Part shown: piece by piece, positions 1 to 39,261 of the stretch
How the letters are laid out: every line of letters starts with the position of its first letter
How positions within the stretch are numbered: position 1 is the first letter of the stretch
From: an uncultured Veillonellaceae bacterium
GTDB lineage: Bacteria; Bacillota; Negativicutes; Veillonellales; Negativicoccaceae
Length of the DNA stretch: 39,261 nt
NCBI GenBank assembly: GCA_945876385.1
Contig: CAMCNU010000011.1
Span: 1 to 39,261 of the forward strand
Direction of reading: 5' to 3'
Notes under the pieces: model-generated
Database searches by the model: none
Told to the model about the DNA's origin: nothing
Seen by the model: only the letters and a program-made list of their open reading frames with translations
Translations under genes and position numbers: made by a program

Positions 1-357
1 GATCGACTTTGTTCTTTTTCAAATTTTTGATGTCCATGCCGTACGTTTCGACTTTATCTTCGATGGTGGCAAACGCATCCTGATCGACTTTCTTTGCCAG
101 TTCGCCGTCTACATACGTCTTATCAGCTTTGCCGTCGATGCCTTCCGCCGCCTTGGTCAGTGCCTCATTGGTTTTGGCCAGCGCGTCATTCGTTTTTTTG
201 ATTTCCCTGTTCAGCGTTTTTTCATTGCTCTTGCGATCTTGTGTCTCACTTGCAATCCAATCTTTTAATTCTTGATGCTGCGCATCGTACGTCGCCTGAT
301 CGACTTTGTTCTTTTTCAAATTTTTGATGTCCATGCCGTACGTTTCGACTTTGTCTT
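1..357 (-). repeat. direct repeat inside the adhesin-like gene, 297-nt period
   Basis: Bases 1-60 and 298-357 are identical except for about one position. The offset of 297 nt is exactly 99 codons, so the repeat preserves the reading frame and encodes the repeated stalk block with VETYGMDIKN. A repeat this well conserved at the DNA level points to recent duplication or ongoing homogenisation. The array probably continues past the left edge. Confidence 0.85.
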
Positions 358-529
358 CAATCTTATCTACTGTCGCTTCATACTCTTTCGCCGCAAACAA
401 ACCGGTCGCCTCGGTTTTGGTCAATGCCGGCTCTGCCGGTGTCGCCGGGTTTTGCGCCCATGCGCCCGATGTACCCAATGCCATCAATACGGCCAATGCC
501 AGCGCACTGTTACGATATCCGATTTTCAT
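1..529 (-). CDS. secreted coiled-coil surface protein / adhesin, N-terminal part
   Basis: The reading frame is open from an ATG at 527-529 to the left window edge, giving 176 visible residues; the C-terminus is missing. An AGGAGG ribosome site sits 9 nt upstream. Residues 1-25 form a typical signal peptide (basic start, hydrophobic LALAVLMALG, cleavage likely after GAWA). The rest is Lys/Glu/Asp/Gln-rich, low in aromatics and strongly helical, as in coiled-coil stalks. The block IEDKVETYGMDIKNLKKNKV occurs at about residues 57-76 and again 99 residues later. Secreted repeat-bearing stalks of this kind are seen in trimeric autotransporters and other surface fibres of diderm bacteria, but no membrane anchor or SLH domain is visible, so the exact class is open. 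It is transcribed away from the toxin-like gene behind a long leader with its own promoter. Confidence 0.75.
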   Translation of the reverse strand, partial: MKIGYRNSALALAVLMALGTSGAWAQNPATPAEPALTKTEATGLFAAKEYEATVDKIEDKVETYGMDIKNLKKNKVDQATYDAQHQELKDWIASETQDRKSNEKTLNREIKKTNDALAKTNEALTKAAEGIDGKADKTYVDGELAKKVDQDAFATIEDKVETYGMDIKNLKKNKVD

Positions 530-608
530 ACTCTACGCCTCCTGACTCAACGGTCAATCCTTACATTTTACTTCTTAGTTTCCATTTTCTATTACCGCAT
601 CCCTGCGT

Positions 609-743
609 TCATGCTACGTTTTCCCCGGTAATCGCATCCTCCTCCCGAGCATCTGCGCAAACAAACAACCCGAATACACCTCTCGAACGAGGTGTATTCG
701 GGTATATTCCCATTACTGTCGTTATTGCAGCATGCTGTTGCAT
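609..743 (-). CDS. small leader ORF candidate (44 aa) upstream of the adhesin-like gene
   Basis: An ATG at 741-743 lies 6 nt after a perfect GGAGG and opens a 44-codon frame ending with TGA at 609. It sits inside the leader between the promoter at 822-850 and the adhesin-like start at 529. The product has no recognisable domain; it begins MQQHAAITTV. A perfect 15-bp hairpin (668-703) lies within the frame, so translation would disrupt the hairpin, which is how leader-peptide attenuators work. The bases just upstream of its GGAGG resemble those in front of the adhesin-like gene, so it may instead be a relic of a duplicated 5' region. That it is translated is an inference from the ribosome site only. 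Confidence 0.35.
   Translation of the reverse strand: MQQHAAITTVMGIYPNTPRSRGVFGLFVCADAREEDAITGENVA
668..703 (-). terminator. perfect 15-bp hairpin, weak intrinsic terminator or attenuator
   Basis: A 15-bp perfect inverted repeat with a 6-nt loop. On the minus strand it is followed by TTGTTTGTTTG, a U-rich but interrupted tract; no U-tract follows on the plus strand. It lies between the leader promoter and the adhesin-like start, inside the small leader ORF, so it is better placed to attenuate the adhesin transcript than to end the toxin-like gene 230 nt upstream. Confidence 0.55.
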
Positions 744-821
744 TGTATACCTCCGTGACTCGATGGTCAAAATGACGGTATCCGCATCTTTCCCTGGGGT
801 GCCGTCGGTCTTGCTGTCCTA

Positions 822-850
822 AACATACCACATATTTTGCTGCAATTCAA
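822..850 (-). promoter_or_regulatory. sigma-70 promoter for the adhesin-like transcript
   Basis: On the minus strand, TTGAAT (845-850) and TATGTT (822-827) are separated by exactly 17 nt, with AT-rich DNA upstream. Transcription would start near 815, leaving a leader of about 285 nt before the adhesin-like ATG. Confidence 0.55.
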
Positions 851-938
851 ATGCATTTTAGTCATAGTGAAATAAATATAAAATTTTTACCCAATCTCAC
901 TGTATGCATTTGCAGTCAGATTAACACCACCACAAATT

Positions 939-1541
939 TCAATCAAGTGCACAAGAATCGGCTCTATCTCCCGCCAGCCGCCGACGCACGGCATCACCGA
1001 ACGACGAGTAGCGGGGAATGAGTTGTGCCTTTGCGGGGGTTTCGCTAATCAAACGAACCCACAGCTCGATGTCTTCTCCGTCCCGTCGATAGCTTTCGCG
1101 CAGTCCTTCGACATCCGCCGCAAAGGGCAGTATCCCTTTCCCCGCCCGAATCATCTGCCCCACCAGCCACTTGTCCGTCAGTTTCTCTTCGGCATCGGCC
1201 AGGCGTAGCGGCATACCCGATGCATCCGTCAGTGCGGTCGACAAGTACAACGGCAACAGCGGAAATGCCTGTTGTAACAACAACGCCGTATGCGGCGACA
1301 CGCTCTCGGTAAAGACGACCGTATTCAGCCGCTTGCCTTTGCGCACCATGGCCTGCGCGCGACGACGATAGCGCTCCGCATCATGTACATGCGGTATCGC
1401 CCAATACAGTCCGTCGCGAAACACGACATAAAACGTCGCGCCTTTATGTTGCATATGGCGATACATCAAGGCCGGAAACTTGTCGTGATGACGCGCAAAA
1501 AAGCTCGGATGAATATGAAAAAAACGATACGGCTGAACCAC
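939..1541 (-). CDS. type III toxin-antitoxin-like RNase toxin (ToxN/CptN-like), tentative
   Basis: A 200-aa protein read from a GTG at 1539-1541, chosen because GGGAGGTG lies 5 nt upstream; a longer frame from a TTG further upstream lacks such a site. Near the N-terminus it reads YRFFHIHPSFFARHH, then FYVVFRDGLYWAIPHVHD, then KRLNTVVFTES, then LLQQAFPLLPLYL. This order (hydrophobic start, YWxIP followed by a polar stretch, an NTVVF-type strand, and a QxxFPxxxxY block) resembles short endoribonuclease toxins of type III systems in Firmicutes. The match is from remembered family patterns, not a search, and catalytic residues cannot be assigned. Type III toxins follow an array of antitoxin RNA repeats; the 130-nt leader here has hairpins but no tandem array. 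It has its own promoter. Confidence 0.45.
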   Translation of the reverse strand: MVQPYRFFHIHPSFFARHHDKFPALMYRHMQHKGATFYVVFRDGLYWAIPHVHDAERYRRRAQAMVRKGKRLNTVVFTESVSPHTALLLQQAFPLLPLYLSTALTDASGMPLRLADAEEKLTDKWLVGQMIRAGKGILPFAADVEGLRESYRRDGEDIELWVRLISETPAKAQLIPRYSSFGDAVRRRLAGDRADSCALD

Positions 1542-1584
1542 AAAAGCACCTCCCGCTCCGCTACAACGAGCGTTCTCCCTCTCT

Positions 1585-1605
1585 TGCAAAAGAATCCCTT
1601 TTGCA
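1585..1605. repeat. hairpin in the leader of the toxin-like gene
   Basis: TGCAAAAG and CTTTTGCA pair perfectly around a 5-nt loop. It lies about 45 nt upstream of the toxin-like GTG and just after a CACGGAGG motif on the minus strand. No U-tract follows on that strand, so it is not an obvious terminator. Confidence 0.5.
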
Positions 1606-1638
1606 TGCCTCCGTGGCTCTAGGCCCTATCGTATATGA

Positions 1639-1675
1639 CGATACAGTCAAAATCATCTCCTTTTTGACTGTATCG
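1639..1675. repeat. 14-bp perfect inverted repeat at the 5' end of the toxin-like transcript
   Basis: CGATACAGTCAAAA (1639-1652) and its exact complement (1662-1675) flank a 9-nt loop. Since the -10 box is at 1679-1684 on the minus strand, this hairpin would form the first bases of the toxin-like transcript, where it could protect the 5' end, act as an antitoxin RNA element, or be a protein operator. Confidence 0.6.
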
Positions 1676-1678
1676 ATT

Positions 1679-1684
1679 ATTATA
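1679..1684 (-). promoter_or_regulatory. extended -10 promoter for the toxin-like gene
   Basis: TGATATAAT on the minus strand is a consensus extended -10 element. No good -35 is visible at 17 nt, which extended -10 promoters tolerate. Confidence 0.5.
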
Positions 1685-1784
1685 TCATATCGCTTTTCTC
1701 CGTGCGTTTTGACAACAGCCGACCGCAGAACATGCACATGTCCGCCGCACAAAATAAAAGGCTGCCGATACCGATCGGCATACC

Positions 1785-1816
1785 AAAAGAGACGCCTCAC
1801 GACAGCGAAGCGTCTC
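1785..1816 (-). terminator. intrinsic terminator of the pyr operon
   Basis: GAGACGC pairs with GCGTCTC around a 14-nt loop, followed on the minus strand by TTTT. It lies 18 nt past the pyrD stop. Confidence 0.7.
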
Positions 1817-1833
1817 GATGCATGCCGGTATCC

Positions 1834-2781
1834 TTATTCCGTCGGGCACACGTCCGGCGCGGCTGTCGGTACCTGCAATGTGCCGACAAGGTCGCGGATG
1901 TCTTCCACGCCGTGCGCCGCACACCAGGCTTCCATTTCGCCTGCGATGCGTTCGACGGCGGTCGGATCGACGATGGTCGCCGTCCCGACGGAGACGCACG
2001 CCGCCCCCGCCTGCATGAACGCAATCGCATCCGCGCCGGTCATGATACCGCCCATGCCGCAAATCGGTATCCGTACCGCCTGCGCGACTTGCCACACCAA
2101 ACGGAGCGCAATCGGTTTGACGCACGGGCCGGAGAGTCCGCCCGTCACATTGCCCAAGAGCGGCACGCGACGTTCGATATCGATGTCCATCCCGAGCAGT
2201 GTGTTGATGAGCGAGACCGCATCCGCGCCCGCATCTTCCACTGCCCGCGCGACGACGGTGATGTCGGTCACATTCGGCGAGAGTTTGACGATGACCGGTT
2301 GCTCGGCGTGCGCTTTGACGGCGCGCGTCACATCGGCGGCGGCGACCGCATCCACCCCGAACGCCAAGCACCCGTTGCGTACGTTCGGACAGGAAATATT
2401 GACCTCCAGGGCGGCAATCCCTTCGACTTGCAGTCGCTCCGCCATCACCGCATACTCATCCACCGTGTTGCCCGAGATATTGGCGATGAGCGGCGCGCGC
2501 GTCTGCCGGCGCAAGGACGGCAAAATCTCCTCGACGAATACATCCACGCCCGGATTCTCCAAGCCGATACAATTCAGTATCCCGCCCGGTGTCTCCGCAA
2601 TCCGGACACCGGCATTGCCGGCGCGGGGTTCAGGGGTCAGCCCTTTGAGTGCGATGCCGCCGATGCGGTCGAGATTGACGTAGTCCGCGTATTCCGTACC
2701 GAATCCGAATGTCCCCGACGCGGCAATCACCGGCGTCGGCAGGGTAATACCGCAAAAATCCACTGCCATATTGACACTCAT
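1834..2781 (-). CDS. pyrD: dihydroorotate dehydrogenase B, catalytic subunit
   Basis: A 315-aa class 1B dihydroorotate dehydrogenase, which oxidises dihydroorotate to orotate with FMN in the cytoplasm and passes electrons to NAD through PyrK. It has the TIM-barrel signatures ASGTFGFGTEY near residue 21, the active-site loop NISCPN at 128-133 with the Cys131 base typical of class 1 enzymes, KLSPN at about 166-170, and the FMN phosphate-binding GMGGI and SVGTA near the C-terminus. The length is normal. The ATG follows GGGAGGTG by 5 nt and overlaps the pyrK stop as ATGA (2778-2781), so the two subunits are translationally coupled. It is the last gene of the operon; the terminator follows at once. 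Confidence 0.97.
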   Translation of the reverse strand: MSVNMAVDFCGITLPTPVIAASGTFGFGTEYADYVNLDRIGGIALKGLTPEPRAGNAGVRIAETPGGILNCIGLENPGVDVFVEEILPSLRRQTRAPLIANISGNTVDEYAVMAERLQVEGIAALEVNISCPNVRNGCLAFGVDAVAAADVTRAVKAHAEQPVIVKLSPNVTDITVVARAVEDAGADAVSLINTLLGMDIDIERRVPLLGNVTGGLSGPCVKPIALRLVWQVAQAVRIPICGMGGIMTGADAIAFMQAGAACVSVGTATIVDPTAVERIAGEMEAWCAAHGVEDIRDLVGTLQVPTAAPDVCPTE

Positions 2782-3539
2782 AGCCGCACCTCCCGACTGT
2801 CAAAGACCGGACCGTCGAGGCAGACTTTGGCATGACCGCCGGCACGTCGATCGCAGACGCAGGCCAAACAACCGCCCGTCCCGCAGCCCATGCGCCGCTC
2901 CAGCGAGACTTCGCACGGCACGCCGGCCGCTTCCGCCATAGCCGCCACCGCCCGCATCATCACCGCCGGTCCGCAGGTCAGGACGCGGGTATAGGCCCCG
3001 CTTTCGAGCAAGGCGGGGACGAGTTCCGGCACATAGCCGTGATGCCCGATTGAGCCGTCATCGGTCGCGATGCGGATATCCGTCACCGTCGGCGGAAAGA
3101 GCTCCGCCCAAAATACTTCGTCGCGATTACGACCGCCGATGAGTGCGGTCACCGTCTCCGGCGCGCATTCCTGCGCCGCATACATCAAGGGCGCGATACC
3201 GACACCGCCGCCGACCATGAGCAGACGACCGCCGAGCGTAAATGTCGTGCCGAGCGCCCCGAGAACATCGACCGCCGTACCGTCCGCCCACTGTGTCATC
3301 GCGGCCGTCCCGCGGCCGACGACCCGATAAATCAGCTCGACCGTCCCCGTCGCCGCATCGACCCGTGAGGGGCTGAACGGCCGCCTGAGCAGCGGCTCAT
3401 GCGCCCCGTCCCGACGCAAATGAATGAACTGTCCCGGTCGAATCGCGGCGGCGATACGCGGCAGTGCGAGCCGCATTTGCCACATCTGCGGTCCGACCCG
3501 ACGCTGTGCCGTGACCCGTCCCGTTTCGACGATGCCCAT
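2778..3539 (-). CDS. pyrK: dihydroorotate dehydrogenase B, electron-transfer subunit
   Basis: A 253-aa iron-sulfur flavoprotein that carries electrons from the PyrD flavin to NAD. The ATG at 3539 was chosen because it lies 4 nt past the carB stop behind GGGTGAGG; a longer in-frame version would run far into carB. The ferredoxin-reductase-like part has the flavin-binding RRPFS motif and the nucleotide-binding GGGVGIAPL. The C-terminal [2Fe-2S] site is visible as CGTGGCLAC plus a fourth Cys in AKVC, giving the C-x4-C-x2-C-x12-C spacing of the family. Class 1B heterodimers are typical of Firmicutes, and the pairing with pyrD fits. Confidence 0.96.
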   Translation of the reverse strand: MGIVETGRVTAQRRVGPQMWQMRLALPRIAAAIRPGQFIHLRRDGAHEPLLRRPFSPSRVDAATGTVELIYRVVGRGTAAMTQWADGTAVDVLGALGTTFTLGGRLLMVGGGVGIAPLMYAAQECAPETVTALIGGRNRDEVFWAELFPPTVTDIRIATDDGSIGHHGYVPELVPALLESGAYTRVLTCGPAVMMRAVAAMAEAAGVPCEVSLERRMGCGTGGCLACVCDRRAGGHAKVCLDGPVFDSREVRL

Positions 3540-3543
3540 TTCC

Positions 3544-6500
3544 TCACCCTTTCCGATAATCCTGCAAGGCCTTGACCTCCGGTAAATCCTGTTTCTTACG
3601 ATTTTGCAACACATGCACGACCTCGCGGGTCGTATCGAGCGACGTCAAGCAGGGAATGCCCAGTTCCACCGCCAGCCGGCGCAAGCGGAATCCTTCCCGT
3701 TCCGGCCGTTTGCCGTAGGTGATGGTATTGACCACCATGTCCACTTGCCCTTCGCGCAGGACTGTCGCGCACGTCCGGTCGCCGCCTTCGTGCATTTTAT
3801 TGATAATATCCACCGCGACGCCCGCTTGTCGCAAGTACTCGCCCGTGCCTTCCGTCGCCATGATGCGGTAGCCGTGCTCGATAAATTCCTTCGCCAGCGC
3901 GGCCGCTTCTTCCTTGTCGCGGTCGCTGACCGTAATCAACACCGAGCCGCCGTCGGGGATGCGCATATGCGCACCGACGACCGCCCGATAGAGCGCGTCG
4001 GAATAATTCGCCCCGATCCCCATGACTTCGCCGGTCGATTTCATTTCCGGCCCGAGGGCGATTTCGACCAGGCCGAGTTTGGCAAACGAGAATACCGGCG
4101 CTTTGACCGCCACATGCGACGGCGCCGGCAAGAGTCCCGGCGTCACGCCCATCTCCCGCAGTGTCTTGCCGACACAGATGCCCGTCGCCAACGCGACGAG
4201 ATTGTACCCCGTCACCTTGCTCATAAAGGGTACCGTCCGGCTGGAACGGGGATTGACTTCGATGACGTACAGCTGCTCGTCCGCGACAATATATTGGATA
4301 TTGACAATCCCGCGCACCCGCAGCGCCTTGGCAATCCGTTCCGTACAATCGACGATGCGATCGGTCATCGCCGTGCTCACATGTTGCGGCGGAAATACCG
4401 CAAAGCTGTCGCCCGAATGCACGCCCGCGCGTTCGATTTGCTCCATGATTCCCGGAATAAATACATCCGTCCCGTCGCACAGTGCGTCGACTTCCAGCTC
4501 CTGCCCGACGACGTATTCGTCAATCAGTACCGGATGATCCGCCGAGGCGATGACCGCCTCGCGCAAGTACGCGGTCAGCTCCCGCGGATGATAGACAATC
4601 TGCATGGCGCGCCCGCCGAGGACATAGCTGGGACGCACCATCAACGGATAGTGGAGTTCGGCCGTTGCGCTCTGCGCCTCTGCCAATCCCGTCACCATGC
4701 ACCCGCGCGGACGGGCGATGCCGAGTTCGGCGAGCAACGCGTCAAAACGTTTGCGGTCTTCCGCCAAATCGACCCCGTCCATATCCGTCCCCCACATCGG
4801 GACGTCGGCACGCGCCAATTGTGCCCCCAGATTAATCGCCGTCTGGCCGCCGAATTGGGCGATGACGCCTTCCGGCTGTTCCTTGTCGATGACGGCCAGC
4901 ACGTCTTCGGCCGCCAACGGTTCAAAATACAGCGCGTCCGACATGTCAAAGTCCGTCGATACGGTTTCGGGGTTGTTATTAATCATAATCGAGCGATAGC
5001 CGTACTGCCGCAGCGAACGAATCGCCTGCACCGAGCAATAATCGAACTCGACCCCCTGCCCGATACGAATCGGACCGGCGCCGAGCACCATCACGCTGTG
5101 CCCCTGCGGTCGGACTTCGTCGGCGACGCCGTACGCCGAATAGTAGTACGGTGAATCTGCCGCAAATTCCGCGGCACAGGTATCGACCATGCGATACGAC
5201 GGCACGATGCCTTCCTGCTCCCTAAGTGCCTTGACCGCCGCTTCCTCCACACCCGCCAGCGCGGCCATCCGCCGATCGCTGAAACCGAGGTACTTCGCCT
5301 GCCGCACCGCCTCCGGTGTCAAGCCGCCGTTCATCAGCCAGCGTTCGCAGTCGATGATCCGCTCAATCTGCGCGATAAAGAAGATGTCAATCTTCGTCAC
5401 CCGCGCGATTTCTTCCGGCTCAAACCCGCGCCGCAAGGCTTCCGCGATGACAAAGAGACGTTCATCGTCGACCCGCCGCAACAGCATTTTAATATCATAG
5501 TGCGACAGGTGCTCGAGTTTCGGCAAGTAGAGCGCATCCGTACCCGTTTCGAGAGAGCGGACGGCTTTTTGCAAGCCGGCGGGCAAGTTCGTCGCGAGTG
5601 CCATGACTTCGCCCGTCGCTTTCATCTGCGTACCGAGCTCGCGGTCGGCCAAGTTGAATTTTTCAAACGGCCAGCGCGGGATTTTGATAACGACGTAGTC
5701 CAGCGCCGGCTCAAACGCCGCCTTGGTTTTGCCGGTCACCGCGTTGGTGATTTCCCCCAGCGACAACCCCAGCGCGACTTTGGCGGCGACTTTGGCAATC
5801 GGATAGCCCGTCGCTTTCGACGCCAGCGCACTCGAACGGCTCATGCGGGGATTGACTTCGATGACATAGTAGCGGTTCGATTCGGTATCCAATGCATACT
5901 GGACATTGCACCCGCCTTCGATTTTGAGGAAGCGGATGATATCGAGCGACGCCGTCCGCAACATTTGCGCCTGTCCGTCAGTGAGCGTCTGACTCGGCGC
6001 GACGACGATGCTGTCGCCCGTGTGCACGCCGACGGGGTCGATATTTTCCATATTACAGATAATAATACAGTTGTCTTCGCTGTCGCGCATGACTTCGTAT
6101 TCGATTTCATTCCAACCGGCGACCGAGCGTTCCACGAGGATTTGATGTATCGGACTCAACACCAAGCCGCGTTGCCCGATTTCGCGCATTTCCGCATCGT
6201 TGTGGACGACACCGCCGCCCGTACCGCCCAGCGTAAAGGCCGGCCGGATAATCAGCGGATAGCCTATTTCCGCCGCAAAGGCCAAGGCCTCATCGACCGT
6301 ATGGCAAATCCGGCTTTCCGGGACCGGCTGCCCGATTTGCTGCATTGCCTCTTTGAAGAGTTCACGGTCTTCGGCTTTGCGAATGGCGTCCAAGTGCGTC
6401 CCCAACAAGGTCACGCCGTACTGCTCCAAGATGCCCGCTTCCGCCAGCTCCATCGCCAGATTCAGTCCCGTCTGCCCGCCCAGCGTCGCCAGCAGGCCGT

Positions 6501-6744
6501 CCGGCCGTTCCGCCGCGATGACCGCCGTCACAAATTCGCGTGTCAGCGGTTCGACATAGACACGGTCGGCCAAGTCGGTATCCGTCATGATGGTCGCGGG
6601 ATTGCTGTTAATCAGGACGACCTCGCAACCTTCTTCTTTGAGCGACAGACAGGCCTGCGTACCGGCATAGTCGAATTCCGCCGCCTGCCCGATGACAATC
6701 GGCCCCGAGCCGATGACCAATACTTTATGAATCTCTTTTCTCAT
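3544..6744 (-). CDS. carB: carbamoyl-phosphate synthase, large subunit
   Basis: A 1066-aa protein that makes carbamoyl phosphate from bicarbonate, ammonia supplied by CarA, and two ATP. It has two homologous ATP-grasp halves: the first opens with KVLVIGSGPIVIGQAAEFDY, the second carries MVLGAGPIRIGQGVEFDY near residue 560. Metal- and ATP-site motifs EVNPRMSRSSALASKATGYP and EVNPRSSRTVPFMSKVTGYN mark the ends of the halves. A C-terminal MGS-like allosteric domain ends with the VVNTITYGK and TSLDT motifs. The ATG at 6744 follows AAGGAGG and overlaps the carA stop as ATGA (6741-6744), so I prefer it to an upstream in-frame start. Length is normal (about 1070). Confidence 0.97.
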   Translation of the reverse strand: MRKEIHKVLVIGSGPIVIGQAAEFDYAGTQACLSLKEEGCEVVLINSNPATIMTDTDLADRVYVEPLTREFVTAVIAAERPDGLLATLGGQTGLNLAMELAEAGILEQYGVTLLGTHLDAIRKAEDRELFKEAMQQIGQPVPESRICHTVDEALAFAAEIGYPLIIRPAFTLGGTGGGVVHNDAEMREIGQRGLVLSPIHQILVERSVAGWNEIEYEVMRDSEDNCIIICNMENIDPVGVHTGDSIVVAPSQTLTDGQAQMLRTASLDIIRFLKIEGGCNVQYALDTESNRYYVIEVNPRMSRSSALASKATGYPIAKVAAKVALGLSLGEITNAVTGKTKAAFEPALDYVVIKIPRWPFEKFNLADRELGTQMKATGEVMALATNLPAGLQKAVRSLETGTDALYLPKLEHLSHYDIKMLLRRVDDERLFVIAEALRRGFEPEEIARVTKIDIFFIAQIERIIDCERWLMNGGLTPEAVRQAKYLGFSDRRMAALAGVEEAAVKALREQEGIVPSYRMVDTCAAEFAADSPYYYSAYGVADEVRPQGHSVMVLGAGPIRIGQGVEFDYCSVQAIRSLRQYGYRSIMINNNPETVSTDFDMSDALYFEPLAAEDVLAVIDKEQPEGVIAQFGGQTAINLGAQLARADVPMWGTDMDGVDLAEDRKRFDALLAELGIARPRGCMVTGLAEAQSATAELHYPLMVRPSYVLGGRAMQIVYHPRELTAYLREAVIASADHPVLIDEYVVGQELEVDALCDGTDVFIPGIMEQIERAGVHSGDSFAVFPPQHVSTAMTDRIVDCTERIAKALRVRGIVNIQYIVADEQLYVIEVNPRSSRTVPFMSKVTGYNLVALATGICVGKTLREMGVTPGLLPAPSHVAVKAPVFSFAKLGLVEIALGPEMKSTGEVMGIGANYSDALYRAVVGAHMRIPDGGSVLITVSDRDKEEAAALAKEFIEHGYRIMATEGTGEYLRQAGVAVDIINKMHEGGDRTCATVLREGQVDMVVNTITYGKRPEREGFRLRRLAVELGIPCLTSLDTTREVVHVLQNRKKQDLPEVKALQDYRKG

Positions 6745-7805
6745 ACCCGGCCTCCTTGCCACGATGCAATCCACTGCGCCAATACCTCTTCGTTGTCACG
6801 CGGTCCCGGCGAGGCTTCCGGATGGTATTGCACCGCGCGCACGCGATACCCGCGGTGGCAGAACCCTTCCACCGTACCGTCGTGCAACGAACGCTCCGTG
6901 ACTTCACAGCCGTCGGGCAAGCTTGCTTCTTCGACCGCATAGCCGTGATTTTGCGACGACATGGTAATCGCTCCCGTCTCCAGATGCAAGACGGGATGAT
7001 TGCCGCCCCGATGCCCGAACGGGAGTTTGACCGTCCGACCGCCGAGTGCCAAGGCAAGGAGCTGATGCCCCATGCAGATACCGAGCATCGGCACCTTGCC
7101 GAGCAAGTCCCGCAAGGTATCCGCCGTCCCCGGCGCATCGGCGGGGTCGCCCGGTCCGTTGCTGACAAATACGCCGTCCGGTGCGGTCGCCATGACGTCT
7201 TCCGCCGTCGCCGTCGCCGGGAGCACCGTCACGCGGCAATCCTGCGCACACAACAGCTCCAGCATGTGCCGCTTGACCCCGCAATCGATGACCGTCACCC
7301 GATGCGTGCCGTCGCCGAGGGTATAGGGTTCTTTGGTCGTGACCCGCAAAATCTGGTCATGTGCCGGCGGTGTTGCCAGCCACTGCGCCGCCTGCGCCGC
7401 TTCATCGGCACCGGCCAGCACGCCGCGCGGCGTGCCTTCTTCCCGAATGGCCCGCGCGATGGCCCGCGTGTCCGCCCCCGCCAGACAGGGGATACCGTAT
7501 TCCGCCAAAAACTCCGCCAGCGTGCCTTCCGATTCCCAATTATTCGGCGCGGCGGTCAATTCCGAAACGATGACGCCGCTGACCGCGGGGCGTTCGCCTT
7601 GGCGAATCTTAAGCGAGGTCCCGTAATTACCGACGAGGGGGTAGGTCCACGTCAAAATCTGATCCATGTACGACGGATCGGTGTACGCTTCTTCGTACCC
7701 CGTCATCGCCGTCGTAAAGACGACTTCCGCCGGCTTGCTGTGTCCGCCGATTAAATATCCGCCGAATGTACGGCCGTCGTCCAAATATAAATATCCGTCT
7801 CTCAC
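6741..7805 (-). CDS. carA: carbamoyl-phosphate synthase, small (glutaminase) subunit
   Basis: A 354-aa glutamine amidotransferase that releases ammonia from glutamine and channels it to CarB. The N-terminal half is the CPSase small-chain domain (VVFTTAMTGYEEAYTDPSY). The class I glutaminase domain has the nucleophile Cys244 in LGICMGHQ and the His328/Glu330 pair in AVQYHPE, so the catalytic triad is complete. The start is GTG at 7803-7805, overlapping the pyrC stop as GTGA; the ribosome site is weak, so translation probably depends on coupling to pyrC. An operon-embedded pair with pyrB and pyrC suggests the pyrimidine rather than the arginine isoenzyme. Confidence 0.96.
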   Translation of the reverse strand: MRDGYLYLDDGRTFGGYLIGGHSKPAEVVFTTAMTGYEEAYTDPSYMDQILTWTYPLVGNYGTSLKIRQGERPAVSGVIVSELTAAPNNWESEGTLAEFLAEYGIPCLAGADTRAIARAIREEGTPRGVLAGADEAAQAAQWLATPPAHDQILRVTTKEPYTLGDGTHRVTVIDCGVKRHMLELLCAQDCRVTVLPATATAEDVMATAPDGVFVSNGPGDPADAPGTADTLRDLLGKVPMLGICMGHQLLALALGGRTVKLPFGHRGGNHPVLHLETGAITMSSQNHGYAVEEASLPDGCEVTERSLHDGTVEGFCHRGYRVRAVQYHPEASPGPRDNEEVLAQWIASWQGGRV

Positions 7806-9088
7806 TTGACTTCACCGTCTTTCATCACAAGGCGACCGTCCACCCAGGTCGCGACTGCCCGACCGACCAACCGCTTGCCCGCAAACGGCGTGTACCGCGA
7901 CTGCGTATACAGCTGCTGCGGATCGACCGTCCATGCCGCCTCGGTATCGATGACCGTCAAGTCGGCGGGTGCGCCGACCGCCCACACCCCGCCGCCGATA
8001 CCGAGAATGCGTCCCGGCGCGGCCGACATCGCGTCCATCGCCCGTGCCAGCGAGACATGCCCCGGCGCTACCGCATAGGTCAATACCGCCGCCAGCGACG
8101 TTTCCAAACCGCTCATGCCGTTCGGTGCGCAACAAAACGGGACATCTTTTTCTTCGTCCGCATGCGGCGAATGATCCGTCACGATCGCGTCGATCGTCCC
8201 GTCCGCCAAGCCTGCCAGAAGCGCGAGCCGGTCGCTTTCTTCCCGCAACGGCGGCGCGACCTTGAACGCGGTATCATATTGCCGCAATTCTTCATCCGTC
8301 AGTGCCAAATGATGTGCCGTGACCTCCGTCGTCACCCGCACGCCGCGTGCCTTTGCCGCCCGCACCAATTCGACTGCCCGCGCCGAACTCAAATGCGCAA
8401 TATGGACATGCGCGCCCGTGAGTTCGGCCAGCATCAAATCCCGCGCGACCGCGACATCCTCCGCCACCCGCGGCCGCCCGATAAGACCGAGCTCGACCGA
8501 GCAGCGGCCTTCGTGCATCGCACCCTGCCCGGCCATCGTCATATCTTCCGCATGGTCGATGATCGGCTTGCCGAACGTCGTCGCGTATTCCATCGCCCGC
8601 CGCATAAACTCGGCGCTTTCCACATAATGCCCGTCATCGGAAAACGCGACCGCGCCGCCCTGCGCCATGTCCCCCATATCCGACAGCACTTTCCCTTCCA
8701 AGCCCTGCGAAATCGCACCGATGACCTCGACCTTGACCCGACCGACCTCGCGCGCCCGTTCCTTGACCGCATTGAGCACCGCCAATGAATCGATGACCGG
8801 CGAGGTATTGGCCATCGTGACAACCCGTGTCAACCCGCCGGCCGCCGCCGCCTGCGTCCCCGACGCAATCGACTCCTTGGCCTCCTGCCCCGGCTCGCGC
8901 AGATGCACATGCATATCCGTCAGTCCCGGTACGACCAGCCGTCCGTGCAAGTCTTCCACCGTCATCTCCGCCGTCGGCGTAATCCCCGGCGCAATCGCTT
9001 CCAGCACGCCGTCCGCAATCAGTATATCCGTCTCCGTCAGCGCGCCCGTATCGTCCAGACGCTGCGCGTGTTTAAGCAAGTGCTTCAA
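7802..9088 (-). CDS. pyrC: dihydroorotase (class I)
   Basis: A 428-aa zinc amidohydrolase that cyclises carbamoyl-aspartate to dihydroorotate. Metal-binding DMHVHLREPG lies at residues 58-67 (His60, His62, Arg64), with later motifs IIDHAED, HIAHLSSA and the catalytic TDHSPHA. Length and motifs fit the long class I enzymes of Firmicutes. The start appears to be TTG at 9086-9088 behind GAGGGGAAGG; it overlaps the pyrB 3' end by 17 nt, and no ATG is available nearby. The downstream end overlaps carA by 4 nt. Confidence 0.95.
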   Translation of the reverse strand: MKHLLKHAQRLDDTGALTETDILIADGVLEAIAPGITPTAEMTVEDLHGRLVVPGLTDMHVHLREPGQEAKESIASGTQAAAAGGLTRVVTMANTSPVIDSLAVLNAVKERAREVGRVKVEVIGAISQGLEGKVLSDMGDMAQGGAVAFSDDGHYVESAEFMRRAMEYATTFGKPIIDHAEDMTMAGQGAMHEGRCSVELGLIGRPRVAEDVAVARDLMLAELTGAHVHIAHLSSARAVELVRAAKARGVRVTTEVTAHHLALTDEELRQYDTAFKVAPPLREESDRLALLAGLADGTIDAIVTDHSPHADEEKDVPFCCAPNGMSGLETSLAAVLTYAVAPGHVSLARAMDAMSAAPGRILGIGGGVWAVGAPADLTVIDTEAAWTVDPQQLYTQSRYTPFAGKRLVGRAVATWVDGRLVMKDGEVK

Positions 9089-10031
9089 TGCCTTCCCCTC
9101 CGTTCAACAGTAAATGTAAAATCGCCATCCGTACCGCCAGACCGTTGCGCACCTGCTCCTGCAAAAACGTCTGCGGCGCATAGGCCAATTCGTGCGAGAT
9201 TTCGACGCCGCGCTGAATCGGACCCGGATGCATAATCATCACATCCGGCTTGGCCACCGCCAGCCGCGCGGTATTGATGCCGAACACGCGCGCATATTCC
9301 CGCCGGTTCGGGATGAACCCCGCCGCCGCCCGTTCCGTCTGCAAGCGCAAAATCTGCACCGCATCGACGTCGCGCAAGCCCTCTTCAATCGAGTCGTAGA
9401 GCGTGACCCCCTCGCGGGCAAACTCGCGCGGCACCAGTGTCCGCGGGCCGATGAGGCGTATCTTGGCTCCCATCTTCAAAAAGCCTTGGATATCACTGCG
9501 CGCCACCCGTGAATGCCGCACATCGCCGACAATGGCATACGTCAGCCCCGCAATCGTCCCTTTGCGCTCCCGCACCGTAAACAAATCGAGCAGTCCCTGC
9601 GACGGGTGCGCATGCAGACCGTCTCCCGCATTGATAATAACGGGGACCGTTCCCGTCGTCCGGCCGAGGGTTTCGGCATAGGCCGCCGCCCCCGATGCAC
9701 TGTGCCGCAAAATCAACGCATCCGGTGCGAGCGCCGCCAGCGTCATCAAGGTATCGCGCCAACTTTCGCCCTTTGTCATCGAACTCGTGCTTTGGCTGAT
9801 ATTAATCACATCCGCGCCCAAGTATTTCCCTGCCAGCTCAAACGAGCTCCGCGTCCGTGTCGACGCCTCGGCAAATACATTGACTACGGACTTGCCGCGC
9901 AACAAATCCATCTTTTTGTAGCCCCGCGCAATAAACGCCTTCATCACTTGCGCATGCGCCAGCACCGTCTCGATATCGGCGGGCGCAAGCGACGCCAAAT
10001 CCACCAACGAGCGTCCTCGCCAACTGCTCAT
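9072..10031 (-). CDS. pyrB: aspartate carbamoyltransferase, catalytic chain
   Basis: A 319-aa enzyme that joins carbamoyl phosphate and aspartate, the first committed step of pyrimidine synthesis. The carbamoyl-phosphate-binding STRT motif is at residues 57-60, the mobile loop SMTKGES at about 84-90, and the late HPGPIQRGVEI contains the Pro loop found in ATCases. The ATG at 10031 follows AAGGAGG; an upstream in-frame Met would fall in the attenuator. No regulatory pyrI gene follows, as expected for Firmicutes where control is by PyrR. It is the first gene of the operon. Confidence 0.96.
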   Translation of the reverse strand: MSSWRGRSLVDLASLAPADIETVLAHAQVMKAFIARGYKKMDLLRGKSVVNVFAEASTRTRSSFELAGKYLGADVINISQSTSSMTKGESWRDTLMTLAALAPDALILRHSASGAAAYAETLGRTTGTVPVIINAGDGLHAHPSQGLLDLFTVRERKGTIAGLTYAIVGDVRHSRVARSDIQGFLKMGAKIRLIGPRTLVPREFAREGVTLYDSIEEGLRDVDAVQILRLQTERAAAGFIPNRREYARVFGINTARLAVAKPDVMIMHPGPIQRGVEISHELAYAPQTFLQEQVRNGLAVRMAILHLLLNGGEGIEALA

Positions 10032-10050
10032 ACCTGCTCCTCCTTCACAC

Positions 10051-10081
10051 AAAAAACCTCTTTATCCCGCGATAAAGAGGT
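10051..10081 (-). terminator. attenuator terminator in the pyr leader
   Basis: On the minus strand ACCTCTTTATC pairs with GATAAAGAGGT around a 4-nt loop and is followed by TTTTT, ending 20 nt before the pyrB ATG. With the PyrR site just upstream, this is the terminator half of the pyr attenuation switch. Confidence 0.88.
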
Positions 10082-10113
10082 AGCCAAAACACACCTGACC
10101 GACCATCCTTTCT

Positions 10114-10127
10114 AGCCTCACGGGACT
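10114..10127 (-). promoter_or_regulatory. PyrR-binding site in the pyr leader RNA
   Basis: The minus strand reads AGTCCCGTGAGGCT, a full match to the known PyrR RNA-binding consensus ARUCCNGNGAGGYU, flanked by CTAG/CTAG that would close the stem. In Bacillus, PyrR with UMP binds this loop and favours the downstream terminator. pyrR itself is not in the window. Confidence 0.88.
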
Positions 10128-10172
10128 AGGTTAAAAGATGACGACGATTGTGACCGTCATTTCATTTCCTTT

Positions 10173-10201
10173 ATTGTACGTGGTTGCCTGCCAAATGTCA
10201 A
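10173..10201 (-). promoter_or_regulatory. promoter of the pyr operon
   Basis: Minus strand TTGACA (10196-10201), 17-nt spacer, TACAAT (10173-10178). Transcription should start near 10166, giving a leader of about 135 nt that contains the PyrR site and the terminator. Confidence 0.88.
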
Positions 10202-10529
10202 TCCGTTTTTTACTCCGTGTCGCCGTCCTGTCGCGGCGTCAAGATATCGCCGCCACGGCAGAGATATACGCGACACCGCACGGCTCCGCTCACAGCGGCT
10301 CGCTGACGCGGGCACGGCACACGCACATGTCACGCACGCCTGTACCTTTCGCGCCTCACCGCCCCGGTACAAACCGCGGCGACGATGACGCCCCGCGCAG
10401 CGACGCGTCAACGTAACGCATTGCGATACGGCAATATAGTATAATAGTACTAATTCGTTATCGAACGGACAATCACGCCGCGACCGAATCGCGACGGCGT
10501 AACGGAGAGAAATCAGGAAGGAGATTGTG
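10202..10529. other. intergenic region between divergent pyrB and ornithine decarboxylase
   Basis: About 330 nt between the pyr promoter and the decarboxylase start. The left two thirds are GC-rich with no supportable gene on either strand. A TATAAT on the plus strand at 10440-10445 is a likely -10 box for the decarboxylase, but no -35 at a proper distance is evident (TTGCGA at 10421 is only 13 nt away). Confidence 0.5.
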
Positions 10530-12629
10530 ATGATAGTATTACCACTGGCGGTGAGCGTTTCCCTGCCACACGACCGTTTGGCCGCGGTCGCCACGCTCTG
10601 CGACCCGCGGACGGCTGACCCCGCACGGGTCAGTGCCGTTATTCTCGATGCTGCCGATGAGGACTTGGCGGCACGCTTTGCCGATGTGCCCGCTCTGCCG
10701 CGCTTTGCCGCCTTTACGGCGCCGGGCTATGCACCGCTGTGCGACGCCGAAGACGTACTGCGCGCGGCTGCCGCGTATGAAAGCAGCCTCTTGCCGCCCT
10801 TTGTGCGGACATTGTTTGCCTATACGCGCGGCGATCAGACCTCGCTGGCGACGCCGGGGCATCATGCGGGCGAATTCTACCGACGCACGACCGGCGGGGA
10901 ATTGTTTTACCGTTTCTTCGGCGCGAATCTGTTTCGGGCCGATTTGTCCTCTTCGGACAGCCGACTGGGCGACATGCTGACGCATGAGGGCGTCGCCGAC
11001 GAAGCGGAAGCCCATGCCGCCGCCGTCTTTCATGCGGATCGGACGTACTTCGTACTCAACGGCACCTCCGCCTCCAACAAAGTCTGCACCGGCGCGTTGC
11101 TCACACCGGGCGACATCGTCCTCTTTGACCGCAACAACCACAAATCCGCCTATCACGGCGCGATGATTCTCGCCGGCGCCACCCCCGTCTACCTCGAAGG
11201 TGAACGCAACGCCTACGGCCTTATCGGCGGCGTCCCCGCCGCGGCCTGGGACGAGGACGCCTTACGCGCGCGTGTCGCCGCCATCGACCCCGAGCGCGCC
11301 CGTGCGCCGCGCCCCTTTCGCCTGGCGGCGCTCCAGCTCTCGACCTATGACGGCATCTTTTACAGTGCGGCCGACATCTTGCGCCGCATCGGCCACCTGT
11401 GTGACTACATTTTATTTGACAGCGCCTGGGTCGGCTACGAACAATTCCTGCCCTTGCTCGCGGAGATGAGCCCGCTGACACTGCCGCTCGATGAACATGC
11501 GCCGGGGATTTTGGTCACCCAATCCGTCCACAAACAACTGGCCGGACTGGCGCAGACTTCGCAAATTCACAAAAAAGACGACCACCTGCGCGGCCAGGCC
11601 CGCTACGTCACGCACGAACAATTTAACAATGCCTTTTTACTGCACGCCTCGACCTCGCCGAACTACCCGCTCTTCGCCTCGCTCGACATGAATGCCGCCA
11701 TGCACGATGCCCCCCACGGCCACACGCTGTGGCAAGAAACCGCGCGGCTCACGACGGAAACGAAAAAAGACATGCTGCGCCGGCTGCGCTACATCCGTCC
11801 GCTCGTGCCGCCGACCGTCGACGGTACTCCTTGGCAGGACATTCCCACCGATACGCTGCTGTCCGATACGCACTACTTTGCCCTCACCCCCGACGCCGAC
11901 TGGCACGGACTGGCCGGCATCGCCGCGGGGCAATATTGCCTGGACCCCTGCAAAGTGCTGGCCGTCACCCCCGGCATTCAAGCCGACGCCGGCCGCTACG
12001 ATCCGTCGGGCATCCCCGCGATGATTCTCTCCCGATTCTTCCAGACCCGGCATTTTACCCCCGAAAAAGCCGACCTGAACACACTCCTCTTTCTCGTCAC
12101 GCCGGCGGAAACCGCCGCCAAAATGACCCGCATGGTCGACCTCTTCGCCTCCTTCGAAACCGCCTACGATGCGGATACGCCGCTCACCGAGATATTTCCC
12201 GACCTCGTCCGGCGAGAGCCCCGTTACCGCGACTACGGCCTGCACCGCCTGTGCACCGAACTGCATGCCGTCTACCGCACGCATCGCATCCATCGCCTGC
12301 AACGTCTGCTCTTTGCCCGCGAGCACTTCCCCGCCGTCGCGATGTCCATGCGCGATGCCAATGACGCCCTGACCCGCGGCCAAGGCGAGCTCATCCCTCT
12401 TGACCACGTCCGCGGACGCATCTCACTCGAAAGCGTCCTCCCCTACCCGCCGGGTATTCTCGTCCTCGCCCCCGGCGAACGCTGGAACGACAACGTCCTC
12501 GCCTACTTCGCCGCCCTCGAAGACGCGATGAACGCCCTCCCCGGATTCGAACCGGAACTCCAAGGCATCCACCGCCGCCAAGACCGCAACGGTCGGACGC
12601 AACTCATGGCCTGCGTCCTGCGTGAATAG
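10530..12629 (+). CDS. ornithine decarboxylase (PLP, fold-type I, SpeC/SpeF-like)
   Basis: A 699-aa decarboxylase of the bacterial Orn/Lys/Arg family; its closest remembered pattern is ornithine decarboxylase, which makes putrescine. Motifs in order: TPGHHAGEFY (about 108-117), FFGANLFRADLSSSDSRLGD (about 129-148), FVLNGTSASNKV, FDRNNHKSAYHG, ILFDSAWVGYEQF and the PLP-lysine loop TQSVHKQLAG, with Lys335. The C-terminal domain is present. The N-terminal wing domain looks short and diverged, so total length is slightly under E. coli SpeC/SpeF (711-732). The ATG at 10530 follows AAGGAG by 6 nt. Substrate choice between ornithine, lysine and arginine is inferred from resemblance. In Negativicutes polyamines are also attached to peptidoglycan, a plausible use. 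Confidence 0.88.
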   Translation: MIVLPLAVSVSLPHDRLAAVATLCDPRTADPARVSAVILDAADEDLAARFADVPALPRFAAFTAPGYAPLCDAEDVLRAAAAYESSLLPPFVRTLFAYTRGDQTSLATPGHHAGEFYRRTTGGELFYRFFGANLFRADLSSSDSRLGDMLTHEGVADEAEAHAAAVFHADRTYFVLNGTSASNKVCTGALLTPGDIVLFDRNNHKSAYHGAMILAGATPVYLEGERNAYGLIGGVPAAAWDEDALRARVAAIDPERARAPRPFRLAALQLSTYDGIFYSAADILRRIGHLCDYILFDSAWVGYEQFLPLLAEMSPLTLPLDEHAPGILVTQSVHKQLAGLAQTSQIHKKDDHLRGQARYVTHEQFNNAFLLHASTSPNYPLFASLDMNAAMHDAPHGHTLWQETARLTTETKKDMLRRLRYIRPLVPPTVDGTPWQDIPTDTLLSDTHYFALTPDADWHGLAGIAAGQYCLDPCKVLAVTPGIQADAGRYDPSGIPAMILSRFFQTRHFTPEKADLNTLLFLVTPAETAAKMTRMVDLFASFETAYDADTPLTEIFPDLVRREPRYRDYGLHRLCTELHAVYRTHRIHRLQRLLFAREHFPAVAMSMRDANDALTRGQGELIPLDHVRGRISLESVLPYPPGILVLAPGERWNDNVLAYFAALEDAMNALPGFEPELQGIHRRQDRNGRTQLMACVLRE

Positions 12630-12658
12630 TTGACAACACCGCGGCGGTATGCTATGAT
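12630..12658 (+). promoter_or_regulatory. promoter of rpsD
   Basis: TTGACA (12630-12635) starts directly after the decarboxylase stop, then a 17-nt spacer and TATGAT (12653-12658). The leader holds a short inverted repeat, AGCTGT/ACAGCT (12664-12680), too small to call a riboswitch. Confidence 0.85.
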
Positions 12659-12706
12659 TGAACAGCTGTAAATGACAGCTATCTATTTTTATACGAGGTG
12701 ATGTAC

Positions 12707-13300
12707 ATGGCAACAAACAAGAACGCTCGTTTTAAGACCAGCCGCCGGTTCGGCCTGAATATCTACGGCCATCCGAAAGCGTTAAAACGGCAACCCAAAG
12801 AGCAGCGTCAAAAGAAGACATCCGAATACGGATTGCAGCTCTTGGAAAAACAAAAAGTGAAAGCGATTTACAACTTACTGGAACGTCAGTTCTATCGCTA
12901 TTACGATAAAGCGCGGAAAATGGAAGGCATCGTCGGTGAAAACCTGCTCTTCCTGCTGGAAACCCGTTTGGACAACTTGGTCTATCGCATCGGCTTTGCC
13001 CGCTCGATTCGCCAGGCACGGCAGATGGTCAACCACGGCTTGATTCTCGTCGACGGTAAACGCGTCGATATCCCGTCCTACGGCGTCAAACCGGGACAAG
13101 TCATCTCGCTCAAAGAAGCGAACCGCAGCAATGAAATGTACAAGGCCAGCTTCCAGGACATCCGTACCTTCGAACTGCCCTACATTGAAAAGAATCTGGA
13201 CAAATGGGAAGGCACGCTCGTGCGGATGCCGATGCGCGAAGAACTCCCCTTTGCCAACGATATCAACGAAACACTCATCATCGAGTTGTACAGCAAATAA
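12707..13300 (+). CDS. rpsD: 30S ribosomal protein S4
   Basis: A 197-aa primary 16S rRNA-binding protein. The N-terminal domain is the short, zinc-free form found in many Firmicutes (no Cys cluster). The S4 RNA-binding domain is visible as [20 protein letters not shown] followed by [20 protein letters not shown]. The ATG at 12707 follows GAGGTG by 6 nt; two earlier in-frame starts sit on or inside the ribosome site. It stands alone with its own promoter and terminator, not in the alpha operon. It is the last chromosomal gene before the prophage. Confidence 0.97.
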
Positions 13301-13325
13301 ACTTTCTCAAATCAGAATTTATCAA

Positions 13326-13379
13326 AGCGGCGCAAATCAGCAATATACAGACCTCAATTGCTATTTGCGCCGCTTTTTT
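13326..13379 (+). terminator. rpsD intrinsic terminator
   Basis: AGCGGCGCAAAT pairs with ATTTGCGCCGCT; an inner AGCAAT/ATTGCT extends the stem past a one-base bulge, and TTTTTT follows at 13374-13379. It marks the right end of the chromosomal transcription unit. Confidence 0.88.
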
Positions 13380-13512
13380 ATTTTCTCATTTTAACCTGTT
13401 TTAGCAACGATTTTTGACGATTTTTTGACGCCGCCACCTACTAAAAAACGTCTCTAAAGTCCGTCCGGCGGGCACTATTTCAATCCGCTCCTCGTATACT
13501 TTTGCCGTTTCA
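13380..13512. other. junction between rpsD and prophage genes
   Basis: About 130 nt without a gene. It contains a near-tandem GATTTTTGAC/GATTTTTTGAC at about 13409-13429. The prophage boundary must lie in or near this stretch, since everything to the right is phage-like and opposite in strand to rpsD. The attachment core cannot be recognised without the other prophage end. Confidence 0.4.
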
Positions 13513-13914
13513 TCATTTTGCCGCCGCATATACCGTCGCCACAATCGCGACCAGTTGCCAAATACGCTTGCGCCTATTTTCCGCTTTTGTCTCTTGCTCG
13601 GACTTCTTCAATAATTCGTTTGCTGTCTGCAATTGCTTCTCGTGCTGTGCTAATTCGTCTTGCGTTATCTTCAACAAGTCGCTCGCTGTTGTCAATTCGT
13701 TTTTCGACTTTGTTAAGTCGCGTCGCGCTGACTTCAACTCGGAAGATAGCGTCTGATTGTTTTTCTCTAATGCGCTCAACTCTGACTCGATCACTACTAA
13801 GTTGTTCTCTAACCTGCTCAATTCGTCCGTTGTAATTTCCGCCGCCTGTGAGCCACCACAAGAGGCCCACGCCAAGCAGGCCGCAAGCACAAAACGCCAA
13901 AATCTTTTTATCAA
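13513..13914 (-). CDS. spanin-like protein: signal peptide, coiled coil, C-terminal membrane segment
   Basis: A 133-aa protein from a TTG start at 13914 with AGAGGTGAGG just upstream. Residues 1-24 are a signal sequence (FVLAACLAWASC); LAAC is a fair lipobox, and cleavage after SQA by signal peptidase I is also possible. Residues about 25-112 form a Glu/Lys/Leu/Gln heptad-rich coiled coil. The C-terminus ends with basic ENRRKRIW and a short hydrophobic QLVAIVATVYAAA. A secreted start, periplasmic coil and C-terminal membrane anchor is the plan of unimolecular spanins, which fuse outer and inner membranes at lysis. It almost entirely overlaps the ORF at 13574-13924 in another frame, as Rz1 does within Rz. 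No family match is recognised; the role is inferred from topology and position after the amidase. Confidence 0.55.
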   Translation of the reverse strand: MIKRFWRFVLAACLAWASCGGSQAAEITTDELSRLENNLVVIESELSALEKNNQTLSSELKSARRDLTKSKNELTTASDLLKITQDELAQHEKQLQTANELLKKSEQETKAENRRKRIWQLVAIVATVYAAAK

Positions 13915-13924
13915 TCGTCCTCAC
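13574..13924 (-). CDS. spanin-like inner-membrane protein, overlapping frame
   Basis: A 116-aa protein from a GTG at 13924, with AAAAGAGGTGAGG around the start. Residues about 8-27 (ILAFCACGLLGVGLLWWL) form one membrane segment with a short basic N-terminus, followed by a charged helical tail rich in Arg, Glu and Asp. This is the plan of an i-spanin (Rz-like): inner-membrane anchor plus periplasmic coil. The frame is shared for nearly its whole length with the 133-aa ORF, whose start is 10 nt downstream in the +1 frame. One of the two could be a shadow, but both keep protein-like properties, and overlapping i-/o-spanin pairs are well known in phages of diderm hosts. Confidence 0.5.
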   Translation of the reverse strand: MRTIDKKILAFCACGLLGVGLLWWLTGGGNYNGRIEQVREQLSSDRVRVERIREKQSDAIFRVEVSATRLNKVEKRIDNSERLVEDNARRISTAREAIADSKRIIEEVRARDKSGK

Positions 13925-13930
13925 CTCTTT

Positions 13931-13961
13931 TATGGTATGTGCAATTTATTCACATACCATA
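13931..13961. repeat. 11-bp perfect inverted repeat upstream of the spanin locus
   Basis: TATGGTATGTG (13931-13941) and its complement (13951-13961) flank a 9-nt AT-rich loop, directly upstream of the spanin ribosome site on the minus strand. No U-tract follows on that strand, so an operator or RNA stability element is as likely as a terminator. Confidence 0.6.
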
Positions 13962-14214
13962 TATAGAAAACAAGTTAAAATTGCCATATGTCAGATTTCA
14001 CCGATTTTATGAAATAAGGGACATCGTTATTTCATGTTTTAGCGATTTTATGAAATAACGATGTCCTAAATCAAAAGCAGATATTTCCATTTTGGAAACA
14101 TCTGCCGTCACTACCTATGAAAAAACCGCTATTTTTTCCTAGCAAGACACGCCAACTATGAAAAAACAGCCTGTTTTTCCTACCGCAATCAAAGTAAGCG
14201 TGTGTTTCGCCAAT
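13962..14214. repeat. AT-rich non-coding hairpin and repeat cluster
   Basis: No gene is supportable. The region holds: a 17-bp perfect stem (14019-14035 with 14050-14066, 14-nt loop); a direct repeat CGATTTTATGAAATAA at 14002-14017 and 14043-14058 that shares bases with this stem; an imperfect hairpin at 14077-14105 (GCAGAT..ATCTGC); and two copies of a CTATGAAAAAAC..TTTTTCCTA element (about 14115-14143 and 14156-14184), each able to fold. It lies between the hicB terminator and the spanin genes. Confidence 0.65.
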
Positions 14215-14242
14215 ATAAAAGGACGATCTTTCGTCCTTTTAT
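14215..14242. terminator. bidirectional intrinsic terminator after hicB
   Basis: ATAAAAGGACGA pairs with TCGTCCTTTTAT around a 4-nt loop; A- and T-tracts are present on both sides. It ends the hicAB transcript 21 nt past the hicB stop. Confidence 0.75.
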
Positions 14243-14262
14243 AAAATCAATTTATATTTTAG

Positions 14263-14637
14263 TCACATTATTTGCCGAATTAACGCATCCCGTAACGCAG
14301 CCGAAAAGTTTATTTTTTGTCGTTGAGCCACCTCATCAAGCCATGCGGGAATTGTTAAAGTTTTATTGCGCAAGTCTTGCGTGTCATTCATATCTGCAAC
14401 GACATATGTTACAACTTCGTTTTCATCACATATAACATCTTCCAGTTTTGACGGCTCCGGAAGACTTTCTCCATCCACCAATGCAGAAATAAGAAACAAT
14501 CCTGACGCTTCTGCGGCGTTTTCCATCGCCTCATCAAGAGAGTCTCCGCAAGTATAACACCCACCTAAATCAGGAAAGGAAACTGCATATTTACCGGAGT
14601 CTTCCTTTGTAAAAATTGCCGGATATGTTTTGTTCAT
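14263..14637 (-). CDS. hicB: HicB-family antitoxin
   Basis: A 124-aa antitoxin that binds and neutralises the HicA RNase and represses the operon. Residues 1-60 form the partial RNase H-like HicB fold: YPAIFTKEDSGKYAVSFPDL, then GCYTCGDSLDEAMENAAEA. The C-terminus is a DNA-binding ribbon-helix-helix segment (NKTLTIPAWLDEVAQ..FSAALRDAL). The ATG follows GGGGGTG by 6 nt. It is the second gene of a toxin-first operon with its own promoter, palindromic operator and terminator. Confidence 0.93.
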   Translation of the reverse strand: MNKTYPAIFTKEDSGKYAVSFPDLGGCYTCGDSLDEAMENAAEASGLFLISALVDGESLPEPSKLEDVICDENEVVTYVVADMNDTQDLRNKTLTIPAWLDEVAQRQKINFSAALRDALIRQIM

Positions 14638-14663
14638 AGTTTACACCCCCAGACCGTGAATTA

Positions 14664-14692
14664 CATGCGGGGTTTCATTTCAACCCCGCATG
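14664..14692 (-). promoter_or_regulatory. hairpin across the hicA stop codon
   Basis: An 11-bp perfect stem (CATGCGGGGTT with AACCCCGCATG) whose 7-nt loop contains the hicA TGA. It lies in the hicA-hicB gap, upstream of the hicB ribosome site. No U-tract follows, so it is not a clear terminator; it could stabilise the upstream mRNA or tie hicB translation to hicA. Confidence 0.6.
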
Positions 14693-14851
14693 CTTCATAA
14701 TCGCCCTTTCTGTGCCTTTTGCTAATTCAGTTGTGTGATACGGCACAATAATTGTCTTTCCGTCTTTTTTCAGCTTTCGGTGACTTCCTTTACTTGTTGT
14801 TTCTATCCATCCCGCTTTAATTAACTTACGGTAGATTTCTTTGCCCGTCAT
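14675..14851 (-). CDS. hicA: HicA-family mRNA interferase toxin
   Basis: A 58-aa toxin of the normal HicA size; it has the double-stranded RNA-binding-like fold and cleaves mRNA. Visible signatures are MTGKEIYRKLIKAGW, the catalytic-His motif KGSHRKLKKDGK (His24), and IIVPYHTTELAKGT followed by IMKHAGL. The ATG at 14851 follows GGAGGGAGGGGG. It is read in a consensus promoter-driven operon with hicB 37 nt downstream. Being inside the prophage late region with its own signals, it behaves as a moron (an accessory cargo gene). Confidence 0.93.
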   Translation of the reverse strand: MTGKEIYRKLIKAGWIETTSKGSHRKLKKDGKTIIVPYHTTELAKGTERAIMKHAGLK

Positions 14852-14875
14852 CCCCCTCCCTCCTTTTATGTGTTT

Positions 14876-14904
14876 ATTATAACACGTGTTATAACATGTG
14901 TCAA
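14876..14904 (-). promoter_or_regulatory. hicA: consensus promoter of hicAB with palindromic operator
   Basis: Minus strand TTGACA (14899-14904), 17-nt spacer, TATAAT (14876-14881): a perfect consensus promoter. An 18-bp perfect palindrome, TTATAACACGTGTTATAA (14877-14894), covers the -10 box and most of the spacer, the expected site for autorepression by HicB or HicAB. Confidence 0.88.
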
Positions 14905-15006
14905 GGTCTTGGCATAAACTTTCTTATTTATTATTTCTTATTTCAAATCTTTGGGTTTATCGCCTTAAAAACGTCAACAAAATCCGCGCATTTTACAGGC
15001 TTTTAT

Positions 15007-15528
15007 TCACCGTCTGGCATAATCAGTCACGCCGCGCGCTATTGCCGCAGAAAAGGCTTTTAACTGCGTTTTCAGAAGTTCGAGATCGTTCGCGTTGTCG
15101 ATGAACGCCAATTCGACTAAAACAGCCGGCGCATTGGTAGAATTTAGCACCCAGAGACGGCCTCTCTGCTTAATTCCACGGTTGAGCGTATCAACGGAAT
15201 TAATAATTTGAGATTGAATGCACTCCGCTAATACTTTTCCCGATTCCGACTTATAAAGCGTTTCCGTTCCGCGCGCCATCGTGTTAAAGGCGTTACAGTG
15301 AATGGACACAAAAACATCCGCTTCCCACGCGTTTGACGTTTCGCAAATTTCGCTTAAACTGTCCGACTGGAGCATGGCGGCTTTACAACCTGCGGCAATG
15401 AGATAGTCCCTCACTTGCTCGCCGCATGTCAAAGCATAATCGCATTCGCGATCACCCGTTACCGGATTGACCGCCCCCGGATCCGGCACGCCATTCGGAG
15501 CGTGTCCCGGATTAATAAATACTTTCAT
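15007..15528 (-). CDS. N-acetylmuramoyl-L-alanine amidase (phage endolysin)
   Basis: A 173-aa Amidase_3-type zinc enzyme that cuts the bond between muramic acid and the peptide stem. Predicted zinc ligands are His9 in NPGHAPN, Glu28 in GDRECDYA and His77 in SIHCNA, with the catalytic Glu139 in VLVELAFIDN. There is no cell-wall-binding domain and no signal peptide, so export would rely on the holin upstream. The ATG at 15528 follows GGGGGT; an in-frame GTG/ATG 12 nt earlier lies inside the ribosome site. It lies directly after the holin, as in a classical lysis cassette. Confidence 0.92.
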   Translation of the reverse strand: MKVFINPGHAPNGVPDPGAVNPVTGDRECDYALTCGEQVRDYLIAAGCKAAMLQSDSLSEICETSNAWEADVFVSIHCNAFNTMARGTETLYKSESGKVLAECIQSQIINSVDTLNRGIKQRGRLWVLNSTNAPAVLVELAFIDNANDLELLKTQLKAFSAAIARGVTDYARR

Positions 15529-15549
15529 AGTTACCCCCATTAACTGAAA

Positions 15550-16089
15550 TTACATTTTAATTTTCTTTTCGACTTTATCTTTCACGAGATCCAAAAAGCG
15601 CCCCATAGCAACGTTGCCCCCGTCACGCATGTTTTCCAGAATAGATAAAAATTCCGATGCGCCTAAATACATCCAGACGAGATTGACGGCAAAACCCGCG
15701 CCCGTCATAAAATCCCAACAAAAACCCGCCGCCGTAGCTATCGTGTAGGTAACGAGCTTATAAAAAAAGCCGTTCCGACAAAATCGGGAAGATACGCGCC
15801 CCTCGGCGAATGCTACCGGAATAAATATCCACTTATCAAAGCCGGATATATTTTCAGGCTTCGCCCCTTTCTCGATGAGCATTTGATAAGTAATTGCGCT
15901 CCATTTTGTAGTGAGGTCTATCAGTACCAATAAAATAAACACGCCCAAGACTTGAACGTGTTTAAGATGTATTAGCCAGATCGCCCCACTACCTACGGCG
16001 GAAAAAAAGGACTTCACCCACCATGCGTCGGCAAGGCGTGTCATCGCCTCCGACACGCCGTGCATAAATTCATTCATCTCTTTAACCAT
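15550..16089 (-). CDS. phage holin
   Basis: A 179-aa membrane protein that would form inner-membrane holes at the end of infection. Hydrophobic segments lie at about residues 25-60 (FFSAVGSGAIWLIHL and VLGVFILLVLIDLTTKW) and 110-145 (KLVTYTIATAAGFCWDF, FAVNLVWMYLGASEF). The LVLIDLTTKW and N-terminal layout and the tail ending SILENM resemble the Holin_4/TcdE-type toxin-secretion holins. The C-terminus is basic. The ATG is preceded by GAGG. It is immediately upstream of the amidase. Confidence 0.85.
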   Translation of the reverse strand: MVKEMNEFMHGVSEAMTRLADAWWVKSFFSAVGSGAIWLIHLKHVQVLGVFILLVLIDLTTKWSAITYQMLIEKGAKPENISGFDKWIFIPVAFAEGRVSSRFCRNGFFYKLVTYTIATAAGFCWDFMTGAGFAVNLVWMYLGASEFLSILENMRDGGNVAMGRFLDLVKDKVEKKIKM

Positions 16090-16104
16090 AAAATTCGCCT
16101 CATT

Positions 16105-16128
16105 AAAAAAGCACCCTCAAAAGATGCT
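16105..16128 (-). terminator. intrinsic terminator between tail and lysis genes
   Basis: Minus strand AGCATC pairs with GGTGCT (one G-U pair) around a 7-nt loop, followed by TTTTTT. It ends 16 nt before the holin start, so lysis genes would need read-through or antitermination. Confidence 0.6.
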
Positions 16129-16912
16129 AAAAAAGGTATTTAGTCAAGTCAAAGTCGGCTGCGTGCTCGTTGATTTCCTGCGACCACTCGATCGTGATAT
16201 TGCCTTCGATTTTTTCGATCCCGAAGATTGTTTTGAATCCGGTTCCGTCAACAATGGGCACAATGATCGGATCGCCTTTGGGCACGGGCTCGATGTGGAG
16301 CAAGTCCGGATACCAAGATTCGTCAAATGTCGGGCCAAAGGGCACAATCTTAACCGTCGCTTGTGGCTTGACATGACAGAACTTCACAATCCCGCCGGCC
16401 GTGATTTTCAACGTGTGGACCTTTGGCGGAACTTCGAACGTCGAGTTCCTGCCCGCCCGCGCAACGAATGTACCTGTCTCAACTTCTTCGCTTTCGGTTG
16501 CCGCCGTCACGGTCACTGCCACATCGCCCGCCAGCGTTAAGTCGGTATGGGAGAGTTTCCCCGGAACGTATCCGGGATCGCTCTTAACGGTAATTCCAAC
16601 GCGGCTGCCCTGTTGCGCGTAGAACGTCTCCGAATACGATGTATTACCGACCGTCGCAGTCACCGTCTGATTGGCGGATTTCGGCAACGTTACTTTCCAT
16701 TGCCAAGTCGGTATGCGCCGCGCCAACTCTTGAAAATCAATGCTTTCTCCTTTTAGCTCATACCGTGCATCGCTTTCCGCCCTTGTGTATATATCCGTTT
16801 GCCCCGGTTCGCCCGGCGGCCCTTGCGGACCGCGTTCACCTCGCGGACCTCTCGGTCCTTGCGCCCCACGTTCGCCTTTATCTCCCTTTACTCGACCTAA
16901 AAGTATTCTCAC
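16127..16912 (-). CDS. collagen-like phage tail protein, 261 aa
   Basis: The N-terminus carries a short run of Gly-X-Y triplets (residues about 9-37, such as GERGAQGPRGPRGERG), then a linker TDIYTRAESDARYE typical of phage fibre assembly segments, and about 200 residues rich in beta-type sequence (VTLPKSANQTVTATVGNTSY). Collagen-like triplets in phage fibres form trimeric helices. The C-terminal domain, which ends FDLTKYLF, is not recognised and may be the receptor-binding head. GTG start at 16912 behind GGGGGTG. It is the last of three collagen-like genes, downstream of the tail fibre, so a role in host recognition is likely but inferred. Confidence 0.8.
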   Translation of the reverse strand: MRILLGRVKGDKGERGAQGPRGPRGERGPQGPPGEPGQTDIYTRAESDARYELKGESIDFQELARRIPTWQWKVTLPKSANQTVTATVGNTSYSETFYAQQGSRVGITVKSDPGYVPGKLSHTDLTLAGDVAVTVTAATESEEVETGTFVARAGRNSTFEVPPKVHTLKITAGGIVKFCHVKPQATVKIVPFGPTFDESWYPDLLHIEPVPKGDPIIVPIVDGTGFKTIFGIEKIEGNITIEWSQEINEHAADFDLTKYLF

Positions 16913-16923
16913 AGGATCACCCC

Positions 16924-17571
16924 CTAAACGACTTCATAATAAAGGTTGCCGTCGCTATCCAAAGTAAAAGTGACCTGCGGAGCGTCGCCCTTATCGCCTT
17001 TCGGACCAGCCGGGCCTTGCGGACCAGCCGGGCCTTGCGGACCTCGTTCACCAGCCGGACCTTGCGCGCCGTCATTGCCCGCCGGGCCTTGAATGCCTTG
17101 TTTGCCTTGCTCGCCGCGCGGCCCTTGAATACCTTTCGCGCCGCTTAAGTCAGTTAGAAACGTATACGCCGTCTTGCCCTTGGCGTACATTTTCGAGTTA
17201 TCCGGATCATCAACGTTTTTTGTTGAGATTAAAACGACCGCGCCCTCTTCTAAGCCGTCACTCGTAAAAGCCGCGTTCATTTCGCTTACGCTTGAATATA
17301 CTTTTGAAAAGCGGAACGGCTTACCCGGATCACCTTTAACGCCTTGAATGCCCTGTTGCCCGTCTTTGCCCGGCGGTCCTTGCAGTCCGCGCTCACCTTG
17401 TGGACCTTGCAACCCTTGCGGCCCCGGATCACCCTGCGGGCCTCGGTCGCCTTTCGGTCCGGTTTCACCTTTCGGACCCGGTATGCCTTGAATGCCTTGT
17501 AACCCTTGCGGGCCCTGATCGCCCTTGTCGCCTTTCGGCCCTTTGATATTTCCTAAGTGTTTTCTCGCCAT
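16924..17571 (-). CDS. collagen-like phage tail protein, 215 aa
   Basis: Two collagen-like blocks, residues about 8-78 ([19 protein letters not shown] onward) and about 140-200 ([19 protein letters not shown] onward), are separated by a non-collagen domain of about 60 residues ([20 protein letters not shown], then [19 protein letters not shown]). The end [15 protein letters not shown] is a short beta segment also found in phage-borne fibre genes of Firmicutes. ATG at 17571 behind GGGGGCG. Likely a trimeric fibre; no catalytic domain is seen. Confidence 0.82.
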
Positions 17572-17584
17572 TTTTTACGCCCCC

Positions 17585-17836
17585 TCAATATTCATCAACG
17601 TATAAATCGCCGCTTTTTTCTAAATAAAATTCAGGAGTTTTGCCAATCGGCCCTTGTGGCCCTGCTGGTCCTTGCGGACCTTGCGGCCCTGCTGGTCCTT
17701 GTGGGCCTCGTTCGCCTTTTGCGCCTTTCTCGCCAAGGCCCATAACCAGCGGACGGGTAAGGTCAACGTCAGCCGTTATCTTTTCGCTTACGATGTCAAC
17801 ATCAAGAGTAAGCTTTTCGTTTAAGATATCGCCCAT
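17585..17836 (-). CDS. short collagen-like phage protein, 83 aa
   Basis: Starts at an ATG at 17836 behind AGAGGTG; longer in-frame forms overlap the tail-fibre stop. Residues 1-35 are a non-collagen head ([20 protein letters not shown]), about 36-68 are Gly-X-Y triplets ([19 protein letters not shown] onward), and the end is [14 protein letters not shown], close in form to the 215-aa protein's end. It resembles a trimmed version of its neighbours and may be an adaptor. Confidence 0.75.
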
Positions 17837-17849
17837 AGTGCCCACCTCT

Positions 17850-18947
17850 TTAAGCTCTGCCGAGCGCGATCCAGTTTCCACTAGGCCCCGGATTATTATC
17901 GCCGCTGTATTGAACCTTAAAGTTGTAGGTCGAAAAACTCACTACATGAAAGGTGCCGTTATCTTGCGGATATACGGGATCTCCAGACGGGCAAGCAATG
18001 ACCGTAAAAACAGACGAAAAACTGCGGGGGAACGATACCGTTGCTTTTCCGTGATACCCAACTTGCGGAATTGTGCCCCATTGAATAAGAAAGCCGCCCG
18101 GCTGTTTAGCATATCCGCTTGACCACCCAGCATAAATATCGAAATCGCTTTCATAAACAACCCCAGACGGTAGCCGCTCTTTGTCAAATCGACCATTATA
18201 GCCAAGCGTCGCGATCTTGCTTTGGGTCGTGCCGATCCGGCTATTCGGGATAAAATCAAGCGTTCCTACACGGATATTCAATGCGTCGAGCCGCTCTTTT
18301 GTTTTCGCTAGTGTAATATCCGGATCGTCGAACCAATGCACGCCGCCCGTGATCGCCTTAATTCTGTTCGCTAAACCGTCTAAAAGCCCGCGGATCGTGT
18401 CGTTATTACCTTTCGGTGCCGCCGTATCGTTTACGTTATGCGCCATGACTTGATGGGCTGCCGGATCGCCGTCATGGTCGCCGACGGAAGCCGTTACGAT
18501 GACGCGCGCTTGCTCTTCCGTAATGCCGAGTTGGATCGTCGGCGTGACGGTTACGTTTTCCGCGCCTGTATAAGCCAGAACGATGTCAACACGCAAGACC
18601 TTATACTGCGACGACCGCGCGGGGATACTCTCCAGCGTGTCGCTTTCCACTACCGCGTACGGTGTTTTAACTTCCGCCCCCGCGTCAAGGCGGGCAAACA
18701 AAGCAATCCGATTGAACGTCTGTTCGCTCTGCGCTCCCTTGTTATCGATCTGTAAAGTAACGATAACCGCTTTATCTTTCTGCTTAACGCCCGCAATGTC
18801 GAAGGTTACGGGCATTGTATCGAGTGTTAAATTATCGCCCGTACCGCCTTTAGCCGCGTAAATATTAATGCTTTTATTGTTCGCCACCGCCTCCGCGTTT
18901 AGTTTCAAGCCGTCATCGGTGACGCGCGTTTTACTCCATGTAGCCAT
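17850..18947 (-). CDS. phage tail fibre protein
   Basis: A 365-aa fibre. Residues 1-150 resemble the N-terminal attachment domain of phage tail-collar fibres ([20 protein letters not shown], then [20 protein letters not shown]). The C-terminal 100 residues have the common fibre-tip pattern: [34 protein letters not shown] and the last WIALGR. It follows the baseplate genes, where the first fibre gene is expected, and precedes the collagen-like set. Confidence 0.85.
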
Positions 18948-18949
18948 GT

Positions 18950-19507
18950 TTAGCCCCCTATCGTGATGTACTCGTACGTAATAGCCGCCCCGCCGTGTCG
19001 TATTGCCGTCGTAACCGCGTGATCAGTACGCAAGTTAAGCGTTAAATTAGCGGGCGTAACCTGCCGCGCGTACGTTGTTAAAAAGTCCTGATCGATATTT
19101 TCGCCCGGCGCGATACTCAGCCACTCCGCATAGTTATTATGGTCAACGCTTACCGTCACCACGCCAACGCCAAAAGTCGCGTCCAGCATTTTTTGAAAGT
19201 TCCGGATCGTGTACGGTAGTTGCGCGTTGATCTTCGCTAAAATCTGCTGCCGGCGTTCCTCGAGTGTTGCCCCGACGGCGGGCGTTAACTTCAGCATTTC
19301 CTCCCACCGCCGCGCGCCCCGTTCGTCAATATCCAAAACAAACGTATTTAGCGCGTTGCCAACCAAATTTTGAATGACAATATCGAGCTCCGGCTCTACT
19401 ACGTCAGCGTACGCGATAAACTCCGCTGCGTTAGCGAGTACGTCGGGGAAGTATCGCCGAATACAAGCTGCCCGTAAATCAAGCGACTTGCGCAAGGTAT
19501 CAGCCAT
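18950..19507 (-). CDS. baseplate/tail protein, DUF2313 (XkdU-like, P2 gpI-like)
   Basis: 185 aa with the DUF2313 order: LRAACIRRYFPDVLANAAEF near the start, a VEPELDIVIQNLV helix, then DIDERGARRWEEMLKLTPAV and LEERRQQILAKINAQL. It completes the baseplate wedge next to gpJ-like proteins in contractile tails. It overlaps the gpJ-like gene by 8 nt and is followed immediately by the tail fibre. Confidence 0.85.
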   Translation of the reverse strand: MADTLRKSLDLRAACIRRYFPDVLANAAEFIAYADVVEPELDIVIQNLVGNALNTFVLDIDERGARRWEEMLKLTPAVGATLEERRQQILAKINAQLPYTIRNFQKMLDATFGVGVVTVSVDHNNYAEWLSIAPGENIDQDFLTTYARQVTPANLTLNLRTDHAVTTAIRHGGAAITYEYITIGG

Positions 19508-20597
19508 AATTTACCGCCCCCAAAACGGCGAGTTCGTCAGTTCCTAATTCAAGGTTTCGTGTCGACCCGTTTAGCGTCGTACCTTCAACATCAAGAACGC
19601 CCGCCACGTCTAAAATCGCGCTTTCAATGTGGGCTATGCGGACAACTAAACCTGTATTTTCAAAGCGTTTTGTCGTTACCGTTTGCGTCATTTTCCAGCC
19701 GCGATTTAACCCCGCCAAATAGTCGCGAATCGCTTGCTCGACGGCGGGCTTTAAGTCCTCCAGCACCACCCCGTCGCGCGGGGATATTTTAAGATTAACG
19801 TTAATTGCTTTATCCGTCGTTCCGGTAACCGTTACATAATGCCCGATCGGCGCAATGCCGACGCCCTTTTGTCGGTACGGTTCGGGATCGACCGCCTCTT
19901 GAACCTGCGCGATAAATTCGGCCGTTGGCGTTTTGTTTTCCGACGTGCAAAAGACGATTTTAACCGTGCCACCACCGTTCCACACGGGATAGACCTTAAC
20001 GCCGCCGACACCCGAGATCGCGCCGACTTTTTCTTTGTAGTCCGAAATGTTGCCGCCGTATGATTGAAGGTCGAACGACGCGAGAAAACGCTCTCGGAAA
20101 ACCTCCGTGTCCTCATCGTTGACCGCGGGCACGGTTACCTCCGTTATTTCCGCGACCCGTAAGCCCATATTGAAATCAATCGGGATCAATCGCCCGTCTT
20201 GCCGGTTGCCGTCGCGCCCTGCCGTTTCGCACTCGAGAAGCATGTAACCGTCTTTTTTAACCTCAATAACTTTGTAATTCAAATCTTCACACGAAAAACG
20301 CGCGCCAACCACAACGCGCGCCGAGATCGGCTCGTATCGCCCCTTAACGACGGCTTTCGTCGCTTTATGAGGGATAACACCGCGCTCTTTCGCGCGTTCG
20401 ATCAGAAATTCCCTGTCTGCCGTATCTGCGAACGTGTTTTTTAAGTAGTAATCAAGCGCCGCGTACAATAGCTCAATTTCAATCGAAACAGGCGCCGTTG
20501 CGTCAAAAATAATACTGCCTTCCCGTTTATCAATGCCGGCTCTTGCCGCGTCTAACATGCGTTTTCTGACGGTTTCAGCCGTTTGTTTTTCATACAC
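19500..20597 (-). CDS. baseplate J-like protein (XkdT-like)
   Basis: 365 aa, the size of XkdT/gpJ wedge proteins. Conserved features include GSIIFDATAPVSIEIELLYA near residue 28, ADTADREFLIERAKERGV, the SYGGNISDYKEKVGAISGVG motif and an LLKI-like end with VEGTTLNGSTRNLEL. GTG start at 20597 about 8 nt after AAGGAGGTG. Overlaps the XkdU-like gene by 8 nt and lies just after the XkdS-like gene. Confidence 0.9.
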   Translation of the reverse strand: MYEKQTAETVRKRMLDAARAGIDKREGSIIFDATAPVSIEIELLYAALDYYLKNTFADTADREFLIERAKERGVIPHKATKAVVKGRYEPISARVVVGARFSCEDLNYKVIEVKKDGYMLLECETAGRDGNRQDGRLIPIDFNMGLRVAEITEVTVPAVNDEDTEVFRERFLASFDLQSYGGNISDYKEKVGAISGVGGVKVYPVWNGGGTVKIVFCTSENKTPTAEFIAQVQEAVDPEPYRQKGVGIAPIGHYVTVTGTTDKAINVNLKISPRDGVVLEDLKPAVEQAIRDYLAGLNRGWKMTQTVTTKRFENTGLVVRIAHIESAILDVAGVLDVEGTTLNGSTRNLELGTDELAVLGAVNYG

Positions 20598-21012
20598 CGA
20601 CGATCACCTCCTTGTCGGCGTCAAATGCGCCGTAAATCGTATGTACAACGAATTTTGCCGTTACGTTTCCGGACTTATCATGTTTAAGGTCGAACCGGTC
20701 AACATCGGTGATCCGGTCATCGACCATTAACGCCTCCCGAATGCGTCGGGGGATCTCCGGCAATACGTAAGGTAGCGGCAAACCGAATAAACCCGTTAAT
20801 TCATGCCCGTAATCGGGCGAGTAAATAATATGCTTGTACCGCTCCGTGTTTAGAATTTTGTACACGGCTTGCTTTACCGCCTCGACTTCATCAGTTAATG
20901 CGCCATCGACCCGCTCCGCCTCGATCTGCATGCGATAAGTTGCATGTGGCGGAGTAGCGTCAATGCCGCGCGCGACTGATATATTGTTAAACTCGTCGGG
21001 CAAAAGACCCAT
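20590..21012 (-). CDS. baseplate wedge protein, DUF2634 (XkdS-like, gp25-like)
   Basis: 140 aa from the ATG at 21012, which shares one base with the stop of the gene upstream (TAATG). Contains the DUF2634 patterns TYRMQIEAERVDG, DEVEAVKQAVYKILNTERYK, IYSPDYGHELTGLFG and IPRRIREALMVDDRITDVDR. Position between XkdR- and XkdT-like genes supports the call. Confidence 0.87.
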   Translation of the reverse strand: MGLLPDEFNNISVARGIDATPPHATYRMQIEAERVDGALTDEVEAVKQAVYKILNTERYKHIIYSPDYGHELTGLFGLPLPYVLPEIPRRIREALMVDDRITDVDRFDLKHDKSGNVTAKFVVHTIYGAFDADKEVIVGV

Positions 21013-21422
21013 TATAACCACTCTCCCGTCAGTTCCGCATGCTCCGCAACGCGACAAAGTACATAAAACAACTGTCCGCCGGCTTGCCGCAACATGATCA
21101 CCTTTTCGCCATTTTTTAACTTGTTATGTACGGTTATTTTCTTTCTGCCGCTGTACGCGTGCGCGTGGCTTTCATAGGACGCGTCGCCGCTGCCGCCGCC
21201 TTTCGTTTCCGTCATGTGGGAAACGGAAATATCCACCGCGTAATCTCTCACCATGTCGGAAAGCATAATAAAATCAGCGTCGAGCGTTCGTTTATCGTCA
21301 ATCTTTATCTCAAGCGGATCACCAGAAGTGACTATGCCAAACACTAAATCCGACGGCTTGCCCGCCGCCGTTGTCTGTGCCACCATTGCCCGAATTAAAT
21401 TTGCGGGGGATTCATTCAGCAT
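21012..21422 (-). CDS. tail protein, DUF2577 (XkdR-like)
   Basis: 136 aa with the OB-fold-like DUF2577 layout: KPSDLVFGIVTSGDPLEIKI, a middle LSDMVRDYAVDI, and the end EKVIMLRQAGGQLFYVLCRV. It overlaps the XkdQ-like gene by 11 nt. It belongs to the hub/baseplate part of contractile tails. Confidence 0.85.
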   Translation of the reverse strand: MLNESPANLIRAMVAQTTAAGKPSDLVFGIVTSGDPLEIKIDDKRTLDADFIMLSDMVRDYAVDISVSHMTETKGGGSGDASYESHAHAYSGRKKITVHNKLKNGEKVIMLRQAGGQLFYVLCRVAEHAELTGEWL

Positions 21423-22407
21423 TAATCACGCCCCCTCTCAACGTTAAATTCATTTGATGGTCACGATGTGAAAAACTGTGCGTTACTTTTGTCACAAGCA
21501 TTTTCTGCGCTATTTCCACGTCGCCGAGTTCCAGAGATACCGCAATCAGAGATCCGGCGCGTACGCGGATATCACCCGCCGCGCCGTCGATGGATAATTT
21601 CCGCCGCACGACGTTATGCTGCGCGAGCAGTTGTTTTGCAAGCTCCTGCGGACTTTGCGCGTTGCGTTCCAGCTTTTCGTACATTTGAAGTACGCCCCAT
21701 TGCTTTTTTGCGTCTGATTTTGCAAACTCGTCGGGCGTCATCGGCGCGTAAAAGGCTTTATGCTCTCCGCTTTCCTTATCTTCTGTGACCAACTTAACCA
21801 AGTTGTATGTATCGTTATCAATGCCGCTCTCATAGGCGAAATTCTGCGCCGTTCGATTATTGATGAGGATCGGCACCCATAGCGCCGTCGGCTCTTTTAG
21901 CGTCAGCTTTCCGAAGTCGTCGAATAATACGAATAGCTTTTTAGTGTGCATCATCGTTATGTCGAGCGCCGTTTGGATCATGTCGGCAAGCGTGACGTTA
22001 TCCTCTGTCCTTTTGTCGATGACAAAGCCTGTGTCGGATATGTCGCCGACTTTCAGTTGAAAGTCCTCCGCTAACATCGTGATCAATTCGCTTGCTTTTT
22101 TGCCCTTGTACGTAATACTGTCCTTGTTTTTCAAATAGCGCAGCTGGTCGTACGCCGTAACCTCGATATGTTGTTCACGGTCGCGTTTTTTCTTAAAAAC
22201 ATATCCAAAAAAACACGGTGTGCCGTCAATAACCAGCTGCACCGTGTCACCCTCTTTGAAATCCAATATTTCGTCTTTGTGCGCCGAAAAAACAAGTTTC
22301 CCGGGCGTTCCGGTTAACTCGAGCGACAACTCCGCGCCGTCAAGCACGGCGGGGGCAAAGTACTTGTCAGCCTCTTTATTGTGAATGATAATTTTGAAGC
22401 TATCCAA
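21412..22407 (-). CDS. tail hub protein (XkdQ-like, gpD/gp27-like)
   Basis: 331 aa. Begins FKIIIHNKEADKYFAPAVLD and continues with the hub pattern KLVFSAHKDEILDFKEGDTV, FFGYVFKKKRDREQHIEVTA and YDQLRYLKNKDSITYKGKKA, as in XkdQ/YqbQ proteins. The start is TTG at 22405-22407, 6 nt after GGTGG, with no ATG nearby. Overlaps its neighbours by 8-11 nt. Confidence 0.87.
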   Translation of the reverse strand: MDSFKIIIHNKEADKYFAPAVLDGAELSLELTGTPGKLVFSAHKDEILDFKEGDTVQLVIDGTPCFFGYVFKKKRDREQHIEVTAYDQLRYLKNKDSITYKGKKASELITMLAEDFQLKVGDISDTGFVIDKRTEDNVTLADMIQTALDITMMHTKKLFVLFDDFGKLTLKEPTALWVPILINNRTAQNFAYESGIDNDTYNLVKLVTEDKESGEHKAFYAPMTPDEFAKSDAKKQWGVLQMYEKLERNAQSPQELAKQLLAQHNVVRRKLSIDGAAGDIRVRAGSLIAVSLELGDVEIAQKMLVTKVTHSFSHRDHQMNLTLRGGVINAE

Positions 22408-23146
22408 GTTTAACCACCTTGCCCCTCAAGTTTTTAGCGAGCGGATTTTCAAGCCCGCTCCGCTTTGCCGCTGCTCTCCAGTCGAGCGTGCCGTTCCCGA
22501 CCCCTTTCACCGTTTCAAGCACCGATAATTGATTTGTAATCGTTACCGCCGCCGGAAGTTTTTCATCAGGAGTATAACGCCGCTCTTTTACCTTTAGCGT
22601 CTCCTTGCCGTCTTTATCCTTGACGACTTCGACCTCTTGAGTACCAAAAGGAACGTATTCACGCAGTTTGATTGCTATTTCGATGTCAGTTGCGTTGTTG
22701 GCGTTTTCCGATATCGTGTAATCCTCGATAGTGGTCAAAATATTGGTATTCCACAACATCGCGCCGTCAAAATTCATGCGAGTAACAATAAATCGCATCG
22801 GATTAACGTTTTCTTTCGCGTCTTTTATAGCGTCTAAAAACGTCGCCGCCGGCTTGTATGAAAACGAATTTCCAAACAACCGCCGCGCGCCGAACCGTTT
22901 CGCCACTTCTCCGACCGCGTAATCAATTAACCCGCGCCGAAGTGAAGTATCGTAATTAGCGAACGGATATTCACGGTTGGGCAACATGAATTTGAACGCT
23001 ATATCGGTAAGTCCGGGCGCCTTGATGATCGTCGCTTCGCCCTCATCAATCAGATTGATAGTCGTATTTTTGCCGTTGATCGTCGTGTCAATCGCCGTCG
23101 GCGCGACGGGAAGAAGGGTCTCACCTAAATAGAAGTAGTAACTCAT
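22400..23146 (-). CDS. tail protein (XkdP-like) with a degenerate C-terminal LysM-like end
   Basis: 248 aa. Residues 1-165 match the XkdP head (SYYFYLGETLLPVAPTAIDT, NTTINLIDEGEATIIKAPGL, TRMNFDGAMLWNTNILTTIE). XkdP proteins end in a LysM domain; here the end reads TVKGVGNGTLDWRAAAKRSG, then NPLAKNLRGKVVKL, which keeps the outline of LysM (Gly, Trp, Asn-Pro, Gly) but has lost much of the start. Overlaps the tape measure stop by 4 nt. Confidence 0.8.
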   Translation of the reverse strand: MSYYFYLGETLLPVAPTAIDTTINGKNTTINLIDEGEATIIKAPGLTDIAFKFMLPNREYPFANYDTSLRRGLIDYAVGEVAKRFGARRLFGNSFSYKPAATFLDAIKDAKENVNPMRFIVTRMNFDGAMLWNTNILTTIEDYTISENANNATDIEIAIKLREYVPFGTQEVEVVKDKDGKETLKVKERRYTPDEKLPAAVTITNQLSVLETVKGVGNGTLDWRAAAKRSGLENPLAKNLRGKVVKLG

Positions 23147-25134
23147 TTCAGAACCCCCTCCGTTCCCGTCTCCAACGCCTCCGCGATATTTTCACAGAAC
23201 GCCCGCATCATGCCGTCAAAGTTGCGTTCGCCGCCGCTCGTGACGTGCAAGCCGCCCGCGTCGACTTTAACAGTCGCATTCACGTACCGGTTGATCGCCT
23301 CGCGCTCTGCCGCGTCGCGCAAATATTTCAGATCGCTTACCGTGCTATCGAGCGCATCGGCTGCGCGTTTACCTTGTTTCGCGCCCTCCGCCGTGTTATC
23401 GGCGATAGCGTTTTCAACGTCACTTGCGCCACCCTTAGGAGGCGTGCCAAACGCGCCGTTCGGGTTACCGATGTTGCCGAGAAAGTCCTCAAACTTTTTG
23501 CCCGTCGCGTAACCGGAAGTCGCCCAACTGCCAGCGTCAACATAACCGGCGCGCCCCAAAGTGAACGCACCCGCAATGTCTTTGCGCGCAAGCGTCGGCG
23601 CGCTTACCGTTCCGACGTTCATGCCCGGAAGCTTATTAACCAAGCCGATAATGCTGTTCACCGCGTCAGCTACCAGCGAAACAACGCCGTTCCAAATATC
23701 GGCAAACAGATTATAAATAGCCCCGAGCGGATCAACGAAAACCGCGCCCAAGAAGTTCGCGAAAATAACAAATTGATTCCAAACCATCACCAGCATGTTG
23801 TAAATTCCAGCAAACACAAAACTAAACGCGCCGAAAATCAAGCCCGTAGCCGAGACGCTGGTGTCAGCGAAGTAATTTACCGCCGCCACCGCACCGTAAA
23901 ATACCGCCACCAAGCCGACCACCGCGCCGACTAGCCACGTTACCGGGCACGCGTACATTGCCGCGTTCAAGCCGCTTTGTGCGTAAGCTTGCGCAATGGT
24001 CGCCGCCGTCGCTGCCCATGTATGAACCGCATGCAACGCCAACGCCGCCGCCGATATTCCGGCTCTGCCGGCTGTAACTAACATCATGCCGCCCGCATAG
24101 CCGAGGGCCATACTTACCGCCGTTAGTGCTCCTTTAACTAACACGCTATGCTCGTTAAATGCCGCGTTAATCGTGTTTAAGCCGTCGGCTGTCTGATCGA
24201 TCAGCCACGTTACCGCCGTTACTGCGCCCATGAATACGGGGGCTAATCTTTGCACTGCCGTCGATACGTTATCAACGATGGTTTGAACGCTCTTACTGTT
24301 GGCTAATCGTGTAATTGCGCCAAACACAGGCGCGAACGACACGACCGCCATATTGCCAATCTTTTTGAAATGGTCGCCCCAGCGTTTCGGCACTTTCGCG
24401 AATGCGTCATCAATATCTCCCATATGCTTTAGGATTGAATCTTTGATGACCGCAGACGTGATTTTGCCTTCTGCCGCTAACGCTTTTACTTCGCCGCGCG
24501 TCACGCCGAGCTCTTTCGAGATCATGTTTAGGAGCATAGGCGCGTTTTCAGAAATTGATCTAAATTCGTCGCCTTGTAGTCGGCCGCTACCGAGCGCCTG
24601 CGTCAACTGCAACATCGCGCTTTTTTGTTCCGCAACGCTTGCACCGCCAACCGCAAAAAGCTTTTGAATGCCTTCCGTAAATCCGACCACTTCCGCCGGA
24701 CCGGGGAACGCGCCACGAGCGTTAATCGCCAGTTTTGAAACCGCGTTTGCCATATCGAAATAACTGCCGCGCGCCCGTTGTGCGCTTTCAAAGATAGCCT
24801 GATTAAGTCCGGCCACCTCTTTCTGTGAATTAGCCACCAGTCCGAGCCGAGCTTGAATGCCCGCGAACTCTTCCGCCGATGTGCCCACCGACGCTATTGC
24901 CGAGCCGAGCGCCCGCGCTCCGGCGATTGCTCCAGCCGCAAGGAAACTGCCCGCAAATACGGATCCAAGCATATTGAATTTACCTACCGACTGCTGCGCT
25001 GCCGTACCCGCCACCCGGGTCGAGCCGGTGAATTTATTCAACTTGTCGGAGGCTTTCTCCGTCGCGTTTGCAATTTTAAGAAGCGGGGCGCTCATTCCGT
25101 CGCGTAGCATTATGAAGTTTTTAATAGTCGCCAT
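23143..25134 (-). CDS. tape measure protein
   Basis: 663 aa, setting tail length and filling the tail lumen. Residues 1-200 carry the TIGR02675-type tape measure domain (RDGMSAPLLKIANATEKASD, then AGSFLAAGAIAGARALGSAI). A hydrophobic middle, including WLVGAVVGLVAVFYGAVAAV at about residue 400, fits a DNA-ejection membrane segment. Only 663 aa, so a short tail if length scales as usual. It sits directly after the frameshifted chaperone gene, as almost always seen. Confidence 0.93.
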   Translation of the reverse strand: MATIKNFIMLRDGMSAPLLKIANATEKASDKLNKFTGSTRVAGTAAQQSVGKFNMLGSVFAGSFLAAGAIAGARALGSAIASVGTSAEEFAGIQARLGLVANSQKEVAGLNQAIFESAQRARGSYFDMANAVSKLAINARGAFPGPAEVVGFTEGIQKLFAVGGASVAEQKSAMLQLTQALGSGRLQGDEFRSISENAPMLLNMISKELGVTRGEVKALAAEGKITSAVIKDSILKHMGDIDDAFAKVPKRWGDHFKKIGNMAVVSFAPVFGAITRLANSKSVQTIVDNVSTAVQRLAPVFMGAVTAVTWLIDQTADGLNTINAAFNEHSVLVKGALTAVSMALGYAGGMMLVTAGRAGISAAALALHAVHTWAATAATIAQAYAQSGLNAAMYACPVTWLVGAVVGLVAVFYGAVAAVNYFADTSVSATGLIFGAFSFVFAGIYNMLVMVWNQFVIFANFLGAVFVDPLGAIYNLFADIWNGVVSLVADAVNSIIGLVNKLPGMNVGTVSAPTLARKDIAGAFTLGRAGYVDAGSWATSGYATGKKFEDFLGNIGNPNGAFGTPPKGGASDVENAIADNTAEGAKQGKRAADALDSTVSDLKYLRDAAEREAINRYVNATVKVDAGGLHVTSGGERNFDGMMRAFCENIAEALETGTEGVLK

Positions 25135-25137
25135 AAT

Positions 25138-25314
25138 TTACCCCTTTTTTAGCTTTTCCGCCTCTTTCTTTTTCGCGCGTGCGTACTCGTCAATAAACGC
25201 GACTACTGCCGCCCGTTCCCAATCGGGCAACTCCATTACTTCGTGCGGCAATAGTCCGCATTTGATAAACGCAAAATACGCAACGCACGTTTCCGCGTCT
25301 CCCTGCGTTAAGAG
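25138..25314 (-). CDS. -1 frameshift extension of the tail assembly chaperone (GT-like)
   Basis: A 58-codon frame with no start of its own that begins at the slippery site and ends with TAA 3 nt before the tape measure ATG. It reads LLTQGDAETCVAYFAFIKCG, then LPDWERAAVVAFIDEYARA and a Lys-rich end. Such tails (G plus T) are made by ribosomal frameshifting in many contractile and siphovirus tails; the fusion here would be 204 aa, with the 147-aa form made without slipping. Confidence 0.82.
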   Translation of the reverse strand, partial: LLTQGDAETCVAYFAFIKCGLLPHEVMELPDWERAAVVAFIDEYARAKKKEAEKLKKG

Positions 25315-25751
25315 TTTTTTACTGTTTTGACCTTGTCACCCATGCCGATGTCGTAGCCGCACGCTTGCTGCGCCGCCAAGAGTAAGTCGGTCAATTCGCC
25401 CGGAGTAAGTAACTTTTTCAGTAAATGCTCCGCACCCGCCGCTCCGTAAAACTCCTGCAATTCGCCATCGTTCAAGTTCGGATAAGTGACCGCGGCAACC
25501 GCGACATCAAGAAATACCGCCTCTGTGTCGGTCTCCTTTTTGAAGTCACGCGTGCCTTTAACCGGAACGCGTTTAGTATTCCGGTCGACAATTTCCTCTA
25601 CTTCATCATTCGTTAATACCCGCAACTCCCACTCAATCGGCTTGCCGTCGTCGTCTTTCATGCGTTTAGAAGCGACGTATTTCACGGGCTCGCGCCGCAA
25701 CAACTCCTCGCGCATAAACGCCTTTAAGCTGCGCGCTTTTTCCTCTGCCAT
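25308..25751 (-). CDS. tail assembly chaperone (XkdN-like), short form
   Basis: 147 aa of the XkdN type: ARSLKAFMREELLRREPVKY, then EWELRVLTNDEVEEIVDRNT, FLDVAVAAVTYPNLNDGELQ and LLTPGELTDLLLAAQQACGY. It assists tail-tube assembly on the tape measure. Its last codons contain the A AAA AAC slippery heptamer, so a fraction would continue into the extension. Lies between tube and tape measure genes. Confidence 0.9.
   Translation of the reverse strand: MAEEKARSLKAFMREELLRREPVKYVASKRMKDDDGKPIEWELRVLTNDEVEEIVDRNTKRVPVKGTRDFKKETDTEAVFLDVAVAAVTYPNLNDGELQEFYGAAGAEHLLKKLLTPGELTDLLLAAQQACGYDIGMGDKVKTVKNS
25314..25320 (-). promoter_or_regulatory. -1 ribosomal frameshift slippery site A AAA AAC
   Basis: Read in the chaperone frame the minus strand gives GTA AAA AAC TCT TAA, so A AAA AAC fits the X XXY YYZ rule exactly, two codons before the zero-frame stop. 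A -1 slip continues the frame as CTC TTA for 58 codons. Confidence 0.85.
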
Positions 25752-25762
25752 GTCCTACCCCC

Positions 25763-26245
25763 TTACGCTTGCATGCCGTCGAGCATGCGGAAGTTTTTCG
25801 GGATCTTGACCCCTTCAAAAGTAAACCCGATTTCATCTTCTAACAGTTTTCCGTCAGCGTCATAGCTTGCTACGGTCGTTTTATCAATGTTGCATCCGGT
25901 AAGAATAACAACGCGGCCGCCCGCGTCACTAGTCGGATCTTCGTTTTCCACTTGCAGGTCAAAATAAGTGTCGATGCCCTCATTAACGAGCCGCAACATC
26001 ATATCATCGAAAAGCGCCGTATTTTTATAAATGGTCATAGTGCCCGACCCTTTCATGCTCACGGACTTGTGCCCCTTTTGCATGCGGCCGAGAATTGCGA
26101 CCTCTTCTTTTTCCTTTTCGAGCGTCGCCTCTAACGTTTTCGCCTGAAAAAGCAAGTAGCGTTCACCCTCTCGTGTCGTGATAAAGGCGCGCGCCATTTT
26201 CGCCGATAATGTGTCTTTTGCAAGCATTGTTTGAAGATTATCCAT
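25763..26245 (-). CDS. tail tube protein (XkdM-like, DUF2001)
   Basis: 160 aa with the XkdM order: a short N-terminus, REGERYLLFQAKTLEATLEK, then KGSGTMTIYKNTALFDDMML and FTFEGVKIPKNFRMLDGM. It forms the inner tube of the contractile tail and is downstream of the sheath, as in PBSX. ATG behind GGGGTGA. Confidence 0.9.
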   Translation of the reverse strand: MDNLQTMLAKDTLSAKMARAFITTREGERYLLFQAKTLEATLEKEKEEVAILGRMQKGHKSVSMKGSGTMTIYKNTALFDDMMLRLVNEGIDTYFDLQVENEDPTSDAGGRVVILTGCNIDKTTVASYDADGKLLEDEIGFTFEGVKIPKNFRMLDGMQA

Positions 26246-26261
26246 GTTCTAAATCACCCCT

Positions 26262-27617
26262 TTATGCCACGACTACGGTACAATACAGTTTTTCCATGCA
26301 TGCCGTCGGCTGGATCTCAAACGTCCACAAAACGGCCGTTTTTTCCTCGCCCTGAGTGGGGATCGGTAAATCCTGTTCGCGGAAGTTTTGAATTGCGCGC
26401 ACGCGTTGATATTCCTCAAAAAGCGCTACGCCGTCTTTCCAAAGTGAAATGCGTCCGCTTTCGTCATTTTGCACTTTGCCCAAGTACAAGCGATTAAACA
26501 AGCGGGCAATATCAAGCGCCGCGTTATCCAATACGCGCACGGTTTGATTAAGCGCGAAATCACGGTTTTTGTCCTTTGTAAATTCGGTAAAGGTGTTGAT
26601 GTCGGAAAGTACACGTACATCGCCGACAACATTTCCGCTCACGCTGTCGGTTACGTTATGGAACGTCAGCATGCCGTCGGTAATTGCTTTCTCAAGCTCA
26701 AACTGTTTCAAAGCAGTATCAACCGTATATTCGCCGTCATACAATGCATTTGTGCAGGACGCGTTAATCGGGCACGATGCCTCTTTACCCGCCAGCCAGT
26801 AAACGAGCGAGCCCTTTTCCGCGCCCTCGTCTTTTACGTCATTTTTAACCGAGATAACGCCTTCATAGTTGGCGCGTTCCAAGCCGTGAACAACGAGCTG
26901 GAACTTTGCGCCCGTTTCCTCGCGGCACCGTTTCGTGAAGTTTACAAGTAACGTTTTCACCGCTTCATCGGCGCCCGGATAGGCTAAGATGTTGAAATAG
27001 TAAGGCTCAATAAGCCCTACGAATTTTTGATAATCGCCAATCGTTACCGCGTCGCCCGCCGTGCCGCCCGCCAATGCTTCGCCCGCTGTTACCGACAATG
27101 TGCCGGTTTTCGCAAACGTGACATAGGCGTTTTCTTTCAAATCTTTGAAGCCGGCAATGTTCGTTTGCTCATCAACCGTCCGCAAGCCGCCGCCCGACTT
27201 GATCAGCGTTTTAACGATAAAGTTGCCGGAGTGATCCGGATCGTTTTGTACCGCAATCATTAAGTCATTGCCGCGCGTGCCCGCGTATTTCGCCGTAGCC
27301 AGACTGTTTTTAGCCGCCACCCCGCCGCCGTTCAAACGGTAGAAGTAGCCCGTTTTAAGGTTGCGAAACAGTTCGCGCAGCCCTTTCATTTCCGGCGCGC
27401 CGAAGTCGTAACCGAAAATCTCGAGCGAGCGCTTTTGAAAATCCTCCGCGTCTACTCGAAAGATTTCGCCGACTTTGCCCCAATCAAGCTCAAGCGCCAA
27501 CGCCGCAAAGCCGCGATCGGCGATGTCGGTCATTGCCCGATCTTTGCTTACAAAATTAATGTAAGTGCCCGGCATTTTTTTGTTTTGGAAAATCCACTTT
27601 CCGCCACCAAGTGCCAT
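26262..27617 (-). CDS. contractile tail sheath protein (XkdK-like)
   Basis: 451 aa with the sheath features of myovirus tails: GGKWIFQNKKMPGTYINFVS at the start, then RGFAALALELDWGKVGEIF. A middle NILAYPGADEAVKTLLVNFT and the C-terminal DINTFTEFTKDKNRDFALN and IARLFNRLYLGKVQNDESGR motifs follow. The ATG comes directly after the upstream TAA, behind AAGGAGG. The presence of a sheath is the strongest evidence that this is a contractile-tailed phage rather than a siphovirus. Confidence 0.93.
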   Translation of the reverse strand: MALGGGKWIFQNKKMPGTYINFVSKDRAMTDIADRGFAALALELDWGKVGEIFRVDAEDFQKRSLEIFGYDFGAPEMKGLRELFRNLKTGYFYRLNGGGVAAKNSLATAKYAGTRGNDLMIAVQNDPDHSGNFIVKTLIKSGGGLRTVDEQTNIAGFKDLKENAYVTFAKTGTLSVTAGEALAGGTAGDAVTIGDYQKFVGLIEPYYFNILAYPGADEAVKTLLVNFTKRCREETGAKFQLVVHGLERANYEGVISVKNDVKDEGAEKGSLVYWLAGKEASCPINASCTNALYDGEYTVDTALKQFELEKAITDGMLTFHNVTDSVSGNVVGDVRVLSDINTFTEFTKDKNRDFALNQTVRVLDNAALDIARLFNRLYLGKVQNDESGRISLWKDGVALFEEYQRVRAIQNFREQDLPIPTQGEEKTAVLWTFEIQPTACMEKLYCTVVVA

Positions 27618-27818
27618 TTACTCGACCTCCTTATTAATATCTTTACGGACAGACGCGTTAAGCAGTTCATGTAGCTTTTGCTCTACCTCGTCCGCCGTGT
27701 AGAATTCATCATCTTTTAATGCCATTGTCAAAAGGTCGCGGAACTCCCGCCACCGCGCCGACTTTAGAATGTCCGCGCCGAGAAACATTTCCGCGTCTTT
27801 AGTTTTTTTCGTTGCCAT
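27618..27818 (-). CDS. small phage protein, unknown (66 aa)
   Basis: ATG at 27818 behind GGGTG; ends directly before the sheath start. A Lys-rich N-terminus (MATKKTKDAEMFLGADILKS) is followed by a helical ARWREFRDLLTMALKDDEFY and DEVEQKLHELLN. No family recognised; overlap of 20 nt with the tail terminator gene shows it belongs to the late operon. Confidence 0.7.
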   Translation of the reverse strand: MATKKTKDAEMFLGADILKSARWREFRDLLTMALKDDEFYTADEVEQKLHELLNASVRKDINKEVE

Positions 27819-28248
27819 CGTTCACCCGCCCTTTCGCGTCTAACGTCTGCATATCCTCGACCCGTTCGCGCGGCCGCATGATGTGAAAGTCGTATGAAAT
27901 AAAGAAGTGCAGCACCCCATCTGTTTCTCTCCATTCCATACGCTCCCCACGCACCAATGCGCCGCCTACGTCGATATACTCCAGCACGAGCGTCATCGTA
28001 TCGGCGATGTCGGTCAACTCCAGCGTGTCGATATCCACCCCGTCGCGCGTTGCGAAATAGTGAATGTCGAAATGATTCGTTCGCCAATAGCGACGGTCGA
28101 GCTCCTGATCTTCGCCGTGCGTGATCCTCTCAATGAAAAAACACGGGAAAATAGCGTTTTGTCTTTGAAAATCGGTATACACGGGAACGCCGAACGCGTT
28201 ATACAGTGCCGCCGATACTCCGTCGATTAAATCTCTATTTCCCGCCAT
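27799..28248 (-). CDS. tail terminator-like protein (XkdJ-like)
   Basis: 149 aa. Features IDGVSAALYNAFGVPVYTDF, PCFFIERITHGEDQELDRRY and a C-terminal HFFISYDFHIMRPRERVEDM fit the tail-terminator/minor tail proteins found just before the sheath gene in PBSX-like phages. Role inferred from order and weak resemblance. Confidence 0.72.
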   Translation of the reverse strand: MAGNRDLIDGVSAALYNAFGVPVYTDFQRQNAIFPCFFIERITHGEDQELDRRYWRTNHFDIHYFATRDGVDIDTLELTDIADTMTLVLEYIDVGGALVRGERMEWRETDGVLHFFISYDFHIMRPRERVEDMQTLDAKGRVNDGNEKN

Positions 28249-28822
28249 TTTTCAATCCTTTCAATAATTCCGACGTTTGCCGCCGGATAATTCCGCCCGC
28301 CTTGCTTTCGGTGTAGGCTTGCGCAATTTCCGTGATGTGCTTGCCCTCAACGAAATTATTTACAAGCTTTTTGCCGATAATCGGGATAAATCGCCCGGGC
28401 GTTTGCCGGTGCCCGTCGTTAACGAAAGAAGCATACGACGCGGAGTTGGTGATCGCGATCCGGTGCGCGCGAGATGTTTTTTCAATCTTGCCCGCGTCCC
28501 ATGACCGCTGCATGTGCTCCGAATTAACGTGTATTACCCGTTCTTTATCGCCTTCGCCAATTGAAACGTAACGCTCGTCAACTTCGCCGGCTTTCCACGT
28601 CTTTTCTTTATCAACTTTTTTCAGCCGCTTCTTTTCGCCGCCAATTTCGACTGTGCCGCCTAACCCTTTTGGCGTCTTTTTTATCGCCGCCCGCAAATAC
28701 GCCGCCGCCATTAGTCGCACCGCGTTTGATTTAGCCTCGTCAATCCGTTTTTGATCGGTTGACTTCGCGACAGCCTCCGCAAACTGTTTCCATTGGTCAA
28801 TGTTCAACTTAACGTCAGCCAT
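28235..28822 (-). CDS. HK97 gp10-like tail-completion protein (XkdI-like)
   Basis: 195 aa from the ATG at 28822 behind AAGGAG; an ATG 21 nt earlier lies within the previous gene. Has the gp10/XkdI pattern LRAAIKKTPKGLGGTVEIGG, HMQRSWDAGKIEKTSRAHRI and ASYASFVNDGHRQTPGRFIP. It helps join head and tail or complete the tail. Confidence 0.85.
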   Translation of the reverse strand: MADVKLNIDQWKQFAEAVAKSTDQKRIDEAKSNAVRLMAAAYLRAAIKKTPKGLGGTVEIGGEKKRLKKVDKEKTWKAGEVDERYVSIGEGDKERVIHVNSEHMQRSWDAGKIEKTSRAHRIAITNSASYASFVNDGHRQTPGRFIPIIGKKLVNNFVEGKHITEIAQAYTESKAGGIIRRQTSELLKGLKNGGK

Positions 28823-29189
28823 TGTGGCGCTCCTTATGTTCAAGCGGGATCTCTTGATGACTGTCGTAAACTGCCGGAACGCCCGACGCGCGAAACGTCA
28901 GCACGCGCCCGCGATGTTTAACCTCGATATCCGAGCCGGCGGGGATCGCAAGCTCCGGCGCACAAAACAGTTTTACCGTCTGCGCCATCTCCGCCACCCC
29001 CGTCGCTCTGTCCGTCGTCGGTAATTGCCCGTAGGAAAGCCGACACGGGAACGGGGCTATCGTTCTCTCCGTTGTTGTCGGTCGCCCCGTTTTAGCGTCA
29101 ATTTTCGCCGTTTCTAGCACTTTTGCAGTAGCCACGCCGTCGTATAGGCTTTCAATCGCCGCTCTTACCATTTCAGCCGCCGGTAGCAT
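28815..29189 (-). CDS. head-tail connector-like protein (XkdH-like)
   Basis: 124 aa: MLPAAEMVRAAIESLYDGVA, CRLSYGQLPTTDRATGVAEM, KLFCAPELAIPAGSDIEVKH, a layout known from XkdH/DUF3599 proteins, which are minor capsid or connector proteins. Overlaps the gene upstream by 25 nt and the gene downstream by 8 nt. Confidence 0.75.
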   Translation of the reverse strand: MLPAAEMVRAAIESLYDGVATAKVLETAKIDAKTGRPTTTERTIAPFPCRLSYGQLPTTDRATGVAEMAQTVKLFCAPELAIPAGSDIEVKHRGRVLTFRASGVPAVYDSHQEIPLEHKERHNG

Positions 29190-29542
29190 GCTATATCCCT
29201 GTCTTTCATCAAATAATCGAGCATTGCGCCGACGCGTGCTTTTGCGTCCGCCTCACCGTCGCCAAAGTCGACCGTCGTGTCGCCCTCTTTGACCGTTTTC
29301 GGTACACGCAAGTCCTGCGCGCTCCACGCCTTCGCCGATAATTTCATGTTGATGTACTTTCCCGCCGTCTGGTTAACCCATACGTACTGCAGGCCGACCG
29401 GAACGCTTGACCGGTTCGTGGCGCTCATTAAATGCGTTTTTGCGTCATCGGCTAAAAGCCGGATCAAGCCAAAGTCGCTCTCCGGAACGTCTTTCCCGGT
29501 CATCTCCTTAACGACGAGCCCCAGCGCCTCTAAAAAGGTCAT
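29165..29542 (-). CDS. head-tail connector protein (XkdG/YqbG region type)
   Basis: 125 aa starting MTFLEALGLVVKEMTGKDVP, with DFGLIRLLADDAKTHLMSAT and YLMKDRDIACYRRLKW. A helical connector of this size after the capsid gene fits gp15/YqbG-like adaptors. ATG at 29542 overlaps the stop of the small gene upstream as ATGA. Confidence 0.7.
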   Translation of the reverse strand: MTFLEALGLVVKEMTGKDVPESDFGLIRLLADDAKTHLMSATNRSSVPVGLQYVWVNQTAGKYINMKLSAKAWSAQDLRVPKTVKEGDTTVDFGDGEADAKARVGAMLDYLMKDRDIACYRRLKW

Positions 29543-29676
29543 TTTTCAGCCTTTTTACGCGTCGCTTGTTTAGGTGCGGGGGCGGCAATCTCAACATAAC
29601 CCCGCGCCAGCAAATAATCGCGCGCGCTTTTTGTTTCTACAACTTTAATTACATTCAACTTCTGCAACTTAAACAT
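29539..29676 (-). CDS. small phage protein, 45 aa, Lys-rich C-terminus
   Basis: An ATG at 29676 (GGAG 6 nt upstream) opens a 45-codon frame that begins MFKLQKLNVIKVVETKSARD, ends Lys-rich, and overlaps the next start by ATGA. Similar tiny genes (YqbF-like, a beta hairpin with a basic end) lie after the capsid gene in related prophages. Function unknown. The tight coupling supports that it is real. Confidence 0.7.
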   Translation of the reverse strand: MFKLQKLNVIKVVETKSARDYLLARGYVEIAAPAPKQATRKKAEK

Positions 29677-29701
29677 GTTCAACTCCACCCCCTCTAAACC
29701 C

Positions 29702-30622
29702 TTATGCTCCGGTGTTTACCCAAACGCCCGCAAGGCGATGTTTCGGCACCCATACGTCATGGAACTTGCGATAATCAATGCGCCAAGCCGTCGCCTGTTG
29801 GTTGGTCATCGGGTCAAAAATACGCAGCGTATCGGTTTTAGATACTGCGATGGGCGCGCCCTGCAACATTACAATCCAGTTGATCGCTTTCGCCGTCGTA
29901 TCTTTTTCAAAGCCGCCTTTTTCTTGGCCGCTGGTTACGCCGTCATTGAATTTGTACGCCGTCTGCATGCGCGCCGACGGTGCCGTAATAATCGGGATAC
30001 CGTTATAGAGTTTTACACGGTTATTAAATTCACCCGCTTTGAAGTCGCCTACATCGAGCATGTGCTGTACGCCGCTAGCCTTGCTCAAAATAGCGCGCGT
30101 CGACATCGGCATGGCGATTACAAATTGCAGGCTGTCGCCGACCACGTCTTGAACGGCCGCGATGTCTTTGTCGAGCTGTTCGAGAACGTTGTCCACCGTC
30201 GGAGTGAATGCTGCCGTTTCGTTTCCGGCGGCTTTTGCTAAGGCGGCAATTTTCGAGTAACGGTAAGCGTCGACTTCCGGCACGACGTGCTCTTTCTGGA
30301 AAGTAGCGACAACATTAGCCGCGCTTGCAATGAAGCCGGTTTCGTCGACGTCGCGAATATCCAGTTGAAACGCGCGCCCGCGATCCTGCGTCAGTTTATA
30401 GTCTTCAAATTTCAGGCTAACGCTACCCGCCGTGTAGCCGCCTACGCGGTCATAGTCCGCCAAGCCGTCGAGCTCGATTGTCGGCATTTTTACCGTGTCT
30501 CCGCCCGTGTATTTAACCTGCGTTGCGTTTGCTTCCATCCAGCCGCTCGTCGCGTCCTGCATCATTTTTTGGTCGAGTTTCTGTTGAAAAATCGAAACAA
30601 ATTCTAAAGTGTTAGGTTTCAT
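29702..30622 (-). CDS. major capsid protein
   Basis: 306 aa, HK97-fold type. Begins LEFVSIFQQKLDQKMMQDAT, with the E-loop/A-domain features VKMPTIELDGLADYDRVGGY, FQLDIRDVDETGFIASAANV, FVIAMPMSTRAILSKASGV and the end RIDYRKFHDVWVPKHRLAGV. It is the usual product between scaffold and head-tail connector genes. ATG behind AAAGGGG. Confidence 0.92.
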   Translation of the reverse strand: MKPNTLEFVSIFQQKLDQKMMQDATSGWMEANATQVKYTGGDTVKMPTIELDGLADYDRVGGYTAGSVSLKFEDYKLTQDRGRAFQLDIRDVDETGFIASAANVVATFQKEHVVPEVDAYRYSKIAALAKAAGNETAAFTPTVDNVLEQLDKDIAAVQDVVGDSLQFVIAMPMSTRAILSKASGVQHMLDVGDFKAGEFNNRVKLYNGIPIITAPSARMQTAYKFNDGVTSGQEKGGFEKDTTAKAINWIVMLQGAPIAVSKTDTLRIFDPMTNQQATAWRIDYRKFHDVWVPKHRLAGVWVNTGA

Positions 30623-30637
30623 TCTGTTTTACCCCTT

Positions 30638-31183
30638 TCAAATGTTGGCAATAGCGCTGTCAATAATTTGTTCAATGCTGTTTTTCGGTGCCGGATCTGC
30701 GCTGCTACCCGGGATAATGCCCGAGATCTGCGCGTCCTGCTCAAACAAATAGCCGTCAGAAGTTTTTAGCGCTTTGATCTGCTCGTCTAGTCCGCTAATC
30801 GTTTCGCCGTCGAGTTTTACCGCGCCCATATCTAAAAGGGCACGCACGGCTTTTGCATTTTTCACCTTTGCCGCCACTAGCGAACGATCCACCGCCGCGT
30901 CAAGCTTCATCTGCTCAACCTGCGCCGTGTACTCCGCCTCTCTTTTCGCTTGTGCCGCCTTCAACTCGTCTAATTGCTTGACTAGTTCCGCATTGTTAGC
31001 GTTATCGGCTTTTAATTTATCCAATTCAGCCTGTGCCGTCTGCCGTTCTGCTTTCAATGCTTTCAACTCGTCGTTTTTCGCGTTGAATTGCGACTTTGCG
31101 ACAAAGTTTTTGCCGTAATCCTCAACGATCTTGTCGGCTTGTTCATCGTTTAAGCCGAGCGCTTTCAATTCTTCTTTGGTCAT
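30638..31183 (-). CDS. capsid scaffolding protein (GP20-like)
   Basis: 181 aa. Residues 40-110 are a coiled coil (LKALKAERQTAQAELDKLKA, ELVKQLDELKAAQAKREAEY), and the C-terminal DGYLFEQDAQISGIIPGSSA fits phage minor structural protein GP20, a scaffold. Immediately upstream of capsid as expected. Confidence 0.9.
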   Translation of the reverse strand: MTKEELKALGLNDEQADKIVEDYGKNFVAKSQFNAKNDELKALKAERQTAQAELDKLKADNANNAELVKQLDELKAAQAKREAEYTAQVEQMKLDAAVDRSLVAAKVKNAKAVRALLDMGAVKLDGETISGLDEQIKALKTSDGYLFEQDAQISGIIPGSSADPAPKNSIEQIIDSAIANI

Positions 31184-31275
31184 GATTAACTCCTCCCGTT
31201 TCGCTTGTTATTCGGCGGCCACTCCCGCCGCTTCCGGTCTTGTTCTTTTACGCCTACAATGCTAAAAAGGCAAAC

Positions 31276-31298
31276 AAAAAAGACGCGTTCAGCGTCTT
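31276..31298 (-). terminator. intrinsic terminator upstream of the scaffold gene
   Basis: AAGACGC/GCGTCTT with a 5-nt loop and a T-run on the minus strand, 48 nt past the stop of the 130-aa gene. Confidence 0.65.
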
Positions 31299-31312
31299 GA
31301 TTGATGTAATTA

Positions 31313-31338
31313 AGATAAACGGTTTTTTCGTTTATCTG
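31313..31338. repeat. 9-bp perfect hairpin
   Basis: AGATAAACG and CGTTTATCT with a 7-nt loop (GTTTTTT on the plus strand). It lies between the 130-aa gene and the terminator. Possible operator, processing site or part of a double terminator. Confidence 0.5.
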
Positions 31339-31345
31339 TCGTCTT

Positions 31346-31738
31346 TTACGCTTGCCGGATCAGCCTCAATAATTCAGGCGTACGCGGCACGGCGAACTTG
31401 CATTCACTCCCTGCCGATAGGTCAATGTCGCTCAATAATTCGCACCGCGGCAAGTCAACCGATAAATAGCAGCCGTCGCGCCGCAGGATCTCTCCCTGCA
31501 GTCCGATCGCCTCAATCCGCGGCCAGTCCGGCTCTTTCTTCGCGTCATGGTCAAACGTGATCAGTACGGTAAACGGTAGACGTTTCACCGCTCGCCCTCT
31601 GCCCAGCATCGGCACGTCGATTAATTCCTCACACAGTTCAATCTCCGCTCGACAGTCGGCTAGCAGGTAACGCTCACCGCCGCCCGTTGCGTACAGTTTG
31701 CCGCGCTCGACGGGTACCGTTTTTACGATTCTTTGCAT
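31346..31738 (-). CDS. phage protein of unknown function (130 aa)
   Basis: No family recognised. The protein has an N-terminal QRIVKTVPVERGKLYATGGG, a middle LITFDHDAKKEPDWPRIEAI, and LSVDLPRCELLSDIDLSAGS, mostly beta-like. ATG behind AAAGGATAT. It lies between the YjcQ-like gene and a terminator, in the slot between the head morphogenesis and capsid genes. Confidence 0.75.
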   Translation of the reverse strand: MQRIVKTVPVERGKLYATGGGERYLLADCRAEIELCEELIDVPMLGRGRAVKRLPFTVLITFDHDAKKEPDWPRIEAIGLQGEILRRDGCYLSVDLPRCELLSDIDLSAGSECKFAVPRTPELLRLIRQA

Positions 31739-31753
31739 GGTATATCCTTTCTC

Positions 31754-32077
31754 TTATGCTCCGGGGATAATGTCTTTAATACCTTTTGCCAACCGATATG
31801 CCTTTTTCATCATCGTGTTATCCGCCAAGTACTCCATACCTGCCAATGTTAAGCGCGGAGCAATTAGCCTCACCTGCGGCATGCGTTTGCCCATGATCGG
31901 CAAAAGCTCAACACCCGTAATATATCCGTCCTGCACTAATGCAGTCATGATAGATTCCCAGCGCGCCCGTGATACGCCTAACGCTTCCGGCATAATCGCG
32001 TTCAAGTCAAACTCCTCATAGTCCATGGACTGCTCAATCGTGTTCAGTATCTTGTAGATAATTTTGAAGTTGTCCAT
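31754..32077 (-). CDS. YjcQ-family winged-helix protein
   Basis: 107 aa matching the YjcQ pattern: FKIIYKILNTIEQSMDYEEF, DLNAIMPEALGVSRARWESI, LVQDGYITGVELLPI, LTLAGMEYLADNTMMKKAYR and the end GIKDIIPGA. YjcQ proteins are winged-helix proteins frequent in Firmicutes prophages; the exact role is unknown. ATG preceded by AAAGGAG. Confidence 0.88.
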   Translation of the reverse strand: MDNFKIIYKILNTIEQSMDYEEFDLNAIMPEALGVSRARWESIMTALVQDGYITGVELLPIMGKRMPQVRLIAPRLTLAGMEYLADNTMMKKAYRLAKGIKDIIPGA

Positions 32078-32099
32078 TCACTCGCTCCTTTCGTGCAAC

Positions 32100-32125
32100 A
32101 AAAAACCGCCTCAGCGTTTCGCTTT
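32100..32125 (-). terminator. imperfect intrinsic terminator
   Basis: CCGC/GCGG with an inner AGC/GCT pairing and interior mismatches, followed on the minus strand by TTTTTT. Sits between the small gene at 32134 and the YjcQ-like gene. Confidence 0.5.
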
Positions 32126-32133
32126 AGCGGCTT

Positions 32134-32304
32134 TTATTTTTCTCTCCCTAGCGATAAATAATACTCCCTGCGCCCATCTTGATCCAACCATTCGCGCGCT
32201 TCTTTCATTCCTTGCGCTATCTCTTCCGGTGTTCGCCCTCTATCGGGGTGATTGCGGTCATCTTGCAATAGATACAATTTTTCTTCTTTTTTCTTATTCT
32301 TCAT
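32134..32304 (-). CDS. small phage protein, unknown (56 aa)
   Basis: Reading from the ATG at 32304 gives MKNKKKEEKLYLLQDDRNHP, then GRTPEEIAQGMKEAREWLDQ and a basic end. The start overlaps the end of the MuF-JAB gene; an ATG 3 nt earlier is equally possible. No ribosome site stands out, so coupling to the upstream gene is likely. Function unknown. Confidence 0.55.
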   Translation of the reverse strand: MKNKKKEEKLYLLQDDRNHPDRGRTPEEIAQGMKEAREWLDQDGRREYYLSLGREK

Positions 32305-33934
32305 CATAGACAAACAACCCCAACTCATACAACTTATCTAGCGCCTTATGTTCGGCATAGCTTTTCAGTGGATATTTCCCCTTAATTGCATTATACAACC
32401 CCGCGTATATTTTTTCAACGTTTATACTGTGGTCTATTCCCCTCATTGTCCGCACACTGCCGTCATGTCCGATTACAACGCTAGCCGCGATAAAGTCATT
32501 GGCAAACACTGTTTTAATGTCTGTCCACGAAAAACGGCCACCCGTTGGGTGATTATGAAGCAATACGACCGACGCGCCGCTTGCTTTCAACCGGTCAAAC
32601 TGTTCTTGAGTAAAACCGGCGCGATTATCTTCCAGTGCTTTTGAACGCTCTAACACTCCGCCGGTGCGCGCGTCAATCGCGGTTAGCACTTCTTTTTCCG
32701 TGCCGTTGGTAATGTTTAGCGTGTTAATTGCTTCTTTATGTAGCGTGTCCCGTACGGGGCGACGTAGTGGCATATTATCAAACTTATTACGGTACGCGGC
32801 GGAATTGACCGCCCGCAAATCTACTAAAAGCGCCTCGCCCATGTTCCGCAATTCCGCCTCTGTCGGGCGGCGCACTTTCGCCTGTTCCGCCTTTAGATAT
32901 TCCGCTTCTGGTTTAACGTATTTCGCTTTCCATTCCTTATAGGTCATATCCGGTATCTCTACCGTTTTGCCCGTCTCCGGATCGCGCGCTACTCTGCCGC
33001 CATCATCGAGCAAGCCCTCAATGTACGGCACGGTCGTTGACCTGCAATGACAGTGAAACGGCGGCATCGTAATTCCCGGCTTTGCGTCTTTCCGGTCAAA
33101 TACTTTGCCGTCGAGATTTTGGCATATTTCGCTTGTTTTACTATCCAAAACCGCGCATATCTGGTATTGTTCCAGTCCGAGCTCGTCGTACGTGTCGAGC
33201 ATAGCCCGCTCTTGTATGTACGCCGTTTCCGTCTCTACAAGCCGGTACGCTTGATTATAGGAAGTATTAAACCGCGCCGCGATCTTTTCCGACAGTTGCG
33301 CCGTGCTCGATCCGGTCATCAGCGACTGCGTGATATCCGTTTGTAGTGAATTTATTAGCTGCGTTTTGTTTTTCCAAATTCGAGATGAAAAGTCCGCGCC
33401 ATCGGGCGCCCAAGGTTTAGAGATCGCCTCCTCAATCTGCCGCTCCCGTACTGCCCGAAAGTTTTCAAAGCCCGTTACCTTCTGCGTCTCGTACGCCGTT
33501 TTATACACGCTATCCGTGTATACGTCGCGCATTAGACCGCCAAGCTCTAGCCCTTGTGTTTTTGCCAGTTTTTCGACGTATTGCGCCGTTTTTAAGTAGA
33601 TTTCTTGTGATCTCGTCAGGCGCACCCGCATAGACGCGTTCTCTAACATTCGGATATGCGCCGGATCCAGGTCAAGCCGCTTTGCCTCCTTGATGAAGTC
33701 CGCCAGCGTCATTTTGAACTCTTTTAGCTCTCTGTTATCTAATATCCGCCGCGCCTCCGCAAGGCTTATTTTATTTTCCTTGGCAAATCGGTCATACCAT
33801 TGTTCGACCTCTGCCCGAAGTTGGCGAAGCGTTTCACGGTACGCCCGGGCAAGATCGGCATTAGCTCGTTCAGCCTTTCGCATTTCTGCCGTTTTTAGTC
33901 GTTTGAAACGCTCTTCCCAATAGTTATAAGCCAT
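32294..33934 (-). CDS. MuF-type phage head morphogenesis protein fused to a JAB-like metalloprotease domain
   Basis: 546 aa. The first 340 residues are an SPP1 gp7/MuF-like minor head protein: a charged helical start, then YNQAYRLVETETAYIQERA and the typical LDSKTSEICQNLDGKVF..MPPFHCHCRSTTVP ending near residue 310. The last 150 residues are a distinct domain with LTAIDARTGGVLERSKAL, then LLHNHPTGGRFSWTDIKTV with His460, His462, Ser469 and Asp472 in the H-x-H-P..S-x-x-D pattern of JAMM/JAB (MPN+) metallopeptidases. MuF proteins enter the capsid and often bear toxin or enzyme domains, so this tail could be injected with the DNA. Activity is unproved. RBS AGAGGAAT precedes the ATG. Confidence 0.87.
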   Translation of the reverse strand: MAYNYWEERFKRLKTAEMRKAERANADLARAYRETLRQLRAEVEQWYDRFAKENKISLAEARRILDNRELKEFKMTLADFIKEAKRLDLDPAHIRMLENASMRVRLTRSQEIYLKTAQYVEKLAKTQGLELGGLMRDVYTDSVYKTAYETQKVTGFENFRAVRERQIEEAISKPWAPDGADFSSRIWKNKTQLINSLQTDITQSLMTGSSTAQLSEKIAARFNTSYNQAYRLVETETAYIQERAMLDTYDELGLEQYQICAVLDSKTSEICQNLDGKVFDRKDAKPGITMPPFHCHCRSTTVPYIEGLLDDGGRVARDPETGKTVEIPDMTYKEWKAKYVKPEAEYLKAEQAKVRRPTEAELRNMGEALLVDLRAVNSAAYRNKFDNMPLRRPVRDTLHKEAINTLNITNGTEKEVLTAIDARTGGVLERSKALEDNRAGFTQEQFDRLKASGASVVLLHNHPTGGRFSWTDIKTVFANDFIAASVVIGHDGSVRTMRGIDHSINVEKIYAGLYNAIKGKYPLKSYAEHKALDKLYELGLFVYDEE

Positions 33935-33938
33935 TTAG

Positions 33939-35426
33939 CTATTCCTCTGCATTTTTGCCCGTTTCCGTCGGTTTCGCATAGTCTTCAAGGGCGGGTATCG
34001 TCTCTGATCTTTCCTTTTCGATCTGCCGCAGTTCGTCGTTCGCGTCGACCGTCCACGGGTGGTTGGCGACGATCGTGCGCATGGACAAAATGCCCACACT
34101 ATCGCGGGCGTTCGCGATCGTGTCCGCCTCGTTGATGATGATGTCGCGGTTAAACTTCCAGAGTACCGGCTTATGCTTAACGACGCGGAAGCCGTCAGCG
34201 ACCAAGCCGACGAAGTATAAAAGCCGATCAAGGGCGACGGAAAATTCAAGCTGCATGCTATCTGCGTCTAGGTCAATATCGCTATACATGCTTTTAATGT
34301 TCAGTTGGTTAGCATTGCCGCCCAGTCGGTCGTCTTTCGCGTCATAGCCGCGGCCGCATTCGATAATCGCTTTTTTAAGTAGCTTGATAACGATTTCATA
34401 ATTGCCCGGATTAACTTCAATTTGAAGAGTATCCACGCCGCCCTCCGCGCCGTCTTCCGTCCTGACGAATACCACCCCGTATTGGGAAAGGTTATGCCGG
34501 AACTCGTCGGCCTTTGTGCCTTCGTAGTTTTTAACGACTAAAATCGTGTTGCGGCTGTCTTCCTGGATTCTATCCAACACGCCGCTCATCATGTCGTTTA
34601 ACGCGTCCTGCAGCGACTTCACGCGCGCCAATAGCGGCTGCTCGTTGGCGTTGTATTTGAAAGCAATTAAGGGCAACCGCGCCCAGTTAAAGCCTTTTAC
34701 GCCCTCCGCGCTCTTATACGTCAAGTACGTTTCATCTTCCCGGTTAATATCCGGCTCAAGTTTGCCCGCGTCCGAGTAAATGAAGTATTTAACGCCGTCA
34801 AGCGTGTAGTACTCCACATGTTGAACGGTCTTTTTTTCGCGCCCTTTATACTCTTCTACTCCGTAAATGCGTATAAACGCGTCGAGCTCCTCGTGTTCCT
34901 CGTCTTTCCAAAACGGCAATACCTCGTAGGGTTTAAGCCGCTTATATTTCAATTCGCCGTCGGCTACATAGACGAGCAAGTAGCCGATACCGCAATTCAG
35001 CGCGTCGACACCGATCGCCCGTATACGCTTATCAAAAGCCGTATCCAGGATAGCCGCGACTTTTTCTTTGAACTCTTTTTCGTCCGTCTGCGGCTCGATC
35101 GGATTCGCTAAAAGGTAGTTAGCCTTTTGATCGACAAGGTTCGCGTACGTGTTGTACGTTACCCGGTTATTCGGTAGATTATGGATCGCCTCCGGCTGCC
35201 CGTTTTCGCCTATCGCCGTGCGGACTTTTTCCGCGACGTTGTGCACGCCCTGATAGTAGGCTTCGCCCTCGATCATCTGCCGCCGTTTATCCGACGTCAA
35301 AAAAGCCTTGATCTCTTTCTCTAAAAACTCAACCTCGGTCATTGCGTCGTTGAAAAGCACCGTTTTATCCTCCTTGACGAGCGTCTGCCCGCGCCCGAAG
35401 TTCCGCAACGTTTGTAAAATGCTCAA
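33939..35426 (-). CDS. phage portal protein (SPP1 gp6-like)
   Basis: 495 aa read from a TTG at 35424-35426, 5 nt after GGAGG and just after the terminase stop; a longer frame begins inside terL. Portal features: KRRQMIEGEAYYQGVHNVAE, NNRVTYNTYANLVDQKANYL, VDALNCGIGYLLVYVADGEL, then FKYNANEQPLLARVKSLQDA and YSDIDLDADSMQLEFSVALD, the SPP1-family order. It forms the dodecameric DNA gate at one capsid vertex. Confidence 0.9.
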   Translation of the reverse strand: MSILQTLRNFGRGQTLVKEDKTVLFNDAMTEVEFLEKEIKAFLTSDKRRQMIEGEAYYQGVHNVAEKVRTAIGENGQPEAIHNLPNNRVTYNTYANLVDQKANYLLANPIEPQTDEKEFKEKVAAILDTAFDKRIRAIGVDALNCGIGYLLVYVADGELKYKRLKPYEVLPFWKDEEHEELDAFIRIYGVEEYKGREKKTVQHVEYYTLDGVKYFIYSDAGKLEPDINREDETYLTYKSAEGVKGFNWARLPLIAFKYNANEQPLLARVKSLQDALNDMMSGVLDRIQEDSRNTILVVKNYEGTKADEFRHNLSQYGVVFVRTEDGAEGGVDTLQIEVNPGNYEIVIKLLKKAIIECGRGYDAKDDRLGGNANQLNIKSMYSDIDLDADSMQLEFSVALDRLLYFVGLVADGFRVVKHKPVLWKFNRDIIINEADTIANARDSVGILSMRTIVANHPWTVDANDELRQIEKERSETIPALEDYAKPTETGKNAEE

Positions 35427-35427
35427 T

Positions 35428-36672
35428 TTAACCTCCAAAGCCGACCAGCTCTTTACCGAGCGCGCCCGCTAGCGCGTATCTCATAGCGTCCATTAAGTGG
35501 TTGTTATCATCTTCCGGCTTGCCCGTGTACTCGTCGAATTTATCTTTTGCCCACGCGTACAGCGACAACTCTCGCAAGGTATTTACGCAGCACGGGTGAA
35601 CGATAATCCGGAAATTCTGTATCTGTTGTATGCCGTGCCGGATACTGTCGGGGCCTTTGCGGCTTTTCCGCACTCTTGTTAATCCCGCCCGGCGCAGTTC
35701 CTCGATAGATTTCGGCTCCGCGCTGTCGGCTGTGATCTGTTCTTTCGCGTAGCCGCGCGCCTCTATCGCCTTGTATAGTTCCTGATTTGTCAGCCCTTTT
35801 TCGTACAGTTCATCAAATACGTATATTAGGCGCTTTCCCTTATCCACCAGCCCGCACCATAGCGCCGCCGGATCGGTCGTAAAGCCGAAGTCAAGCCCGA
35901 ACGCCGCGTTGATTCCTTCTTGCTTGCGTAACGCGTCAATATCAAAGGCTTTTTCAGTCCAGTTATCATAAATAAGCCCCTCGACAATGCCCCAATCGCC
36001 GAGCCCCGCCACTCGATAGCGCTTTTTATTCTTTTTCATTTCCTCGAATAGCGCCAAGTCCGACGGGCTCAAAAACTCATTACATCGGTAATCCGTTGTA
36101 AGCGCCAATACTTGAGGGCTCTCCTCGTCGAAAAAGCGTTTTTTCAACCAATGCCGACTGCTCCACGGGTTAAATGTCAGCGTTAATTGCGTGAATAAGC
36201 CTTTCGGCAACTGCCCGCGAATGGATTCATCTAGCCTGTTGAACGCCTCTTCTGATGTAACTTCATATGCCTCTTCAATCCATGCCCAGCAAAGCACGCC
36301 GCGCGGAACGGACAACGACGTTATTTTTAACGGGTCATCGAGACCCACAAACAATATTTTTTGCCCGGTCGGTGTATAAACGATCTCAAGCGGGCTTTTG
36401 GTCGCTTTCCAGTACGCGCCCACTCCTAACCGGTCAATCGCCCAGCACAAGTCCGAAAAACACGAATTTTGAAGAGTTCTAAAGACCTTCCGAACAACGA
36501 CCAAATTCGCCGCCGGATACTTCATCATGTTGTAGATGTACCAAAGCGCCGTTGTTTTCGACTTTTTGCTCGCGCGGCTTCCCTTGACTACTCGATAGCG
36601 TCCGCGCCACTTCCAAAAAGCCCCGTAGCCTTTACCGACTACGTCAGGAAGATAAACGCGCCGTTCATTCAT
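35428..36672 (-). CDS. terL: terminase large subunit (PBSX type)
   Basis: 414 aa, the ATPase-nuclease that packages phage DNA. Walker A-like VVKGSRASKKSKTTA lies at residues 28-42 and Walker B VLCWAWIEEAYE at 126-137. The nuclease half has GLDFGFTTDPAALW (Asp261) and the last-acid motif DDNNHLMDAMRYAL near residue 395. Overlaps terS by 8 nt. The fold matches the PBSX-family terminases rather than the T4 type. Confidence 0.94.
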   Translation of the reverse strand: MNERRVYLPDVVGKGYGAFWKWRGRYRVVKGSRASKKSKTTALWYIYNMMKYPAANLVVVRKVFRTLQNSCFSDLCWAIDRLGVGAYWKATKSPLEIVYTPTGQKILFVGLDDPLKITSLSVPRGVLCWAWIEEAYEVTSEEAFNRLDESIRGQLPKGLFTQLTLTFNPWSSRHWLKKRFFDEESPQVLALTTDYRCNEFLSPSDLALFEEMKKNKKRYRVAGLGDWGIVEGLIYDNWTEKAFDIDALRKQEGINAAFGLDFGFTTDPAALWCGLVDKGKRLIYVFDELYEKGLTNQELYKAIEARGYAKEQITADSAEPKSIEELRRAGLTRVRKSRKGPDSIRHGIQQIQNFRIIVHPCCVNTLRELSLYAWAKDKFDEYTGKPEDDNNHLMDAMRYALAGALGKELVGFGG

Positions 36673-37096
36673 CGAGCTTATCCTCTCCGGTGATGATGAC
36701 CGGAGTAACGTTTACCTGTGTCTCCGGTAAGGTCATTCCAAGACACCGGGAAAGAATTTCAAGCGCTTTGCTCCGGTCTTTTATCGTCGGCTTTCTGTTC
36801 GTCCGGCTCTCTTCGCCCTGCGGATTCAGCGCGACGACCTCTTCGCTCATCTCCCCGCGGACGATTTCCGTCAGCAACTGTAATACTTCTTTCGCGTCGG
36901 CGATTTTCTCCGCGTCTGCCTCTTTTATCAGCTCCGCGATACGTTTTTTTATATGTAGTTTTCTGATATTTTCTTTTGCTACTGTCGCGGCTGCTTTTTC
37001 GCTATATCCCGCCGCAATAGCCGCCTGTGTGCCGTTGCCCTTAAGGCGTACGTATTCGGTCGCAAATAGCTCTTGTTTTCTGGTTAGCTTCGCCAC
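36665..37096 (-). CDS. terS: terminase small subunit
   Basis: 143 aa, the DNA-recognition partner of TerL. It has the Terminase_2 pattern LTRKQELFATEYVRLKGNGT, QAAIAAGYSEKAAATVAKEN and KALEILSRCLGMTL, with an acidic C-terminal end likely to contact TerL. GTG at 37096 is favoured because AAAGGAG lies 6 nt upstream; a TTG 6 nt earlier falls in the spacer. Confidence 0.92.
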   Translation of the reverse strand: MAKLTRKQELFATEYVRLKGNGTQAAIAAGYSEKAAATVAKENIRKLHIKKRIAELIKEADAEKIADAKEVLQLLTEIVRGEMSEEVVALNPQGEESRTNRKPTIKDRSKALEILSRCLGMTLPETQVNVTPVIITGEDKLDE

Positions 37097-37114
37097 GGGC
37101 AACTCCTTTCTGTA

Positions 37115-37141
37115 TTAAAAAAGCGCCCTCTATTGGCGCTC
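37115..37141 (-). terminator. intrinsic terminator just upstream of terS
   Basis: AGCGCC pairs with GGCGCT, followed on the minus strand by TTTTTT. It overlaps the end of the small gene at 37130 and precedes the terS ribosome site, so late transcription would need read-through or antitermination. Confidence 0.65.
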
Positions 37142-37297
37142 CCGCTTTCTTATATTTACGTCTCCCATTATTTCATAGCCGGCTAACGCGCATATCTCTT
37201 TTACTATTCTGATCAGCCGGTCGATCTCTCTTTTTTCCCGATCCACTCGCGCGCACGCTTTGTCGGCTGTCGGGTCCGGATAGTGTTCATGATTCAT
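37130..37297 (-). CDS. small phage protein, unknown (55 aa)
   Basis: ATG at 37297 behind AAGGGG. MNHEHYPDPTADKACARVDR continues into a basic helix and ends YEIMGDVNIRKRERQ. Similar tiny proteins with a GYE-plus-basic end lie upstream of terS in Firmicutes prophages; function unknown. Confidence 0.6.
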   Translation of the reverse strand: MNHEHYPDPTADKACARVDREKREIDRLIRIVKEICALAGYEIMGDVNIRKRERQ

Positions 37298-37315
37298 ATT
37301 TTGCCCCTTGTGCCA

Positions 37316-37339
37316 CAAAAGCCGCCCGAACGGACGGCT
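37316..37339 (-). terminator. intrinsic terminator after the late regulator
   Basis: GCCGTCCG/CGGGCGGC with a 2-nt apical loop, then TTTT on the minus strand. Located between the late-regulator gene and the 55-aa gene. Confidence 0.5.
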
Positions 37340-37426
37340 CTGAGGAGGAAATGATAAACACTTCTGTTCTCTAATTTCTCACACTATCATAATAACACGT
37401 TCTAATGTAGCATTTTGTAGCAGGTT
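37340..37426. other. intergenic gap before the packaging genes
   Basis: About 87 nt, AT-rich. A TATGAT on the minus strand is a possible -10 box for a late promoter, but without a good -35, which would fit activation by the late regulator encoded upstream. Not proven. Confidence 0.35.
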
Positions 37427-37852
37427 TTACGAAAAATACTTTTTCTGGTACGCGTCAAGCGCTAAAACGTGCAACCGACGCAGAGATTGATGATGATAGC
37501 CCATCTTATCGGCGATCTCTTCCAAGGTCAGCCGCTTCGTATGCACGTAATACCAGCGTAAAAGCAATCGGTAACGGACATCTGAAAGCGCGTTTATTCG
37601 TGTCAATATCCGCTCTTTCCGCTCATAGTATTCATCAATAGTCCGGTTAATCTCTCTTCCCATATCGGCCAATTTAGCGGCCGCGTTGGCTATGTCTGAT
37701 CGGCGTGTACCGGATACCGGTTCAGAAAGCGGGCGGGCAAGGCTCGTCGCGCGGGCGGCCAACTTTTCTTTTTCCATGATTAACGCGTCGATCCGCGCGT
37801 TCATTTCGCGCAGCCCCTCGAGCTCCGCGCGCGCGTCTTCATTACTCGCCAT
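37427..37852 (-). CDS. phage late-gene regulator, ArpU/sigma-70 region 4-like
   Basis: 141 aa. Residues 1-35 are a coiled-coil-like helix; the C-terminus has the sigma region 4-type helix-turn-helix INALSDVRYRLLLRWYYVHT, LTLEEIADKMGYHHQSLRRL and HVLALDAYQKKY. ArpU/RinA/YqaQ-type proteins of this size sit just ahead of terS in Firmicutes prophages and switch on late transcription. Position and fold agree; activity is inferred. Confidence 0.85.
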   Translation of the reverse strand: MASNEDARAELEGLREMNARIDALIMEKEKLAARATSLARPLSEPVSGTRRSDIANAAAKLADMGREINRTIDEYYERKERILTRINALSDVRYRLLLRWYYVHTKRLTLEEIADKMGYHHQSLRRLHVLALDAYQKKYFS

Positions 37853-38378
37853 CTGTCACACCTTCTTTCAGCACTTCGGCCGCCTCAAACAGCCGCTCCG
37901 ACGCAAAGAGTCGCCGCACGCGTATATCCGTCGCGGCATGATGAGGTACGCACACGGCGTCTTCGATCAGATGCAGCGCTTGCGCACGCGCCCCCGTCAA
38001 GCACTTATCCACGATATACACGTCCGCGGATATACGCCGCGGGCGCTTCTTTTTCCCCAACCGCTCCCACGCGGCGGCGCGTTCCAAGTACCAGATCGCT
38101 TTTTCCAAGTCTTCGCCGTACTTGGCAGGGTCTTTTTTCCCCGCGCGCGAGATGTACTTGATCGCATTTCCCAGCCACCACGAGTAGCGGCCGCTCTCGA
38201 TATAGTCCGCCGTCTCGATCCGCCCGTCCGTATAATGCGCCGGATGATTGACCGGATCGGCCGTGTCGTTTCCACTTCGCGCGTCGTCCAAGCGTCGCTC
38301 CGTACGTCCCGCCATGTAGCCGATACAGATGCCCGCAAGCGCCGTCAGCGCCCACAAAAGTTCCGTCATCTTTATCAC
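37842..38378 (-). CDS. DUF3310 protein (T7 gp1.7-like) with N-terminal membrane segment
   Basis: 178 aa. Residues 5-22 form a membrane segment (LLWALTALAGICIGYMA), followed by the DUF3310 signature DPVNHPAHYTDGRIETADYI, GNAIKYISRAGKKDPAKYGE and DLEKAIWYLERAAAWERL. T7 gp1.7 of this family is a nucleotide kinase; here a kinase is only suggested. The added N-terminal anchor is not part of the family core. The start is a GTG in GTGA overlap with the helicase stop, with an ATG 9 nt later as alternative. Confidence 0.82.
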   Translation of the reverse strand: MIKMTELLWALTALAGICIGYMAGRTERRLDDARSGNDTADPVNHPAHYTDGRIETADYIESGRYSWWLGNAIKYISRAGKKDPAKYGEDLEKAIWYLERAAAWERLGKKKRPRRISADVYIVDKCLTGARAQALHLIEDAVCVPHHAATDIRVRRLFASERLFEAAEVLKEGVTDGE

Positions 38379-39261
38379 TCTCCAATCTCCGCTTTTACTG
38401 CGGCAATTAACGCGTCCTGCCCGGTGGACTTCCCGGCTAACGCGTTCAATACCCGGCCGTCCATCGTGTCTTTAGCCACGAGATGGTGAACGATCACGGG
38501 TTTAGTTTGGCCTTGACGATAAAGGCGGGCGTTCGCCTGTTGATACAGCTCAAGGCTCCAGGTCAGACCGTACCAGACGATCACGTGACCGCCCTCTTGC
38601 AGATTTAAGCCGTGCCCGGCGCTGGCCGGGTGCAACAATAACATCGGTATCTCGCCACGGTTCCACGCGCCCAGGTCCGCCTCCGTCTCCAAAAAACGGG
38701 CGTCCGGAAAGGCTTTTTTTAACCGCTCCATGTCGTGTTGGTACCAGTAAAAAACAATCATAGGCTCGTTGCACTCTTCGCGGATTTCCGCCAGGGCGTC
38801 AAGTTTCGCCCGGTGCACCTCGCACACGGCACCGTCTTCGTCATACACCGCGCCGTTGGCCACCTGTAACAGCTTTCCGGTAAGCACCGCCGCATTGGCG
38901 GCTGTTACCTCGTTACCGTCAATTTCCGCCGTAAAATCACGCAGCAATCGGTCATACGTACGCCGCGCGGCCGGCGGCAACTCCACCTCGACCCGGTTCG
39001 TCACTCGCTCCGGTAGCGTCAGCCAGTCGTCCGCCGTCATCGACACGCAGACATCGCCGATATGACGATAAATAGCCTCGCCCGCCCCATCGCGCAGGAT
39101 CCAATCGTAAACGACATAGCCGTTACGCTTACCCGGCTTAAAATACGCGTCTCGGTACGCGCCGATGGTTTTGCCCAGACGCTCGCCTTGATCCAACAGG
39201 TACATTTGCGCCCACAGGTCCATCAGGCTCCGCGGGCTTGGCGTCCCCGTCAGCAGGACCA
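38375..39261 (-). CDS. SNF2-family helicase, C-terminal part
   Basis: The frame is open to the right edge, so only the last 295 residues are seen. At the edge the sequence reads VLLTGTPSPRSLMDLWAQMY, the motif III region of SNF2 helicases, then AGHGLNLQEGGHVIVWYGLT and QQANARLYRQGQTKPV, motifs V and VI with the arginine finger region. The N-terminal ATPase half lies outside. Such helicases are frequent in the replication block of Firmicutes prophages. It overlaps the DUF3310 gene as GTGA. Confidence 0.9.
   Translation of the reverse strand, partial: VLLTGTPSPRSLMDLWAQMYLLDQGERLGKTIGAYRDAYFKPGKRNGYVVYDWILRDGAGEAIYRHIGDVCVSMTADDWLTLPERVTNRVEVELPPAARRTYDRLLRDFTAEIDGNEVTAANAAVLTGKLLQVANGAVYDEDGAVCEVHRAKLDALAEIREECNEPMIVFYWYQHDMERLKKAFPDARFLETEADLGAWNRGEIPMLLLHPASAGHGLNLQEGGHVIVWYGLTWSLELYQQANARLYRQGQTKPVIVHHLVAKDTMDGRVLNALAGKSTGQDALIAAVKAEIGE

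Follow-up and report, generated by a model that had tools for sequence, protein, structure and literature searches.

Frameshifting in the G/GT genes for tail chaperones is widely conserved among long-tailed phages (Xu, Hendrix and Duda 2004, as reviewed in PMC5009743). In phage lambda, the partner of the short form is the tape measure protein and that of the T part of the long form is the tail shaft subunit; the short and long products are made at a ratio of about 30:1 (PMC5009743). The locus considered here lies in a 39,261-nt stretch of DNA from an uncultured Veillonellaceae bacterium, the whole of which was analysed and is referred to as the window. It resembles lambda gpG/gpGT in the position of the gene, between the tail tube or tail shaft gene and the tape measure gene, and in a slip near the 3′-end, in the -1 direction, that would yield short and long chaperone forms, as read here from the sequence. 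Unlike lambda gpG/gpGT, the gene belongs to the XkdN/TAC_5 family of a contractile tail, its heptamer is A_AAA_AAC where that of lambda is G_GGA_AAG, and its extension domain is probably a different one from gpT.

The short form is of the same family as XkdN of PBSX and YqbN of a Bacillus subtilis prophage-like element (PF08890; PDB 3klu). Mass spectrometry of virions of the Clostridioides difficile phage phiCD508 failed to detect its putative XkdN-like chaperone, gp57 (PMC11948020), a result consistent with a chaperone role. The heptamer A_AAA_AAC is inefficient in Escherichia coli yet is used as a frameshift site by IS elements and by the haloarchaeal virus HCTV-2 (PMC4066793, PMC5009743), where it likewise makes a G-T fusion, and a low rate of slippage would therefore be unsurprising. 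The IS elements and HCTV-2 represent other hosts and other gene families, whereas across the XkdN family a single heptamer is near-invariant and is followed 0 or 1 codon later by a stop. The frameshift phenomenon as such is textbook knowledge, and what is new is a further case in the XkdN family; a literature search on XkdN and frameshifting, with key subscription papers outside its range, found no paper describing it, and an earlier description is possible.

The gene, its slip site and its neighbours

In a Pfam profile search, residues 9-145 of the short form matched PF08890 (Phage_TAC_5) with an E value of 2.3e-39 and a score of 134.8 bits (cut-off 27), and the match was full-length, spanning profile positions 1-135 of 135. 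The short form also matched phrog_389 (E 1e-37) and is related to YqbN, for which a structure has been solved (PDB 3klu, E 5.6e-12). The gene occupies the G/GT position between the tail tube (PF09393) and tape-measure (PF20155) genes (Table 1), and a sheath gene also flanks it. The window also encodes portal, scaffold, Mu F-like head and baseplate proteins, a gene content that suggests a prophage with a contractile tail. The nearest named relative, with a 99% identical XkdN, comes from a Veillonellaceae metagenome-assembled genome, and a search of viral contigs with the XkdN protein of the window gave no match.

Table 1. Features of the XkdN-like locus and its immediate neighbours
Feature	Position	Strand	Basis
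Tape measure protein gene, start 3 nt past the extension stop	23143..25134	(-)	PF20155 TMP_3, E 3.6e-46
-1-frame extension, 58 codons + stop, C-terminal part of the predicted long form	25138..25314	(-)	Direct reading, peptide conserved
Zero-frame stop TAA, one codon past the heptamer	25308..25310	(-)	Direct reading
Slippery heptamer A_AAA_AAC, canonical X_XXY_YYZ phase	25320-25314	(-)	Direct reading
XkdN-like tail assembly chaperone, zero-frame short form, 147 aa	25308..25751	(-)	PF08890 Phage_TAC_5, phrog_389, PDB 3klu YqbN
Tail tube protein gene, upstream neighbour	25763..26245	(-)	PF09393, E 4.3e-43

On the minus strand the gene ends, by direct reading, in GTA AAA AAC TCT TAA. The sense codons of the extension (25314-25141, minus strand; n=58; peptide LLTQGDAETC...KLKKG) run into a TAA stop at 25140-25138, which is followed by ATT and then by the tape-measure ATG from 25134. 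Fusion of the two frames by a -1 shift gives a product of 204 aa, against 147 aa for the short form. The first-pass annotation had reported this heptamer, the 58-codon frame, the two product lengths and the coordinates 25138-25320, all of which are correct on direct reading. It had also proposed a tail-chaperone fusion of the G/GT type, a proposal supported by the PF08890 identity, by the G/GT position and by the conservation of heptamer, frame and extension.

On this sequence evidence, programmed -1 ribosomal frameshifting very probably operates at the locus, within the XkdN-type tail assembly chaperone gene of a prophage with a contractile tail. For this prophage we infer the slippage, its rate and the functions of the proteins as follows. 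Most ribosomes would reach the TAA and release the short form, and a minority would move back by one base at A_AAA_AAC, where the tRNAs for Lys and Asn would re-pair one base upstream, and would go on to complete the long form. If lambda gpG/gpGT is a guide, short-form molecules would coat the tape measure protein, and long-form molecules would use their C-terminal domain to recruit tail tube subunits.

A second gene of the tail module (27799-28248, minus strand) also ends with an in-phase A_AAA_AAC directly before its stop. Its -1 frame continues no more than 11 codons beyond the stop, and the heptamer at this position is probably a coincidence.

Conservation of the signal and competing explanations

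Homologues were taken from relatives, from the class, from the phylum and from phage records, and the count covered 104 sequences, that of the window among them, no two of which were identical in their last 100 residues. An in-phase A_AAA_AAC is found near the 3′-end in 100 of the 104, and in 99 of them it stands 0-1 codons ahead of the zero-frame stop (offset 0 in 85, offset 1 in 14). The five exceptions comprise two sequences with A_AAA_AAA (L102 and L125), one with the heptamer 8 codons upstream (L106) and two with none (L076 and L108). The heptamer as such is nothing unusual, AAAAAAC turning up 24 times in the window; it exceeds chance because of its conservation. Elsewhere in the homologue genes, AAA accounts for 54% of Lys codons, AAC for 46% of Asn codons and A for 23% of third positions. 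The naive log10 P that all 99 sequences arrived at the heptamer by codon choice alone is about -124, a figure that is uncorrected for shared descent and means simply far from chance.

The extension is conserved together with the heptamer. It has a median length of 59 codons in the family (usually 47-75 aa), and its peptide can be aligned, with a recognisable sequence shared among homologues. Comparison of the window with each of its two nearest relatives shows mostly silent codon changes in the extension, with 8 silent and 2 replacing in one case and 8 silent and 1 replacing in the other. Heptamer, frame and extension peptide are retained in relatives down to about 25% identity. A comparison with related prophages had been suggested at first pass, on the argument that loss of the heptamer or of the 58-codon frame would speak against a frameshift; both are kept, and the sequence half of that objection therefore falls away.

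The same observations bear on other ways of accounting for the extension. That it is a small gene in its own right, read from an internal start codon or by re-initiation once the short form is finished, is very unlikely. Pieces of the extension do match eight small PHROG families that carry no description, indicating that some annotators call it as an ORF of its own; however, the -1 frame opens a median of only 6 codons ahead of the slip, only 2 of 99 sequences offer a start codon in that frame before the slip, and the first ATG, GTG or TTG inside the extension falls at scattered positions and is absent in 9. A separate gene would also leave the near-invariant heptamer unexplained, and the idea was rejected on the short opening and the scattered or absent starts. 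An ordinary frame-breaking mutation in a decaying prophage, or an assembly error, has next to no probability, given that the same split occurs at the same heptamer in 99/104 homologues and in 13/14 annotated phage records. Nothing specific to the window speaks for such an accident, and this conservation rules out a frame-broken pseudogene or a sequencing error.

Slippage could also be a property of RNA polymerase, with some transcripts carrying the long form in frame after a slip on the A run. The site does contain six consecutive A's, and homopolymer runs can cause slippage, but six A's are short for transcriptional slippage. What is conserved is a phased heptamer that ends in C beside a stop codon, with a stem-loop in most members, a combination that fits ribosomal slippage better and makes the transcriptional route extremely improbable. 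In the two A_AAA_AAA exceptions (L102 and L125), either the ribosomal or the transcriptional route is possible.

Downstream stem-loop and other candidate stimulators

A stimulator of ribosomal frameshifting may be a structure downstream of the slip site or a Shine-Dalgarno element upstream of it. Folding of 60-90 nt from just past the heptamer gave mean z values of about -2.1 to -2.5, compared with +0.2 to -0.6 for flanking windows of the same size. Against synonymous-codon shuffles, which preserve the extension protein, a 72-nt fold had a mean z of -2.09 (s.e.m. 0.13, 98 sequences), and a control window further downstream had a mean z of -0.31. These results support the conclusion that most members of the family carry an RNA stem-loop where a frameshift stimulator would sit.

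The 5′ arm of the stem-loop starts most often 7-8 nt past the heptamer; the end of the 3′ arm falls near +47 in one sequence set and at about +64 to +70 in another. Since the two 3′ arm positions occur in different sequence sets, there appear to be two architectures in the family. RNAalifold at default settings found no consensus structure in broad groups, a failure that probably reflects the different registers of the arms, and an arm-swap test was used in its place. In this test the arms of a sequence paired better with each other than with swapped arms (z -6.8 in one group, -3.9 to -4.3 in the other; control arms +0.8 and -1.0). The groups overlap, and the 5′ arm of each group shows some excess of pairing at the 3′ position of the other as well (z -4.8 and -3.0). 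Among 27 sequences, 77.5% of cells were paired, compared with 73.5% in shuffles and 43-58% when the arms were slid; the covariation score was equalled by 1 of 500 shuffles, a value that is uncorrected for relatedness among the 27 sequences and that uses a structure derived from them. Stem-loops are seen in most XkdN homologues, for example in L005, L028, L064 and L087, at about +7 to +48 nt past the heptamer.

For the window and its two closest relatives, the stem-loop z against synonymous shuffles was +0.3 to +0.5, that is, nothing beyond the shuffles, and against dinucleotide shuffles the window gave -0.4 to -2.1. Minimum free energy structures exist in the window, but on the synonymous-shuffle values no stem-loop stands out there; by inspection, a long helix predicted in the window has a mismatch in both near relatives. 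Lineages such as that of the window may do without a stem-loop, helped for example by the nearby stop codon.

An upstream Shine-Dalgarno stimulator shows no clear enrichment in the family, where the median best-site energy is -3.3 in homologues and synonymous control alike; sites at or below -5 kcal/mol occur in 31% of the family and 22% of the control. No strong upstream Shine-Dalgarno sequence was found in the window, the best site being -3.0. The suggestion that the site works because the host lacks queuosine in tRNA-Asn is unsupported, since the host genome has a TGT gene.

A broader generalisation can be put forward tentatively, and is rather more doubtful than not: the whole XkdN class would share one near-invariant signal, consisting of A_AAA_AAC with a stop 0-1 codon on and usually a stem-loop 7-8 nt downstream, under host recoding rules that may differ from those of E. 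coli, and some lineages may manage without the stem-loop. The suggestion of different recoding rules in XkdN hosts follows from the inefficiency of A_AAA_AAC in E. coli.

The extension domain and its annotation

Searches of the extension against Pfam and NCBIfam gave no significant match, and neither has a model for the domain; on its sequence, the extension is an unnamed conserved domain. Very weak hints were obtained to DUF6760 (E 0.06) and Phage_TAC_6 (E 0.04). A prediction made at first pass, that standard annotation would miss the extension, is borne out by the phage records: a CDS joined across both frames is present in 0 of 14 annotated records, and 13 of the 14 have the heptamer 0-1 codons ahead of the stop together with the extension. 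The case gains modestly in interest from having so uniform a signal across the family, from the stem-loop and from an extension domain without a name.

Recognition of the long form, which annotation leaves out and whose C-terminal domain has no Pfam or NCBIfam model, would correct the product list of a very widespread family of tail genes, found in PBSX-like elements and in C. difficile, lactobacillus, streptococcus and gut prophages. For lack of the long form, XkdN-type tails or tailocins could fail when expressed in a foreign host that frameshifts inefficiently. Members that have a stem-loop and members that do not form a natural series in which A_AAA_AAC can be studied outside E. coli.

In Streptococcus phage EJ-1 (L131, 1486-2082), the short and extension parts lie in a single ORF of 198 aa, and the fusion protein therefore reads as one chain. 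Compared with the near-identical phage MismyG (L130), EJ-1 carries an additional A immediately upstream of the site, which may be natural or may be an old sequencing error. XkdN-type chaperones are called 'portal protein' in several public phage records (L135, L137, L138). In C. difficile phage phiC2 and Brevibacillus phages Abouo and Osiris (L087, L133, L134), 0.7-2 kb separate the extension stop from the tape-measure gene and hold extra small genes; the corresponding gap in the window is 3 nt.
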